From Idiomarina tyrosinivorans (lineage in GTDB: Bacteria; Pseudomonadota; Gammaproteobacteria; Enterobacterales; Alteromonadaceae): a stretch of 64,000 nucleotides of DNA. Shown one piece after another: positions 1 to 64,000 of this stretch. The DNA lies in assembly GCF_003987475.1 (NCBI RefSeq), contig NZ_PIQH01000004.1, forward strand, positions 62,001 to 126,000. Direction: 5' to 3'. Each line of letters opens with the position of its first letter. Position 1 is the stretch's first letter. A program made the translations under genes and the position numbers. Below the pieces are notes generated by a model. That model did no database searches, had not been told where the DNA came from, and saw only the letters and a list, made by a program, of their open reading frames with translations.

Positions 1-797
1 CCAATGGGGCAACCTACCACATTGCGCCGAGTGTGCTGCGTGAACTTGGCGCACGAGTGACCGAAATTGGCACCAATCCCGACGGCATGAATATCAATAA
101 AGACTGTGGAGCTACGCACTTGAAAGCGTTGCAGGAAAAAGTCGTAAAAGAAAAAGCAGATATTGGCGTAGCGCTCGATGGTGACGGTGATCGGATTATG
201 ATGGTCAGCCACTCCGGACGCGTTATCGATGGTGATGATATTCTATTTATTTTGGCTTCAACCGCGCAAAAACTGGGTCAGTTGCGCGGCGGTGTGGTCG
301 GTACCCTGATGACCAACTATGCCTTAGAACAAGCATTCGAAATGCGTGGCATTCCGTTTCAACGTGCGAAAGTGGGCGATCGCTACGTCATTGAGAAATT
401 GGTTGAGTTGGATTGGCAACTCGGCGGTGAAAACTCAGGACACTTGATTAATCGCGACTTCCATACCACCGGTGATGGTATTCTCGGTGCATTGCAGGTG
501 TTGGCTGCGATGCAAAGGGATGGTAAATCGCTGGAAGCGTTGTGTGGCGAGTTTCGTAAATTTCCTCAAGTAATGATCAATGTGCGTTTAGAAAGCGATG
601 CCGATCCGTTGCAAATGTCTAATGTTCAGTCGGCCGTTAGCGAAGTGGAAAAGGCCTTGGCTGGTGATGGCCGAGTGCTGCTGCGCAAGTCTGGTACCGA
701 ACCACTGATTCGGGTCATGGTTGAGGGCAAAGACGAAAAACGGGTGCGCGCCTTCGCCCAACAAATCGCTGCAGAAGTCGAAGCGGCGAGTAATTGA
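1..797 (+). CDS. glmM: Phosphoglucosamine mutase GlmM (3' part, start outside window)
   Basis: The frame is open from the first base of the window and ends at TGA 795-797, giving roughly the last 264 of about 445 residues. GlmM converts glucosamine-6-phosphate to glucosamine-1-phosphate in the cytoplasm, feeding UDP-GlcNAc for peptidoglycan and LPS. Visible family marks are the metal-binding loop DGDGDR, the sugar-binding GGENSGH segment and the C-terminal phosphate-binding [12 protein letters not shown]. The catalytic phosphoserine lies upstream, outside the window. An internal GTG at 33 is in frame but is not the start, because the homologous sequence NGATYHIAP continues upstream of it. tpiA and secG follow on the same strand, as in other gammaproteobacteria. 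Confidence 0.97.
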
Positions 798-885
798 ACA
801 ACTGAGCAGGATTTGGTGAAATGTCGCTTGTCAATCGCACGGGCTTTCGCTACTATTCCGCCCGCTTTGTAAAAGAGGGAAGCTA

Positions 886-1647
886 ATGTCAGGTCAGCCA
901 CTGGTCATTGCCAATTGGAAAATGAACGGAAATCGCCAACTCGTTAGCGAAATGGCGGAGGCCCTGCGTGAGCAGCAACAATTGACCGCAGACGTTAATG
1001 TTGTGGTTTGCCCTCCAACGATTTTACTTCCAGCGTTGGCAGACGCCTGCTATTACGACGCTGTGGCAGTCGGCGCACAAGATGTTTCGCAACATGCGGA
1101 AGGCGCTTTCACTGGAGAAACCTCGGTGAACATGTTGCGAGAAGCCGCGGTTGAATATGTGTTGGTGGGGCATTCAGAGCGCCGCCAAATGCATCATGAA
1201 ACGGATGCAGTGGTTGCCGATAAGTTGCAGGCAGTCACGAGTAGTGGTTTGAAAGCGGTGTTGTGTGTCGGTGAAAATGCCGAGCAACGTGAGTCTGAAC
1301 AAACCTTTGCGGTGATTAAACAACAATTGCAGCAGGCTTTGTCGGGGTTAACTGCCACACAATTGAGCCATACGATTGTTGCTTATGAACCGGTCTGGGC
1401 TATAGGCACTGGATTAACCGCTTCGCCACAGCAAGCGGAACAGGTTCATCAGTTTATTCGCCAACTGCTGACTGAATTGAATACTAACGTCGGTGAGCAA
1501 ATGCAGATACTTTACGGCGGCTCAGTAAAAGCGGATAATGCCGAGCAATTATTTGCGCAACCATCAATTGACGGTGGGTTAATTGGTGGCGCCAGCTTAA
1601 AGCCTGATGCTTTTATCGCGATTTGTCAGGCTGCTAGAGGGAAATAG
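886..1647 (+). CDS. tpiA: Triosephosphate isomerase
   Basis: A 253-residue TIM barrel that interconverts dihydroxyacetone phosphate and glyceraldehyde-3-phosphate in glycolysis and gluconeogenesis. The catalytic residues are all visible: Lys12 in NWKMN, His96 in VGHSERR and Glu168 in YEPVWAIGTG. The phosphate-binding ILYGGSVK and GGLIGGASL segments are near the C-terminus. The ATG follows a purine-rich ribosome site (GAGGGA) at a normal distance. It lies 88 bp after glmM, and secG starts two bases after its stop, so all three are probably co-transcribed. The length is typical of the family. Confidence 0.98.
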   Translation: MSGQPLVIANWKMNGNRQLVSEMAEALREQQQLTADVNVVVCPPTILLPALADACYYDAVAVGAQDVSQHAEGAFTGETSVNMLREAAVEYVLVGHSERRQMHHETDAVVADKLQAVTSSGLKAVLCVGENAEQRESEQTFAVIKQQLQQALSGLTATQLSHTIVAYEPVWAIGTGLTASPQQAEQVHQFIRQLLTELNTNVGEQMQILYGGSVKADNAEQLFAQPSIDGGLIGGASLKPDAFIAICQAARGK

Positions 1648-1648
1648 T

Positions 1649-2032
1649 ATGTACGAATTTTTAATGATTACGTTTTTGATTGTTGCATTGGCACTGATCG
1701 GCTTGGTGTTAATTCAACAAGGTAAGGGTGCGGACATGGGAGCCTCTTTTGGCTCGGGCGCATCAAACACCGTGTTTGGTTCTTCTGGTTCAGGTAACTT
1801 CCTGACTCGCAGTACTGCTGTGCTAGCCGTATTGTTCTTTGTGCTAAGTTTGGTGTTGGGCAATATGGCGACTTCGCATGACAGCGATATGACAGATTTC
1901 TCTGATTTATCTGCACCGGCGCAACAGCAGTCAGAACAGCCAGCCGCAGAACAACAGCCCGCTGAGCAAATGCCGCCAGCAGGTGAAGCTGAGCAACCAC
2001 AGCCGCAAGGCGACGTGCCGCCAGCAGAGTAA
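1649..2032 (+). CDS. secG: Preprotein translocase subunit SecG
   Basis: A 127-residue inner-membrane protein of the SecYEG channel. Two hydrophobic helices (about residues 3-22 and 52-70) flank the conserved cytoplasmic loop QQGKGADMGASFGSG. The C-terminal third is a Pro/Gln/Glu-rich tail, longer than needed for the core fold and typical for the family in gammaproteobacteria. I chose the ATG at 1649, two bases after the tpiA stop, because the protein then begins MYEFLMITFLIV. An upstream in-frame start at 1607 would lie inside tpiA and add residues absent from SecG. A tRNA-Leu gene follows only 8 bp later, so the mRNA probably continues into it. Confidence 0.95.
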   Translation: MYEFLMITFLIVALALIGLVLIQQGKGADMGASFGSGASNTVFGSSGSGNFLTRSTAVLAVLFFVLSLVLGNMATSHDSDMTDFSDLSAPAQQQSEQPAAEQQPAEQMPPAGEAEQPQPQGDVPPAE

Positions 2033-2040
2033 CGTTTTTC

Positions 2041-2127
2041 GCAGAAGTGGTGGAATTGGTAGACACGCTATCTTGAGGGGGTAGTGCTCTAACGGGCGTG
2101 CGGGTTCAAGTCCCGCCTTCTGCACCA
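2041..2127 (+). tRNA. leuU: tRNA-Leu (anticodon GAG)
   Basis: An 87-nt class II tRNA with encoded CCA. The acceptor GCAGAAG pairs with CTTCTGC, the D-arm contains GGAATTGGTAGAC, the anticodon loop is CTTGAGG, and a long variable arm is followed by GGTTCAAGTCC. Its position directly after secG matches leuU of E. coli. It has no obvious promoter of its own and is probably processed from the secG transcript. Confidence 0.97.
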
Positions 2128-2157
2128 AAATTGTTTCGCCAGAAGTGGTTTTACTGG

Positions 2158-2185
2158 TTGAAAATTCAAGAGAAAACCTTATAAT
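2158..2185 (+). promoter_or_regulatory. Sigma-70 promoter for initiator tRNA / rimP operon
   Basis: TTGAAA at 2158-2163 and a perfect TATAAT at 2180-2185, spaced 16 bp. Transcription would begin about ten bases before the mature tRNA. A GC-rich stretch follows the -10 box, as is common in stringently controlled stable-RNA promoters. The promoter could also drive rimP-nusA-infB by readthrough of the leader hairpins. Confidence 0.75.
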
Positions 2186-2202
2186 ACTTGGCAAGTTTCG
2201 GG

Positions 2203-2279
<77 letters not shown>

Positions 2280-2280
2280 A

Positions 2281-2320
2281 TTATTCTAGTCGCTTGTCGA
2301 GTTAAGCTCGACTAGAATAA
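2281..2320 (+). repeat. 12-bp inverted repeat with an alternative internal hairpin
   Basis: TTATTCTAGTCG (2281-2292) is perfectly complementary to CGACTAGAATAA (2309-2320), starting right after the tRNA CCA. The loop contains GTCGAG (2296-2301), which can instead pair with CTCGAC (2307-2312), so two mutually exclusive hairpins are possible. There is no T-tract. It may guide 3' processing of the tRNA or be part of leader control of rimP. Confidence 0.6.
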
Positions 2321-2342
2321 CGACAAAGGGTCCAGTGTTTAG

Positions 2343-2370
2343 AAAGCCCCGCTTTAGCTCGGGGCTTTTT
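2343..2370 (+). terminator. Rho-independent terminator in the rimP leader
   Basis: AAAGCCCCG (2343-2351) pairs with CGGGGCTTT (2360-2368) around an 8-nt loop and runs into a T-tract (five T at 2366-2370, partly in the stem). It lies between the initiator tRNA and rimP, so it would end part of the tRNA transcript and attenuate the downstream operon. Confidence 0.7.
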
Positions 2371-2411
2371 ACTATGTGACCTAAGCCACCCTACGGAGTG
2401 GCCTTAACACT

Positions 2412-2431
2412 GGGCGTTTACGCCCTTTTTT
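2412..2431 (+). terminator. Second terminator-like hairpin before rimP
   Basis: GGGCG (2412-2416) and CGCCC (2421-2425) enclose a TTTA loop and are followed by six T. It lies only 20 bp before the rimP start. The 5-bp stem is short, so it may act as an attenuator, possibly subject to NusA autocontrol, which is known for this operon in E. coli. Confidence 0.5.
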
Positions 2432-2450
2432 CGTTTTTAGGAGATGATAT

Positions 2451-2909
2451 TTGGCTCGTATAGAAGATCGATTGACCGACATGATCCGGCCCGCCGTCGA
2501 AGCCTTAGACTTCGAGTTGTGGGGAGTTGAGTTCGTGCGTGCAGGAAAACATTCAACATTGCGGGTGTATATTGATAGCCCCAACGGTATTAGCGTGGAC
2601 GATTGCGCTGATGTCAGTCACCAAGTGAGTGCACTGTTGGACGTGGAAGATCCGATTTCTAGCGAATACTACTTAGAAGTATCGTCACCCGGCATGGAGC
2701 GTCCATTCTTTCAAGCGCAACAGATGCAAGATTATGTTGGCGAAACGGTGGCGTTTGAGCTTCTTGCGGCGCGCAACAATAAGCGCAAATTTAAGGCCCA
2801 ATTGGTAGCGGTTGATGAACAACAACTAACCCTAGCAGTTGATGGCGAAACATTGCAGGTGAGCATGTCTGATGTGAAGAAAGCTCAACTGGTTCCAAGC
2901 TTTGATTAA
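2451..2909 (+). CDS. rimP: Ribosome maturation factor RimP
   Basis: A 152-residue cytoplasmic factor required for 30S subunit assembly. The family features VEFVRAGKHSTLRVYID, DDCADVSHQVSALLDVED and YLEVSSPGMERPF are visible. The start is a TTG at 2451, preceded by TAGGAGA at about 7 bases. The next in-frame ATG (2481) would remove the first conserved helix, so TTG is preferred. It is the first gene of the rimP-nusA-infB-rbfA-truB operon and is 27 bp from nusA. The leader hairpins upstream suggest attenuation. Confidence 0.95.
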   Translation: MARIEDRLTDMIRPAVEALDFELWGVEFVRAGKHSTLRVYIDSPNGISVDDCADVSHQVSALLDVEDPISSEYYLEVSSPGMERPFFQAQQMQDYVGETVAFELLAARNNKRKFKAQLVAVDEQQLTLAVDGETLQVSMSDVKKAQLVPSFD

Positions 2910-2936
2910 GGATTTCGTTGGCGAGGCAACATACTC

Positions 2937-4436
2937 ATGAATAAAGAAATACTGTTAGTAGCAGAAGCGGTTTCTAACGAGAAAGCGGTGCCGCGGGAAA
3001 AAATTTTTGAAGCGCTGGAATCAGCGTTGGCTCATGCAACGAAAAAGAAGTATGAGGGCGACATCGATGTTCGTATCGAAATTGACCGTACTTCCGGCGA
3101 GTTCGACACTTTCCGTCGTTGGTTAGTGGTAGAAGATACCGGCGAAGGTTTAGAACACCCGTTCCGTGAAATCGGTCTGGAAGCAGCCCAGTACGAAGAT
3201 CCAAGCATCGGTTTGGGTGATTATATTGAAGAGCAGATCGAATCGATTGAATTCGACCGTATTACTACCCAAACCGCAAAGCAAGTGATTGTGCAGAAAG
3301 TCCGCGAAGCGGAACGTGCGCAGATTGTTGATGCATATAAAGAGCAAGTCGGCGAATTGGTTAGCGGTATTGTTAAGCGTGCCAACCGTGAACACGTAAT
3401 CCTTGATTTAGGTAACAACGCGGAAGCGATTATTTACCGCGAAGAAATGTTGCCGCGGGAATCGGTTCGACCCGGTGACCGAGTTCGTGGTTTGCTTTAC
3501 GACGTCCGTCCAGAAGCTCGCGGTGCTCAGCTATTTGTTAGCCGTACACGGCCGGAATTCTTGATTGAATTGTTCCGCATTGAAGTGCCAGAAATTGGCG
3601 AAGAAATGATTGAAATTCGTGGCGCCGCACGCGACCCAGGTTCACGCGCGAAAATTGCAGTGAAAAGTAATGACCGCCGTATTGACCCCGTGGGTGCGTG
3701 CGTAGGTATGCGTGGTGCGCGAGTGCAAGCCGTATCGGGAGAACTGGGCGGCGAGCGCGTTGATATTGTGTTGTGGGATGATAACCCAGCACAATTCGTG
3801 ATTAACGCCATGGCTCCAGCGGAAGTATCATCGATTGTTGTTGATGAAGATGCGCACACTATGGACGTTGCTGTCGAAGAAGGGAATTTGGCGCAAGCGA
3901 TTGGTAAGAGCGGACAAAACGTACGCTTGGCGAGTCAGTTAACTGGCTGGAGCTTGAACGTAATGACCGTTGAAGACTTTGCCAGCAAAAACGAAGAAGA
4001 AACACAACGCTTAGCAAACTTGTTCATCGAATCATTAGGCATTGATGAGGACTTTGCCTTAGTGCTTGTTGATGAAGGTTTCTCGTCGTTGGAAGAAGTG
4101 GCCTACGTGCCAGTTTCTGAGCTCTTAGAAATCGACGGCATGGATGAAGATATTGTAGAGGAGCTGCGGAGTCGAGCGAAAGCTTACTTGACGACCAAAG
4201 CCCTGGCTGATGAAGAATCTTTAGAGTCGGCTGAACCAGATGAAACGCTACTGAATCTCGAAGGAATGGATCGTCATCTGGCCTATATATTGGCAAGCAA
4301 GGGTATTGTTACCTTGGAAGACCTGGCAGAACAGGGTATCGACGATCTTGCCGATATCGAGCAATTGAACGAGCAACAAGCGGGCGACTTGATCATGAAA
4401 GCGCGCAACATTTGCTGGTTCAGTGAAGAACAGTAA
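2937..4436 (+). CDS. nusA: Transcription termination/antitermination factor NusA
   Basis: At 499 residues it is close to the E. coli length of 495. An N-terminal RNA-polymerase-binding domain (about 1-125) is followed by S1 (about 135-200, ending in [14 protein letters not shown]), KH1 and KH2 (with [15 protein letters not shown] and [13 protein letters not shown]), and two acidic C-terminal repeats (about 360-425 and 435-495). NusA binds RNA polymerase and nascent RNA, modulating pausing, termination and antitermination. The protein is strongly acidic. It sits second in the operon, where E. coli NusA is known to act on its own leader. The ATG is preceded only by a weak ribosome site. Confidence 0.98.
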
Positions 4437-4462
4437 AGCGATCAGCGGAGGTACAACAGACT

Positions 4463-7135
4463 ATGGAAGAAGTAACGCTAGATAAACTGGCAAAAGACGT
4501 CGGTACAACGGTTGATCGTCTGGTACAGCAATTTGCCGAAGCCGGAATTAAGAAAACGGCAGGCGACGCAGTAACAGAGGATGAAAAGCAAAAGCTTTTG
4601 GCGCATTTGAACAAGCAGCATGGCGGTGAAGGCAGTGCTGAGCCGAGTAAAATGACCCTCAAGCGTAAAACCAAAAGCACCTTAAGCTTAGGCGGGGGCG
4701 GCCAAGGTCGTTCGAAAGCGGTTCAGGTCGAAGTTCGGAAGAAGCGGACTTACGTGAAGCGCAACCCGCAAGAAGAGCAAGAGCGTGAAGAACAAGAGCG
4801 CCTGCAGAAAGAGCAGGAAGCGGCAGAGGCTAAACGCTTAGCAGAAGAAAAGGCAAAAGCCGAAGAAGCTCGTAAAAAAGCTGAAGCGAAAGCCAAAGCT
4901 GAAAAAGAGAAAGAAGAGAAGTCGCGTAAAGAGAAAGAAAAGGCGCGGCAGAAAGCGGAAGCCGAAAAACGTGCGGCGATGACCCCTGAAGAACGCAAAA
5001 AAGCGGATGAAGCGAAAGCGGAAGCCGAACGTCTGAAGCGTCAACAGGAAGAAGAAGCGCGTAAGAAGGCTGAGGCAGAAGCGGAGAAGCAGGCAGAAGA
5101 AGCCCGTAAACTTGCTGAGGAAAATGCCAAGCGTTGGGAAGAAGAAGAGCAGCAACGCAAGCAACGTGAAGAAGAAGACGTTCACTTCACTACCTCTTCA
5201 ACGGCTCAAGAAGCGGAAGAAGCGCAAGACCGTGATGAAGAAAATCGCAGTCGTCGACGCAGTAAAAAGCGTCGTCGTAAAGATGATGAACGCGATGAAG
5301 CACCACGTCGCGAGAAGCGCCGTAAGGGCGGTCGTCGTCCATCAACACTACAGCAAGGCTTTAATAAGCCTGCAGCGCCAGTAGAACGTGAAGTTAAGAT
5401 TGGTGAAACCATTACTGTGGGTGAATTGGCTAACCGCATGGCGGTAAAAGCCGGTGACCTAATTAAAACCATGATGAAAATGGGTGAAATGGTCACCATT
5501 AACCAAATCTTGGACCAAGATACCGCAGCCCTGGTGGTCGAGGAAATGGGTCACAAGCCGGTGGTGGTGAAAGACAACGCGCTAGAAGAAGAAGTGTTGG
5601 CGGATCGCGGTGAAGAAGGCGAAGCCGTTGCTCGAGCTCCAGTGGTGACTGTTATGGGCCACGTTGACCATGGTAAAACCTCATTGTTGGATTATATCCG
5701 TAAAGCCAAGGTCGCCTCTGGCGAGGCTGGCGGTATTACCCAGCATATCGGTGCCTACCATGTAGAGACAGGGCACGGCATGATCACCTTCTTGGATACG
5801 CCTGGACACGCGGCGTTTACCTCGATGCGAGCCCGTGGCGCCGGCGCTACCGATGTTGTTATCTTGGTGGTTGCTGCTGATGATGGTGTGATGCCACAAA
5901 CGAAAGAAGCTATCCAGCATGCGAAAGCAGCGGGCGTGCCGATTGTCGTTGCCATCAACAAAATGGATAAAGAAGAAGCGGATCCTGATCGGGTTAAAAA
6001 TGAATTGGCCCAGCATGACGTGATTCCAGAAGAGTGGGGTGGAGATACCCAATTTATTCCGGTCTCCGCGCACAGCGGTCAAGGTATTGATGCATTGCTA
6101 GAAGGTATTTTGCTGCAATCTGAATTGCTCGATTTGAAAGCAGTGAAAACCGGTATGGCGCAAGGTATCGTGATCGAATCACGGCTAGACCGTGGTCGCG
6201 GCCCAGTCGCAACAATCTTGGTTCAACGCGGCACCTTGAACAAAGGCGATATCGTGCTCTGTGGTTTGGAATACGGTCGCATCCGTGCCATGCGTGACGA
6301 AGTTGGCCGCGAAATTGAATCAGCGGGTCCATCGATCCCAGTAGAAATCTTGGGTCTGTCCGGTGTTCCGGCCGCTGGCGATGAAGCGACGGTCGTGAAA
6401 GACGAGCGTAAAGCGCGTGAAGTGGCAAACTACCGTCAAGGTAAATACCGTGATGTGAAATTAGCGAAACAACAGAAAGCCAAGCTTGAAAACATGTTTG
6501 CGAACATGGAAGAAGGCGAGGTGGCGGAACTGAACATTGTTTTGAAATCGGATGTTCAAGGCTCGCTAGAAGCCATTTCTGACTCGCTGGTGAAACTGTC
6601 GACTGACGAAGTGAAAGTTAACATCATTGGTAGCGGTGTTGGTGGTATCACCGAGACTGACGTGGCCTTAGCAAGTGCCTCGAACGCTATCGTGGTGGGC
6701 TTTAACGTCCGTGCTGAAGTTGCTGCGAAAAAACTGGTAGAACAAGAGAACGTTGATTTGCGCTATTACAGCGTTATCTACGACTTGATCGACGAAGTTA
6801 AGCAAGCGATGTCAGGCATGTTGGCTCCAGAGTTCAAGCAAGAAATCATCGGTCTTGCCGAAGTTCGTGACGTGTTCAAGTCACCGAAAATCGGTGCAAT
6901 CGCGGGTTGTATGGTGACCGAGGGTGTGGTTAAACGCTCAGCACCTATCCGTGTATTGCGTGACAACGTGGTGATTTACGAAGGTGAGCTCGAGTCTTTA
7001 CGCCGCTTTAAAGACGACGTCCAAGAAGTCCGTAACGGCATGGAATGTGGTATCGGCGTGAAGAACTACAATGATGTGAAAGAAGGCGACCAAATTGAAG
7101 TTTATGAAGTCGTCGAAGTTTCACGTAGCCTGTAA
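4463..7135 (+). CDS. infB: Translation initiation factor IF-2
   Basis: An 890-residue GTPase that brings initiator tRNA to the 30S subunit. An N-terminal IF2 subdomain (about 1-50) is followed by a long Lys/Glu/Ala-rich, probably helical linker (about 90-300), a second IF2-N module (about 315-370) and the G domain. The GTP motifs are G1 GHVDHGKT at residue 399, DTPGH, NKMD and a later SAHSGQG. Domains II-IV with the fMet-tRNA-binding C-terminus follow. The ATG is preceded by GGAGG. The repetitive linker produces several spurious reading frames on the other strand. rbfA starts 12 bp later. Confidence 0.98.
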
Positions 7136-7147
7136 TAAAGGAACAGC

Positions 7148-7537
7148 ATGAACCGTGAATTTAATCGCACTGATCGCGTTGCACAGCAGTTGCAACGCGA
7201 GATTGCGGTCATAATGCAACGCGAGATGAAAGATCCACGAGTGGCAATGGTCACCGTCTCGGATGTCGAAGTGTCGCGTGACTTGTCTTATGCCAAGGTG
7301 TTTGTGACCTTTTTGCATGATGACCAAGGGCAAATTAAAGACAGCCTGAAGGTGCTAAATCAAGCGGCAGGGTTTATTCGTTCACTGCTCGGCAAACGGA
7401 TCAAGGCACGGGTGGTTCCTGAGCTGAAGTTCCAACATGATCCTTCGTTAAATGAAGGTATCCGAATGTCGCGTCTAGTCGATGAGGCTAGACGTCGCGA
7501 CAGCGATTATAAATCTTCGGATTCTGATAGCGACTAG
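7148..7537 (+). CDS. rbfA: Ribosome-binding factor A
   Basis: A 129-residue single KH-like domain protein that binds the 30S subunit near helix 1 of 16S rRNA and is needed for late maturation and cold adaptation. The family pattern is visible in [31 protein letters not shown] and [15 protein letters not shown]. The C-terminal tail is rich in Asp and Ser. AAAGGA precedes the ATG by about 6 bases. It is co-transcribed between infB and truB, the latter beginning 5 bp after its stop. Confidence 0.97.
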
Positions 7538-7542
7538 AGACC

Positions 7543-8463
7543 ATGCCAAAGCAAGCAAAAAACAAAGGGCGCCCGATCAGTGGCGTCTTTTTATTGGATA
7601 AGCCGAAGTCAGTCAGCTCCAACCACGCGATGATGCGGGTTAAGCGGCTGTTCGATGCGCAAAAAGCTGGCCATACAGGGGCTTTAGACCCTTTGGCTAC
7701 CGGCGTTCTTCCCGTTTGTTTGGGAGAGGCAACAAAATTTTCGCAATACTTGTTAGACGCCGACAAGACTTATGAAGTGGTGGCACGATTAGGCGCTAGA
7801 ACCACAACCAGTGATGCCGAGGGTGAGATTGTCGAAAGCCACCCGGTCGCCGTCTCCGAGGCTCAAATACGCGCTTGTTTGACAACCTTTGAAGGGCCTC
7901 AGCAACAAAGTCCGTCGATGTTCTCCGCGTTAAAATATGAAGGCCGTCCGCTGTACTACTATGCCCGCAAAGGTATTGAGGTACCGCGTAAAGTCCGTAC
8001 CATCACTATCCACCAGATAACCTGGCTAGGGTTTAACGAAGATAGCGTAACCTTGCGTGTCCGTTGCAGTAAAGGCACCTATATTCGCACTTTAGTCGAT
8101 GATATTGGGCAAGCACTAGGCTGTGGCGCCTACGTTGCCGAGTTGCGCCGTACTGAAGTGGCGGGAATTAACTGTGAAACGCTTTATACCCTAGCGCAAT
8201 TAGAGCAGCAGCTGGACGTGGCGAGCGACCGCTGTGATGGTTGGCTATTGCCCGTAGATGCGTTGATTCAACAATTACCTGTTGTCACGGTTTCAGCGGC
8301 GGAGGCGCAGGCATATATGCATGGGCAGCCGATAGTTGGTGATGCCGAACAGGTTGCGCATGAAGAATACCGCATTAAACGTGAAGATGGTGTGTTTCTA
8401 GGAACGGGAAAACAAAAAAAAGGCAAAATTTGGCCAAAACGCCGTGTTTTACTGCCAGAATAG
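7543..8463 (+). CDS. truB: tRNA pseudouridine-55 synthase TruB
   Basis: A 306-residue enzyme that makes pseudouridine 55 in the T-loop of tRNAs. The catalytic Asp49 is in GHTGALDPLATGVLP. The conserved KTYEVVARLGARTTTSDAEG and the CSKGTYIRTLVDDIG segments are also visible. A C-terminal PUA-like domain starts near residue 250. It is the last gene of the rimP operon. The promoter for rpsO overlaps its stop codon. Confidence 0.98.
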   Translation: MPKQAKNKGRPISGVFLLDKPKSVSSNHAMMRVKRLFDAQKAGHTGALDPLATGVLPVCLGEATKFSQYLLDADKTYEVVARLGARTTTSDAEGEIVESHPVAVSEAQIRACLTTFEGPQQQSPSMFSALKYEGRPLYYYARKGIEVPRKVRTITIHQITWLGFNEDSVTLRVRCSKGTYIRTLVDDIGQALGCGAYVAELRRTEVAGINCETLYTLAQLEQQLDVASDRCDGWLLPVDALIQQLPVVTVSAAEAQAYMHGQPIVGDAEQVAHEEYRIKREDGVFLGTGKQKKGKIWPKRRVLLPE

Positions 8464-8464
8464 A

Positions 8465-8493
8465 TTGCAGTAAAGCGTTAACGCCCGTATAAT
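8465..8493 (+). promoter_or_regulatory. Sigma-70 promoter for rpsO
   Basis: TTGCAG at 8465-8470 and a perfect TATAAT at 8488-8493, spaced 17 bp. It is followed by the GC-rich GCGCGGCGC, typical of growth-rate-regulated ribosomal promoters. It starts directly after the truB stop and leaves a leader of about 60 nt before rpsO. Confidence 0.8.
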
Positions 8494-8559
8494 GCGCGGC
8501 GCATCCCTACGCTGAATTAGTGATTGGTGTGGGGCAAATTTTCATATTAGGAGTCAGTT

Positions 8560-8829
8560 ATGTCACTAACTGTAGAGCAAAAAGCAGAAATCGTAGAAAA
8601 ATTCGGTCGTGGTGAAAACGACACCGGTTCTACTGAAGTTCAAGTAGCATTGTTAACCGCGAACATCAACGAGTTACAAGGCCACTTTAAAGCGCACGCG
8701 AAAGACCACCACTCACGTCGTGGTTTGTTACGTATGGTTAGCCAGCGTCGTAAACTGTTGGACTACCTTAAGCGTAAAGATAATCAGCGTTACTTAACGT
8801 TGATCGAAACATTGGGTCTGCGTCGCTAA
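8560..8829 (+). CDS. rpsO: 30S ribosomal protein S15
   Basis: An 89-residue protein matching S15 along its full length ([40 protein letters not shown]). S15 binds the central domain of 16S rRNA early in 30S assembly. AGGAG lies about 8 bases before the ATG. It has its own promoter, and a strong terminator follows at 8855-8883, so it can be made separately from truB and pnp. In E. coli, S15 represses its own translation through a leader pseudoknot. I could not establish that fold in this leader. Confidence 0.99.
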
Positions 8830-8854
8830 TAGCAGCCAAATGGCAAAGATTGAG

Positions 8855-8883
8855 AAAAAGGAGCCGATTGCGGCTCCTTTTTT
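8855..8883 (+). terminator. Rho-independent terminator of rpsO
   Basis: GGAGCCG (8860-8866) and CGGCTCC (8871-8877) form a stem around ATTG. An A-tract lies before it and a run of six T after it. Confidence 0.9.
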
Positions 8884-8916
8884 GTTTTCTGACTCTTAAT
8901 TTCTACCAATTTCCCG

Positions 8917-8998
8917 TATACTATGGGGCGAAAATAAACAGTGAAAATACAGGTGCCAATCCGGGTACCTTGAAAATACAGGTAAAGGAAACATCAAC
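8917..8998 (+). promoter_or_regulatory. pnp promoter element and leader with repeat/hairpin
   Basis: A TATACT box is at 8917-8922, without a convincing -35 element. The leader then carries a 13-bp direct repeat, TGAAAATACAGGT, at 8942-8954 and 8971-8983. Between and overlapping the copies, AGGTGCC (8951-8957) can pair with GGTACCT (8964-8970) with one G-U pair. In E. coli the pnp leader is an RNase III and PNPase target for autoregulation. This leader is short and the hairpin small, so equivalence is only a suggestion. Confidence 0.45.
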
Positions 8999-11134
8999 GT
9001 GAATCCGATTACGAAAAAATTCCAATATGGACAGCACACAGTAACGCTTGAAACAGGCGTTATGGCACGTCAAGCAACCGCTGCGGTATTGGCTAGCATG
9101 GACGACACAACAGTATTAGTGACTGTTGTCGCCAAGAAAGAAGCGAAAGAAGGGCAAAACTTCTTCCCGCTGACAGTAAACTACCAAGAGCGTACTTACG
9201 CAGCCGGTAAAATTCCTGGTGGCTTTTTCAAACGTGAAGGCCGCCCCAGCGAGAATGAAACATTAACGTCTCGCTTAATCGACCGTCCAATCCGTCCGTT
9301 ATTTCCTGACGGCTTTTTGAACGAAGTACAAGTGGTTGCAACCGTAGTATCGGTCAATCCACAAATTTCTCCTGATATCGTTGCCTTAATTGGTGCTTCT
9401 GCAGCGCTGACAATTGCGGGTTGCCCGTTTAATGGTCCTTTAGGCGCAGCACGCGTGGGTGTTATCAACGACGAATACGTGTTGAACCCAAGCCAAGACG
9501 AATTAGCTGAGTCAAAATTGGACTTGGTTGTCGCGGGTACAGAAAACGCGGTATTGATGGTTGAGTCAGAAGCTGAGTTGTTGACTGAAGACCAGATGCT
9601 GGGTGCGGTAATGTACGGTCACGATGCTATGCAAACCGTTATCAGCGCAATCAACGAATTTGCCGCAGAAGTCGGCAATGAAAAATGGGATTGGCAGCCA
9701 CCAGCAACCAACGAAGCGCTGCTTGGTAAAGTCAAAGCCTTGGCCGAAGACGGTATTGGCGAAGCTTATCGGATTACCGAGAAGACCGAGCGTTACGCAC
9801 AATTAAGCGCTCTGAAAGAGCAAGTTGTCGAGAAGCTGAAAGGCGAAGATGACGCACTGGATACGCAAGAAGTGGGTGACTTGTTCCACGCCATTGAAAA
9901 AGACGTGGTTCGTAGCCGCATCTTGGCTGGTGAGAAGCGCATCGACGGTCGTGATCCAGACATGGTGCGCGCGATCAGCGTGGCGACTGGGGTATTGCCT
10001 CGTACACACGGTTCAGCCCTATTCACTCGTGGTGAAACGCAGGCGTTGGTAACCGCGACCTTAGGTACGGACCGCGATGCGCAGATGATTGATGACATCA
10101 TCGGCGAGAAGACCAGTCGCTTCATGTTGCACTACAACTTCCCTCCTTACTGTGTTGGTGAAACGGGCATGATGGGCTCGCCAAAACGTCGTGAAATCGG
10201 TCACGGTCGCTTGGCTAAGCGTGGTATTCAGGCGGTTATGCCAAGCCATGACGAATTCCCATACACCATTCGTGTGGTATCAGAAATCACTGAGTCAAAC
10301 GGCTCAAGCTCAATGGCCTCTGTTTGTGGTTCATCACTTGCATTGATGGACGCGGGCGTACCGATTAAATCATCGGTTGCTGGTATCGCAATGGGCTTGG
10401 TGAAGAGCGGTGATAAGCACGTAGTATTGTCGGATATTCTCGGTGACGAAGATCACTTGGGTGATATGGACTTTAAAGTAGCGGGTAACACTGATGGCGT
10501 TACAGCACTACAAATGGACATTAAAATCGACGGTATTACGCGCGAAATCATGGAGCAAGCGTTAGCGCAAGCAAAAGCAGCGCGTTTGCATATCTTAACT
10601 GTGATGGACGAAGCCATTGGTGGTCACCGCGAAGAATTGTCGGCATTTGCACCACGTTTCCACACTGTGAAAATCAGCCCAGATAAGATCAAAGATGTTA
10701 TCGGTAAAGGTGGCGCGGTTATCCGTGAGCTTACTGAGTCGACTAACACCAATATCGAAATCGGTGATGATGGTACGATCAAGATTGCTGCAACCGATCA
10801 AGCCGATGCTGAGGCAGCCATTGCGCGTATCGAAGAAATCACAGCAGATGTTGAAGTGGGCAAAATTTACCAAGGTAAAGTTGCACGTATCGTTGATTTC
10901 GGTGCGTTCGTAACGGTACTACCGGGTAAAGACGGTTTAGTTCATATTTCGCAAATCGCTGAAGAGCGTGTGAACGACGTTAACGACTATTTGAAAGTGG
11001 GTGACACGGTTCCCGTTAAAGTATTGGAAATCGATCGCCAAGGTCGTGTGCGCTTGTCAATGAAAGAGGCTGCTGAAAAGCCGGCTGAAGCAAACAACGC
11101 AGAAGCGGAAAAAACCGAGTCGAATGACGAATAA
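8999..11134 (+). CDS. pnp: Polyribonucleotide nucleotidyltransferase (PNPase)
   Basis: A 711-residue 3'-5' phosphorolytic exoribonuclease of the RNA degradosome. Two RNase PH-like domains (about 1-230 and 310-545) are separated by an all-alpha linker. KH (about 555-610, with [17 protein letters not shown]) and S1 (about 620-690, with [19 protein letters not shown]) follow. The start is GTG at 8999, preceded by AAAGGA. No ATG fits, and the N-terminus [20 protein letters not shown] aligns with the family. The acidic C-terminal tail is short. The upstream leader carries repeats noted separately. Confidence 0.98.
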
Positions 11135-11151
11135 GGTCGACGACGCGAAAT

Positions 11152-11181
11152 AAAAAAGAGCGCTGCGGCGCTCTTTTTTTT
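11152..11181 (+). terminator. Rho-independent terminator of pnp
   Basis: GAGCGC (11158-11163) and GCGCTC (11168-11173) enclose TGCG, with six A before and eight T after. The flanking A and T tracts extend the stem. Confidence 0.9.
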
Positions 11182-11264
11182 GTGCCGTTATAATGCCATC
11201 GCTTTGTCTCTGTAGGGGGTTCTATGCTCTAATAGCAGTAACGAGGTATAGGATATTAGCGATC

Positions 11265-12134
11265 ATGAAATATGTATTAACCTGCCTGTCGTTGCTCACG
11301 CTGCTAAGTGGCTGTGCGACACTATCCTCAGGCTCTCAAACGCAGCAAGCTTTGGTTATAGCAGAGCCAGAACAAGCGCCATTTAATTATCAATTGGAAT
11401 TATCCAAGCTAAGTGACATTCTAGCTCAGGAGCTTACTGCAGAGCAGAAGGGACTGGTTTATTACCGTCGGGGCGCACTATATGACGCGATGGGGCTGCG
11501 AACCTTAGCACGAATTGATTTTAATCGGGCCTTGGAATATCGCCCCAGGCTTGCTGACGCATATAACTTTTTGGGCATCCAATACACCGAGATGCAAGAG
11601 TTTCAATATGCCTATGAAGCATTTGATTCAGCCATTGAACTCAACCCAGAACATCAATACGCCTATTTAAACCGCGGTTTGGCGGAGTACTATGACCAAA
11701 GAATCGATCTTTCCCACCAAGACTTACTGCGTCATTACAAAGCACAAAAGCAAGATCCTTATCGGTTAATCTGGTTATATTTGGTAGAAGTAGAGCAAGA
11801 CCCTAAAGGCGCCGCAAAAAAGCTTCGCCAACGGCAGCAACAGTTAGCCGGCGATGATTGGTCGAATAGTTTGGTGGAACTGTTTTTGGGCGATATCAGT
11901 GAAGCCAAATTTTTACAGGGATTGACGGCCAATCTGCACGAAGAAGAAACCCTCACTGAAAGACTGTGTGAGGCCTATTTCTATCTCGGTAAATACCAGC
12001 AGCTTCGACACAACTGGCGGCAGGCGATTAACTATTTCAAATTGGCGTTAACAACCAATGTTTATGAGTTTGTTGAACATCGTTTTGCCAGCGTCGAATT
12101 ACAGCGCAGTAGAGCACAGTTAACGGCTGAGTAA
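11265..12134 (+). CDS. nlpI: Lipoprotein NlpI (TPR protein)
   Basis: A 289-residue outer-membrane lipoprotein. The signal peptide MKYVLTCLSLLTLLSGC carries a lipobox with Cys17. TPR motifs follow (about residues 60-165, for example YRRGALYDAMGLRTLARIDFNRALEYRP), and a further helical pair lies near 240-280. In E. coli NlpI is an adaptor for the protease Prc and scaffolds peptidoglycan hydrolases. The start at 11265 is chosen because it gives a canonical lipoprotein signal, while the upstream in-frame ATG at 11193 lies in promoter-like sequence. A candidate promoter is TTGTCT (11204) with TCTAAT (11228). Position after pnp is conserved. Confidence 0.93.
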   Translation: MKYVLTCLSLLTLLSGCATLSSGSQTQQALVIAEPEQAPFNYQLELSKLSDILAQELTAEQKGLVYYRRGALYDAMGLRTLARIDFNRALEYRPRLADAYNFLGIQYTEMQEFQYAYEAFDSAIELNPEHQYAYLNRGLAEYYDQRIDLSHQDLLRHYKAQKQDPYRLIWLYLVEVEQDPKGAAKKLRQRQQQLAGDDWSNSLVELFLGDISEAKFLQGLTANLHEEETLTERLCEAYFYLGKYQQLRHNWRQAINYFKLALTTNVYEFVEHRFASVELQRSRAQLTAE

Positions 12135-12138
12135 CCGA

Positions 12139-13227
12139 ATGGCGAAATGGTCTTGGTTAATTGTCACGCTGATGCTGCTTGCTGTTATTCGAAGTGACAG
12201 CGTACCAAGCCAGCAGCAACGGCTGTGGCAACAAGCTATTGATGGGGGAGCGGAGGCGCAGTTTCTGGTTGCGCAACAGTACTGGCAGCAACAGCAACAT
12301 TCGCAGGCGTGGTATTGGTGGCAACGTGCGGGCGAAGCAGGGCAAGCCAGCGCAATTAAACAGCTGCAAAAACACTTTCCTCGACAGCGCCGGCGTTGGT
12401 TACAATTGGCTGTAGATAACGGTTCTGCTCTGGCGATTGCAGAATTGGCGCAGTTGGAACTGCGCCAGCGGACATTTGGCGACTGGCTAAGTCACTGGCA
12501 AAAGCGCTGGCGTAGCGCCGTGGTGCAACGTTTTCGCAAGCAGTGTGCATTGCCGGTGAGCGTGCGAGCTGACCATCCCGTGTCAGCACAGCGGGTTTAT
12601 CGCTTAGTCGAACATTTACTGGAGAGTCCTCTGGCTGAATTTGACTGGTGTTTCCAATGGCACTCAGCGCCGCTGCATTGTAACTACCAAGATTCAGCAC
12701 GAGTGACCTGCAACGCATCCGATTCGCGTCGCGAATTGCGCTTAGTCAAACAAGGCGGCGCATATGCGACGCCGACGCTATTGTATTTGCCGCGGGCCGC
12801 GAACTTTACGGTATTTCTGCATGAACTTGGACATTGGCTCGGCCTTGCCGATGAATACCCCATGGCGAGCGCGCTAGCGCAGCAATTTTGTCATGGTCAA
12901 TACCGCCAGCAACCGTTAAATATCGTTGTTACCCAGAGTCAGCGTCTAACGGCATCTGAGTTAAAGCAACTTTACCGACGTTTACCGTGGCGGTTTGCGG
13001 TGGCTAGTTGGCAACAGTTAGCGACGCAAGAGCAAGATGGTTACTGGCGTTTAGGTTCTAACCATGCTTTTGGGCTTCATCCCGCGGCAACTTGTGATCA
13101 AGTGAAGGGCGTCTATGCCTGGAAAGCGGTGGCACAGACCACCGCGATGCAAGTGCAAGAGAGTCGTGTTTGGCCGCCGCTGTACCTCGAGTTGATACAA
13201 CAGCGTCTGGCAACTAACAACGATTAA
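12139..13227 (+). CDS. Sel1-repeat protein with HExxH zinc-peptidase motif
   Basis: A 362-residue protein starting 4 bp after nlpI and probably co-transcribed with it. An N-terminal hydrophobic segment (residues 1-17) suggests export or membrane anchoring. Sel1-like helical repeats occupy about 28-105 (GAEAQFLVAQQYW, AWYWWQRAGEAGQASAIK). The second half contains HELGHWLGLADEY at 228-240, a gluzincin/metzincin-like zinc site (His228, Glu229, His232, with a further acidic DE pair). Several cysteines (CQ/CN pairs) could form disulfides outside the cytoplasm. I do not recognise a named family. A periplasmic metallopeptidase working near NlpI-associated processes is an inference from motif and context. 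Confidence 0.7.
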   Translation: MAKWSWLIVTLMLLAVIRSDSVPSQQQRLWQQAIDGGAEAQFLVAQQYWQQQQHSQAWYWWQRAGEAGQASAIKQLQKHFPRQRRRWLQLAVDNGSALAIAELAQLELRQRTFGDWLSHWQKRWRSAVVQRFRKQCALPVSVRADHPVSAQRVYRLVEHLLESPLAEFDWCFQWHSAPLHCNYQDSARVTCNASDSRRELRLVKQGGAYATPTLLYLPRAANFTVFLHELGHWLGLADEYPMASALAQQFCHGQYRQQPLNIVVTQSQRLTASELKQLYRRLPWRFAVASWQQLATQEQDGYWRLGSNHAFGLHPAATCDQVKGVYAWKAVAQTTAMQVQESRVWPPLYLELIQQRLATNND

Positions 13228-13619
13228 GCCAAGCTCATCGCCACCTGTGCCATCATCACTACAGGGCAGAGGCTGGCGAAAAACCATACCAACGAACGTA
13301 GCTTATCAAAATCGGCAAGATACAAGCCATGGTAGACCACCCTTAACACAATAAAGGTGATGGCAAGCCCTTGCATCTTATCGTTGGCGTTGTCGGTCGC
13401 TATGACTAATAGTACTGCCGCCGCGTAAAAGGTAAACGCTTCGTACGCATTGTAGTGCCCCGCGACCGCTCGAGCGCCAATACCCGTAAGCTTTTGCTGT
13501 TGGGCACGCGGGTGATGGTTATCGTAGCCACCTTGGCGATTTTGGAAATAAATCACTGGTGCTTTAGCCAGCACCGGCAATAACCCTGCAATCAATAGAC
13601 ACCACACCAAGGTGCTCAT
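13224..13619 (-). CDS. MAPEG family membrane protein
   Basis: A 131-residue integral membrane protein with four hydrophobic helices. The central segment KLTGIGARAVAGHYNAYEAFTFYAAAVL matches the MAPEG family pattern (membrane-associated proteins in eicosanoid and glutathione metabolism), where Arg, Asn and Glu at this point contact glutathione. Bacterial members are mostly uncharacterised; some have glutathione transferase or peroxidase activity. It converges with the metallopeptidase gene, overlapping by 4 bp, and lies 8 bp downstream of lipA, so it may ride on the lip transcript. Confidence 0.85.
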   Translation of the reverse strand: MSTLVWCLLIAGLLPVLAKAPVIYFQNRQGGYDNHHPRAQQQKLTGIGARAVAGHYNAYEAFTFYAAAVLLVIATDNANDKMQGLAITFIVLRVVYHGLYLADFDKLRSLVWFFASLCPVVMMAQVAMSLA

Positions 13620-13627
13620 AGCGGCTC

Positions 13628-14593
13628 CTAACGGACGGTTTCGCCTGCGGCTTGCAGGTCTGCATGGTACGACGAACGAACTAGCGGGCCACTGGCGATG
13701 TGGGTAAAGCCCATTTTTTCGCCTTCAATGCGGAACTGTTCAAATTCGTCAGGGGTAACGTAACGCTTTACCGGAATATGGTGACGGCTTGGCGCCAAGT
13801 ATTGGCCGATGGTCAGCATATCGACGTCGTGTGCCCGTAGATCGCGCATCACCTCAAGGATCTCTTCGTTGGTTTCACCCAAGCCGACCATAAGGCCAGA
13901 CTTAGTGCGCACGTCAGGCCGTTTTTCTTTGTACTGTTTCAACAAGTCTAGAGACCACTGGTAATTGGCCCCTGGGCGTGCTGCTTTATACATCCGTGGC
14001 ACCGTTTCCAAGTTATGGTTGAATACATCCGGTGCTTCACCCTCAAGGATATCGATTGCCACTTTCATCCGACCGCGGAAATCAGGTACCAGTACTTCTA
14101 CTTGGATGCCTGGGCTATAGCGGCGAATTTCGCGAATACAGTCAGCAAAGTGTTGAGCACCACCATCGCGAAGATCATCGCGGTCAACCGAGGTGATCAC
14201 CACATACTTCACTTTCATATCGCGAATGGTTTCACCTAATTTGACCGCTTCATCAGGATCTGGCGGTAATGGACGCCCGTGGGCGACATCACAGAATGGA
14301 CAACGGCGGGTACAAATATCCCCTAAAATCATAAAGGTGGCGGTACCGTGGTTGAAACATTCCGGTAAATTTGGACAAGAGGCTTCTTCACAAACTGAGT
14401 GCAAGCCATGTTTACGCATCGCTTGCTTTATTTCATCAATGCGTTGTGTTGAAGAGGGCAGTTTTACTTTTAACCACTCTGGTTTGCGCAATTGTTGGTC
14501 ACGTTCAGTAGGAATCACTTGAACGGGAATCAGGGCCATTTTGTCGGCGTCGCGTAATTTAACGCCGGGTTCTACGCGTACTGGTTTAGACAT
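13628..14593 (-). CDS. lipA: Lipoyl synthase
   Basis: A 321-residue radical SAM enzyme that inserts two sulfurs into octanoyl groups on lipoyl domains of pyruvate and 2-oxoglutarate dehydrogenases and GcvH. Both iron-sulfur motifs are visible: [12 protein letters not shown] for the auxiliary cluster (sulfur donor) and CTRRCPFC for the SAM cluster. The C-terminal SSYHA signature (RSSYHAD) is present and its serine is the usual auxiliary-cluster ligand. Its start overlaps the lipB end by 8 bp, so the two are translationally coupled. Confidence 0.98.
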
Positions 14594-15260
14594 AAGCTTC
14601 AGCGAGTCCCTTGTGTTGTATCAGGGTTTGATATTTAAGCTGCTGTGCAAAAATTTCGACAACAGCATCGGCGGCCTCGGCAAAGCTTGTGGGGCCACCA
14701 ATATCTGCGGTTTGAATCATATTCATGCCTACCAAACCACAGGGGTTGATTCTAGCAAATGGGGTTAAATCCATATTCACATTCAACGCCAAACCATGGA
14801 ATGAACAGCCACGGCGAATGCGTAAGCCTAATGAACAGACTTTTTCCCCATTAACGTAAACGCCCGGAGCATCTGGTCGTGCGGCGGCGTCTACACCATA
14901 CCGTTCTAACATTGCTACGATGGCGTTTTCAATGTGATTAACCAATTGTCTTACGCCAAGTTTTTTGCGCCGCAGGTCGATCATGAAATATATCACTACT
15001 TGACCTGGACCGTGGTAAGTCACTTGACCGCCGCGATCGACGTGGACTACTGGAATATCACCCGGCGCGAGCAAATGTTCTTCTTTACCGGCTTGCCCTT
15101 GAGTGAAAACGGGTGGGTGTTCTACCACCCATAATTCATCTTCAGTATCGGCTTGGCGTTCATCGGTAAAGGCTTGCATGGCATGCCATACAGGCTCATA
15201 CGGTTGCCGGCCAAGTTGTCTTACGACCAGCGGAAGATCTCCGTTCATGGTATCACTCAT
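14586..15260 (-). CDS. lipB: Octanoyl-[acyl-carrier-protein]:protein octanoyltransferase LipB
   Basis: A 224-residue cytoplasmic enzyme that transfers octanoate from ACP to lipoyl domains, the step before LipA. Conserved sites visible are [12 protein letters not shown], the catalytic lysine in [10 protein letters not shown] and the catalytic cysteine in INPCGLVGM. Two starts are possible: ATG at 15260, or the ATG four codons later (MNGDLPL). I keep the longer one. tatE, which separates lipB and lipA in E. coli, is absent here. Confidence 0.97.
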
Positions 15261-15286
15261 GGTTTCAACGTGGTTAGACAGCTTGG

Positions 15287-15553
15287 CTATAAGACATAGC
15301 GAACATCGTCGATGTCAGCCAACGAGCGGTATAAAATCTCGATGTGTTGTTGGCTCTCGACCCGGACACTGACAGAAACCGAATGGTAATTGCCTTTACT
15401 GCTCGGTTTCACGGTAGGGCTGTAATCGCCAGGGGCATGTTGTTGCAGGACTTGCACGACCTTATCGGGTAATTGCTCAGTGGCAACACCCATCACTTTA
15501 AAGGTAAAGTGACATGGAAAGTCGACCAATTCGTCAAATCGTGTTTTTTGCAT
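15287..15553 (-). CDS. ybeD: YbeD family protein (DUF493)
   Basis: An 88-residue small ferredoxin-fold (ACT-like) protein matching YbeD ([38 protein letters not shown]). Its function is not established. It sits between dacA and lipB in many gammaproteobacteria, which has led to proposals of a link with lipoate metabolism. A G-rich ribosome site (GGGGGCGTT) precedes the ATG. Confidence 0.93.
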
Positions 15554-15665
15554 AACGCCCCCAACAACTACCGCAATAACGTATATGGGGCATTATACCA
15601 TCAAGATCAATATCTGTCTGCGCCAGAATCCGTGCTCGAAGACTCTGGCGCAGGCACTTGCTGAG

Positions 15666-16832
15666 TTACTCCGCGAATTGTTTTTTCACGTAGTCCATCA
15701 AGCGTTTGAACAATCCGCCTTGCTCAACATCTTGCAACGTCACTAATGGGAATTGCGCAATATCTTCGCCATTTAACTGCAAGAATACGGTACCGACTTG
15801 CGTACCTTTAGCAAGCGGAGCTTGCAGTTCTTGGTTGAGTTCGAAGTTAGCTTTTAGGTTATCACGTTGACCTTTCGGTAAGGTAATAACCACATCTTTG
15901 CTCACACCCAAGTCGACTTGGTCGATGTTACCACCCCAAATACGCTGCGAAACAAAGCTTTCGCCCGCTTCATAGGCGGTGACGGTTTCGAAGTAGCGGA
16001 AACCATAGTTGAGCAACTTTTTGCTTTCAACTTTACGGGCTCGCTCGCTATCGGTGCCCATAACCACAGCGATTAAACGCGTGTCGCCTTCAACTGCCGA
16101 AGAGACTAAGCTATAACCCGCTTCGCTGGTGTGACCGGTCTTAATACCGTCAACATTCATGCTACGATCCCACAACAACGCGTTACGGTTATATTGCTTA
16201 ATGTTGTTGTAGGTAAACGATTTCTTGGAATAAATTTTGTATTCCTCTGGCACTTGGTTGATCAGTGCTGAGGCAAGACGGGCCATATCGTGTGGCGTAG
16301 TATATTGGCCTGGATCCGATAATCCGTGACTATTTACGTAATGCGTGCCTGTCATGTTGAGTTCTTTTGCATAGGCGTTCATTAAATTCGCAAATGCGTC
16401 TTCACTGCCCGAAATATACTCGGCCATCGCCACGCAGGCATCGTTACCAGATGCGACGATAATACCTTGGTTCAAATCACCGACGCTGACCTTTTTGCCT
16501 ACTTCGATAAACATTTTGGAAGATTCTGGAAAGTTTTTTGCCCAAGCATTTTCACTAATTGTAACCAGGTCGCTGCGGTTTATGCGACCTGCTTGTATTT
16601 CTTTACCAATGATAAAACTCGTCATCATTTTGGTTAAGCTTGCAGGGGCTAATTTTTTGTCCGCATTTTCGGAGGCAATAATTTTGCCCGTGGTGTGGTC
16701 AATTAATATATAGCCTTTCGCATCGATGGATGGCGGGCTAGGAACCACAGATTGTGCCATCGCGGTAAGAGAAATTGATGCCAGAACGGCAAGACCAAGT
16801 ACTCGAGATAATATACGGGTCATCGTCATCAT
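15666..16832 (-). CDS. dacA: D-alanyl-D-alanine carboxypeptidase (PBP5/6 type)
   Basis: A 388-residue low-molecular-weight penicillin-binding protein that trims the terminal D-Ala from peptidoglycan stem peptides. It has a signal peptide (about 1-26, ending TAMAQ), the active-site Ser65-x-x-Lys68 (PASLTK), SGN, and KTG in DGIKTGHTSEAG. A C-terminal beta-rich domain ends in an amphipathic anchor (LFKRLMDYVKKQF). Two more ATG codons lie just inside the first, and GAGAAG precedes the first one. A TATACT box is visible at 16903-16908 on this strand, suggesting its own promoter, but the -35 is weak. Confidence 0.97.
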   Translation of the reverse strand: MMTMTRILSRVLGLAVLASISLTAMAQSVVPSPPSIDAKGYILIDHTTGKIIASENADKKLAPASLTKMMTSFIIGKEIQAGRINRSDLVTISENAWAKNFPESSKMFIEVGKKVSVGDLNQGIIVASGNDACVAMAEYISGSEDAFANLMNAYAKELNMTGTHYVNSHGLSDPGQYTTPHDMARLASALINQVPEEYKIYSKKSFTYNNIKQYNRNALLWDRSMNVDGIKTGHTSEAGYSLVSSAVEGDTRLIAVVMGTDSERARKVESKKLLNYGFRYFETVTAYEAGESFVSQRIWGGNIDQVDLGVSKDVVITLPKGQRDNLKANFELNQELQAPLAKGTQVGTVFLQLNGEDIAQFPLVTLQDVEQGGLFKRLMDYVKKQFAE

Positions 16833-16908
16833 GCTTCTCAGTTGTGTTTATTGATTGGCGAAGATCGCCTTGAGTTAATGTTAGGACTTACGCTAGCCCG
16901 CGAGTATA

Positions 16909-17754
16909 TCAGCTTTCCGGGCTATTAACATCTGCGGGCTGGGCTGGCACTCGGAAAGCACCAGGGTACCCTTGCACTCGGATAGACTGGAGCAGTTCTT
17001 GCGAGCGCGATGCCGGAATAGGGCCCAACAACAGTTTGTGTAGACCATTCTGTTGTTCAGTAGTTGCGGCAATATTGAACGTTTGTCGCAGATTTTTACC
17101 GAGTTGTCGTATTTTCGTAAGGTTACTTGACGCAGCGACCTGAATATAAAACAACGCTTCTTCATGGTCAGGAGCGGGGGCTGGTATTGCTAAGTCACTA
17201 GGCTGCGGCGCTAATTCATATGCCGCAGGATCTATGGCTTCAATGCGGACTGGCGCTGTTCCTGTTGAGAGCATATCGAGTTTATAGGCTGCAACATAGG
17301 ACAAATCGATGACGCGATCAGAATGAAACGGACCTCGGTCATTCACGCGCACGACAACGGAACGCTGATTATTAAGGTTAGTGACGCGTACATACGTAGG
17401 TAGCGGCAAACGTTTATGTGCCGCGGTCATACTGTACATATCATAAAACTCGCCATTCGATGTCATGTGTCCATGGAATTTGCGGCCATACCAAGAGGCG
17501 ATACCTTCTTGAACAAAGCCTTTTGCTGAGTCCAAAACATCGTAAAATTCTCCAAATAATTCATAATCGCGGGTGACATCAGGATTGATTGCATCGTCGC
17601 TTGGAACTGCGTCACGCAACTCATCCGGTGTCGGTACGCGACTCGGCGCACTATCATATTTATGACTATAACGCCCACTCGATGGGGTTGAGCTGCAGGC
17701 GCTAATGGTAATAGCGCAGAGCAAAATCGCGCTTTTCGTGAATACTGCGTTCAT
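16909..17754 (-). CDS. rlpA: Septal ring lytic transglycosylase RlpA
   Basis: A 281-residue outer-membrane lipoprotein with lipobox cysteine Cys20 (ITISAC). A double-psi beta-barrel domain (about 85-175) contains GIASWYGRKFHG, the glutamate of NGEFYDM and the aspartate of VNDRGPFH, residues needed for transglycosylase activity in Pseudomonas RlpA. A C-terminal SPOR domain (about 205-275) binds denuded glycans at the septum. It lies immediately after mltB (3 bp), inside the rod-shape cluster, so both hydrolases are probably made with RodA and PBP2. Confidence 0.95.
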   Translation of the reverse strand: MNAVFTKSAILLCAITISACSSTPSSGRYSHKYDSAPSRVPTPDELRDAVPSDDAINPDVTRDYELFGEFYDVLDSAKGFVQEGIASWYGRKFHGHMTSNGEFYDMYSMTAAHKRLPLPTYVRVTNLNNQRSVVVRVNDRGPFHSDRVIDLSYVAAYKLDMLSTGTAPVRIEAIDPAAYELAPQPSDLAIPAPAPDHEEALFYIQVAASSNLTKIRQLGKNLRQTFNIAATTEQQNGLHKLLLGPIPASRSQELLQSIRVQGYPGAFRVPAQPADVNSPES

Positions 17755-17757
17755 CGG

Positions 17758-18720
17758 TTACTTGTCGCTGGCTAACTGTTGGCTTAACTGATAGACCACC
17801 ATCGCATAAAGCGGGCTGTGGTTATATCGTGTGATGACATAGAAGTTATGAAAGCCTAACCAGTAATTGGTTCCGTCAGCGGTTTGTAAAGGTATCACAG
17901 TTAATTCATTCGGTACTTGCTGTTCGACTGCAATGCCCTGATCGCGCAGTTGTTGTTGGGTTAGCGTCGGTTTTAGACCGTTATCCTTAAACTGTGCAAG
18001 CTTTGCATCGTCAGCAATATCAAATGCCACAGGCTCGCCTTTTTTGTAGCCATGTTCAGCGAAGTAGTTGGCTATACTACCAATGGCATCCACCGGGTTA
18101 TTCATCAAATCGCGACGACCGTCGCCGTCGAAGTCGACGGCATAGTGGCGGTAACTCGATGAGATAAATTGCCCATATCCCATAGCACCAGCGTAGGAGC
18201 CACGTACAGAGTTAATATCCCAGCCTTCGTTGTTTGCTAAGGTCAAAAATTCGGCAAGCTCAGAGCGGAAAAATTCGGCGCGAGGCGGATAATGAAAGCC
18301 GAGTGTATAGAGCGAATCGAGTACCGAATACTTACCCTTATACTGCCCATAAAAGGTTTCCACACCGATGATCGCGACAATCAGCGATTGCGGTACACCA
18401 TAAACATCTTCTGCGCGCTGCAACGCTTGTTGATATCGGCGTTGAAACGCTTTGCCTTGTTGCAGACGCTTTTCCGTCAAGAATATTGGGTAGTATTGGT
18501 ACCAAGGTTTGGCTTCCCAAGGACGCTTGATGGCTCTCAACACATCTTGATTCACTGTCGCACTATCCAGCCACTCACGAATTTGTTCGCGACTGATACT
18601 GCTGTCATTGGCCAGTTGTTCAATAAACGCTTGCTGTACGTCGGCTTTAGTGGCCTGCCCCCAACAGCTAGCGCTAAAGAGGGCGAATGTGGCGGCTATT
18701 AAGGGAACATAACGCGGCAT
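17758..18720 (-). CDS. mltB: Membrane-bound lytic murein transglycosylase B
   Basis: A 320-residue SLT-family lytic transglycosylase. The signal peptide (about 1-21) ends near ASCWGQ, so this member looks periplasmic or possibly lipid-anchored at that Cys. The catalytic glutamate is in IIGVETFYGQYKGKY, and the family signature GAMGYGQFISSSYRHYAVD with a calcium-binding DFDGDGRRDL loop follows. AAGGA precedes the ATG by 7 bases. In E. coli mltB is elsewhere on the chromosome; here it is inserted between rodA and rlpA, an arrangement known from pseudomonads. Confidence 0.96.
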   Translation of the reverse strand: MPRYVPLIAATFALFSASCWGQATKADVQQAFIEQLANDSSISREQIREWLDSATVNQDVLRAIKRPWEAKPWYQYYPIFLTEKRLQQGKAFQRRYQQALQRAEDVYGVPQSLIVAIIGVETFYGQYKGKYSVLDSLYTLGFHYPPRAEFFRSELAEFLTLANNEGWDINSVRGSYAGAMGYGQFISSSYRHYAVDFDGDGRRDLMNNPVDAIGSIANYFAEHGYKKGEPVAFDIADDAKLAQFKDNGLKPTLTQQQLRDQGIAVEQQVPNELTVIPLQTADGTNYWLGFHNFYVITRYNHSPLYAMVVYQLSQQLASDK

Positions 18721-18733
18721 AGTTTTTCCTTAT

Positions 18734-19852
18734 CTAATCGTCTCGCATGACCAAACGTTGGTGAGTCGCTATGGACATCAGCATACCGAAACCGGCAAGT
18801 AGCGTCACCATTGAAGTGCCGCCATAACTAATCAGTGGTAACGGTACACCGACCACGGGTAATAAGCCTGACACCATACCCATGTTAACAAAAACATAAA
18901 CAAAAAAGGTCAGCGTCAAACTGCCGGCCAGCAGTTTTGAGTAAAGGTGTTGGGCGCGTGTTGCTAGTAACAGTCCGCGGTAAGTAATAAAGGCGTATAA
19001 CGCCAGAAGCAAGATGACTCCAGTAAAGCCAAACTCTTCACTGAATACCGAGAAAATAAAATCGGTGTGGCGTTCCGGCAGAAACTCTAGTTGTGACTGG
19101 GTGCCATGTAACCAACCTTTGCCTTCAATGCCACCAGAGCCTATGGCAATTTTTGATTGAATAATGTGGTAGCCACTGCCGAGCGGATCGCGCTCTGGGT
19201 TGAGAAATGTCAGCACCCGCTGGCGCTGGTAATCATGCATTAAGAACAGCCAAAGAATGGGCGCAAAGGCGGACGCACTCAAAGCGCCAGCTATCACCAA
19301 GCGCCAGCTCAGGCCGCCGAGAAAGATCGCATAAAAGCCAGAACAAGCAATCAGTAACGAGGTACCTAAATCAGGTTGTTTAGCTATCAGTAAGGTTGGC
19401 AGGGCAATCAATGCAAAGGCACCTAGAAGACGCAAGAAGGTTGGTGGAATTGGCTGGCGCGCTATGTACCAAGCCATTACCATAGGCACGGCGAGCTTCA
19501 TGATTTCCGATGGCTGAATGGTCAATGGGCCGATATCTAGCCATCGCTGTGCACCTTTACCGACTTCACCGAACAATAAGACGCAGGTAAGCAGAACGAC
19601 GCCGCCAATGTAGAGCAAAGGTGACCAGCGACTTAACGTTAGCGCGGAAATTTGCGCGACAACCAACATAACCAACACCGCAATGCCAATGCGAATAGCT
19701 TGCCGGTAGACCATGTCGATGTCCTGGCCGCTGGCGCTGTAGACGACAAATAAGCTTATACAGCACAACACTAAAATCCCGACAAGTAGCGGGCCATCGA
19801 TGTGGAGTTTTTGCAACAGCGGATTACGCTGGCGTTCTTCAGTCGTCTGCAT
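18734..19852 (-). CDS. rodA: Rod-shape SEDS glycosyltransferase RodA
   Basis: A 372-residue polytopic membrane protein with about ten helices. RodA polymerises glycan strands of the elongasome together with PBP2. SEDS hallmarks visible are QPSEIMKLAVPMVMAWY, KQPDLGTSLLIA (with the catalytic aspartate of the family), LPERHTDFIFSVFSEEFGF, and GVPLPLISYGGTSM near the C-terminus. Its start overlaps the end of mrdA by 14 bp, implying coupled translation. Confidence 0.97.
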   Translation of the reverse strand: MQTTEERQRNPLLQKLHIDGPLLVGILVLCCISLFVVYSASGQDIDMVYRQAIRIGIAVLVMLVVAQISALTLSRWSPLLYIGGVVLLTCVLLFGEVGKGAQRWLDIGPLTIQPSEIMKLAVPMVMAWYIARQPIPPTFLRLLGAFALIALPTLLIAKQPDLGTSLLIACSGFYAIFLGGLSWRLVIAGALSASAFAPILWLFLMHDYQRQRVLTFLNPERDPLGSGYHIIQSKIAIGSGGIEGKGWLHGTQSQLEFLPERHTDFIFSVFSEEFGFTGVILLLALYAFITYRGLLLATRAQHLYSKLLAGSLTLTFFVYVFVNMGMVSGLLPVVGVPLPLISYGGTSMVTLLAGFGMLMSIATHQRLVMRDD

Positions 19853-21725
19853 CGTCGGCCTCAGTGCTAGCTGGGTGATAAAGGGTAAAATATAAGTCCA
19901 TTAGTTCGCGAGCCATAGGCGCGGCAACGCTGCCGCCACCACCGGCATTTTCAACGGCAACGGCGATAGCGATTTCAGGCTCTTTAACCGGCGCAAAGCC
20001 AATATACATTGCGTTGTCGCGGAAGCGTTCCGCAATTTCATCAGCATTGTATTCTTCGTTGGCGCCCAAACTACGCACCTGAGCGGTTCCGGTTTTCCCG
20101 GCTGAGTCGTAAGGGGCATCGCCAAACGAACTATAGGCTGTGCCGTGAATGCTGTGAGTTACTGCTCGCATTGCATTGCGCACAATCTCCCAACTTTTTG
20201 GCTCATTAATACTGACCGGTGGGCGTTCTACCGGTTGGTATTTCTGGGTTTCGCCATCAATCACGGAATACGCCAAGAAATGCGGTTCTAAGTGTTTACC
20301 GCGGTTGGCGATAATGCTTGTTGCCACAGCAAGTTGTAGTGGGGTCGCGGTCCAGTAACTTTGACCAATGCCTACGGAGATTGTCTCGCCGGCATACCAT
20401 GGCGCGTTGAAGCGGGCGCGTTTCCAGCCTCGGGATGGCATTACCGCATCGATCTCTTCGCTGATATCAATGCCGGTAAAGTTACCGAAACCAAATTCTT
20501 CCATTGAGCTGGAGATGAGATCAATACCCATCTTCAGTGATAAGTCATAATAAAAGGTATCGCAACTTTCGGTGATTGCAGTCGAAATATTAACCCAGCC
20601 ATGTCCCCAAGATAGCCAATCTCGGTAACGGCGTTTGGCACCTTTAATTTCAAACCAACCTGGATCCCATATTCGTGAAGTCGGGGTAATAATATCGCGG
20701 TCTAGGGCGATAACGCCGAGCATCGGCTTGATGGTTGAAGCCGGCGGATAGCCGCCTTGTGTTGCGCGGTTAAGCAACGGACTATGTTTGGAGTTTAGCA
20801 AGCCTTGATAACGTTCATAGGAAATGCCGTTCACAAACCAGTTGGGATCGTAACTAGGGCGGCTGACCATTGCTAAAACGCCACCGGTACGGGTGTCCAG
20901 TAGCACAATACTGCCACGCTGGTCGTCCAGTAAATGGTAAGCTTTTTCCTGTAAGCGCATGTCCAGCGTTAGATGTAAATCTTCGCCAGGCTTTGGTGCC
21001 TCAACGTCGAGCGTTCGAACTACGCGACCTCGGTTATTTACCTCTACACGCTGATAGCCTACCTCGCCATGAAGACGTTGTTCGTAATATTTTTCAATAC
21101 CCAGCTTACCGATGGTGCGGGTTGCGGCATAATTAGCGATGCGATTTTCTTTTTCTAAGCGCTGTACGTCGCGGCGATTGATTTTCGCAACGTAGCCTAA
21201 ACCATGGGTGAGAATTTCTCCTTGAGGATAGTAGCGGCTAAGCCTTGCCTCAATACTTACCCCGGGAAAGCGATATTGTTGCGCGGCAAATTTTGCTAAT
21301 TGTTGCTCGTTCAAATCGTCCATTAGGGTGATTTGCTGAAAACGCCGTTCACGTTTCCGTGCATCATCAAACGCTTGAATATTTTTTTCGGGAATATCGA
21401 GTAGGCGTTGTAGATCTTTCAACGTTGTTTCGATATCGCTGACTTCCTCTGGTACTACGTCTAAACTGAATATTGGCACGTTCTCTGCCAGTAATTGGCC
21501 ATTGCGGTCATAAATAAGCCCACGGTTTGGCGCGAGTGGGAGTAGTTTAATCCGATTATCGTTGGAACGTGTTTGCAGGCTTTGGTATTCGATAACTTGC
21601 AGGTAGTAAAGATTGGCGACTAACACACCGAGTAGCACTAGGATAACAAATGCGCAAAATACCGTTCGCCGAAAAAACAGTTGAGCTTCAGCGCCGTGAT
21701 CGCGAATGGTTTGACGTTTGCGCAT
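19839..21725 (-). CDS. mrdA: Peptidoglycan D,D-transpeptidase PBP2
   Basis: A 628-residue class B penicillin-binding protein of the elongasome. It has one N-terminal membrane helix (about 20-42), a pedestal domain, and a transpeptidase domain with Ser330-x-x-Lys (PASTIKP), SCD in ESCDTFYYDLS, and KTGTAQV. Ser330 is at the same number as in E. coli PBP2. An acidic tail ends the protein. It is 11 bp from rlmH and overlaps rodA, as expected for the mrdAB unit. Confidence 0.98.
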   Translation of the reverse strand: MRKRQTIRDHGAEAQLFFRRTVFCAFVILVLLGVLVANLYYLQVIEYQSLQTRSNDNRIKLLPLAPNRGLIYDRNGQLLAENVPIFSLDVVPEEVSDIETTLKDLQRLLDIPEKNIQAFDDARKRERRFQQITLMDDLNEQQLAKFAAQQYRFPGVSIEARLSRYYPQGEILTHGLGYVAKINRRDVQRLEKENRIANYAATRTIGKLGIEKYYEQRLHGEVGYQRVEVNNRGRVVRTLDVEAPKPGEDLHLTLDMRLQEKAYHLLDDQRGSIVLLDTRTGGVLAMVSRPSYDPNWFVNGISYERYQGLLNSKHSPLLNRATQGGYPPASTIKPMLGVIALDRDIITPTSRIWDPGWFEIKGAKRRYRDWLSWGHGWVNISTAITESCDTFYYDLSLKMGIDLISSSMEEFGFGNFTGIDISEEIDAVMPSRGWKRARFNAPWYAGETISVGIGQSYWTATPLQLAVATSIIANRGKHLEPHFLAYSVIDGETQKYQPVERPPVSINEPKSWEIVRNAMRAVTHSIHGTAYSSFGDAPYDSAGKTGTAQVRSLGANEEYNADEIAERFRDNAMYIGFAPVKEPEIAIAVAVENAGGGGSVAAPMARELMDLYFTLYHPASTEADDADD

Positions 21726-21736
21726 GATGATTCTTC

Positions 21737-22207
21737 TTATTCCCTGTGGTAAGGGTGATTATTATTGATACTCCAAGCCCGATATAGGCTTTCGGCTACC
21801 ACTATTCTGACCAACGGATGGGGTAGGGTCAATGGCGACAATGACCAGCGCTGTTCAGCGTGCTGCAGACATTCAGGGGAAAGCCCTTCAGGCCCGCCAA
21901 TTAATAGCGAAACATTTCGCCCATCAAGTTGCCAGCGCTGCATTTGCTCCGCTAACTCGTTGGTTTGCCAAGCTTTACCGGTTACCTCTAAGGTGATAAT
22001 TCGATTGCCTTTCGGCACCGCGGCAAGTAATGCTTCGCCTTCTTGCCGCAGAATGCGCGAGATATCTGCGTTTTTCCCACGTTTTCCTGGGGCAATTTCG
22101 TGTAACATCAGTTCGAAGTCTTTTGGAAAACGCTTTTGGTATTGCTGGAACCCCTCGGTTACCCAAGCGGGCATCTTTTGACCCACTGCAAGCAGTTGGA
22201 TCTGCAT
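21737..22207 (-). CDS. rlmH: 23S rRNA (pseudouridine-1915-N3)-methyltransferase RlmH
   Basis: A 156-residue SPOUT-class methyltransferase that modifies helix 69 of 23S rRNA on 70S ribosomes. The SAM-binding knot is visible in [12 protein letters not shown] and [23 protein letters not shown], ending NNHPYHRE as in the E. coli protein. Its ATG shares one base with the rsfS stop codon (TAATG), so the two genes are coupled. Confidence 0.97.
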
Positions 22208-22527
22208 TAATGCCCCCAGAGTTTCTCGAGCTGATAGAAGTCGCGGATAGATTCTTGCATGACATGTAGAACGACATCGCCAAGATCAACCAGTACCCAC
22301 TCTGATTGCTCACCGCCTTCTTGCCCAATCGGCGGCATACCGGCGTGTTTTGCTTCAGTTGCTACGTGTTCAGCAATACTTTTTACGTGTGTCTTAGAAT
22401 TACCCGAGCAGACAATCATGTATTCTGCGATGTCGGTTTTGCCGTGCACGTCCAACACTTGGATATCACGACCTTTTAAATCTTCAACTTTATCAATAAC
22501 AAACTGGCGTAATTGTTCTGCTTGCAA
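22207..22527 (-). CDS. rsfS: Ribosomal silencing factor RsfS
   Basis: A 106-residue factor that binds ribosomal protein L14 (uL14) and blocks subunit joining in starvation. Family segments visible are [33 protein letters not shown] and [18 protein letters not shown] place the start at TTG 22527-22525: AGGAG lies 10 bases upstream (plus strand 22538-22542), and the resulting N-terminus [13 protein letters not shown] aligns with E. coli RsfS (MQGKALQDFVIDK). An in-frame ATG at 22581 would add 18 unrelated residues. Conserved pair with rlmH. Confidence 0.94.
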
Positions 22528-22585
22528 AGCGTTACTTCTCCTAGACTTGATGAATCCAGTTATTTTACCACGGTCCACCAAAAGC

Positions 22586-23224
22586 TCATAAGTTTTGGTA
22601 CAGTTGCTGCTGGCGAATATAGTCTATGACACCAGCCTGCAATGGAAGGTTCGCAAATTGTCGTTGCGCCAGTTGCTTGCGGATGGCGGTCGCAGATACG
22701 TCAAATTGTGGAATATCGGCAAGCCAAACACCACCGTGACGGGATCGTTGCAGGTCATTCGCTTGGCAGCGATGGGCAGTGACAAAGGCTTCGATGGTTG
22801 CCGACATAGTGCGAATAGAATAGCCAGGGCGCGGAAGTACTACTAAATGCGCTAATTCAGTGAGTTGCTGCCAGTTATACCAGCTATCCAGCGATAACAA
22901 AGAGTCCATGCCAATCACAAACAGCAATGCGTCTTGCGGAAACTGTTGGCGCCGCTGTTGCAGGGTGTTCGCGGTATACGATGGCCCTTGCTGCTGTAAC
23001 TCCCAGTCATCCGCGATCCAACCTGCATGTTGTTGGCAAACGATGTCGACCATGGCTAGCCGATGTTGAGCGCTTGCCGCTGGCTGTGCTCGGTGCGGCG
23101 GAACCGCTGCTGGCAGCAAATGCCATTGGTCAACCGCAATACACTGAGTTAAGGCAGTCAAGGCTTGGGTATGGCCATCATGAATAGGGTCGAATGTGCC
23201 GCCAAAAAAGCCCCTAACTACCAT
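22586..23224 (-). CDS. nadD: Nicotinate-nucleotide adenylyltransferase NadD
   Basis: A 212-residue cytoplasmic enzyme that makes nicotinate adenine dinucleotide from NaMN and ATP, the penultimate step in NAD synthesis. It has the nucleotidyltransferase signature GGTFDPIHDGH at residues 8-18, LLFVIGMDSLLSLDSWYNW, and the ATP-binding SATAIRKQLAQ near the C-terminus. Its ATG overlaps the 3' end of holA by 7 bp. The holA-nadD-rsfS-rlmH order is conserved. Confidence 0.97.
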   Translation of the reverse strand: MVVRGFFGGTFDPIHDGHTQALTALTQCIAVDQWHLLPAAVPPHRAQPAASAQHRLAMVDIVCQQHAGWIADDWELQQQGPSYTANTLQQRRQQFPQDALLFVIGMDSLLSLDSWYNWQQLTELAHLVVLPRPGYSIRTMSATIEAFVTAHRCQANDLQRSRHGGVWLADIPQFDVSATAIRKQLAQRQFANLPLQAGVIDYIRQQQLYQNL

Positions 23225-24281
23225 CCCTCGCGCTCCACGCTCTCGCTAAACGGTGCCAAGTTCGCGCTCAGTTGCGGCTCGCACAGTAGGGTGATGATGT
23301 GAATCAATAGCGCTTTGGGGTCGTCACCATTTTGGCTCTTTAGTGCCATCTCCAACCGTTGTAGTAATTTCAACGCTTGCGTTAACGCGGCGCTGGGCAT
23401 GTTCTGCGCGCGCTGCAAGTAACTTCCCTGTTGGTTACTCCAGATACCATGCTGACGCAGTAATGGCTGTGGATCTTGTTGCATTTGCTGCGCTTGTTGG
23501 AGTTCAGCCAATAGCGAGACTTCTCGCTGAATAAGCCATAACAAACGGTGGATATCGTCATCCTCTACTAGGATACGTTCCAGCTTATGCAGAGTCTCGG
23601 GCAAAGTGCGTTGATTCAGGCTGTCTTGCAAGTCGAACACGGAGTAACGGCTAGTATCTTGACTGCTCCGTATCACGTCATCGACACTGAGTACTTGCCC
23701 TGGAGCAACGCTAAGTTGCCATTTCGCCAGCTCTTGATCCAAGCCCAGCAAATTACCATCGTACCAATCGGCTAAGCGCTCTATCGCGTCGGCGTCGAAT
23801 TGCAATTGGTAAGCACGAGCGCGCTGGTGAATGAAACGTGGGAGCTTACTGCGCTCGGGGGTATTTGCCATTAAAGTTGGACCATTATCGGCAAGTGCAG
23901 TAAACCATTTTGCTTTACGGTGTTCACGCTTTAGTTGTGAGCCGACAATAATTAAACATTGATCGCTTGGCAGTTGTGCACAGTATTGCTTCAGCGCATC
24001 CGCTCCCTCACGTCCCGGCTTGTTATCGGCAAGGTGCAACTCTATCACTGAGTAACTTGAGAACAGGCTCATCGCCTGTTGCGATTCGCTAATCACACCC
24101 CAGTCGAAGCTGGCATCCGCTGTCCAGCGTTGGTAGTCATCGATATTTTGCTGGCGACAGAAGGTTCTAACCGCACGGATAGCATCATCAATTAATAATG
24201 GCTCGCTGCCGAATAGGGAGAGTAATGGCGGCAATCCATTGCTATTGAGATAATCGCTTAGCTGTTCAGGATATAGCGTTT

Positions 24282-24285
<4 letters not shown>
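23218..24285 (-). CDS. holA: DNA polymerase III subunit delta
   Basis: A 355-residue clamp-loader subunit that opens the beta sliding clamp. The N-terminal AAA+-like fold without a functional nucleotide site is recognised by LLSLFGSEPLLIDDAIRAVR and FSSYSVIELHLADNKPGREG. The C-terminal collar domain is near residues 215-340. It overlaps lptE by 4 bp (ATGA type) and nadD by 7 bp, so it is in the middle of a coupled operon. Confidence 0.95.
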
Positions 24286-27379
<3,094 letters not shown>

Positions 27380-27384
27380 TTAGG

Positions 27385-27582
27385 TTAAGCGATGGCGTAC
27401 CATGCCACTAACATGATGATGATGCCCGCCAAACCAAAAAAGCTATATTCTACGCGTTCACGTTGTTGCGCTTCTGCATCTTCTGGATTTTTATGGAAGA
27501 AAAACATCAACAGTGAAGTAAGGCCTAAACAACCTGAGGCAACCAGTACCGCAAAAATGAATGCATCTAAAATATTAGTCAT
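27385..27582 (-). CDS. Small two-helix membrane protein, unknown function
   Basis: A 65-residue protein with two hydrophobic helices (about 8-28 and 48-64), separated by a charged loop rich in Glu, Gln and Arg (HKNPEDAEAQQRERVEYSF). The ATG is preceded by GGAATATCACC, which is a weak but plausible ribosome site. It lies between lnt and leuS on the same strand, in 326 bp that would otherwise be empty. I do not recognise a family. The clean helix-loop-helix pattern and position support a real gene. Confidence 0.6.
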   Translation of the reverse strand: MTNILDAFIFAVLVASGCLGLTSLLMFFFHKNPEDAEAQQRERVEYSFFGLAGIIIMLVAWYAIA

Positions 27583-27669
27583 GGTGATATTCCATTACGT
27601 CTAGAGTTTGATGACAACGATTTGTTGAGTCAGCGTATAGTTTACTGATTTTCTTTGCCAATGACTATG

Positions 27670-29199
27670 TTAGCCGAGGCTCTTTTGCCGCACTAATCCC
27701 GCGAGTAGCGGCAGGATTCCTAAACAGCCCAACAGCCACGCCCATAAACTGCCAAAGCGCCAGTAACTGGTGGTTCCGCTAACTTCGGGAATGTCGGCGC
27801 TAAGCACGGTTGCAGTGAATTGTGGCGCGCGCGCCAACCAACGACCGCGTTCATCAACAATGCCACTGACTCCGTTATTGGTTGCTCTTAGCATTGGCCG
27901 ACCTAACTCTTTGGCGCGCATGCGGGCTATTTCCATATGCTGCCAAGGACCGTGTGAGTCGCCAAACCAGGTATCGTTACTGACAGTTAACAGCGCGTCC
28001 GTATCGGCGCGGGTGTTTTCTCGCAGTTGTTCAGGGAAAGCCATTTCATAACAAATGGCAGGACTGAATTTAAGGTTATTGGCAATGATATTATCTTGCC
28101 GATAGGCGCCGCGACTAAACGATGACATGGGCAAATTAAACAGCGGAGCTAGGGGGCGCAATAGGTCGCCAAAAGGCACAAACTCACCAATCGGTAGGAG
28201 GTGGTGCTTTTGGTAGCGATTGCTGCTGCCATAGCGGTACGAACTTGGGTCATCGTCGCTGCGTTTACCCAGCACGATAATGGAATTATAAAACTCGTCC
28301 GTTTGCTGCTTATAGTCAATAATACCGCTAATGATGGCGCTATTGTTGTAATTGGCGGCATCATTGATGGATGCTAGAACGTCACCCGCGTAGGGCTCTA
28401 ACGCAGTGATTGCCGATTCAGGCCAAACAATGACTTGGTGGTCATAGTGTGGGCGGGTGAGATCTAAATACTTTAATAGGGTGGGCCAGCGTTGTTCGGC
28501 TTGCCATTTTAATGATTGCGATACATTACCCTGCACCAACAATACTGAATGCGTTTTACCAGTGCGCTCAAGGCTTGAAAATTGTGGCAGTACGTAAGCA
28601 CAGGCCCAAGCAACCAGCGGAATCAGCAACAACAGCGGTTGCCGTGTACGCAATACCATAGCCAAACACAGGGCAATCCATAGCACGACAACGGTAATCC
28701 CAACCTCGCCGATCCAAGGCGCCAGTTGGCCAAGCCAACCATCCGTTTGTGTATAACCGAGTGATAGCCATGGGAAACCGGTCAACAACCAGCCGCGCAA
28801 GCTTTCCGCCGCGAGCCATAACAGTGGCAGGGTGAATGTAGCGGCACGATGCTTGTTACGCAGCCATTGCCAGAGGCCAAAGGCGAGCGCGGGAAACAGC
28901 GCTAAGTAGGCAAAAAGTAAGAGTAGAATGCCTACCGTGGCAAACCAAGGCAGGCCACCATATTGGTCAATACTGACATAAATCCAACTAAGCCCTGCGG
29001 CGAACCAACCAAGCCCAAACCAGTAGCTGATCTTTGCGGTTTCGCGTGGCTGCTGTTGCCAAACTAGCAGAATGTGGAGGGTCGGCGCGATAATACCGAG
29101 AATGCCCCAATCGAACGGAGCATAGGCAAAAACGAGCGAGCCACCGAGGAGCAGAGCGCAGAGTCTCAACACAAGAGGGTGTTGGACAAACTGCCTCAT
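27670..29199 (-). CDS. lnt: Apolipoprotein N-acyltransferase
   Basis: A 509-residue inner-membrane enzyme that adds the third acyl chain to lipoproteins, supplying mature NlpI, LptE, RlpA and LolB seen in this window. Six or so N-terminal helices precede a nitrilase-like periplasmic domain. The catalytic triad is visible as Glu in VWPESAI, Lys in [14 protein letters not shown] and Cys in [11 protein letters not shown] final helix (about 480-502) anchors the C-terminus. Its start overlaps the corC end by 4 bp. Confidence 0.97.
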
Positions 29200-30071
29200 T
29201 CGCTAGACTCCGTCTGCTCGTCCGGCAATGTCACTTGCAGTTGTTGAATACGGCGTTTATCGGCGTTGGTGACTTTGAATACTAGGCCACCAAGCGTTAC
29301 TTCTTCACCCGGCTGAGGTAGATGACCAAAACCGTGTGCCACTAAGCCGCCGATAGTGTCATATTCTTCGTCTTCATACTGGGTGTCGAAGTAGTCATTA
29401 AAATCTTCAATGGTTGTTAGCGCCTTCACCGCATAACGAGACTTATTGATTTTGCGGATGTCGGCCTTTTCGTCTTCGTTATGGTCTGTTTCGTCTTCAA
29501 TTTCACCGACGATTTCTTCCAGAATGTCCTCAATGGTGACCAATCCTGATACGCCGCCGTATTCATCGACAACAATGGCCATGTGGTAACGCTCTGAGCG
29601 AAATTCCTTGAGCAGTACATCAACACGTTTGCCCTCGGGAACAATCACCGCCGGGCGCATCACCCGTTCAAGGGCAAAGGGTTCTTCCGTCATACCAAAG
29701 CCAAAAGCCAGTAAGTCTTTAGCAAGCAAGATACCTTCTACGTGGTCTTTATTTTCCGAGACCACAGGAAAGCGACTGTGCTGACTATCGATGAGTATCG
29801 GCAGAAATGCTTCAACGCTCTGACTTTTGTCGATAGTGACCATCTGTGAGCGGGGGATCATGATGTCGCGCACTTTCAACTCAGCGACATCCAGTACGCC
29901 TTCGATCATTTCTTTCGTGTCGTTGTCGATCAGATCGCGTTCTTCTGCGTCTTGAATTAGATCGACAAGTTCTTCGCGGCTTTTCGGCTCACCAGTAAAT
30001 ACTTGTAACAGTTTTGCTGCCCAAGATTTCCCCGATGAACCGTTGCTAGAGTGGGGATTGTCGTCCGTCAT
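29196..30071 (-). CDS. corC: CorC/YbeX CBS-domain protein
   Basis: A 291-residue cytoplasmic protein with two CBS domains (about 65-185; [40 protein letters not shown]) and a C-terminal CorC_HlyC transporter-associated domain (about 200-285). CorC is linked to magnesium/cobalt efflux in Salmonella, and YbeX to ribosome biogenesis in E. coli. Being in one operon with ybeY and lnt fits the latter context. No membrane segment is seen. Confidence 0.94.
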
Positions 30072-30079
30072 TCAGCCGT

Positions 30080-30577
30080 TTAATCCTCTGTGATTGAACG
30101 AGTATTGCTGTTATCTAAATAAGGGTCGCGAATGCCGAAATGGGCGAGAATATCGCGTTCCAACTGTTCCATTTGCTCGGCTTCGTCTGCATCAATGTGG
30201 TCAAAACCGAGAAGATGCAGAGTACCGTGTATAATCATGTGCGTCCAGTGGTGTTGGACGCTTTTTTGTTGCGCTTCCGCCTCATTAATAATGACTTCCG
30301 CGGCGATCACAATGTCGCCGAGCAAATTCACTGGCAATTCAACGGGAGCCTCAAACGGAAAGGACAGCACATTTGTGAGTTTATCTTTGCCACGATATTC
30401 GCGGTTTAACTGTTGAATTTCGTCGTTATCGACAAAGCGCACAGTCAGTTCAGTATCAGCTTCATCTGCACCCGCCATGATCAGCGTCTGCGCAACCCAC
30501 TGTTGCAATTGCTCAGCGCTAGGCAGGGTAGCGATGTTGTCGGTCGCCACTTGGCGGTCGATGATAATATCAGTCAT
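30080..30577 (-). CDS. ybeY: Endoribonuclease YbeY
   Basis: A 165-residue single-strand endoribonuclease acting in 16S rRNA 3'-end maturation and 70S quality control. The zinc site is visible as HGTLHLLGFDH, and the conserved RGKDKLTNVLSFPFE is upstream of it. I start at the ATG 30577-30575 (MTDIIIDRQVA), which aligns with other YbeY proteins and overlaps the phoH stop by 8 bp. A farther upstream ATG (30634) would add 19 residues lying within phoH. Confidence 0.96.
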   Translation of the reverse strand: MTDIIIDRQVATDNIATLPSAEQLQQWVAQTLIMAGADEADTELTVRFVDNDEIQQLNREYRGKDKLTNVLSFPFEAPVELPVNLLGDIVIAAEVIINEAEAQQKSVQHHWTHMIIHGTLHLLGFDHIDADEAEQMEQLERDILAHFGIRDPYLDNSNTRSITED

Positions 30578-31583
30578 GGTCGTGCTGCTGTTTAGCCTTT
30601 TGGCTTGTGTCGAATCGGTCATAGGCTTGGACAATCCGTTGTACTACCGGATGTCGAACCACATCGCCGGCTTGAAAGAAGGTAAAGCTGAGATCCTCAA
30701 CATTGCTCAACACCTCGATGGCGTGGCGTAAGCCCGAGCGTTGCCCACGCGGCAAGTCAATTTGGGTAATATCGCCAGTAATGACCGCTTTTGAATTAAA
30801 GCCAATGCGCGTCAGGAACATCTTCATCTGCTCCATCGTAGTATTCTGGCTTTCATCCAGAATGATAAATGCATCGTTGAGTGTACGGCCACGCATATAG
30901 GCCAAAGGCGCGACCTCGATAACATTACGCTCGATCAGTTTTTCGACTTTCTCGAATCCCAGCATTTCAAACAGTGCGTCGTACAATGGGCGCAAATAGG
31001 GGTCGACTTTTTGCGACAAATCACCGGGTAAAAAGCCAAGCTTTTCACCGGCTTCTACCGCTGGACGGGTCAGCAAAATACGGCGAACTTCTTGGCGTTC
31101 TAGTGCGTCAACGGCGCAGGCAACGGCCAAGTAGGTTTTACCGGTACCGGCAGGACCGATACCAAAATTGACGTCGTGACCCAGAATCGCCCGAACATAC
31201 TGCGCTTGATTGTGGTTCCGAGGCTTTATAATGCCGCGCTTGGTTTTCACATGCGTCATTTTTTCTGCGGCCGGATCGCTGTCGTCTTGCTCCAGCACTT
31301 TCGCCTGTTGAATCGCTAAGTGCACTTGTTGCGGCTCGATGTTTGCCGACTGACCTTTTAGCGGTTGGGTCTCAACATAAAGGTCGTGCAAAATCTTTTC
31401 TGTAGCCGCTACGGTGTGTGCTTTGCCGATAATGCGGAAATGATGACCACGATGACTGATTTCCACACCCAAGCGCCGTTCAATATGCTTGATGTTCTCA
31501 TCAAAGGGTCCGCAAAGGGTAGAAAGCCGACGTAGGTCCGTCGGCTCTAAAGTGATATCTACGGTGGTTAGTTGATTACTCAA
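30570..31583 (-). CDS. ybeZ: PhoH-like ATPase (YbeZ)
   Basis: A 337-residue cytoplasmic P-loop NTPase. Walker A is GPAGTGKTYLAV, Walker B is in DAFIILDESQNTT, and the conserved MFLTRIGFNSKAVITGD and LPRGQRSGL follow. YbeZ interacts with YbeY in E. coli and probably acts as an RNA helicase-like partner. It sits upstream of ybeY with an 8-bp overlap, and 16 bp after miaB. Confidence 0.95.
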   Translation of the reverse strand: MSNQLTTVDITLEPTDLRRLSTLCGPFDENIKHIERRLGVEISHRGHHFRIIGKAHTVAATEKILHDLYVETQPLKGQSANIEPQQVHLAIQQAKVLEQDDSDPAAEKMTHVKTKRGIIKPRNHNQAQYVRAILGHDVNFGIGPAGTGKTYLAVACAVDALERQEVRRILLTRPAVEAGEKLGFLPGDLSQKVDPYLRPLYDALFEMLGFEKVEKLIERNVIEVAPLAYMRGRTLNDAFIILDESQNTTMEQMKMFLTRIGFNSKAVITGDITQIDLPRGQRSGLRHAIEVLSNVEDLSFTFFQAGDVVRHPVVQRIVQAYDRFDTSQKAKQQHDHD

Positions 31584-31599
31584 TCGCTTCCTCTTTTGG

Positions 31600-33039
31600 T
31601 TACGATGCGGTTGGTTGCACTTGGCCTACGCCGAGTTCATCAATCGCATTATCGCGTTGGCGTTGGAGAATGGTTTGCGGTGCCGTATCTACTCGCAAAC
31701 CCATGTCGCTTTCTTCGCGAATTAGGTCGCCACGCAATGAATTAGGTAGTACTTCAGTAATTTTCACATCAACGAATTGGCCAATCATGTGCGGCTGTCC
31801 GACAAAGTTGACCACGCGGTTGTTTTCGGTACGACCTGAAAGTTCCATCGGATTCTTTTTCGATGGGCCGGTGACCAAAATTCGTTGGTGAGTATCCAAC
31901 ATTCTGCGCGCGTGCGCTTGTGACTGCTGGTTTAGTCGTTGCTGTAATAACTGCAGCCGTTGTTTTTTGGTTTCTTCGCTAACGTCGTCAGGCAAGTCTG
32001 CCGCCGGCGTGCCAGGGCGAGCACTGTAGATGAAGCTGAAACTCATATCGAAATCGATGGTTTGGATCAGGTTCATGGTGTCTTCAAAGTCGCTATCGGT
32101 TTCACCAGGGAAGCCAATAATGAAATCGGATGACATGGCGATATCTGGTCGCACTTGCTTCAAACGGCGAATTTTCGATTTGTACTCCAACGCGGTGTGT
32201 CCACGTTTCATCATCGTCAACACCCGGTCTGACCCCGATTGAACCGGCAGGTGCAAGTGGCTAACCAGTTCTGGAATCGTGCCGTAGGCTTCAATGATAT
32301 CGTCCGTAAATTCGACGGGGTGCGAGGTGGTGTAGCGGATCCGGTCAATACCGTCGATCGCTGCAACCAAATGCAACAACTCTGCAAATCGGCAAATACT
32401 GCCATCAAAATGTTCACCACGGTAGGCGTTAACATTTTGTCCTAGCAAGTTGACTTCGCGCACACCTTGTTCTGCCAATTGGGCAATCTCGTAGATCACG
32501 TCATCAACAGGACGGCTGACTTCTTCCCCGCGAGTGTAAGGCACCACGCAGAACGAACAGTATTTACTGCAGCCTTCCATAATCGACACAAACGCTGATG
32601 CGCCATCCGCTTTTGGTTCTGGTAAACGGTCGAATTTTTCGATTTCTGGGAAGGAAATATCGATCATCGGCGCATGATCGCTTTGCACTTGCTTCACCAT
32701 TTCTGGCAAACGGTGCAAGGTTTGCGGGCCAAACACGATGTCGACAAATGGCGCACGTTGGCGAATTGCATCACCTTCTTGCGATGCGACGCAACCGCCT
32801 ACACCAATCAGCAAATCAGGGTTTTTCTGCTTCAGGGTTTTCCAGCGACCTAATTGGTGGAACACCTTCTCCTGAGCCTTTTCCCGGATCGAGCAGGTAT
32901 TCAGCAGAATGAGATCAGCGTCTTCGGCTTCTTCTGCGACATCGTAGCCATGGGTTGCGTGCAGTAGATCGGCCATTTTCGCCGAATCGTACTCGTTCAT
33001 TTGGCAACCCCATGTCTTGATATATAACTTCTTACTCAT
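31600..33039 (-). CDS. miaB: tRNA-2-methylthio-N6-dimethylallyladenosine synthase MiaB
   Basis: A 479-residue radical SAM methylthiotransferase modifying A37 of tRNAs reading UNN codons. The N-terminal UPF0004 domain begins [17 protein letters not shown] and carries three cluster cysteines. The radical SAM motif is [16 protein letters not shown], and a C-terminal TRAM domain is near 385-445. I start at ATG 33039-33037 ([13 protein letters not shown]), which matches the family. The ATG 13 codons upstream adds [12 protein letters not shown], probably untranslated. It is the first gene of the miaB-ybeZ-ybeY-corC-lnt run. Confidence 0.97.
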
Positions 33040-33120
33040 GTTCACTCGATGCTGTTGGTGGTTAATAAAAAAGCACACTATTTTACCGTGGAACGGCCAT
33101 GCTTGCCAACCGTCTAATCG

Positions 33121-33999
33121 CTAGCTTGCGCTGCGATGTCGGGTACGTACCGCAAGATAGCCTGCGCCGACGATAATGATCGCGCCCCAGAGCATGTGCC
33201 ACGCCAATGCTTCATCAAAAAAGATATAGCCCATAAGCGAGGCAAATAACACCGAGCTATAGGTAAATACCCCGACCTTTGCCGCGGGGGCGGTAGCGAA
33301 CGCCCGAGTCATAGCGAGCTGCCCCGTCACTGCAAGGGTTCCCATAAGTAGCACGGCTCCCCATTGCAATAGGTTCATTGGTTGCCACATCCACAGTAAT
33401 GGAATGGCTGATACCAAGGTGGAAATTGCGGAAAAGTACAACACGATCTTACGTGTGGGCTCTGTCCGTGATAGCCGCCGGATCACGGTCTTGGTCATGG
33501 CGGCCATGGTTGCGGCCAAAAATGCTAACAGTACAATCGGCGACAATTGGTTGGCTAACGGATTGAGAAATACGAATACGCCAATAAAGCCAAAGATAAT
33601 CGCGATCCATGTCTGCCGACTCACTGGCTCTTGTAGCCAAATGTAGCCCATTAGCGGAATAAGGAAGGGCGACATTAACAGCACTAAGGTTGCTTGTGCT
33701 AATGGGATAGTACTAATGGCGTAGAAAAATAAGTACATTGCTCCTAGCCCGACCAGACCTCGTACCCAGTGTAAACGCCAGCGCGTACTGGTAAGGGTTT
33801 GGCGCAGACCGTAGCGAAAAATCCATGGCAGCAGGATCACTAACGCCATGACATTGCGAAAAAATACTAGCTGCTCGAATGCAACGTCTGGGCTCAGTGC
33901 TTTTACCAGCGCACTGACACTGGCAAAGCACAGTTCTGCACTTAGCAGCAGTAGCGACGCAATAATGGTGGCACGTTGTGCGGATAGGCCGACAGACAT
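33121..33999 (-). CDS. DMT-superfamily (EamA) transporter
   Basis: A 292-residue polytopic inner-membrane protein with about ten helices arranged as two EamA repeats (about 8-140 and 150-280). The conserved proline/glutamate signature of repeat 1 is seen in PLAQATLVLLMSPFLIPLMGYIWLQE. The substrate cannot be told from the sequence; relatives export amino acids, metabolites or drugs. The ATG at 33999 is chosen; an in-frame ATG far upstream (34182) would overlap ubiF and add polar residues unlike the family. A GGAG lies 14 bases before the chosen ATG, rather far. It is divergent from ubiF. Confidence 0.85.
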   Translation of the reverse strand: MSVGLSAQRATIIASLLLLSAELCFASVSALVKALSPDVAFEQLVFFRNVMALVILLPWIFRYGLRQTLTSTRWRLHWVRGLVGLGAMYLFFYAISTIPLAQATLVLLMSPFLIPLMGYIWLQEPVSRQTWIAIIFGFIGVFVFLNPLANQLSPIVLLAFLAATMAAMTKTVIRRLSRTEPTRKIVLYFSAISTLVSAIPLLWMWQPMNLLQWGAVLLMGTLAVTGQLAMTRAFATAPAAKVGVFTYSSVLFASLMGYIFFDEALAWHMLWGAIIIVGAGYLAVRTRHRSAS

Positions 34000-34107
34000 G
34001 GCAGTAAAATTAGCTCCTAAGTGGGGCAAAAACTGGGGCCATTGTAACGGATTTTCGATGTAAATTATGGTATCAATAGCAAAACCTTGAGAATCATTCG
34101 TTATGTT

Positions 34108-35229
34108 ATGGCAAAAATCGCAATAAACGGCGGCGGAATGGTCGGCGCGGCGCTGGCTTTGGGGCTTGCTGAGCGTCATCAAGTGGTGTTATTCGACCAT
34201 GCCACTCCTAGCGCCTCAGAAGCACAGTGGGATTTGCGCATTTCTTCGGTTAGCCAAGGCAACTTAAACTGGCTGGCACGGTGGCAGATCGAAGACCTAG
34301 TGGATAAACACAAATGCCGAGACTACCAGCAGTTAGAAATTATCGACCAGCGGGGACAACGACTGGTTTGTGATGCCGAGGATGTTGCCGAGGCGCGATT
34401 GGGCGCCATGATCGAAAACCGCGCGTTGCGGCATGCGCTGTGGCAGCGTCTGCCGCAGAATGTCACGCAAGTCGTTGGCGATCCGCTCCAAGTATGGCAA
34501 CCACAGCAGCAATTGTTGACCTGCCAAAGTGGTCAGCAATTTCCAGTAGATTTACTGATCGGTTGCGATGGCGCTCGTTCATGGGTTGCGCAACAACAGG
34601 ACTTTGCTGTTGTTGCCGAAGATTATGACCAAGATTGCATTTTAGCCTTAGCCAAGCTGCCGCAAGCGGTTAGTGCAAAAACCTGGCAACAGTTTCGCGA
34701 TGAGGGGCCCATTGCCCTGTTACCATTAACGCAAAATCAGGTCTGCTTAATTTTGTACCAGCGCCGACAAACGGTGGTCCGCTGGGGTGCAGAGGACAGT
34801 ATGGCGGATCGGGTGAGCGATGCGTTTCAACCTTACCTCGGGCAATTATCGATCTCCCAGCTTGCCAGTTTTCCGCTCCGTCGCCAGCACGCGCGCCGTT
34901 ATCATGTTGGCGCACATACGGCATTGGCAGGCGATGCAGCGCATACCATCCATCCCATGGCGGGTTTAGGTGTTAACTTAGGTTTTCATGATGCGCGGCA
35001 ACTGGTTGCCAGTTTAAATAATGGCATTAGCGAAGCGGCGTTAGCCAATTATCAACGCCAGTGTCAGCGCTATAACCGTAAGGCTCTGGCGTTACTGGAC
35101 GGCTTGCATCGTCTGAATACGGGTAATGGCGCTGAGCGGTTATTACGGCCGTTGCAGAGTGCCGCGCTGACGCTGCTAGGGCAGGTGCCACAGATGCGAA
35201 AATGGTTTATTCGACAAGCGCTCAACTGA
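34108..35229 (+). CDS. ubiF: FAD-dependent ubiquinone-biosynthesis hydroxylase (UbiF-type)
   Basis: A 373-residue flavoprotein monooxygenase of the UbiF/UbiH/UbiI family. The Rossmann motif INGGGMVGAALALGL is at the N-terminus, DLRISSVSQG and GCDGARSWV follow, and the second FAD motif is LAGDAAHTIHPMAGLGVNLGFHDA. The position, divergent from miaB and followed by a Met-Leu-Gln-Gln tRNA cluster, is the same as ubiF in E. coli, which hydroxylates demethoxyubiquinol. That is why I favour UbiF over its paralogues. I start at ATG 34108 (MAKIAINGGG); a TTG seven codons upstream is possible. Confidence 0.9.
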   Translation: MAKIAINGGGMVGAALALGLAERHQVVLFDHATPSASEAQWDLRISSVSQGNLNWLARWQIEDLVDKHKCRDYQQLEIIDQRGQRLVCDAEDVAEARLGAMIENRALRHALWQRLPQNVTQVVGDPLQVWQPQQQLLTCQSGQQFPVDLLIGCDGARSWVAQQQDFAVVAEDYDQDCILALAKLPQAVSAKTWQQFRDEGPIALLPLTQNQVCLILYQRRQTVVRWGAEDSMADRVSDAFQPYLGQLSISQLASFPLRRQHARRYHVGAHTALAGDAAHTIHPMAGLGVNLGFHDARQLVASLNNGISEAALANYQRQCQRYNRKALALLDGLHRLNTGNGAERLLRPLQSAALTLLGQVPQMRKWFIRQALN

Positions 35230-35240
35230 TCAACAGGCAC

Positions 35241-35264
35241 AAAAAAACCGCCAACTGGCGGTTT
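35241..35264 (-). terminator. Terminator of the tRNA cluster
   Basis: AAACCGCCA (35245-35253) and TGGCGGTTT (35256-35264) form a 9-bp stem with a very tight loop. Read on the minus strand, the hairpin ends in seven T, right after tRNA-Leu(CAG). On the plus strand it has only three T, so it could also weakly end ubiF transcripts. Confidence 0.8.
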
Positions 35265-35269
35265 CAAGA

Positions 35270-35356
35270 TGGTGCGGAGGGGGGGACTTGAACCCCCACG
35301 AGCTTTCGCTCACTAGCACCTGAAGCTAGCGCGTCTACCAATTCCGCCACCACCGC
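35270..35356 (-). tRNA. tRNA-Leu (anticodon CAG)
   Basis: An 87-nt class II tRNA with encoded CCA. Acceptor GCGGTGG pairs with CCTCCGC except for a U-U at pair 5-68; E. coli tRNA-Leu(CAG) also has a mismatch at that pair. The D-arm GGCGGAATTGGTAGAC, anticodon loop CTTCAGG and a long variable arm with GAGCGAAAGCTC are visible. It is the last gene of the cluster. Confidence 0.96.
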
Positions 35357-35386
35357 TGAATCTTGACTGTTACTGCTTTGGGAAAA

Positions 35387-35461
35387 TGGCTGGGGCACCA
35401 GGGATCGAACCTGGGAATCGCGGGATCAAAACCCGCTGCCTTACCGCTTGGCTATGCCCCA
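35387..35461 (-). tRNA. tRNA-Gln (anticodon TTG), copy 2
   Basis: A 75-nt tRNA with encoded CCA: acceptor TGGGGCA / TGCCCCA, D-arm AGCCAAGCGGTAAGGC, anticodon loop TTTTGAT, T-arm CCAGGTTCGATCCCTGG. It appears identical, base for base, to the copy at 35495-35569, indicating a recent tandem duplication or gene conversion. Confidence 0.97.
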
Positions 35462-35494
35462 TCCTTTTTCGGAAAGACACTCAACGTAAAGGAT

Positions 35495-35569
35495 TGGCTG
35501 GGGCACCAGGGATCGAACCTGGGAATCGCGGGATCAAAACCCGCTGCCTTACCGCTTGGCTATGCCCCA
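35495..35569 (-). tRNA. tRNA-Gln (anticodon TTG), copy 1
   Basis: A 75-nt tRNA with the same sequence as the copy at 35387-35461, separated by a 33-bp spacer. The anticodon TTG reads CAA and, with wobble, CAG. Confidence 0.97.
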
Positions 35570-35585
35570 ATCCAGAAAAAGAATT

Positions 35586-35670
35586 TGGTGCGGACGGAGA
35601 GACTTGAACTCTCACGCCGTGAGGCACTGGAACCTAAATCCAGCGTGTCTACCAATTCCACCACGTCCGC
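35586..35670 (-). tRNA. leuW: tRNA-Leu (anticodon TAG)
   Basis: An 85-nt class II tRNA with encoded CCA. The acceptor is GCGGACG / CGTCCGC, the D-arm contains GGAATTGGTAGAC, the anticodon loop is ATTTAGG, and a long variable arm is present. It corresponds by position and anticodon to leuW in the E. coli metT-leuW-gln cluster. Confidence 0.97.
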
Positions 35671-35677
35671 AAATTCT

Positions 35678-35754
35678 TGGTGGCTACGGCGGGATTCGAA
35701 CCTGCGACCCCAGCATTATGAGTGCTGTGCTCTAACCAGCTGAGCTACGTAGCC
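35678..35754 (-). tRNA. metT: tRNA-Met, elongator (anticodon CAT)
   Basis: A 77-nt tRNA with encoded CCA. Acceptor GGCTACG pairs with CGTAGCC, so it lacks the initiator mismatch. The D-arm is GCTCAGCTGGTTAGAGC, the anticodon loop is CTCATAA, and the T-arm contains GGTTCGAATCC. It is the first gene of the cluster, as in E. coli. Confidence 0.97.
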
Positions 35755-35787
35755 ATGTTCAACGGTATCTCGTTGAGTGCGGCGCGT

Positions 35788-35816
35788 ATTATGCAAATCG
35801 GCTTTGTCACCGTCAA
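35788..35816 (-). promoter_or_regulatory. Sigma-70 promoter of the tRNA cluster
   Basis: On the minus strand TTGACG (35816-35811) and CATAAT (35793-35788) are spaced 17 bp. A GC-rich discriminator (ACGCGCCGC) follows, as expected for a stable-RNA promoter. The start site would be about 25 bases before tRNA-Met. Confidence 0.8.
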
Positions 35817-35892
35817 CCTCTTTTTCATAAAAAGTGAGGGATTCGCTACCGTTTGTTCAAAAAAACACTGATTTGCACAAATTACGACCAAA

Positions 35893-36561
35893 CTACCAAG
35901 GTAAGCTGTCACCATTGCTGTGACGGAAACACCCAGTGTGTTCGAGATCCAGCTCTTCAATACGCTGGCGCAAACGTTCGGCCGCAGTCTCAGGTGGGAT
36001 ATCGCCTGCATGGTTGACCATATCGGTTTGCACAAAGCCCGGGTGAAGCAGCGCAACAGCAATACCTCGCGGTTTTAACTCATGGGCTAAAGATACGCCG
36101 CCGGCGTTGAGTGCTGCTTTTGACATACGATAGCCGTAGTGTCCACCAGAACCATTGTCTGCCATTGAACCCATGCGGCTGGTGATCAAAATCACTTTAC
36201 TGCCTTCACTGAGGTTGTCAGCAAGAAACTCGGTCACACGAAGTGGGGCAATGGCGTTCACTTCATATTGGGCGCGGAAACTGCCAGCATCGAATTCGCC
36301 AAATTCGTCACGAATCAGTAAACCCGCGTTATTGATTAAGATGTCGATGTTTTGGTCGCCAAGGGTTTCTTTCAATCGCAATAGATCAGCAGCCTTAGTC
36401 ACATCCACACCCTCAATGATATTCACATCCAGTTCGGTCAGCTGTTTTGAACTGTTGCGACATACCGCGGTAACTTTGTCACCGTTCGCAGCGTATTGTT
36501 GGGCGAAGGACAGACCGATACCTCGATTAGCCCCGGTGATCACAATATGACGCTTTGCCAT
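35893..36561 (-). CDS. Short-chain dehydrogenase/reductase
   Basis: A 222-residue cytoplasmic NAD(P)-dependent oxidoreductase of the classical SDR family. The cofactor motif TGANRGIG is at residues 9-16, NNAG at about 79-82, a catalytic serine in ITSRMGS, and the YxxxK pair in YGYRMSKAALN. The Asn at the end of YEVNAIAP is also in place. The substrate is not evident; it resembles C-factor/CsgA-like short SDRs. GAGGAGTAT precedes the ATG. It lies 35 bp downstream of fumC and may be co-transcribed. Confidence 0.88.
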   Translation of the reverse strand: MAKRHIVITGANRGIGLSFAQQYAANGDKVTAVCRNSSKQLTELDVNIIEGVDVTKAADLLRLKETLGDQNIDILINNAGLLIRDEFGEFDAGSFRAQYEVNAIAPLRVTEFLADNLSEGSKVILITSRMGSMADNGSGGHYGYRMSKAALNAGGVSLAHELKPRGIAVALLHPGFVQTDMVNHAGDIPPETAAERLRQRIEELDLEHTGCFRHSNGDSLPW

Positions 36562-36596
36562 GAATTATACTCCTCGTAACGGTTGATAGCGGTGTG

Positions 36597-37970
36597 TTAA
36601 ACACCGCCTTTGGTTAATTTTTTCGGGTCAAGCAGTTGCGCTAATTTGTCGCGTCCGAGGTCGGTCATCTCATCGGCGACATCCAGCACCGGCCGTTTCT
36701 CTTTGTAAGCGCGCTTGGCAATTTCTGCCGCTTTGTTATAGCCAATCTCTGTGTTCAAAGCGGTCACCAGTATCGGATTCTTACTCAGCGCTTCATCCAA
36801 ACGGTCTTGGTTTACTTCAAAGCTTTGGATGGCTTTGTCGGCTAAATGCATGCAACTGGTGCTGACAATCTCAATGCTCTGTAGCAAGTTGTAGGCAATT
36901 ACCGGTAACATCACATTAAGCTGAAAGTTTCCTTGTTGAGCCGCAGTAGTAATCGTGGTGTGATTACCGTTTACCTGTGCCGCCACCATCGCCACGGCTT
37001 CTGGGATGACCGGGTTAACCTTACCTGGCATGATGCTGCTACCGGGTTGCAGGGCTTCTAGTTGAATTTCCCCCAAACCGGCAAGCGGACCGCTGTTCAT
37101 CCAACGTAGATCGTTACTGATTTTTAATAACGTCGTCGCAATACTATTGAGTAGGCTGCTGGCAGCGAGCGACCTTTCTTGCCCAGCAATTCCAGAAAAG
37201 AAGTTTTCCGCCGGTTTGAAATGATGGTCGGTCAACTCAGACAGCGCACGACTAAAATGCTCGGCGAATTGTTCTGGCGCGTTAATGCCAGTACCAATCG
37301 CTGTACCACCTTGCGGTAATTCGGAAAGCTGTTCAATTAACAGCGGCAACTGCCGCTGGCTTACTTCCAACTGTGCCGCCCAACTGTTGAGTTCTTGTGC
37401 CAGCGTCATTGGCATCGCGTCCATTAAGTGGGTGCGGCCGGTTTTAACGTGGTTTTGCAGTTGCCCCGCTTTCTCTTTAATGCGGCCGATTAGGTGAGCT
37501 AAAGCGGGCGCAAAATGTTCTTTCAAAGCCAGTACCGCACTCAATTGAATCGCGGTAGGAATAGTATCGTTACTGCTCTGGCTGCAGTTAACATCATCGT
37601 TAGGGTGGACATTAAGATCATCAGACGAAGCGAGGTGAGCAATCACTTCGTTAACGTTCATGTTGGAACTGGTACCAGAACCGGTTTGGAAAATATCGAT
37701 AGGAAATTGGTCCGCGAACTGGCCTTCGTAAATCTGCTTCGCGACATTGCGGATAGCTTTTGCTTTACTCGCCTTTAACCCAGCGACTTCTTGGTTGGCT
37801 GTAGCGGCGGCATGTTTAATCAGTGCAATCGCTGCAATCAATTGTTTGGGCATGGTTAAACCACTGATGGCAAAATTGTCTACCGCGCGCTGAGTTTGGG
37901 CACCATAAAATGCGCGATGAGGAACCTGTACTTCGCCCATACTATCGGTTTCGATACGATACTCGCTCAT
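36597..37970 (-). CDS. fumC: Class II fumarate hydratase
   Basis: A 457-residue iron-free fumarase interconverting fumarate and malate in the TCA cycle. The family signature GSSIMPGKVNP is present, together with TGSGTSSNMNVNE and the lysine-rich KTGRTHLMDAMP region. GGAG lies 7 bases before the ATG at 37970, which fixes the start; a more upstream ATG (38024) would add 18 residues without ribosome site. A small inverted repeat spans its stop codon (GCGGTGT / ACACCGC) but has no T-tract. Confidence 0.97.
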   Translation of the reverse strand: MSEYRIETDSMGEVQVPHRAFYGAQTQRAVDNFAISGLTMPKQLIAAIALIKHAAATANQEVAGLKASKAKAIRNVAKQIYEGQFADQFPIDIFQTGSGTSSNMNVNEVIAHLASSDDLNVHPNDDVNCSQSSNDTIPTAIQLSAVLALKEHFAPALAHLIGRIKEKAGQLQNHVKTGRTHLMDAMPMTLAQELNSWAAQLEVSQRQLPLLIEQLSELPQGGTAIGTGINAPEQFAEHFSRALSELTDHHFKPAENFFSGIAGQERSLAASSLLNSIATTLLKISNDLRWMNSGPLAGLGEIQLEALQPGSSIMPGKVNPVIPEAVAMVAAQVNGNHTTITTAAQQGNFQLNVMLPVIAYNLLQSIEIVSTSCMHLADKAIQSFEVNQDRLDEALSKNPILVTALNTEIGYNKAAEIAKRAYKEKRPVLDVADEMTDLGRDKLAQLLDPKKLTKGGV

Positions 37971-38081
37971 ACCTGTCTCCTTGTTGGCGATAATGTTTAT
38001 CAATAAGTTACCGAAAATTGGCATGCAAAGATCAGTTGTATACCATTCATAGTATCGTTAATCTGGAAATATTCGCTATTG

Positions 38082-38104
38082 ATGAATACAAGGAGTGTAT
38101 TCAT
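38082..38104. promoter_or_regulatory. Perfect 9-bp dyad upstream of the cupredoxin gene
   Basis: ATGAATACA (38082-38090) and TGTATTCAT (38096-38104) are perfectly complementary arms around a 5-bp centre (AGGAG). The dyad ends 22 bp before the GTG start of the next gene and lies in the intergenic space shared with fumC. It looks like an operator for a dimeric regulator or a 5' leader hairpin; it lacks a T-tract, so it is not a terminator. Confidence 0.5.
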
Positions 38105-38125
38105 AACCAAAGGATATTCACGACT

Positions 38126-38773
38126 GTGATTTCTCTACGCCTAGTCGCAACGCTTGCAGCCGGTGTCGTCATATCGACCTCAGCCGTTGCAGAAACCCTG
38201 AAAATAAACGTGGTCGATCCGCAACACAAGCCGTTAGCCGATGCTGTAGTGGCGTGGGAACAGGCGCCAACATCAGCGAAACCTCAAGCTGCGGTGATGG
38301 ACCAAGTGAATAAACAGTTCGCGCCGCATGTATTGATTGTTAATCGCGGCAGCAAAGTAACCTTCCCGAATAGCGACAATATTCGTCATCATGTTTACTC
38401 ATTTTCCCCAACCCAACCGTTCGAGTTGAAGCTTTATTCAGATAAGAAGCGCCCGGCGCTGCGGTTTGAACACAGCGGGGTAGTGACTTTAGGCTGCAAT
38501 ATTCATGACACCATGATCGGTTACCTGTATGTAACCACCTCGCCGTATGCGCAGTTGACCGATGCCGAGGGAATGGCTGAACTGACTCTGCCGAGCATGC
38601 CGCAACAATTAACGGTCTGGCACTCTGGCATGGCGGAAAAGCCGATCACGGTGGATCTCAGTCAACACCCAGAGCGACCGATAGTCATCGAGTTGCCAGT
38701 AAAACAGGTAGAAAAGCAAGACGATGAACCGTCGCGTTTAGAGAAACGTTTTAATCGCTTGGAGCGCTCATGA
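38126..38773 (+). CDS. Exported amicyanin-like cupredoxin (methylamine-utilization-like)
   Basis: A 215-residue protein with a signal peptide (about 1-22, ending STSAVA), starting at GTG 38126 after AAAGGA. A single cupredoxin-type beta-sandwich follows. The likely type-1 copper ligands are visible: a histidine in RHHVYSF (His88 or His89), then Cys124, His127 and Met130 in GCNIHDTMIGYL. The C-x2-H-x2-M spacing is that of amicyanin. The C-terminal 90 residues form a second, carboxypeptidase-regulatory-like beta domain and a basic tail. It is probably a periplasmic electron carrier or copper-dependent sensor component. It overlaps the next gene by 4 bp and is the first gene of a four-gene cluster. 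No methylamine dehydrogenase genes are nearby, so a role in methylamine use is unlikely. Confidence 0.82.
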   Translation: MISLRLVATLAAGVVISTSAVAETLKINVVDPQHKPLADAVVAWEQAPTSAKPQAAVMDQVNKQFAPHVLIVNRGSKVTFPNSDNIRHHVYSFSPTQPFELKLYSDKKRPALRFEHSGVVTLGCNIHDTMIGYLYVTTSPYAQLTDAEGMAELTLPSMPQQLTVWHSGMAEKPITVDLSQHPERPIVIELPVKQVEKQDDEPSRLEKRFNRLERS

Positions 38774-41064
38774 TCCAACGCTTTTCAACCCGCCTTGCAA
38801 TATTGGTTGTTGGTTTACTGGCGACAGCCTTGTTGTTAGCGTTTGTCGGCATTCAATGGGCCACCGATAATCAAGTTGAGCGAACGGTACAGCGTGAGTT
38901 AGATGTCAGTAGTCGGGTTTTTACCGAGTTACTAGATACCCGTGCGTCGCAGTTGCAACAAGCGGCTCAGGTGCTTGCCGATGATTTCGGCTTTCGCCAA
39001 GCGGTGGGCACCGGAGATAAAGAAACGATTATTTCTGCGTTGGTTAATCATGGCGACCGTATTGGTACCGATTTAATGGTTTTACAAGACCCCAGTGGTG
39101 CCGAAATAGCGTCTACTCATGCGGTTAATCACTTGCCCTCACTCACCACCATGGCCGATGCGATGGCGCAAGAAACGACACAACTGGCGGTGATAGAGGG
39201 GCAGGTTTTTCAATTGGTCACGGTGCCCGTTAAAGCGCCTAAATTGATTGCTTGGGCAACCTTAGGGTTTGTGGTTAACGATGCTTTAGCCAGTGAATTG
39301 CAGCGCCTAGCGAATGCCGACATTACGCTCTATTTAAACCAACCGGCAAAGCTCTTTGCTTCGAGTTTAGCTGAGCAACCGCAGCAACAGTTACTACAAC
39401 AATTGCGTCAACAGAGCAGCGTTACAGCGTGGCAGCAACAGCAACAGTTAGCCATAGAACAGCGCCAATTGGTGACCTTGGACAACAACACCATTAATGT
39501 TCTGCTGTCCACCTCCATGGCGAGCGCTAAGGCAGAGTTTTCCAAACTGCGTTGGCAAATAGCGGTAGTCGCAGTGAGTGCGTTGTTGCTTGCCATTGCC
39601 TTAGCAACTTGGATGGCGCGCTCCGTAAGCGAACCTATTCGACGCCTCAGTTACGCCGCTAACCGCTTGCGAGAAGGGGACTACGAACACGCGATTCGGA
39701 GTGAACGCAAGGACGAGTTTGGCGAACTGGCATCGACCTTTGACCAAATGCGAGTCGCCGTTAGCGAACGGGAAAAGCGAATTTCCTATCAAGCCAGTCA
39801 CGATTTACTCACAGACCTGCCAAACAGACGCGAAGTGATTCGTGTTTTGACACCGCGATTAGCCAGCCGACAACCGAGTAGCCTATTGATAGTCAATATT
39901 AACCGCTTCCGCGAGCTGAACGACCGGGTAGGACAGAAAATTGGCGACCAACTACTGGTGTTGGTGGCGCAACGAATACAGCACTGGCATAAAGAGCAGC
40001 TCCCGGATCAAGCCTGGCTGGCGCGTTTGGGCGGTGATGAGTTTGTTATTCTGGTGGACAGCGATGACCAAGCACTCGTAGATTCCGCCCTAGAAAACCT
40101 AATGCAACGACTGCAACAACCGTGGTTACTGGACCATACCGATTATGTCATGCAGTTTTCGGCTGGCGCCGTGGCGATACCGAGTGATGGCGATGATATC
40201 GACAGTTTGTTACGCCGAGTGCAAATCAGCCGCCGCATTGCCGTGCAGGAAAAACATCTCTGGCATTGGTACATGCAAGGCGAAGATGAACAGCACATGC
40301 GGCAACTGGCGATTCTACAGCACTTAAAAGATGCCGTTGCCGAACAGCAATTAAACTTGGTGTTGCAGCCGAAGGTGGATTGTGTGAGTGGACGCGCGGT
40401 TGGCGCGGAAGCGTTATTGCGCTGGCATCATCCCGTGTTGGGGCACGTACGACCCGATGAGTTTATTCCGTTAGCGGAGCAGTCGGGAGAAATTGGACGC
40501 TTAACCCGGTGGGTGATCGTTGAAGCATTCTCGGTGCTAAATAAAGCCGAAAATGCGGGGATAGATATGAAGTTGTCGGTGAACCTCTCAACCGTGGATT
40601 TGCTCAGCGACACCTTACCGAAATTGCTTTCCGATTATGTTGATCAGTTTTCCGCTAACCCATCCAGTTTAATGCTGGAAATTACCGAAAGCGCGGTTAT
40701 GCAAGATCCAGAAAATGCCATCGAGCGTTTACAGCAATTAAAGCAGCGGGGCTTTATGGTCTCAATTGATGACTATGGCACCGGTGAATCGTCACTGGCA
40801 CAATTAAAACGCCTGCCAGTCGATGAGCTGAAAATCGATCGCTCCTTTGTACAACACTTGCCTAATGACGAACGCGACCAAATTATTGTCCGCTCAACCA
40901 TTCAGTTGGCCCGCGAGTTGGGGCTGAAGACCGTTGCTGAAGGAGTGGAAGATGACGCCAGTTGGCAACTGCTGCAATCAATGGCGTGTGCAGAGTTGCA
41001 AGGCTATTACTTTAGTAAACCGTTACCGATAGAGGAATTTTTCGCATGGTATCAAAGTCATTAA
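38770..41064 (+). CDS. Membrane GGDEF-EAL protein (c-di-GMP turnover)
   Basis: A 764-residue inner-membrane signalling protein. Helix 1 (about 8-30), a periplasmic sensor region (about 31-255), helix 2 (about 258-280), HAMP (about 280-335), GGDEF and EAL domains in order. GGDEF at 421-425 is intact, but the first metal-binding aspartate of the family is Asn376 (VNINRF in place of the usual LDIDRF), and no RxxD inhibitory site precedes GGDEF. The EAL domain looks complete: EALLRW (547-552), the metal ligands in LEITES, DDYGTGESS, the lysine in ELKIDRSF, and AEGVED. I infer an active phosphodiesterase with a non-catalytic, possibly GTP-sensing GGDEF. It overlaps its neighbours by 4 and 19 bp, so translation is coupled with the cupredoxin and DUF3034 genes. 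Confidence 0.93.
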   Translation: MIQRFSTRLAILVVGLLATALLLAFVGIQWATDNQVERTVQRELDVSSRVFTELLDTRASQLQQAAQVLADDFGFRQAVGTGDKETIISALVNHGDRIGTDLMVLQDPSGAEIASTHAVNHLPSLTTMADAMAQETTQLAVIEGQVFQLVTVPVKAPKLIAWATLGFVVNDALASELQRLANADITLYLNQPAKLFASSLAEQPQQQLLQQLRQQSSVTAWQQQQQLAIEQRQLVTLDNNTINVLLSTSMASAKAEFSKLRWQIAVVAVSALLLAIALATWMARSVSEPIRRLSYAANRLREGDYEHAIRSERKDEFGELASTFDQMRVAVSEREKRISYQASHDLLTDLPNRREVIRVLTPRLASRQPSSLLIVNINRFRELNDRVGQKIGDQLLVLVAQRIQHWHKEQLPDQAWLARLGGDEFVILVDSDDQALVDSALENLMQRLQQPWLLDHTDYVMQFSAGAVAIPSDGDDIDSLLRRVQISRRIAVQEKHLWHWYMQGEDEQHMRQLAILQHLKDAVAEQQLNLVLQPKVDCVSGRAVGAEALLRWHHPVLGHVRPDEFIPLAEQSGEIGRLTRWVIVEAFSVLNKAENAGIDMKLSVNLSTVDLLSDTLPKLLSDYVDQFSANPSSLMLEITESAVMQDPENAIERLQQLKQRGFMVSIDDYGTGESSLAQLKRLPVDELKIDRSFVQHLPNDERDQIIVRSTIQLARELGLKTVAEGVEDDASWQLLQSMACAELQGYYFSKPLPIEEFFAWYQSH

Positions 41065-41891
41065 AGCTGGTTGCCGCAGTGATACTCAGTTGCACTAGCG
41101 CCACTGTAGCCGCTAACGACGGCACGCGTTTGCTCGCAACCGGCGGCGCCACAAGCATAGAAGGAAGCGCTGGCGGCGGTATTGTGCCGTGGGCAACCTT
41201 ATCGAGTTACGCCGGAGAGAGCCAGGTAGGCGCTACTGCAGCATTGTCAGAAGTGAGTGTCGACGACTTTCGACTCAGCGTCGCCGCCGCATCAGTGAAC
41301 TTTTATAACCGCTTAGAAGTCTCCTACGCCAAACAGACGTTCGATTTGAGTACCATTGGCGGAGAGTTAAAACAGAATATTGTCGGCGTAAAAGCGCGCC
41401 TTTACGGTGACCTTGTTTATGGAGATTGGCCGCAGCTCAGTGCCGGGATACAGCACAAGACCAACCAAACCTTTGCGTTGCCAAATGCGGTTGGCGCAAA
41501 AGACGATAGCGGTACCGATTATTATATCAGTGCCGCTAAAGCCTGGTTAGATGGCTTTGGCCATCGCACCTGGGTTGCAAACCTGACAGTGCGTAATACC
41601 AAAGCCAATCAGTTAGGCTTGCTGGGTTTCGGTGGTGACCAACAAGATCGACGTTGGCAATTGGAAGGCTCCGTTGCGGCTTTTATTAATCGCTATTGGG
41701 CCGTTGGTGTAGAATATCGGCAAAAACCCAGTAACCTCAGTTTCGCCCGCGAAGACGATTGGAAAGACCTATTTGTCGGTTATTTCCCCAATCGCTCACT
41801 AGCCATTGTGGCTGCCTATACCGATCTCGGCTCTATCGCCGGATTAGATAACCAGCATGGCTGGTACCTCTCTTTACAAGCCAGTTTTTAA
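41046..41891 (+). CDS. DUF3034 family outer-membrane-type protein
   Basis: A 281-residue exported protein. The signal peptide is about 1-22 (ending TVAAN). The mature N-terminus LLATGGATSIEGSAGGGIVPWATLSSY is the recognisable DUF3034 opening (quoted in part: GGATSIEGSAGGGIVPWA). Alternating hydrophobic beta strands follow, and the protein ends in Phe (LSLQASF), the usual outer-membrane beta-barrel end. Function is unknown. The start overlaps the GGDEF-EAL gene by 19 bp, and the globin gene begins 11 bp after its stop. I infer an outer-membrane pore or sensor partner for the cluster. Confidence 0.8.
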   Translation: MVSKSLKLVAAVILSCTSATVAANDGTRLLATGGATSIEGSAGGGIVPWATLSSYAGESQVGATAALSEVSVDDFRLSVAAASVNFYNRLEVSYAKQTFDLSTIGGELKQNIVGVKARLYGDLVYGDWPQLSAGIQHKTNQTFALPNAVGAKDDSGTDYYISAAKAWLDGFGHRTWVANLTVRNTKANQLGLLGFGGDQQDRRWQLEGSVAAFINRYWAVGVEYRQKPSNLSFAREDDWKDLFVGYFPNRSLAIVAAYTDLGSIAGLDNQHGWYLSLQASF

Positions 41892-41902
41892 CGGAGAACA
41901 GC

Positions 41903-42316
41903 ATGAAAAGCATTATTGTCGCACTCGCATTGCTATTTAGTGTCACCGCTGGCGCCGCGCAACAATCATTGTATCAACAGTTCGGTGGCAAACAGGGCAT
42001 CGCCGACATTACCGAAGAAATGCTATTCCAAGTGGGCGGTGATGAACGCATCGCACACCATTTTGAAGACGTCGATATCGTTCGCTTACATCGCTTACTC
42101 ACCGAACAGATTTGCCAAGTTGTTGGCGGACCCTGCGAATACACTGGCGATACCATGAAAGCCTCACACCGCAATCTCGGTATTAGTACCGGTGACTTTA
42201 ACGTATTGGTCGAGCACCTAATCCGTGCCATGGAAAAATTCGACATACCCACCAGTGCACAAAACCAACTGCTCGCCAAACTCGCCGCCATGCACAACGA
42301 CGTTGTCGAAGAATAG
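41903..42316 (+). CDS. Exported group I truncated haemoglobin
   Basis: A 137-residue protein. Residues 1-19 form a signal peptide (MKSIIVALALLFSVTAGAA), followed by a truncated globin fold beginning SLYQQFGGKQGI. The proximal haem ligand is His89 in MKASHRNLGIS, and the glycine motifs of the 2-on-2 fold are in place. A pair of cysteines (ICQVVGGPC) could form a disulfide, consistent with the periplasm. GGAG precedes the ATG. Truncated globins bind O2 or NO; an exported one next to a cupredoxin and a c-di-GMP enzyme suggests sensing or scavenging of a diatomic gas in the envelope. It is the last gene of the cluster. Confidence 0.9.
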   Translation: MKSIIVALALLFSVTAGAAQQSLYQQFGGKQGIADITEEMLFQVGGDERIAHHFEDVDIVRLHRLLTEQICQVVGGPCEYTGDTMKASHRNLGISTGDFNVLVEHLIRAMEKFDIPTSAQNQLLAKLAAMHNDVVEE

Positions 42317-42383
42317 CCACAGTCTCTGGTTGGCGCCAATTCTTTACTGCGGCGGTAAGCTTGGGCTCGCGGCATCGTCAGGG

Positions 42384-42711
42384 TTGGGGCTGATTGTTCT
42401 CTACCACGGCAATTAGCTTGGGCACGTCGGCATCGTGAGGGGCTGGAGGGCGCTTGGTGTGTAGGCGCTCAGAGGGTCATTGCACGGCACCCCGCCGGTT
42501 CACGAAGCTGGGGAAAAAGCCGCTCAAGCTCATCCATGAGGCGCTTAGTCTCCGGCCGTCCATGGCCGGAGATACTTTTTCTCCAGCTTCGCGCCCCAAC
42601 GTTGTGCATTACATGTGGGAGAGGTCGCGCCTACACCCCAAGCTAAGGGCTACGGAGAAGCGATGCCGATGCAACACCGAGCGCGCCGTGGCAGAGAACA
42701 ATCAACCCCAA
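42384..42711 (+). repeat. Palindromic unit 1
   Basis: A roughly 328-bp imperfect palindrome. Its outer arms 42384-42410 and 42685-42711 are complementary at 25 of 27 positions (the motif TGATTGTTCTCT is inside). Near the centre a 16-bp stem, 42504-42519 with 42575-42590, has one mismatch and includes GAAAAAG / CTTTTTC. It encloses a small hairpin (CTCAT at 42529-42533, ATGAG at 42536-42540) and a 9-bp hairpin (TCTCCGGCC at 42549, GGCCGGAGA at 42564). This gives a cruciform or three-way-junction shape. Confidence 0.8.
42549..42580 (+). terminator. GC hairpin plus T-tract in palindromic unit 1
   Basis: A perfect 9-bp stem (42549-42557 with 42564-42572) with loop GTCCAT is followed by TACTTTTT. 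Read on the plus strand it would terminate transcripts coming from the globin gene, whose stop is 233 bp upstream. No other terminator is seen before it. Confidence 0.5.
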
Positions 42712-42761
42712 GCAGGCTGTCCGAAGCTATTGGATTGCGGCTAATAGATAAAGGCTGATAC

Positions 42762-43067
42762 TTCTTTACTGCGGCTTTCCGCGATGGTGGGCGGCATCGC
42801 TTCTCCGCACCTATTTGGCTCGGGGTGTGGGCGCGTTTTCCTCGATATTGATTAGCGTGTCGTTGGGGCGCGGGGGCTCCGGTAAAAAGCATCTCTGGCC
42901 AGGGAGGGCCAGAGACTGAGCGGCCATGGATGGCTCGAGCGTCTTTTTACCGGAGACACCGTGAACCGACGGGACGCTGAGCACCAATCACCCCAGCGCC
43001 CACACCCCGAGCCTTTCCCCCAACCCTCACGATGCCGCGAGCCCAAGGCTTCGGCCGCAGTAAAGAA
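42762..43067 (-). repeat. Palindromic unit 2 (inverted relative to unit 1)
   Basis: A roughly 306-bp imperfect palindrome. Outer arms TTCTTTACTGCGG (42762-42774) and its complement (43055-43067) match perfectly; an 18-bp perfect pair follows further in (42817-42834 with 42996-43013). The central stem CTCCGGTAAAAAG (42877-42889) pairs perfectly with 42943-42955. It encloses a 9-bp hairpin (42892-42900 with 42907-42915) and a small one (GCCAT 42923-42927, ATGGC 42930-42934). The order of the two inner hairpins is reversed relative to unit 1. Confidence 0.8.
42884..42915 (-). terminator. GC hairpin plus T-tract in palindromic unit 2
   Basis: Read on the minus strand, TCTCTGGCC and GGCCAGAGA form a perfect 9-bp stem, followed by TGCTTTTT. 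It would terminate ychF transcripts, whose stop is about 170 bp upstream on that strand. It mirrors the structure in unit 1. Confidence 0.5.
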
Positions 43068-43084
43068 TTGGCGGGCTTTTAGTG

Positions 43085-44176
43085 TTATACGTTGAAGCGG
43101 AAGTGGATAACGTCGCCGTCTTTGACGATGTACTCTTTGCCTTCTAGTCGCCATTTGCCGGCGTCTTTTGCGCCTTGTTCGCCGTTGTTGTTGATGAAGT
43201 CATCAAAGCCAACGACTTCGGCACGAATGAAGCCTTTTTCGAAATCGGTGTGGATTCGGCCTGCGGCTTGTGGTGCGGTTGAACCGATTCTTACGGTCCA
43301 AGCGCGCACTTCTTTTTCACCGGCGGTGAAATAGGTGTGTAAGGATAGCAATTCGTAGCCGGAACGGATTACGCGGTTTAGACCGGGCTCTTCAAGGCCT
43401 AATTCTTCAAGGAAGACTTCTCGGTCTTCGTCTTCAAGCTCAGCCATTTCAGCTTCAATTGCTGCACAAACTGGCACAACGATCGCGTTCTCTTTGCTTG
43501 CGATGTCGCGAACTTGATCAAGGTACGGGTTATTTTCAAAGCCGTCTTCATTAACGTTCGCAATGTACATTGTTGGCTTTAAGGTCAGCAGGTTAAATGA
43601 GCGAATGGTGGCTTTTTCGTCGCTACTGAGGTTCACTGAACGGGCCATATCACCGTTATCAAGGGCCGGTTTTAGCTTCTCTAAAACGGCAATTTCTGCT
43701 TTTGCCTGCGCGTCGCCGCCTTTGGCGCGTTTACCTAGGCGGTGCAAGGCTTTATCGACGGTATCTAAGTCTGCAAGAGCTAGTTCGGTGTTAATGGTGT
43801 CGATGTCGTCAGCGGGGTTAACGCCGCCTGCTACGTGAACAATGTTGTCGTTTTCGAAACAGCGAACAACATGACCGATAGCGTCGGTTTCACGGATATT
43901 GGCAAGGAATTGGTTACCTAGGCCTTCGCCCTGTGAGGCACCTTTGACTAGGCCGGCTATGTCGACAAATTCCATCGTCGTTGGAATAACTCGCTGTGGG
44001 TTCACGATGCTCGCTAACTGGTTGAGGCGAGTGTCTGGGACGGGTACCACGCCAGTATTCGGCTCAATGGTACAAAACGGAAAGTTTGCTGCTTCAATGC
44101 CTGCCTTAGTTAGGGCATTGAACAAAGTCGATTTTCCGACGTTGGGTAAACCAACGATTCCGCATTTAAAACCCAT
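43085..44176 (-). CDS. ychF: Redox-regulated ATPase YchF (OBG family)
   Basis: A 363-residue P-loop ATPase of the OBG GTPase family that prefers ATP and binds ribosomes. G1 [15 protein letters not shown] is at residues 8-22, G3 in [17 protein letters not shown], and the altered specificity motif NVNE at about 205 explains ATP use. A coiled-coil region and a C-terminal TGS domain ([15 protein letters not shown], end FRFNV) complete it. It starts 11 bp after pth and points into the palindrome block. Confidence 0.98.
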
Positions 44177-44187
44177 GATGTGAACCC

Positions 44188-44778
44188 TTATTTGGTACTT
44201 TTAAAACTGTGTAAAAGCTGCTGCGCAGCTCGTAAATCTTGCTCTATTAACACATCGACGGCATCGCAGGATGCATCAATGGTGTCTTGAATTCTTTGGC
44301 GTTCGCTTAACGGTGGTTTGCCGAGAACGAACCCGGTTACTTTGGCTCTATCGCCTGGGTGGCCAATGCCGATTCGTAATCGGAGAAAATCGGCCGTGCC
44401 CAATTTAGCATGAATATCTTTGATGCCATTGTGGCCGCCCGAACCTCCGCCTTTTTTAAATTTCGCAACCCCAGGCGGCAAGTCTAGCTCGTCATAAGCG
44501 ACCAGAATTTGCTCGGGTTCGATTTTGTAAAAATTGGCGAGGGCAGCGACAGACTGGCCGCTTTTATTCATGAAGGTTTGCGGCATAATTACCCGCAGGT
44601 CGGTGGTTCCACGTTGCCAACGCCCCTCTAAACCCCAAAATTTATTATTGGGTGTTAGCGAAATAGCGTGGCGGCGGCAGAACTGATCAACCAACCAAAA
44701 ACCCGCATTATGGCGAGTATCTAAATACTCGGGGCCTGGATTACCCAGGCCCACGAGCAGACGTAAGGGCTTTTCCAT
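44188..44778 (-). CDS. pth: Peptidyl-tRNA hydrolase
   Basis: A 196-residue cytoplasmic esterase that frees tRNA from peptidyl-tRNA dropped by ribosomes. [20 protein letters not shown] holds the catalytic His23 (motif quoted at the 20-residue limit). The conserved [18 protein letters not shown] and [13 protein letters not shown] follow. It is 18 bp after rplY and 11 bp before ychF. Confidence 0.98.
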
Positions 44779-44796
44779 AGTGCTAGGAAAGCGCGC

Positions 44797-45462
44797 TTAT
44801 TCTTCGTCTTTCTTTTCTTCTTCCGCTGGAGCTTCTGCTTCTGCAGATTCTTCAGCTTCAGGTTCTTCTTCTTTCTCAACGCGTGGTGCAGTGACTGATA
44901 CAACCGCTTGGTCGTGGTCTTCACCTTTGGTCAATTCAACCAACTCAACGCCATTTGGCAAGTTCAAGTCAGTTAAGTGAACCGTGTCACCTACTGCAAG
45001 GCTTGCTACGTCAACTTCCAGGTATTCTGGTAAGTCTTTCGGTAAGCAAGTGATTTCAACGTCGTTGACGTGGTGAACAATCACACCGCCTTCGTCTTTC
45101 ACGCCTTTTGCAGTTGCTTCATTGATGAAGTGCAATGGAATGTGAGTATGAAGTTTGTGGCCTGCTTCAACACGTTGGAAGTCCAAGTGAGTCAGCTTTG
45201 GCTTGTACGGGTGACGTTGCATATCCTTAAGGATTGCTTGGTGTTTTTTACCGTCAATTTCCAGCGTTAAAATGTGTGAGTAGAACGCTTCGTAGTCAGC
45301 CATGTTGTTCACTTTGTTGTGATCAACAGTCAATGCTACTGGCGCTTTATCGCCACCGTAAAGGATTGCTGGAACTTTATCCTGATGACGTAGGCGGCGG
45401 CTCGCACCTTTCCCCATGTCTTCACGGATTTCAGCTTTAATATTGAAATCTAGTTTAGCCAT
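44797..45462 (-). CDS. rplY: 50S ribosomal protein L25/general stress protein Ctc
   Basis: A 221-residue L25 of the long (TL5/Ctc) type: an N-terminal 5S rRNA-binding domain (about 1-92, with [21 protein letters not shown] and [21 protein letters not shown]) and a C-terminal beta domain (about 95-185). The last 35 residues are a Glu/Ala-rich acidic tail. E. coli L25 has only the first domain. I start at ATG 45462 ([15 protein letters not shown]); a GTG/ATG seven codons upstream has no support. It lies between prs and pth, as in many gammaproteobacteria. Confidence 0.96.
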
Positions 45463-45549
45463 AATTAAGACTCTCAAAGTCAAAAGTAATTAAAGTGTGA
45501 TTGTTCGCGACCAAACAACCACTCGGACCCCATTTTTTAGGGGCGCGGA

Positions 45550-45578
45550 ATGTTAGCATTAGTGGGGGCGGAAAACAA
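45550..45578 (-). promoter_or_regulatory. Candidate sigma-70 promoter for rplY
   Basis: On the minus strand TTGTTT (45578-45573) and TAACAT (45555-45550) are spaced 17 bp, about 85 bp before the rplY start and after the likely end of the prs transcript. Confidence 0.45.
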
Positions 45579-45601
45579 CGCTAAATGTTAGCGAAAGGGT
45601 A

Positions 45602-45630
45602 CCGGCGAACCCGCTGAACAGGCTCGCCGG
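45602..45630 (-). terminator. Hairpin downstream of prs
   Basis: CCGGCGA (45602-45608) and TCGCCGG (45624-45630) form a 7-bp GC stem with a 15-nt loop, 32 bp after the prs stop. The T-tract that should follow on the minus strand is poor (ACCCTTTCG), so it may be only a weak or Rho-assisted terminator. Confidence 0.4.
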
Positions 45631-45661
45631 GGTAGAGTAGAAAGCGCGATGGTTAATCGGC

Positions 45662-46609
45662 TTAGTATTCGAACATTGCGGAGATAGATTCTTCGTTGCT
45701 GACTCGGCGTAATGCTTCAGAGAGCATACCACTGAGTGTTAACTGGGTAACTTTGCCGGTTGCTTGCATTGCCTCACTGAGCGGGATGCTGTCGGTAACA
45801 ATCACTTCATCAATTTCGGAATTTTTGATGTTGTCTACCGCGCTGCCGGAGAATACCGGGTGAGTGGCGTAGGCAAAGACCCGTTTAGCACCGTTTTGCT
45901 TCAGCGCTTCTGCGGCTTTGCACAGTGTGCCTCCAGTATCGATCATATCGTCGACGATGATACAATCGCGACCTTCAATATCACCGATAATATGCATAAC
46001 TTGTGAAACATTGGCCGACGGACGGCGTTTATCAATGATCGCCAAATCGGTGTCGTTGAGGAGCTTGGCAACGGCCCGTGCACGGACAACGCCACCAATG
46101 TCAGGAGACACGACGACAGGGCGCTCAAATGGTTGCTTACTCATGTGTTCAAGCAACACTGGGCTACCAAATACGTTATCTACCGGGACGTCGAAGAAGC
46201 CTTGGATTTGCTCTGCATGCAGATCCACAGTCAGGACGCGGTCAACACCTACGCTGGACAAGAAGTCGGCAACCACTTTCGCTGTGATTGGTACCCGCGC
46301 TGAACGCACGCGGCGGTCTTGTCGGGCATAGCCGAAGTACGGCATGACGGCGGTAATACGGCCAGCAGAAGCGCGACGTAATGCGTCAACCATGACGATC
46401 AGCTCCATCAGGTTATCGTTTGTCGGAGCACACGTTGATTGAACAATAAACACATCTGCACCGCGAACATTTTCGTTGATCTGAACGCTGATTTCACCAT
46501 CGCTAAAGCGTCCAACCTCGGACTCTCCAACTTTAATATACAAACGATCGGCAATCTTTCGGGCAAGCTCTGGTGTGGCATTACCAGCAAAAAGCTTCAT
46601 GTCAGGCAC
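45662..46609 (-). CDS. prs: Ribose-phosphate pyrophosphokinase
   Basis: A 315-residue cytoplasmic enzyme that makes PRPP from ribose-5-phosphate and ATP for nucleotide, NAD, His and Trp synthesis. Visible sites are [31 protein letters not shown] and the PRPP loop [12 protein letters not shown] place the start at GTG 46609-46607 ([15 protein letters not shown]): GAGG lies 6 bases upstream, and the length and N-terminus then equal E. coli Prs. An ATG three codons later and a distant upstream ATG are less likely. It follows ispE on the same strand. Confidence 0.97.
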
Positions 46610-46686
46610 ACGCAACCTCGACTTATTTTGGTAGTGGGTTAAAGAAGTTATAGCGCAGCTACACACTAACTGCTAACACGACTGCA

Positions 46687-47538
46687 CTATTCTGATAGCT
46701 CCGATAGCGCCTTCGCGGCTGGCGAATGCTGCAGACCTCGCACTACCCAAGCATTCAGTGATTGCGGGAGTTGCTGGAGAGCCTGCTGGGCGGCGGCTTT
46801 GCTTGCAAATTGTGTAAACAAGCAGGCGCCAGAGCCAGTCAGCCGAGTTGGGCCGTATTCTAGCAACGTGGCGCGGGCATTGGCAACTTCGGGGTAGAGC
46901 TTACAGACCAATGCCTCAAAGTCATTTGTTGTTGTTTGTTGTTGCCAGTTTGTAGCCGCAATCGGTGGGTGCTGCCGCGGGAGATCGGGGTGCTGATACA
47001 GCCGCGGGGTGCTTACGTGAACATCTGGATGGGCCAAAATGTACCATGTCGCAGGCGTTTCCGTGGCGCTAAAACGTTCACCGATGCCTTCGGCAAAGGC
47101 GGCTTCTCCGTGGACAAAAATGGGGATATCCGCGCCCAGTGGTAACGCGATGCGTTGCAATTCGGCGGAACTCAGCTGGAGCTGCCATAAGTGGTTTAAT
47201 GCTAACAACGTTGTTGCAGCGTTGGATGAACCACCGCCTAAACCGCCTCCTGTGGGAATCGCTTTGGTTAATTCAATCGCCACTCCCGGTAGAGCCTGAT
47301 GTTGGGTTTGTGCCAGAGCTCTGGCGGCTTGCATGACTAAATTCTGTTCAGGGCTAACATCGACACCGGGTGCGGATAAGGTAATCTGGTCATCATCACG
47401 CAACCGAAAACTTAGGCTGTCGCATAAATCGATAAACTGGAAAACCGTTTGTAATTGGTGATAACCGTCGGCTCGGCGCCCTGTGATATGTAAAAACAGA
47501 TTCAGTTTTGCCGGTGAGGGCAGGGTTAAGGTTGCCAT
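46687..47538 (-). CDS. ispE: 4-diphosphocytidyl-2-C-methyl-D-erythritol kinase
   Basis: A 283-residue GHMP kinase, the fourth enzyme of the MEP isoprenoid pathway. It has SPAKLNLFLHITGRRADGYHQL near the N-terminus (with the conserved Lys and His, motif abbreviated here as PAKLNLFLHI), the ATP-binding PTGGGLGGGSSNAA and a C-terminal TGSGACLF. I start at ATG 47538 (MATLTLPSPAKLN), overlapping the lolB end by 13 bp. A far upstream in-frame ATG lies inside lolB. Confidence 0.97.
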   Translation of the reverse strand: MATLTLPSPAKLNLFLHITGRRADGYHQLQTVFQFIDLCDSLSFRLRDDDQITLSAPGVDVSPEQNLVMQAARALAQTQHQALPGVAIELTKAIPTGGGLGGGSSNAATTLLALNHLWQLQLSSAELQRIALPLGADIPIFVHGEAAFAEGIGERFSATETPATWYILAHPDVHVSTPRLYQHPDLPRQHPPIAATNWQQQTTTNDFEALVCKLYPEVANARATLLEYGPTRLTGSGACLFTQFASKAAAQQALQQLPQSLNAWVVRGLQHSPAAKALSELSE

Positions 47539-48200
47539 TCGGTCATTCTCACTTTTATTTTTACTTTCTCGCTTGCTACTACCAGTTGTGCCGGTAATTG
47601 CCAACTCTGCTGAGCAAACTGTACCGGTTGGTAGGCTTGCCAATCTAATGCCCATAACTGTTGGCTCGGTGAGCGCCACGTTGCTCTGGCGAGCGTACCA
47701 TCGTCGTAGGTTTTTACCTGTTCAACGCCGCTGGGTAAGGCACCGGTGAAAGCCTTTTGTAACAGGCTAAAGGGAATTTCCGTACGCAATAAGCCAGCCA
47801 CCAAATTGTCCGCATTCGGGGCTGAAATTTTGCCGTTTTCTTCATCCCACCAGATCGCTCGTTGAGGACTGATGGTTAAGGTGGCAAGCACGCCCTGCAA
47901 CGGGTGTGAAAAGGTAATCAGAGTATTGTTTGGCTCACTATCCCAATTAAAATAAAGGCCGTCGCGCTCACCGGTTAGGCGATTGATAATGGCTAACTGC
48001 CCTTGTGCTTGCCAGTGGTTCAGGTTTGCCAGTTGTTTTTGGTGAGCTATTGCTTGAGGGTTGTTGCTACCGATCCAATTTTCAGTGCTTCGATTGCTCG
48101 GATCGATAAAACTGGAGCAAGCCCCAAGCATTAGCACCAGAACCACATTGAAAACGGCTCGCAAGCGTCTCTGGCGGTGATTTCCTGAAGCACTCATCAT
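47526..48200 (-). CDS. lolB: Outer-membrane lipoprotein LolB
   Basis: A 224-residue lipoprotein that receives lipoproteins from LolA and inserts them into the outer membrane. An unusually polar start (MMSASGNHRQRRLRA) is followed by a hydrophobic stretch and lipobox LMLGAC with Cys28. The mature domain contains WQAQGQLAI, DGLYFNWDSE and LQGVLATLTI typical of the family. It is divergent from hemA and followed by ispE, as in E. coli. Confidence 0.93.
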   Translation of the reverse strand: MMSASGNHRQRRLRAVFNVVLVLMLGACSSFIDPSNRSTENWIGSNNPQAIAHQKQLANLNHWQAQGQLAIINRLTGERDGLYFNWDSEPNNTLITFSHPLQGVLATLTISPQRAIWWDEENGKISAPNADNLVAGLLRTEIPFSLLQKAFTGALPSGVEQVKTYDDGTLARATWRSPSQQLWALDWQAYQPVQFAQQSWQLPAQLVVASEKVKIKVRMTEWQP

Positions 48201-48257
48201 GCGCTGATATCCCTAGTAAATCGTATTGTTGCGTAGTTGACCACGAATAAGGGTGGC

Positions 48258-48286
48258 TTTCAATGCTCAGGCCTTTGGCGTACAAT
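48258..48286 (+). promoter_or_regulatory. Candidate promoter for hemA
   Basis: TTTCAA at 48258-48263 and TACAAT at 48281-48286 are spaced 17 bp, leaving a leader of about 57 nt before the hemA ATG at 48350. The -35 match is only moderate. Confidence 0.4.
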
Positions 48287-48349
48287 GCGCTCAGGCTAGA
48301 TAACAGCATGCTATTGACTGACCTGACCTGGACCTTGAATGCCCAACCG

Positions 48350-49609
48350 ATGAATATTTTTACCTTAGGTATTAATCACAAATCCGCGCCTGTTGGCTTG
48401 CGTGAGCGAGTTGCGTTTAGTGCTGAGCAACTCGAATCCGCGTTGGCTGCGATTCGGCAGTTGCCGGGCGTCGATGAAGCTGTGATTGTTTCTACCTGTA
48501 ACCGCACCGAATTATATTGCTCTGGCGACGTCGCTGAAGATGCATTGGTCGGGTGGTTAGCGGCATTCCATCAACTCTCTCCTGAGCAATTGCGCGAACA
48601 TCTTTACCAACACCGACATGAGCAAGCCATTGAGCATTTATTTGCGGTTGCCAGTGGTCTGGATTCATTGGTGTTGGGTGAACCGCAAATTCTTGGGCAG
48701 GTGAAACAGGCGTATCAGCAAGCGAAGCGCCAAGCAGCGGTGGGCGGGGTATTAGAGCGTTTATTTCAGTACTGTTTTCGGGTGGCTAAGATGGTGCGCA
48801 CCGATACCGACGTTGGACAAAATGCGGTATCAGTGGCCTACAGCGCGGTGAGCTTAGCAAAACATATCTTTTCGCGAGTCGCTGATGCACGGGTATTGCT
48901 CATTGGTGCAGGCGACACCTCAGAACTGGTTGCGCAACATCTGAAAGAGCAGGGCGTCAGCCAGCTAAAAGTTGCGAATCGGACGTTACAGCGGGCGCAA
49001 GAGTTGGCGACCAAGTTTGCCGCCGAAGCACATACCTTGGCTGAATTACCCGAGTTATTACCTAATGCCGATATCGTGGTGAGCTCAACTGCTTCGACGC
49101 TGCCTTTGGTTGGTAAAGGGATGGTAGAAAAGGCCTTACGTCAACGCCGCCATCAACCGATGTTGTTTATCGATTTAGCGGTTCCGCGAGATATCGAAGA
49201 ACAAGTGAATGAACTCGACGACGCCTATTTGTATACCGTCGATGATTTACAGAATATTATTAGCGAAAATCTGCGCAATCGTGAACAAGCGGCGCAGCAG
49301 GCGCAGCAAATTATAAGTAGTGAGCGACAGGCATTTGTCGACTGGCTGGCGTCTCTTAACAGTGTCGATTTAGTGCGTGACTTTCGCCAGCACTATCAGG
49401 CTTTGGCACAACAACAGTTGTCCCGAGCAATGACGCAATTGCAGGCAGGTAAAGACCCGCAAGCGGTATTGGAGGAGTTCTCTCACCGTCTGACCAATCA
49501 AATGTTGCATGAGCCCACGCGAATGATCAAAAAAGCTGGAGAAAATGGCGACCAGCATACGTTGGCCGTACTACAGCTATTATGTAGTGAAGGCAAAACA
49601 ACTTCATAA
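48350..49609 (+). CDS. hemA: Glutamyl-tRNA reductase
   Basis: A 419-residue enzyme that reduces glutamyl-tRNA to glutamate-1-semialdehyde, the first committed step of haem synthesis by the C5 route. The catalytic Cys50 is in VSTCNRTELYC, the substrate loop GEPQILGQVKQAY follows, and an NADPH-binding domain has LLIGAGDTSELVAQHL. A C-terminal helical dimerisation domain ends the protein. I start at ATG 48350 (MNIFTLGINHKSAPV), which gives the family N-terminus and Cys50; a 29-residue upstream extension is possible but unlike the family. Confidence 0.97.
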   Translation: MNIFTLGINHKSAPVGLRERVAFSAEQLESALAAIRQLPGVDEAVIVSTCNRTELYCSGDVAEDALVGWLAAFHQLSPEQLREHLYQHRHEQAIEHLFAVASGLDSLVLGEPQILGQVKQAYQQAKRQAAVGGVLERLFQYCFRVAKMVRTDTDVGQNAVSVAYSAVSLAKHIFSRVADARVLLIGAGDTSELVAQHLKEQGVSQLKVANRTLQRAQELATKFAAEAHTLAELPELLPNADIVVSSTASTLPLVGKGMVEKALRQRRHQPMLFIDLAVPRDIEEQVNELDDAYLYTVDDLQNIISENLRNREQAAQQAQQIISSERQAFVDWLASLNSVDLVRDFRQHYQALAQQQLSRAMTQLQAGKDPQAVLEEFSHRLTNQMLHEPTRMIKKAGENGDQHTLAVLQLLCSEGKTTS

Positions 49610-49624
49610 TAAACGAGGATCTGC

Positions 49625-50716
49625 ATGAATCCGTCGATTCAGAAAAAATTAGAAAGCTTGTTAGAACGCTATCAAGAAGTACAAGTGCTACTCGGCGAAG
49701 CCGACGTCATTCAAAATCAAGACCGCTTCCGCGCGTTGTCAAAAGAATATTCTCAACTTGAACAAATTGCCGATTGTTTTACCGCATGGCAACGGGCTAA
49801 TGAGGATGTTGATGCGGCAAAAGAAATGGCGAACGATGACGATCCCGATTTACGCGAAATGGCGCAGGACGAGTTGGCAGAGTCGGAAAACAAAGTGGAA
49901 GCACTCGCGCAGCAGTTGCAAGTATTGCTGTTGCCCAAAGATCCTAACGATGATCGCCCGTGCTATTTGGAAATTCGTGCCGGTGCCGGCGGTGACGAGG
50001 CGGCTATTTTTGCCGGCGATCTGTTCCGTATGTACAGCCGCTATGCGGAGACCCATGGTTGGAAAGTTAATGTGGTCAGTGCAAACGAGGGTGACCATGG
50101 CGGATACAAAGAAGTGATAGCGAATGTTACCGGTGACGGCGCCTATGGTCGCTTGAAGTTTGAGTCAGGAGGCCATCGCGTGCAGCGAGTCCCAGAAACA
50201 GAATCACAGGGGCGCGTGCATACTTCGGCTTGCACCGTTGCTGTGTTGCCTGAAATTCCCGAAGCCGAAGCGATAGAGATTAATCCGGCCGATTTGCGGG
50301 TGGATACCTTCCGCGCGTCGGGCGCTGGTGGTCAGCACGTTAACCGAACCGACTCTGCTATCCGCATTACTCACTTACCGAGTGGTATTGTGGTGGAGTG
50401 CCAGGAAGAACGTTCACAGCATAAAAACCGTGCCAAAGCGATGTCGGTACTACAAGCGCGATTACAACGTGCAGAAGACGAGAAACGCCAAGCCGAAGAA
50501 GCTTCAACGCGCCGTAACCTAGTCGGTAGCGGCGACCGTTCTGAGCGTATTAGAACTTACAACTATCCACAAAGTCGGGTCACTGACCATCGGATAAACC
50601 TGACCTTGTACCGTCTTGATGAAGTCTTGTCGGGCGAGTTAGATGTATTATTAGACCCAATTATTACTGAGCATCAAGCGGACCAATTGGCGGCTTTAGC
50701 CGATGGCAATGGCTGA
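49625..50716 (+). CDS. prfA: Peptide chain release factor 1
   Basis: A 363-residue class I release factor recognising UAA and UAG. The codon-recognition tripeptide region is seen in [14 protein letters not shown] (RF1-type PxT), and the catalytic GGQ is at 235-237 in [17 protein letters not shown] precedes the ATG. It overlaps prmC by 14 bp; PrmC methylates the GGQ glutamine, so the pair is functionally linked. Confidence 0.98.
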
Positions 50717-51554
50717 GGTCAGCATTGCTGAAGCGCTTGGCTGGGCACGCCAGCAGTTGGCTGGGGTTGACCAAGAGACCGCCAATGCTGACGCTCGGAT
50801 GCTGTTAGCCGAGTTACTCGGTGTCGATTGGAGTTATCTTATGACCTGGCCCGAGCGCCCGTTAAGGCCTCAGCAATGGCAACAGTTTCAGGATTGGATA
50901 GCGCGTCGGCAAGCCGATGAACCGCTAGAATACCTCACCGGAACGGCCGATTTTGATGGCTTGAAATTACAGGTCACGCCAGCGACATTAATCCCCCGAG
51001 AGGATACCGAAACACTCGTCCGAGCAGCGCTAGAGCTTTCAATACCAGCAACCGCAAAGGTCCTCGATCTGGGAACGGGGAGTGGTGCAATCGCGCTGGC
51101 GTTGAAAGCACGTCGACCTGAATGGCAGGTGTTTGGTTGTGACAACTCGGCCGCGGCGTTGCAGGTTGCTCAGCAAAATAGTGAAAATCTGGGTTTGTCG
51201 GTGAGCTGGTATCAGAGTGATTGGTTTTCCGCATTCTCGAGTAGCGATAAGTTTGACCTCATTGTCAGTAATCCCCCTTATATCGCTCACAACGATCCAC
51301 ATGTGAGTGATTCCGTTCGGCGCTATGAACCTGCTACCGCGCTCTATGCTGATGCCGACGGCATGGCCGATATTGGTTATATTGCGAGGGCGGCAAAACA
51401 ATTTTTAACAGCGAACGGGGCATTGTTATTTGAGCACGGTTGGCAACAGGCCGATCAGGTAGTTTTGACGCTCAGAGAAAATCGTTATAAAAAGGTTAAG
51501 AGTTGGAAAGATTATGCTAGTGTAAGTCGAGTCACTGGTGGTTTTTGCGATTAA
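50703..51554 (+). CDS. prmC: Release factor glutamine methyltransferase PrmC
   Basis: A 283-residue SAM-dependent enzyme that N5-methylates the glutamine of the GGQ motif in RF1 and RF2. An N-terminal helical substrate domain is followed by the Rossmann methyltransferase fold with [16 protein letters not shown] and the catalytic NPPYI. Two Met codons near the start (50703, 50709) are both possible. It overlaps prfA by 14 bp. Confidence 0.96.
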
Positions 51555-51574
51555 CGAATAAGCAGGGAATCGAC

Positions 51575-53050
51575 ATGAGTAGTCAGTTTATGTTTGCTGA
51601 TGAGCCAACAGCAAACACTCCCAATCTTCCAGATGATCACTGGAAAGTAATGATTGTTGACGATGAGCCCGAGGTTCATGCTGTCACCAAATTAGCGTTG
51701 AGTGACTTCCACTTCTTAGGAAAAGGATTGTCTTTCTTCAGCGCGTACTCTGGCGAAGAAGCCAAGCAACTGATCAAAGAGCATCCCGACACGGCCATCG
51801 TACTGCTCGACGTGGTGATGGAGACCGATGATGCCGGGCTCAACGTTGCGCGTTTCATTCGGGAAGAGGCGAATAATCGATTCTCACGTATTATCTTGCG
51901 TACCGGGCAACCTGGGCAAGCTCCTGAACGCACGGTCATCGTAAATTACGATATTAACGACTATAAATCGAAAACCGAGCTGACCGCGCAGAAGCTATTC
52001 ACTGCAGTTATGTCAGCATTGCGTTCATATCGCGATATCATGTCCATTGATCATAGTCGCCAAGGTTTAGAAAAAATCATCTCCTCGGCGGGCAATTTAT
52101 TTGCGCTGCAATCGATGAACAGTTTTGTCGATGGCTTGGTGCAGCAATTAAGTTGGGTCATTGGCGGCGCGCAGCAAACTTTTTACGCCAGTAACGACGA
52201 AAATCAACCACAAGGTTACACCGTGAAAGCCGCTTATGGTGATGAAGCCGAAGTGGCGAAAGGCCAGCGTTTGCGTTCGGTCATTCCTGCCGAAGCACTT
52301 GAGCATTTGGACGACGTGATAAAAAACCACAGCGTTTATGTTGGCGACACCTTCGTGTTGGCGTTTTGTCGTAGCCACTGTCGGCCGCAAGGGGCGGTGC
52401 TTTATATTGGTGGGCTAGCGCGGCAACTTTCGGAAGATGAGCACCATGTATTGCATCTATTCGCTGAAAATGTTCAACAAGCACAAGACAACGTGCTGTG
52501 TTTGGAAGACGCTGACCGTTTTCTGGCTGAGTTAGCCGATCAGTGGATGAGCTTAAGTCTAGATCATCTCGATGAGGTGTTAGCGAAGTCTCGTATTGCT
52601 CGTATTGCTTACCACCTAGCTAACCAAGTGAAGAGCCAACAGCCACAGGCGACGGCTTGTGCAGCAATGATTTACCAACAAGCGGAACAATTGATTCATG
52701 AGGTGGATCAGCGTCCAGCTGCAGTAGAAGCGTTATGTCAACAGCGTGTGAGTCGCTCACTCCGGGCGTTGGCGAATGCTGAAACGGTGGCGACCACCAT
52801 TGCTTATCGAGCGCTTTATGAGCGCTTAGAGCGGTGGGATGGCTTAGGTCTGCCCGATGGCAAACAAGGCGAGGACATCGCCTTAGATAGCCAAATATTA
52901 ATGGTGTCGGTACAGTTGCTCGATTGGTTTAGCCAAGAGGAACCTATCGCGGCGATTAAAACACGACTGAATCAGGAGCGGGCCAGCTATTATTCACCGG
53001 AATTTTTGGATACGGTTATCAGTCAATTGGAAACGTTAAACGCGCAATAA
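51575..53050 (+). CDS. Response regulator with DUF3369 and a degenerate HD-GYP-like domain
   Basis: A 491-residue cytoplasmic protein. A receiver domain (about 22-145) has the acidic pair DD at 29-30 and the phosphorylatable Asp79 in LLDVVMETDDAG, with the conserved lysine in YKSKTEL. A DUF3369-type domain covers about 170-320. The C-terminal part (about 330-490) resembles HD-GYP: RWDGLGLPDGKQGEDIALDSQILMVS (quoted in part: RWDGLGLPDGKQGEDI) corresponds to the family's WDGxGYPxGLxGEEI, but GYP is GLP and I see no HD metal pair. c-di-GMP hydrolysis is therefore doubtful. The ATG at 51575 follows GCAGGGA. No histidine kinase is adjacent, and it interrupts the conserved prmC-sirB2 junction. Confidence 0.88.
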   Translation: MSSQFMFADEPTANTPNLPDDHWKVMIVDDEPEVHAVTKLALSDFHFLGKGLSFFSAYSGEEAKQLIKEHPDTAIVLLDVVMETDDAGLNVARFIREEANNRFSRIILRTGQPGQAPERTVIVNYDINDYKSKTELTAQKLFTAVMSALRSYRDIMSIDHSRQGLEKIISSAGNLFALQSMNSFVDGLVQQLSWVIGGAQQTFYASNDENQPQGYTVKAAYGDEAEVAKGQRLRSVIPAEALEHLDDVIKNHSVYVGDTFVLAFCRSHCRPQGAVLYIGGLARQLSEDEHHVLHLFAENVQQAQDNVLCLEDADRFLAELADQWMSLSLDHLDEVLAKSRIARIAYHLANQVKSQQPQATACAAMIYQQAEQLIHEVDQRPAAVEALCQQRVSRSLRALANAETVATTIAYRALYERLERWDGLGLPDGKQGEDIALDSQILMVSVQLLDWFSQEEPIAAIKTRLNQERASYYSPEFLDTVISQLETLNAQ

Positions 53051-53058
53051 GGATATCT

Positions 53059-53433
53059 ATGTACTCAGCATTTAAACACCTGCACCTCACGTTTATTGCC
53101 ATAAGTGTGTTATTATTCTTGCTTCGTTTTGTATGGGTGATGCGCGACTCTGCAATGATGCAGAAAAAGTGGGTGAAGATTGTTCCTCACATTAATGACA
53201 CCTTACTACTGCTAAGTGCGGTAGGGTTGATGGTGATGATCCATCAATACCCTTTCGTTAATACTTGGCTAACAGCGAAGCTGCTGGGTTTAGTTGCCTA
53301 CATCGGTTTTGCCACTATGGCGCTTAAAAGTGCCGGTGGCAAACGCTGGTTAGGGTTTGCCTTAGCGGTCATTACGTTGTGGTATGTGGTTAATGTGGCG
53401 GTGACCAAGTCAGCCCTCGCCAGTTTAGGATAA
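53059..53433 (+). CDS. sirB2: SirB2 family membrane protein
   Basis: A 124-residue integral membrane protein with four hydrophobic helices. The family pattern KHLHLTFIAISVLLFLLRF, with a conserved His at the membrane face, and VKIVPHINDTLLLLSA is visible. Its biochemical role is unknown; the name comes from a Salmonella locus. It sits between a response regulator and sirB1, in the conserved prmC-sirB2-sirB1-kdsA neighbourhood. AAGGA precedes the ATG. Confidence 0.93.
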   Translation: MYSAFKHLHLTFIAISVLLFLLRFVWVMRDSAMMQKKWVKIVPHINDTLLLLSAVGLMVMIHQYPFVNTWLTAKLLGLVAYIGFATMALKSAGGKRWLGFALAVITLWYVVNVAVTKSALASLG

Positions 53434-53468
53434 GCGCATCATCATTGGAAGTTAAGCAATGAGGTGAC

Positions 53469-54284
53469 ATGTCAACGACTTCGCGCTTTGCATTTTTAGA
53501 ACTCACAGAGAACTCTGTCCTCTCCACTATTGAAGTCGTGTGGGAGATAGGGCGTATATTTGCGCCTAATTCTGCAACCGCAATTAGCGAATTTAATGAC
53601 GCTATTGAGCCGCTTTCTGCACTCCGTGACGATGCCTTAAGCGAAGCCAAACTGAAGCGTTTATGTGACGAATTCTTTATTCAGTTGGGCTTCAGTGAAC
53701 CGCCTGAAAGTTTGATCACGAGCCGGCGCGTATTCGCCCATCAGGTGGCAGGGTTACGCACCGGCCTTCCCATTACCTTAGCCTTGTTATTCCAGGCTGC
53801 GGCGGAGCGCGCAGGGGTGACAGTCGACATCATCGATTTCCCTGGGTATCCATTGATGCGCTGCGATATTCATCAGCAAAGCATTTTTATTGATCCGCGT
53901 AGCGGGCATTGGCTCAATGCTGAGCAGTTAAAACAGCGCTTTGATGATGCTTTAGAAGGCGATTCTGAATTCACTTGGGAATGGCTAGAAATGAGTTCGC
54001 AAGCCACTATTGTTCAAGCTTACCTAACCGAGGTCAAACATAGCCTAATGATGGAAGCGAAGTTCGAACAGGCACTGACGGCGATTTCGATGCTACTGAC
54101 GCTGTCGCCCAACGATCCTTACGAAATTCGTGACCGCGGTTATTTATACGAGGAACTAGATTGTCAGCACGTTGCGGTTGACGACTATCAGTATTTTGTA
54201 GAACAGTGCCCGGAAGATCCCAGTGCAGAGATGCTGAAGTTGCAGTTAGAGAGTTATCCTGGGCCACAGCAAGTATTTCATTAA
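53469..54284 (+). CDS. sirB1: SirB1 family protein (transglutaminase-like, TPR)
   Basis: A 271-residue cytoplasmic protein. The N-terminal transglutaminase-like region of the SirB1 family (about 40-165) includes TGLPITLALLFQAAAERAGV and FPGYPLMRCD. TPR-like helices follow (about 185-260, with LSPNDPYEIRDRGYLYEEL). The usual catalytic Cys-His-Asp triad is not obvious, as in most SirB1 proteins. GAGGTGACATG gives the ribosome site. Function is unknown. Confidence 0.92.
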   Translation: MSTTSRFAFLELTENSVLSTIEVVWEIGRIFAPNSATAISEFNDAIEPLSALRDDALSEAKLKRLCDEFFIQLGFSEPPESLITSRRVFAHQVAGLRTGLPITLALLFQAAAERAGVTVDIIDFPGYPLMRCDIHQQSIFIDPRSGHWLNAEQLKQRFDDALEGDSEFTWEWLEMSSQATIVQAYLTEVKHSLMMEAKFEQALTAISMLLTLSPNDPYEIRDRGYLYEELDCQHVAVDDYQYFVEQCPEDPSAEMLKLQLESYPGPQQVFH

Positions 54285-54311
54285 AATAAAAACGGATTAA
54301 AGGAGTATTCC

Positions 54312-55574
54312 ATGTCGTCCCCGGTTGAGGCTAGCGCAGCACTGGTTACTAATGATGGTGTTGTCATTGGCCTACTGATGGCTATTTTAGGCCTAGTGTT
54401 TTACACCCAAGGTAGCGAAAAGCCGATTTTCAAGAAGTTCTATCAGTATGTGCCAGCATTGCTGCTCTGCTATTTCTTGCCATCGCTATTAAATACCTTC
54501 GATATCGTTAATGGCAACACCAGCGCGGTGAGTGACATCACCATGGATTATCTGCTTCCGGTATGTATGGTGTTGCTAACCCTTAGCTTAGATATGAAAG
54601 CGATTCTGCGGTTAGGGCCAAAAGCGGTTATTTTGTTCTTGGTTGGTACCTTGGGCATTGTTATCGGCGGTCCCATTGCGTTGCTGGCGGTATCAAGCGT
54701 ATTCCCCGAGTTATTAAATGGTGCTGGGCCTGATGCGGTATGGCGCGGTATGACGACCATAGCTGGCAGTTGGATCGGTGGCGGTGCAAACCAAGCGGCA
54801 ATGAAAGAAGTGTATGAAGTGGGTGGCGACATTTTCTCTGGAATGGTTACCGTGGACATTATTGTCGCTAACTTATGGATGGCGGTTTTACTGTACTTTG
54901 CTTCGAACGCTAAGCAGATTGATGCGCGTACTGGTGCCGATACACGTGCCATAGATGATATTAAAAAGCGTGTTGAAGCATTTGAAGCCGAGCATGTACG
55001 TAATCCTACGTTACGCGACTTAATGCTGATTTTAGCGGTCGGTTTTGGTGTTGCAGGGTTAGCGCATTGGCTCGCCGGTGGCATTGCGCCGAGTATTGGT
55101 GAAAACTTCCCACAACTGAAAAATTTCAGCTTAGACAGCCAATTTTTTTGGTTGATCATTTTGGCAACAACCGGCGGTATCGCTCTGTCCTTTACTCGAG
55201 CGCGGCGTCTTGAAGCGGTTGGCGCATCAAAGATCGGTTCAGTTTTCGTTTACGTATTGGTCGCAAGTATCGGCTTGCATATGGACGTAACGCAAATAGC
55301 TGATGCGCCAAAATACTTTTTGATTGGTGCTATTTGGATGCTCATCCACGCGACGTTGATGTTGTTAGTCGCCAAATGGTTGAAAGCGCCCGTGTTTTAT
55401 ATGGCGGTCGGAAGTCAGGCAAATGTTGGTGGTGCGGCGTCAGCCCCAGTCGTGGCTTCGGCTTTCCATCCATCGTTGGCTCCCGTTGGGGTGTTGTTGG
55501 CCGTTATGGGCTATGCACTGGGCACTTATATGGCGTATATTTGTGGACAAATACTGCGCGTTATCGCCAGTTAA
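54312..55574 (+). CDS. DUF819 family membrane protein
   Basis: A 420-residue polytopic inner-membrane protein with about ten to twelve helices. Diagnostic stretches are TIAGSWIGGGANQAAMKE and VGSQANVGGAASAPVVASAFHPSLAPVGVL, quoted in part (GSQANVGGAASAPVVA), which match the DUF819 (YjcL-like) family. These proteins resemble secondary transporters, but the substrate is unknown. AGGAG precedes the ATG by 8 bases. It sits between sirB1 and kdsA, which are neighbours in E. coli, and appears to be an insertion into that conserved operon. Confidence 0.88.
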   Translation: MSSPVEASAALVTNDGVVIGLLMAILGLVFYTQGSEKPIFKKFYQYVPALLLCYFLPSLLNTFDIVNGNTSAVSDITMDYLLPVCMVLLTLSLDMKAILRLGPKAVILFLVGTLGIVIGGPIALLAVSSVFPELLNGAGPDAVWRGMTTIAGSWIGGGANQAAMKEVYEVGGDIFSGMVTVDIIVANLWMAVLLYFASNAKQIDARTGADTRAIDDIKKRVEAFEAEHVRNPTLRDLMLILAVGFGVAGLAHWLAGGIAPSIGENFPQLKNFSLDSQFFWLIILATTGGIALSFTRARRLEAVGASKIGSVFVYVLVASIGLHMDVTQIADAPKYFLIGAIWMLIHATLMLLVAKWLKAPVFYMAVGSQANVGGAASAPVVASAFHPSLAPVGVLLAVMGYALGTYMAYICGQILRVIAS

Positions 55575-55577
55575 TAA

Positions 55578-56435
<858 letters not shown>

Positions 56436-56439
56436 TATT

Positions 56440-57948
56440 ATGGCTGAACAGCATCGGCACCCAAACATTCAAGACGAATCACTGCATGTGCCGTTCAGCC
56501 AAAGTAATTCTGTGCGCCTGCTGGCAAAAGCGGTTGGTGGCTTAATAGCCATTTTCGCTATCGCGTTGTTAGCGCCTTTTGTGCTGGCTGTGGTGAACGC
56601 CGAGAAGGATCAGTGGCATTATCTAACCTTGTCGGTAATTGGTATTGTTGTCGGCGTCGCACTTTTTCTGCAACCTACTCGCGGGGCTTCGCTTCGAGCG
56701 CGTCAAGTATTTCTCCTGACTACCGTGTGCTGGTTATGTGCCGGGATATTTGGGGCTTTGCCACTATACATTGCGGGCCCCAAGCTGGGTTTTGTTGATG
56801 CGTTGTTTGAGTCTATTTCCGCAATTACTACCACCGGATCTACAACGATAGTTGGGCTGGATAAACTCCCTTCCAGCGCATTACTCTGGCGAGCGATGCT
56901 GCAATGGTTGGGAGGCGTTGGCATTATCGTCATGGCAATGGCCATTCTGCCGTTTTTGCAAGTTGGCGGCATGCGCTTGTTCCAAGCCGAATCATCGGAT
57001 ATTTCCGGAAAGTTCCTGCCACGCTCTAATCACATGGTGATGGCCATTGCGCGCGTTTATTTGCTGCTGACTATTGTAGCTGCCACGGTGTACTGGATTC
57101 TCGGCATGGGTGGGTTCGATGCAGTCGTGCATGCAATGACCTCTGTGGCTACTGGCGGCTTTTCCAATTACGACAGCTCCTTCGGCTTTTTTAACGACCA
57201 ACCGGCATTGGTTGTGGCCGCGACGCTAATGATGTTTCTTGGAGCTTTACCTTTTGTGCTCTACATCCGTGTATTGAAAGGCGATACTGAACCGCTATTA
57301 CATGATCCTCAGGTGCGGGCATTTACGATTTTTTTAGTGATTGTTATTACCGCATTAGCATTGTTACAAGCCTGGAATGGCCGCGACACGTTGGATGCCT
57401 TTATTCACACTGGGTTTAATGTGGTTTCCGTGGTAACCACGACCGGCTATGCCACAGAGGATTATAGCCAATGGGGTGGTTGGGCGATCATGGCATTCTT
57501 TTACCTGACCTTTGTCGGGGGCTGTACCGGTTCGACTGCTGGCGGTATCAAAATTTTTCGTTTTCAGCTCTCGCAGTTGCTGTTAAAAAAACAATTCGCG
57601 CAACTGATTCACCCTAACCTGACGCGGGTTCAAACCTACCAAGATAAGCGCGTAAATGACACTTTGTTGGGTTCAATGGTAGCGTTTTGTTTTATGTACT
57701 TTTTACTCGTTGGTGCATTAGCCTTTGGTTTGAGTTTCTTCGATATGGATTTTATCTCGGCCATCTCGGGAGCAGCGACTGCGGTGAGTAACGTTGGGCC
57801 AGGTCTTGGTGATGTGATCGGCCCAGCAGGCAACTTCGTAACCATAGAGCCAGGTGCTAAAATCTTGTTGATTATCGGTATGTTAGCTGGACGCCTGGAA
57901 ATTATGACGGTATTGATATTGTTCCACCGTCAATATTGGCGACACTAA
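56440..57948 (+). CDS. trkH: Potassium uptake protein TrkH/TrkG
   Basis: A 502-residue potassium-translocating membrane protein. Four pore-loop repeats are visible by their filter sequences: AITTTGSTT, SVATGGFSNYDSS, VVTTTGYATEDY and AVSNVGPGLG. The N-terminal 30 residues are polar and cytoplasmic. TrkH works with the nucleotide-binding subunit TrkA, which is not encoded here. It starts 4 bp after kdsA and could be translated from the same mRNA. Confidence 0.96.
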   Translation: MAEQHRHPNIQDESLHVPFSQSNSVRLLAKAVGGLIAIFAIALLAPFVLAVVNAEKDQWHYLTLSVIGIVVGVALFLQPTRGASLRARQVFLLTTVCWLCAGIFGALPLYIAGPKLGFVDALFESISAITTTGSTTIVGLDKLPSSALLWRAMLQWLGGVGIIVMAMAILPFLQVGGMRLFQAESSDISGKFLPRSNHMVMAIARVYLLLTIVAATVYWILGMGGFDAVVHAMTSVATGGFSNYDSSFGFFNDQPALVVAATLMMFLGALPFVLYIRVLKGDTEPLLHDPQVRAFTIFLVIVITALALLQAWNGRDTLDAFIHTGFNVVSVVTTTGYATEDYSQWGGWAIMAFFYLTFVGGCTGSTAGGIKIFRFQLSQLLLKKQFAQLIHPNLTRVQTYQDKRVNDTLLGSMVAFCFMYFLLVGALAFGLSFFDMDFISAISGAATAVSNVGPGLGDVIGPAGNFVTIEPGAKILLIIGMLAGRLEIMTVLILFHRQYWRH

Positions 57949-57969
57949 TCATCACCTAGCGAGGTACCC

Positions 57970-58743
57970 ATGGGCACCGTAGTCACGGCTTTTCTGGCCA
58001 GTAGTTTTACTGGGTTATTGACCGTTGTTGGCGCGCTACCGGTGTTTTTGAGTAAACGCCCCTCTATTCGCAGTGAAAACCTATTACTCGGGTTTGCCGC
58101 GGGGGTCATGCTCGCAGCGTCTTTTTTCTCACTGATCATTCCGGCCATTGATATTGCCACTAAGCGCTATGGAGACGGCGTTATTCCGCCCACTATCGCG
58201 GTTTTAGGCGTGTTGCTGGGGGCGCTTTTTATTGCCGCGCTGGATAAAAATATTCCTCATGAACACTTTGTCGGTGGTCCAGAAGGCCCCAAAGCTAAGC
58301 GTTTATCCGGTATTTGGTTATTCATTATTGCGATTACTATCCACAATATTCCCGAAGGGCTTGCGGTTGGCGTCACCGCCGGCGTGGGCGATCGAGAGGC
58401 AATATCCGCCATTGCTATGGGGATTGGCTTACAAAACATCCCTGAGGGTTTAGCCGTTGCCGTGGGATTGGTAAGCGTAGGGTACTCTCGCGCTCGGGCG
58501 GTGTTGATTGCGACATTAACCGGCTTGGTTGAACCAATTAGTGGGACTTTTGGTGGCTGGTTCGTGAGCGTTGCCGAGCCGGTGTTGCCTTGGGGCTTAT
58601 TGGTTGCCGCTGGGGCGATGATTTATGTCATTAGCCATGAAATCATTCCAGAAACCCATCGCCGTGGACACCACAGCTCGGCGACTGGAGGGCTGATGGT
58701 GGGCTTGGTTGTGATGTTATTTTTAGATGTGTGGTTAGGGTGA
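57970..58743 (+). CDS. ZIP family metal transporter (GufA-like)
   Basis: A 257-residue membrane protein with about eight helices. The ZIP metal sites are HNIPEGLAVGV in one helix and QNIPEGLAVAVGL in the next, with a GufA-type Gln replacing the first His of the second site, and SHEIIPETHRRGHH near the C-terminus. A His/charged loop (HEHFVGGPEGPKAKR) is cytoplasmic or periplasmic. It probably imports zinc or other divalent metals. It starts 21 bp after trkH. Confidence 0.93.
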   Translation: MGTVVTAFLASSFTGLLTVVGALPVFLSKRPSIRSENLLLGFAAGVMLAASFFSLIIPAIDIATKRYGDGVIPPTIAVLGVLLGALFIAALDKNIPHEHFVGGPEGPKAKRLSGIWLFIIAITIHNIPEGLAVGVTAGVGDREAISAIAMGIGLQNIPEGLAVAVGLVSVGYSRARAVLIATLTGLVEPISGTFGGWFVSVAEPVLPWGLLVAAGAMIYVISHEIIPETHRRGHHSSATGGLMVGLVVMLFLDVWLG

Positions 58744-58813
58744 TCTTTTCTATTCGTACAGCAATATTAGATAGTCACAGATTTCGTGAACAATAACATT
58801 CGAGAGGAACATC

Positions 58814-59788
58814 ATGCGTAAGGGTATTTCGGCTTTACTTATCGCTACGGCGTTTGTCGCTGGCGGTTTTACTATTGCGACTCAGGCGCAAGAAACATCG
58901 GACGGGGCAATGACGGTTAAGCCTTCAGCGCCGGGCTTTTATCGAACCCGCGTGGGTGATATTGAAGTGACTGCGTTGTCAGACGGCACGGTAAAGCTAC
59001 CAGTCGATAAATTGCTAGCCTTAGACAGTGATGAGGTGCAACAGCGGTTGTCTTGGTACTATCAGCAAGCGCCTTTAGAAACGTCCGTCAACGGCTATTT
59101 AATCAACACTGGCGATGAATTGATTTTGATTGATAGCGGTGCCGGTTCTTTGTTCGGTCCGACCCTGGGTTACTTAGCGAAGAATTTACAAGCCTCGGGT
59201 TACAGCACTGCCGATGTGGATAAAGTCTTTATTACTCACATGCACCCCGACCACCTAGGTGGGCTAGTAAATGAGGGTAAAGCGGTATTCCCCAATGCAA
59301 CGGTATATGTTGAGCAACATGACGCAGACTTCTGGCTGAGCGAAGAAAAAATGGCACAGGCAGGAGAGGGTGACAAAGGCTTTTTCCAAGGCGCAATGGC
59401 CGCGGTCAAACCATACCAAGAAGCAGGACAGTTACAGACGTTTACCGCTCCTGCGCAACTCAGTGAACATGTACTGGCGCAAAAGGCCTATGGTCATACT
59501 CCGGGCCACACGGTTTACCAAGTAACCAGTGGTGGCGATAAGCTGGTGGTGATTGGTGATTTAATACACGTTGCCGGCGTACAGTTTGATGACCCGGCGG
59601 TGACGATTGCCTTCGACAGCAACCCAAATGAAGCTCGTCAAGCACGCTTAGCGGAATTTGCCGACGCGGCACGAAACGGATTCCGAATAGCTGGAGCTCA
59701 CCTACAGTTCCCCGGCATTGGCCGTTTGCGCGTTGATAATAAAGGTTACCGTTGGATTCCGGTGAATTATTCACCGATGTGGAAGTAA
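58814..59788 (+). CDS. Exported metallo-beta-lactamase-fold hydrolase (methyl parathion hydrolase-like)
   Basis: A 324-residue protein with a signal peptide (about 1-26, ending ATQAQ). The mature part opens with SAPGFYRTRVGDIEVTALSDG and PLETSVNGYLINTG, close to methyl parathion hydrolase as I recall it. The dinuclear zinc ligands are present: His142, His144, Asp146 and His147 in THMHPDHLGG, the histidine of GHTPGHT, the aspartate of GDLIH, and the histidine of AGAHLQFPGIG. The natural substrate of such enzymes is often a lactone or ester; organophosphate hydrolysis is known only for a few. AGAGGAAC precedes the ATG. It is monocistronic between the ZIP gene and psrA. Confidence 0.88.
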   Translation: MRKGISALLIATAFVAGGFTIATQAQETSDGAMTVKPSAPGFYRTRVGDIEVTALSDGTVKLPVDKLLALDSDEVQQRLSWYYQQAPLETSVNGYLINTGDELILIDSGAGSLFGPTLGYLAKNLQASGYSTADVDKVFITHMHPDHLGGLVNEGKAVFPNATVYVEQHDADFWLSEEKMAQAGEGDKGFFQGAMAAVKPYQEAGQLQTFTAPAQLSEHVLAQKAYGHTPGHTVYQVTSGGDKLVVIGDLIHVAGVQFDDPAVTIAFDSNPNEARQARLAEFADAARNGFRIAGAHLQFPGIGRLRVDNKGYRWIPVNYSPMWK

Positions 59789-59834
59789 CCAAGCCACGGT
59801 AGCAAAACTGAAGGTGCAGGCGAGGCAATTACGC

Positions 59835-59863
59835 TTGCACCCTCACTCGCCATGAATTAAATT
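59835..59863 (+). promoter_or_regulatory. Promoter of the PsrA-like regulator gene
   Basis: TTGCAC at 59835-59840 and TAAATT at 59858-59863 are spaced 17 bp. The operator-like AAAC-N4-GTTT overlaps the predicted start site immediately downstream. Confidence 0.5.
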
Positions 59864-59875
59864 AAACGCACGTTT
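59864..59875. promoter_or_regulatory. PsrA-type operator (AAAC-N4-GTTT)
   Basis: AAAC (59864-59867), GCAC, GTTT (59872-59875) makes the dyad known for PsrA binding in Pseudomonas (G/CAAAC-N2-4-GTTTG/C); here it reads TAAACGCACGTTTG. It lies 21 bp before the regulator start and directly after its -10 box, which fits autorepression. Confidence 0.6.
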
Positions 59876-59896
59876 GAATTTAACTATGTGGTGAGC

Positions 59897-60550
59897 ATGT
59901 CGGTAAAACGCTCAACAAAAGATAAAATTATTATTGCCGCGGAACGGTTGTTTGCTGAACATGGTTTTGAGCAAACATCATTGCGACAAATCACTGCCGA
60001 AGCCGAGGTTAACCTCGCCTCTGTGAATTACCATTTTGGCTCCAAAAAAGCTTTGATCCAAGCGGTCATGGCTCGTTATCTGCGCCACTTTATGCCAGCG
60101 CTGCAGCACCAGTTAACGGTGCTGGATAATCACTCTCAAATATCCAGTCTACTCATCTTTAAAGCGTTTCGTGAGCCATTGCATGGGTTGGTGGTGGTCA
60201 ACCCTAAAGGTCCTGATATTTTCCTGCGGCTGTTGGGTTTCGCTTATGCGGAAATTCAAGGTCATTTGCGCAAATACACACAAGCTGAATTTGGTGATGT
60301 GCTGAGTCATCTGATGCAGTTGTTACACAAGGCCAATCCGAACTTGTCACCAGAAACGCTGTTCTGGCGTTTGCACTTTACCCTAGGCGCTACGGTATTT
60401 GCGCAGGTTTCAGGTAAAGCCTTAAAAGAGATCGCAGAGTCGGATTTTGGTGAAAAGGCGACAACCGAGACCATCATTGATCGGCTTATCCCCTATATTG
60501 CTGGTGGCTTAGATCAACCAGCAACGGTCATCGCTGAATCTCATTCTTGA
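59897..60550 (+). CDS. TetR-family regulator, PsrA-like
   Basis: A 217-residue DNA-binding protein. The N-terminal TetR helix-turn-helix (about 5-55) reads IIIAAERLFAEHGFEQTSLR and VNLASVNYHFGSKKALIQAV. The C-terminal ligand domain resembles the PsrA type, which senses long-chain fatty acids and represses beta-oxidation genes in Pseudomonas and Shewanella. Location directly upstream of fadE supports that role. Start candidates are GTG 59888, GTG 59891 and ATG 59897; I prefer the ATG (MSVKRSTKDK). A matching operator lies upstream. Confidence 0.85.
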   Translation: MSVKRSTKDKIIIAAERLFAEHGFEQTSLRQITAEAEVNLASVNYHFGSKKALIQAVMARYLRHFMPALQHQLTVLDNHSQISSLLIFKAFREPLHGLVVVNPKGPDIFLRLLGFAYAEIQGHLRKYTQAEFGDVLSHLMQLLHKANPNLSPETLFWRLHFTLGATVFAQVSGKALKEIAESDFGEKATTETIIDRLIPYIAGGLDQPATVIAESHS

Positions 60551-60588
60551 ACTACACTTAATGCAGAGTAAACGCTGCGGAGCTCGTT

Positions 60589-62925
60589 ATGGAAATTTTG
60601 TTGTTATTAGTGGTTTTAGTCGTGGTTCTATTTGCGGTGAAAGATATTCGCCGTAATTTAATCACCCGTCCGGTTTTCGGCTTCTTTAAACGTGTGTTGC
60701 CGCCGATGTCGGCCACCGAGCGTGAAGCGATGGAAGCGGGAGATGTTTGGTGGGACGCCGAGTTATTTAGCGGTCGTCCAGATTGGCAAAAATTCTTGGC
60801 AATGACGCCTCCGCAGCTAAACCAGCGTGAACAAGATTTTGTCGATAATCAGTTGGCGAAATTATTGGATATGCTGGACGACTTTCGCATCGTTCAACAA
60901 GACCGTGATTTGCCCAAGGCGGTGTGGGATTACCTTCGCAAAGAACGCTTTTTTGCGATGATTATCAGCAGAGACTATGGCGGTTTGGATTTTTCGCCGG
61001 CAGCAAACTCTTATATTGTGTCGCGCATCGCTTCACGCTCTATCAGCGCAGCGGTCAGTGTCATGGTTCCCAATTCCCTAGGGCCGGGCGAATTGCTCAG
61101 CCATTACGGTACCTCGGAACAAAAGGATTATTGGCTGCCACGTTTAGCCGAAGGTAAAGACATTCCTTGCTTTGCCTTGACGGGGCCAGAAGCTGGCTCG
61201 GATGCCGGCGCGATACCCGATGAAGGTATCATCTGTAAAGGTGAACACGATGGCAAGGAAGTCGTGGGTATTCGATTAAACTGGGATAAGCGCTATATCA
61301 CGTTAGCGCCAGTGGCGACAGTGTTGGGTCTGGCATTTAAGCTCTACGATCCTGATGGCCTGTTAGGTGATAAAAAGGCCTTAGGTATCACTTGCGCGTT
61401 AATCCCCACTGACCATTCTGGTGTTAAGCATGGCGACCGCCATTTTCCGTTAAACCAAGCCTTTATGAACGGAACGACATCTGGTGAGGACGTCTTTATT
61501 CCGTTGGAATGGATTATTGGTGGTATCGATTATGCGGGCAAGGGTTGGCGTATGCTGGTGGAATGTTTATCGGCTGGACGCGGTATCTCGTTACCGGCTT
61601 TAGCCACCGCAACAGGACATGTTACCCAGCGGATGACCGGTGCTTACAGTTACGTGCGCCAACAATTCGGCTTACCAATTGGTAAATTTGAAGGAGTTCA
61701 AGCGTCGATGGGGCAAATTGGTGGCCTCAACTATACCTTGGAATCTATGCGTCGGCTGACCATTACTGCGTTGTGTCAGGGGAAAAGCCCGTCGGTCGTC
61801 ACCGCGATGACGAAATACCACATGACAGAAATGGGTCGGCAGGTGATGGACCATGCCATGGATGTGCATGCGGGTAAAGGGATTCAACTAGGGCCGAAAA
61901 ACTACTTGGGTCATGGTTATATGGCAACGCCGGTATCGATTACCGTAGAGGGTGCCAATATCCTCACTCGCAATTTGATGATTTTTGGGCAGGGCGCTAC
62001 TCGCTGCCACCCCTATGTATTAAAAGAAATGGATGCCGCCTCAAATAGTAATGTTGACGAAGGCCTAGCGCAGTTTGATCAGTTGCTGTTAAAGCATATG
62101 GGATTTGCCCTCAGTAACTGGGGCGCAACAATTGGACACGCGCTGACGAGCTCATGCTTTGCCGAAAAACCGGTTAGCGGTGAAACGGTCCGTTACTACC
62201 AACATTTGACCCGGTTTAGTCGTGCTTTAGCTTACACTGCCGATGTCGCGATGCTGACGTTAGGTGGCGATCTTAAACGCAAAGAAATGCTGTCGGCTCG
62301 GTTGGGGGATGTACTGAGTCATTTGTATATGGGCAGCGCGGTATTGAAGCGCTTTGAGGACGAGGGACGACAGGCTGCCGACCTAGCGTTTGTGCATTTT
62401 GCTCTGCAACGCCATTTGCATGAAATTGCTAAAGCGTTTAGCGGCTTTTTCGATAACTTACCCAACCGGGTTATGGCAACCTTGTTGCGCCTTTCGGTGT
62501 TTCCGTTAGGGAACCGTTTCAAAGCGCCTGCCGATGATTTGGCGCAACAGATCAGTGAAAGTATGATGGAGCCTGGTGTTACTCGAGATCGTCATACTTT
62601 CCTATGCTTCTGGAAAGATGATGAAAACGACCCAACTGGACACATGGAAAAGGCCTTCCTGGCGATGAAAGCGTTAGAGCCCGTTTATAAACGCCTTCAA
62701 AAGGCGCAAAAAAACGGTGATATCGCGGCCGACATTTATGGTGATGAGTTGGCAGCCGCGGCTTTAGAGGCTGAGCTTATCGACGCTGACACCGCGGAGC
62801 AGTTAAAAGACTGTGAGCGCTGGCGAATGGGGGCCATCGCGGTGGATAGCTTCGCCCCGGGCACCTTAGAAAAACAGAAGTTCTACAGCACCAGTAAACG
62901 GAAAACCAGCAGCGCCAAAAGTTAG
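60589..62925 (+). CDS. fadE: Acyl-CoA dehydrogenase FadE
   Basis: A 778-residue FAD enzyme catalysing the first step of fatty acid beta-oxidation. The N-terminal hydrophobic helix (about 1-15) probably tethers it to the membrane. The acyl-CoA dehydrogenase core (about 75-490) has PNSLGPGELLSHYGT, CFALTGPEAGSDAGAIPD, and GRGISLPALATATGH. A long C-terminal DUF1974 extension (about 490-765) is typical of proteobacterial FadE. It is slightly shorter than E. coli FadE (814). CGGAG precedes the ATG. It lies 38 bp after the PsrA-like regulator, and converges with the S41 gene with a 3-bp gap. Confidence 0.97.
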   Translation: MEILLLLVVLVVVLFAVKDIRRNLITRPVFGFFKRVLPPMSATEREAMEAGDVWWDAELFSGRPDWQKFLAMTPPQLNQREQDFVDNQLAKLLDMLDDFRIVQQDRDLPKAVWDYLRKERFFAMIISRDYGGLDFSPAANSYIVSRIASRSISAAVSVMVPNSLGPGELLSHYGTSEQKDYWLPRLAEGKDIPCFALTGPEAGSDAGAIPDEGIICKGEHDGKEVVGIRLNWDKRYITLAPVATVLGLAFKLYDPDGLLGDKKALGITCALIPTDHSGVKHGDRHFPLNQAFMNGTTSGEDVFIPLEWIIGGIDYAGKGWRMLVECLSAGRGISLPALATATGHVTQRMTGAYSYVRQQFGLPIGKFEGVQASMGQIGGLNYTLESMRRLTITALCQGKSPSVVTAMTKYHMTEMGRQVMDHAMDVHAGKGIQLGPKNYLGHGYMATPVSITVEGANILTRNLMIFGQGATRCHPYVLKEMDAASNSNVDEGLAQFDQLLLKHMGFALSNWGATIGHALTSSCFAEKPVSGETVRYYQHLTRFSRALAYTADVAMLTLGGDLKRKEMLSARLGDVLSHLYMGSAVLKRFEDEGRQAADLAFVHFALQRHLHEIAKAFSGFFDNLPNRVMATLLRLSVFPLGNRFKAPADDLAQQISESMMEPGVTRDRHTFLCFWKDDENDPTGHMEKAFLAMKALEPVYKRLQKAQKNGDIAADIYGDELAAAALEAELIDADTAEQLKDCERWRMGAIAVDSFAPGTLEKQKFYSTSKRKTSSAKS

Positions 62926-62928
62926 CGG

Positions 62929-64000
62929 CTAGAACACCGTTTTACGTTTCTCGCGTAAGTTGTTGAGCGGTTGTGGTTGACGCTGTTGAGATTGTTGCTC
63001 AATAGCGTCTACCGCTGCTGAAGCTGGGCATTGGTTATTTTCCATATAGTAGTTAGCGGCTGCGGTTAGCGGATCCTGGTTGCTACCCCAATCGGCGACA
63101 ATTTGGTCGGCAACATTGCAGGTTGGGGTTAACCCAGTAAAGTAATTGCCTTGCCCAGCACTATTAAACAGTGCGAAATTAATTTCGAATGTACGCTTAT
63201 CGCAGATTTTGGTTGGCTCTTGGCCTACCGGTTTGCCGCAACTTTGGCTGCCAATATTGATCACATTAACGTGTGGCTTCAGGCTGTTAATAATTAATTC
63301 GCTAGCAGAGCAGGTAGCCCGGGTCGTCAAAACGTACACGGTATCGATGTTAAGCTGTTCAATGCCTTCGCCCAAATCAAAATCCAGCGTCGAATTTTTA
63401 CTCGCGTTATTATCGTTGAACCGAAATTCGGCAAAGACCTTGCCTAATACGTTGTTGCCTGCGGCCTGAGTGGATGCCTGGTTAGCATATTGAATGTAAC
63501 CACCGCCGTTATAGCGCACGTCGATAACCAGATGGTCGATGTTTTGTTGGGCTAATTGGTTGTATGCTTGATTGAGGTCATCACCGGTACGGCCGATAAA
63601 ACTGTCTATGACGAAATAGCCTACTCGACTGTTATCGGCGAGCTGATAGGTTTGGGTCGCAAATACCGATTTTTGTTCGACTTGGGTTTTGGTTAATTCT
63701 GCAGTGATCTGGCTGCCATCGGGCTTCTGCCATGTTAACTCGCGACTGATACCCTCTTGATTAGGACCTAATGCGTCCTGATAGCGTCTTTCAGCAAGCA
63801 AGGTGGCGACGGCTTCACCTTCAATTTTAAGTAATTCATCGCCACGTGCTAGGCCGGCTTCGGCTGCTGGGCTGGAAGGGTAGTTATAGCGAATGAGTAC
63901 GCGGTTATCATTGGTTTGTAGCGCTGAAAAGCCAAAACCATAATAGCTGGCATCAATAAACAATGATTGGTATTCATCTTCGGTAAGAATATAACTGTAG
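62929..64000 (-). CDS. S41 family peptidase (5' part beyond window)
   Basis: The frame stays open to the last base of the window, reading YSYILTEDEYQSLFIDASYY before the first in-window start-like codon (TTG at 63963), so the N-terminus is missing. A PDZ domain (about 25-105 of the visible part, with SSPAAEAGLARGDELLKIEG) is followed by the S41 protease core: LVIDVRYNGGGY, the catalytic serine in TCSASELIINSL, and the lysine in SCGKPVG. Several cysteines near the C-terminus suggest an envelope location. Relatives are C-terminal processing-type proteases. Converges with fadE. Confidence 0.88.
   Translation of the reverse strand, partial: YSYILTEDEYQSLFIDASYYGFGFSALQTNDNRVLIRYNYPSSPAAEAGLARGDELLKIEGEAVATLLAERRYQDALGPNQEGISRELTWQKPDGSQITAELTKTQVEQKSVFATQTYQLADNSRVGYFVIDSFIGRTGDDLNQAYNQLAQQNIDHLVIDVRYNGGGYIQYANQASTQAAGNNVLGKVFAEFRFNDNNASKNSTLDFDLGEGIEQLNIDTVYVLTTRATCSASELIINSLKPHVNVINIGSQSCGKPVGQEPTKICDKRTFEINFALFNSAGQGNYFTGLTPTCNVADQIVADWGSNQDPLTAAANYYMENNQCPASAAVDAIEQQSQQRQPQPLNNLREKRKTVF

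Follow-up and report, generated by a model that had tools for sequence, protein, structure and literature searches.

Dispersed inverted dimers of a TwoAYGGAY-like RNA module, a putative CsrA-binding repeat, at gene ends in Idiomarina tyrosinivorans

REP sequences, REPINs, and BIMEs, the repeats that go with RAYT transposases, are extragenic, palindromic, and arranged in inverted pairs. A different kind of element is the TwoAYGGAY RNA (RF01731), in which two GGA-loop hairpins sit within an enclosing stem. TwoAYGGAY was reported in a 2010 screen (PMC2864571), and matches to the binding motif led to the proposal that CsrA binds it (PMC4333381); the Rsm/CsrA consensus is printed as A/UCANGGANGU/A (PMC6849547). 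RF01731 and rsmX belong to one Rfam clan, CL00106. The literature found, as far as its text was consulted, contained neither a functional test of TwoAYGGAY nor a description of dispersed inverted dimers of it, and searches on Idiomarina repeats, on CsrA together with repeats, and on the loop string together with palindromes gave no lead. Here, we describe a block of DNA that represents a genuine dispersed RNA repeat of the TwoAYGGAY type and that looks functional. The binding of such RNAs by CsrA is an idea already proposed; what is new is their occurrence as inverted dimers dispersed over gene ends.

The block can be set beside several described systems. Like REP, REPIN, and BIME sequences, it is extragenic, palindromic, and present in inverted pairs; however, it is much longer, lacks a GTAG end motif, and shows RNA-type covariation, and the IS200-like gene of the same genome has different REPs. 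It shares with the CsrA-sequestering small RNAs of the CsrB/RsmX type the presence of GGA in hairpin loops, but it carries two such loops per unit instead of many, occurs in dispersed copies, and has no promoter signal. The rrA, rrB, and rrF RNAs of the Escherichia coli ribosomal RNA operons are CsrA-interacting RNAs that come from reading past a terminator, as is proposed here for the units; in contrast to the present family, they stem from three near-identical loci behind ribosomal RNA genes, and the parts of the report consulted do not mention an inverted dimer (PMC8144298).

The element occupies positions 42334 to 43073 (about 740 bases, with no strand assigned) of the window, by which we mean the whole stretch of 64,000 nucleotides that was analyzed. 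It lies between a globin gene on the plus strand (41903 to 42316, with its stop at 42316) and the convergent ychF gene on the minus strand (43085 to 44176, with the gene end at 43085). A previous sequence-only reading had described a double palindrome of 738 bp at 42335 to 43072, made of two diverged inverted copies of one unit, enclosed by an inverted repeat of 55 bp (about 50 matches), flanked by convergent stops, and devoid of coding capacity. Our analysis bears out this description with slightly different limits. The left arm of the terminal inverted repeat (42334 to 42389, plus strand, 56 nt) is 91% complementary to the right arm (43018 to 43073, minus strand) with which it pairs. Within the block, unit A is a palindrome of about 317 nt (42395 to 42711) whose minus strand is the RNA-like strand bearing GGA, and unit B is a palindrome of about 306 nt (42762 to 43067) for which this is the plus strand. 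The end arms of the first palindrome map to 42384 to 42410 and 42685 to 42711, inner arms were found in both palindromes, and the block matches its own reverse complement at 69%, which identifies the two palindromes as inverted, diverged copies. The spacer between the units (42712 to 42761, no strand) is highly variable among copies, with changes in 22 of 50 columns in the bins covering 42716 to 42765. Folding of the block gave z-scores of -17.0 as DNA and -21.8 as RNA, values reached by 0 of 20 shuffles in each case, and units A and B, taken as one RNA, are able to pair with each other. Open reading frames of 60 to 133 amino acids overlap the block or its edges; because the copies carry indels within these frames, there is no sign of coding in the block, and a coding element was rejected. 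Last, GGCGGGCTTTTA at 43070 to 43081 (no strand) is apparently half of a former convergent terminator.

The core of unit A (42501 to 42593, minus strand) is a TwoAYGGAY-like module of two hairpins, with the loop CATGGACG at 42557 to 42564 closed by 8 further base pairs and the loop CATGGATG at 42531 to 42538 closed by 2. The two-hairpin core of unit B (42871 to 42961, plus strand) has the loop CAGGGAGG at 42900 to 42907, again closed by 8 further base pairs, and a second CATGGATG loop at 42925 to 42932, closed by 2. All four loops contain CANGGANG, with GGA in the hairpin loop. There are 21 8-mers of the form CANGGANG in the window, and the only two that are closed by at least three further base pairs both lie in the element.

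A pattern scan of named genomes returned 22 hits, 15 with an outer stem of 8 to 32 perfect base pairs and 7 with a stem of at most 6, the limit between the two groups (at least 8 against at most 6 bp) having been set after the data were seen. Six of the long-stem hits came from five Idiomarina species, four from Marinobacter, two from Ningiella, and one each from three other proteobacterial records. The first loop, which was absent from the search pattern, fits CANGGANG in all 15 long-stem loci. These 15 hits, together with window units A and B and a G257 locus, served as the 18 training sequences of a covariance model termed R1, the E-values of which are rough. As R1 was trained on both window units and on loci from five species of Idiomarina, its hits in these places are to some extent built in, as are the scores of units A and B themselves (80.8 and 77 bits). 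Run on 63 sources, which were mostly the best-scoring R1 hits among the matches listed and not a random sample, and whose orthologous loci are not independent, the model gave 125 matches, 120 of them distinct. Among 113 distinct R1 hits, CANGGANG fitted the first loop in 106 and the second in 109, counts that are favored by the conserved loops of the training set, while both N positions vary; the nonfitting loops include shorter versions, for example CAGGACG, and a few that are broken. The loop variation falls mainly at the positions left free by the CsrA consensus.

We then related R1 to the Rfam families. RF01731 had no match in the window at its gathering cutoff (43 bits), and none to the window element in its locus, L001, at E ≤ 1 or E ≤ 10. 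On L036 and L190, two R1 members, the Rfam model scored 31.6 and 31.0 bits, respectively, both below the cutoff of 43; the sub-threshold match on L036 was seen among the loci with weak DNA matches. A scan at E ≤ 0.01 found RF01731 in 45 of 118 family genomes, 29 of which had it above the cutoff, and in none of 14 control genomes, with no match in the genome of the window. Conversely, at two loci where RF01731 exceeds its cutoff, R1 matched strongly at the same place and on the same strand (L054, 76.5 bits, E 1.6e-19; L056, 70.1 bits, E 1.2e-17), showing that the two families are related; on 37 sources R1 gave 28 matches at E ≤ 0.01, and most loci besides L054 and L056 had a much lower score or no match. 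Both loops of unit A fit AYGGAY (AUGGAC and AUGGAU), and those of unit B fit by half (AUGGAU and AGGGAG), as CAGGGAGG fits CANGGANG but not AYGGAY. The family resembles TwoAYGGAY in its two GGA-loop hairpins within an enclosing stem and in the coincidence of R1 and RF01731 at some places and strands. It differs in that the window element lies below the Rfam model, that the units mostly form back-to-back dimers at gene 3' ends, that the loops stray from AYGGAY, mostly within CANGGANG, and that a 740-bp block has been amplified in the window genome. In other genera (L071, L072, L075, L080, L087, and L061), TwoAYGGAY units are repeated in one orientation, mostly at distances of about 0.3 to 0.7 kb, and are followed by a second hairpin of the GTCCAGAGGGAG...CTCCCTCTGG type. 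A Yersinia small RNA, Ysr224 (RF02770), matched five of eight loci (L147, L150, L190, L036, and L143) at 19.7 to 30.6 bits, below its cutoff of 70, and in each case antisense to the match of R1 or RF01731 at that locus; this points against a GGA-strand reading and might reflect a distant relative read from the other strand.

The stems of the family bear on the level at which selection acts. In an alignment of 113 distinct R1 hits, itself fitted to the R1 model, standard pairs made up 95.5% of cells as compared to 60.7% after shuffling and 40 to 44% after sliding by one column, and the covariation score was 0.880 as compared to 0.211 and 0.14 to 0.19, respectively. Two further measures were hardly above chance: pairs changed on both sides (30 of 33 versus 27.4 in shuffles, reached by 8 of 500) and pair types (104 versus 102.7, reached by 191 of 500). 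The outer stem contained 69 G-U but only 8 A-C cells. The third helix had 19 A-C and 1 G-U, which came from its innermost "pair," corresponding to loop positions 2 and 7 of CANGGANG and not to stem. In the stem beyond the model columns, counted in the 72 of 104 hits that kept a stem (32 failed the stem criterion), the ratio of G-U to A-C was 91:27, with more G-U in 48 hits and fewer in 8. Because an A-C cell reads as G-U from the complementary strand, such an asymmetry is unexpected from a DNA hairpin or from the opposite transcript. Moreover, for 106 of 120 hits the GGA strand gave the more stable RNA of the two, and the window genome showed the same for 23 of the 24 units examined (A, minus strand, 11 of 12; B, plus strand, 12 of 12), according to energies that include loop terms. 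Together, the stem covariation, the excess of G-U over A-C, and the stability of the GGA strand point to selection on the RNA of one strand. The block is probably, as judged from its sequence, a copy of a dispersed TwoAYGGAY-like RNA repeat, its units being putative CsrA-binding modules in 3' untranslated RNA that have been amplified in this genome. CsrA binding is the leading reading for the units, and a csrA gene is present in the genome.

The principal alternative is that the block is a non-autonomous DNA mobile element, similar to a MITE or a REPIN, that merely lands at terminators and whose hairpins serve a DNA transposase. The copies in the genome (2.43 Mb in 21 contigs) agree with it: there are 12 near-full copies, the window copy included, in unrelated flanks, which removes the possibility, raised in the sequence-only reading, that the block has no second copy. 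The other 11 match the window copy at 91 to 95%, and the mean identity among the 12 is 93% (range, 92 to 96%). Besides these, the genome has one A unit on its own (L013) and, where contigs begin, four half copies, and R1 detects 29 units in it. In favor of selection on the RNA, the cores are variable at 5 of 193 columns as compared to 136 of 545 elsewhere in the 12 copies, with core intervals that were set after the data had been seen; these conserved cores could partly stem from recent copying or gene conversion. The terminal inverted repeat also fits a mobile element, as does a terminator tag, AGGCACAAAAAAGCCCGC, of which 10 of the 12 exact matches in the genome adjoin copies; the tag may travel along with the element or be a target that it prefers. 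The related string GCGGGCTTTTTTGTGCCTG, with one mismatch allowed, occurs 14 times in this genome, while 2 of 18 relatives have a single match each; at L110 (about 1000 to 1060), a terminator with this tag stands without the element and may be an empty target or a site after copy loss. Two pairs of contig ends (L007/L111 and L008/L013) have common flanks of about 100 to 130 bp beside copies, perhaps the ends of larger repeats, and an Rfam scan of nine stretches near contig ends with copies matched no known RNA.

The absence of the element at this site in relatives likewise agrees with mobility. Empty sites, which the sequence-only reading had suggested looking for, do exist: in 16 of 18 same-genus relatives, the site between ychF and the globin gene consists of only about 40 to 70 bp with a hairpin, and the element is absent, while the other two (L098 and L109) have a different neighbor at ychF. 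As read by eye, the hairpin is followed by a T run in 14 of the 16, the exceptions being L099 and L104. R1 units are nevertheless found in most sister species, namely in 14 of 19 genomes of the genus, the window genome included, at 8 to 32 each, and in 21 of 39 genomes overall (E ≤ 0.001 in both). As five genomes of the genus (G004, G005, G012, G013, and G017) have no unit at this threshold, the units are not essential. In a YchF tree, these five include a well supported clade of four, and the window genome forms a long branch beside this clade, with weak placement (0.215). Weak DNA matches in other genomes have the core alone in common, and these cores have two hairpins, CATGGATG-like loops, and a long outer stem that differs by locus. 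In the sister species sampled, the outer stems are particular to each locus, whereas the window genome has near-identical full-length copies, a contrast that suggests recent amplification or homogenization.

Other observations disagree with the mobile-element explanation. No target duplication was detected in nine copies, in which the longest shared word averaged 3.8 for own pairs and 3.4 for mismatched pairs, and a classic transposon with target duplication was therefore rejected; of the hallmarks of a MITE, the block has terminal inverted repeats and multiple copies but, in these nine copies, no target-site duplication. A transposase search with PF01797, which covers the IS200-like family only, found one gene, and its surroundings are unlike the element. 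This IS200-like (RAYT-type) gene (L141, 1176 to 2000) is flanked by its own GTAG-type REP-like repeats, and a RAYT/REPIN origin was rejected because no GTAG-type REP is common to the gene and the element. A plasmid- or phage-borne element was also rejected, there being no match in plasmids or phages; a scan of viral contigs gave no lead. Furthermore, the G-U over A-C asymmetry is unexpected of a DNA hairpin, and several species have units at certain shared sites. In the sample of loci, this holds for the L011 copy, whose neighbors we take to encode a DUF885 protein and aconitase and whose site also bears units in a further five genomes of the genus, and for the L002 copy, with one such genome; the sample contained no counterpart of the remaining copies. 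On balance, we consider a mobile element of this kind rather unlikely. The sequence-only reading had offered a non-autonomous mobile element in a safe site or a duplicated structured element. The multicopy nature of the block, its location at gene 3' ends, its absence at this site in most relatives, and its duplicated structure are supported, while classic transposon behavior is not; the sequence-only reading also contained neither the CsrA-type hairpins nor the genus-wide family, the units of which show RNA-type, strand-specific selection.

The genomic position of the units raises a second alternative, a bidirectional 3'-end structure that acts as a terminator or exonuclease barrier for convergent genes and in which the loop sequence is incidental. 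Among the 10 copies in the window genome with both neighbors visible, 9 lie between convergent genes and 1 between codirectional genes, by a simple choice of open reading frames. Over all sources, 79 of 81 element sites have both neighbors, and we counted 36 convergent, 43 codirectional, and 0 divergent sites, in a tally that uses the same simple choice, takes the halves of a gene-enclosing pair as two sites, and includes orthologous loci, which are not independent. Because convergent and divergent neighbors are equally numerous on a circular chromosome, 36 versus 0 is far from chance even with many orthologous sites. (Duplicates L154, L155, and L167 were left out of the site, terminator, beyond-model stem, strand-stability, and promoter counts, whereas the pair count merged duplicates by position.) The avoidance of divergent genes suits a 3'-end structure, as does the window site itself, where the element replaces the ychF hairpin of the relatives and an apparent half terminator remains. 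However, the end of a hairpin needs no loop sequence, yet the loops are strongly conserved, and 7 of the 10 copies in the window genome retain a separate terminator-like hairpin no more than 150 bp from the element. For the other genomes, an intrinsic terminator is missing within 160 bp at 57 of 81 sites, but it is also missing at 984 of 1260 random places in the same loci, which favors neither the RNA-module nor the terminator reading. We regard a pure 3'-end structure as improbable. A neutral remnant or chance palindrome deserves practically no credence: the spacer and outer arms do vary freely among copies, but it is contradicted by the number of copies, the z-scores of the fold, the covariation, and the conserved cores, and the copies elsewhere in the genome had already refuted it.

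Among 39 pairs of neighboring units at most 500 bp apart, 36 lie back to back with their GGA strands outward, 2 are both on the plus strand, 1 is both on the minus strand, and 0 face inward. Promoter scores, calculated with generic weights, gave no signal in 36 inter-unit spacers (means of 5.0 and 5.4 as compared to 5.8 in shuffles), and divergent small-RNA genes driven from the spacer were rejected because these scores lie below those of the shuffles. Five further back-to-back pairs, 0.96 to 1.65 kb apart, enclose genes. These are a HigB toxin gene with a 144-aa partner without Pfam match (L175, 6263 to 7462); a similar partner without a HigB frame of at least 70 aa (L147, 1501 to 2650); a ParE-like toxin and a Phd/YefM-like antitoxin, both below the Pfam cutoffs (L178, 1580 to 2660); similar frames, as compared by eye (L208, 15909 to 16960, the same place as L167); and an IS110-family transposase gene (L193, 6202 to 7941). 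By eye, the spacer of L152 seems to hold a toxin-antitoxin relic, and an inverted pair of GTAG-type REP-like sequences (GTAGCCTGATGC...) lies within the spacer of an inverted dimer at L143 (1353 to 1500).

Under our preferred reading of the block as a dispersed RNA repeat with putative CsrA-binding modules, the lack of a promoter signal in the spacers suggests that the RNA comes from transcription past the flanking genes. Such read-through RNA would contain a unit in GGA orientation: starting from either gene of a convergent pair, it would cover the nearer unit in antisense and the farther one in the GGA sense. The sense unit would then fold on its own outer stem and offer its two loops to a CsrA dimer, and the outcome could be a stabilized transcript 3' end or a low-level CsrA decoy. 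Pairing between units A and B of the window element may compete with the folding of each unit and could hide the loops. The adjoining terminator-like hairpin seen beside 7 of 10 copies may cut off the transcript of the neighbor; if it were active in both directions, the element would lie in the 3' untranslated RNA of one neighbor only.

Taken together, the 29 units of the genome could buffer free CsrA. We entertain, with considerable doubt, the broader idea of a genome-wide distributed CsrA decoy, in which unrelated genes would carry tens of two-site modules in their 3' untranslated RNA in place of a central CsrB-type RNA, the transcription of these genes would itself set the level of free CsrA, and the modules would spread and be refreshed like mobile repeats. 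If CsrA does bind, a global regulator would be controlled from tens of gene ends. The family also represents a case of a structured RNA that behaves like a dispersed repeat, and it offers many natural variants within one genus that has both unit-bearing and unit-free species.

RF00018 had no match above its cutoff in the 19 genomes of the genus and sub-threshold matches in 5. The best of these (31.7 bits) was found in the unit-free genome G017, where a stretch on the minus strand of L213 (about 1490 to 1810) contains 21 A(N)GGA motifs in 310 nt and, to judge by this density, is probably a CsrB-type RNA below the Rfam cutoff. In the 965,540 bases scanned, which comprise parts of genomes only, the next-best stretch had 12 A(N)GGA motifs in 300 nt as compared to 20 in G017.
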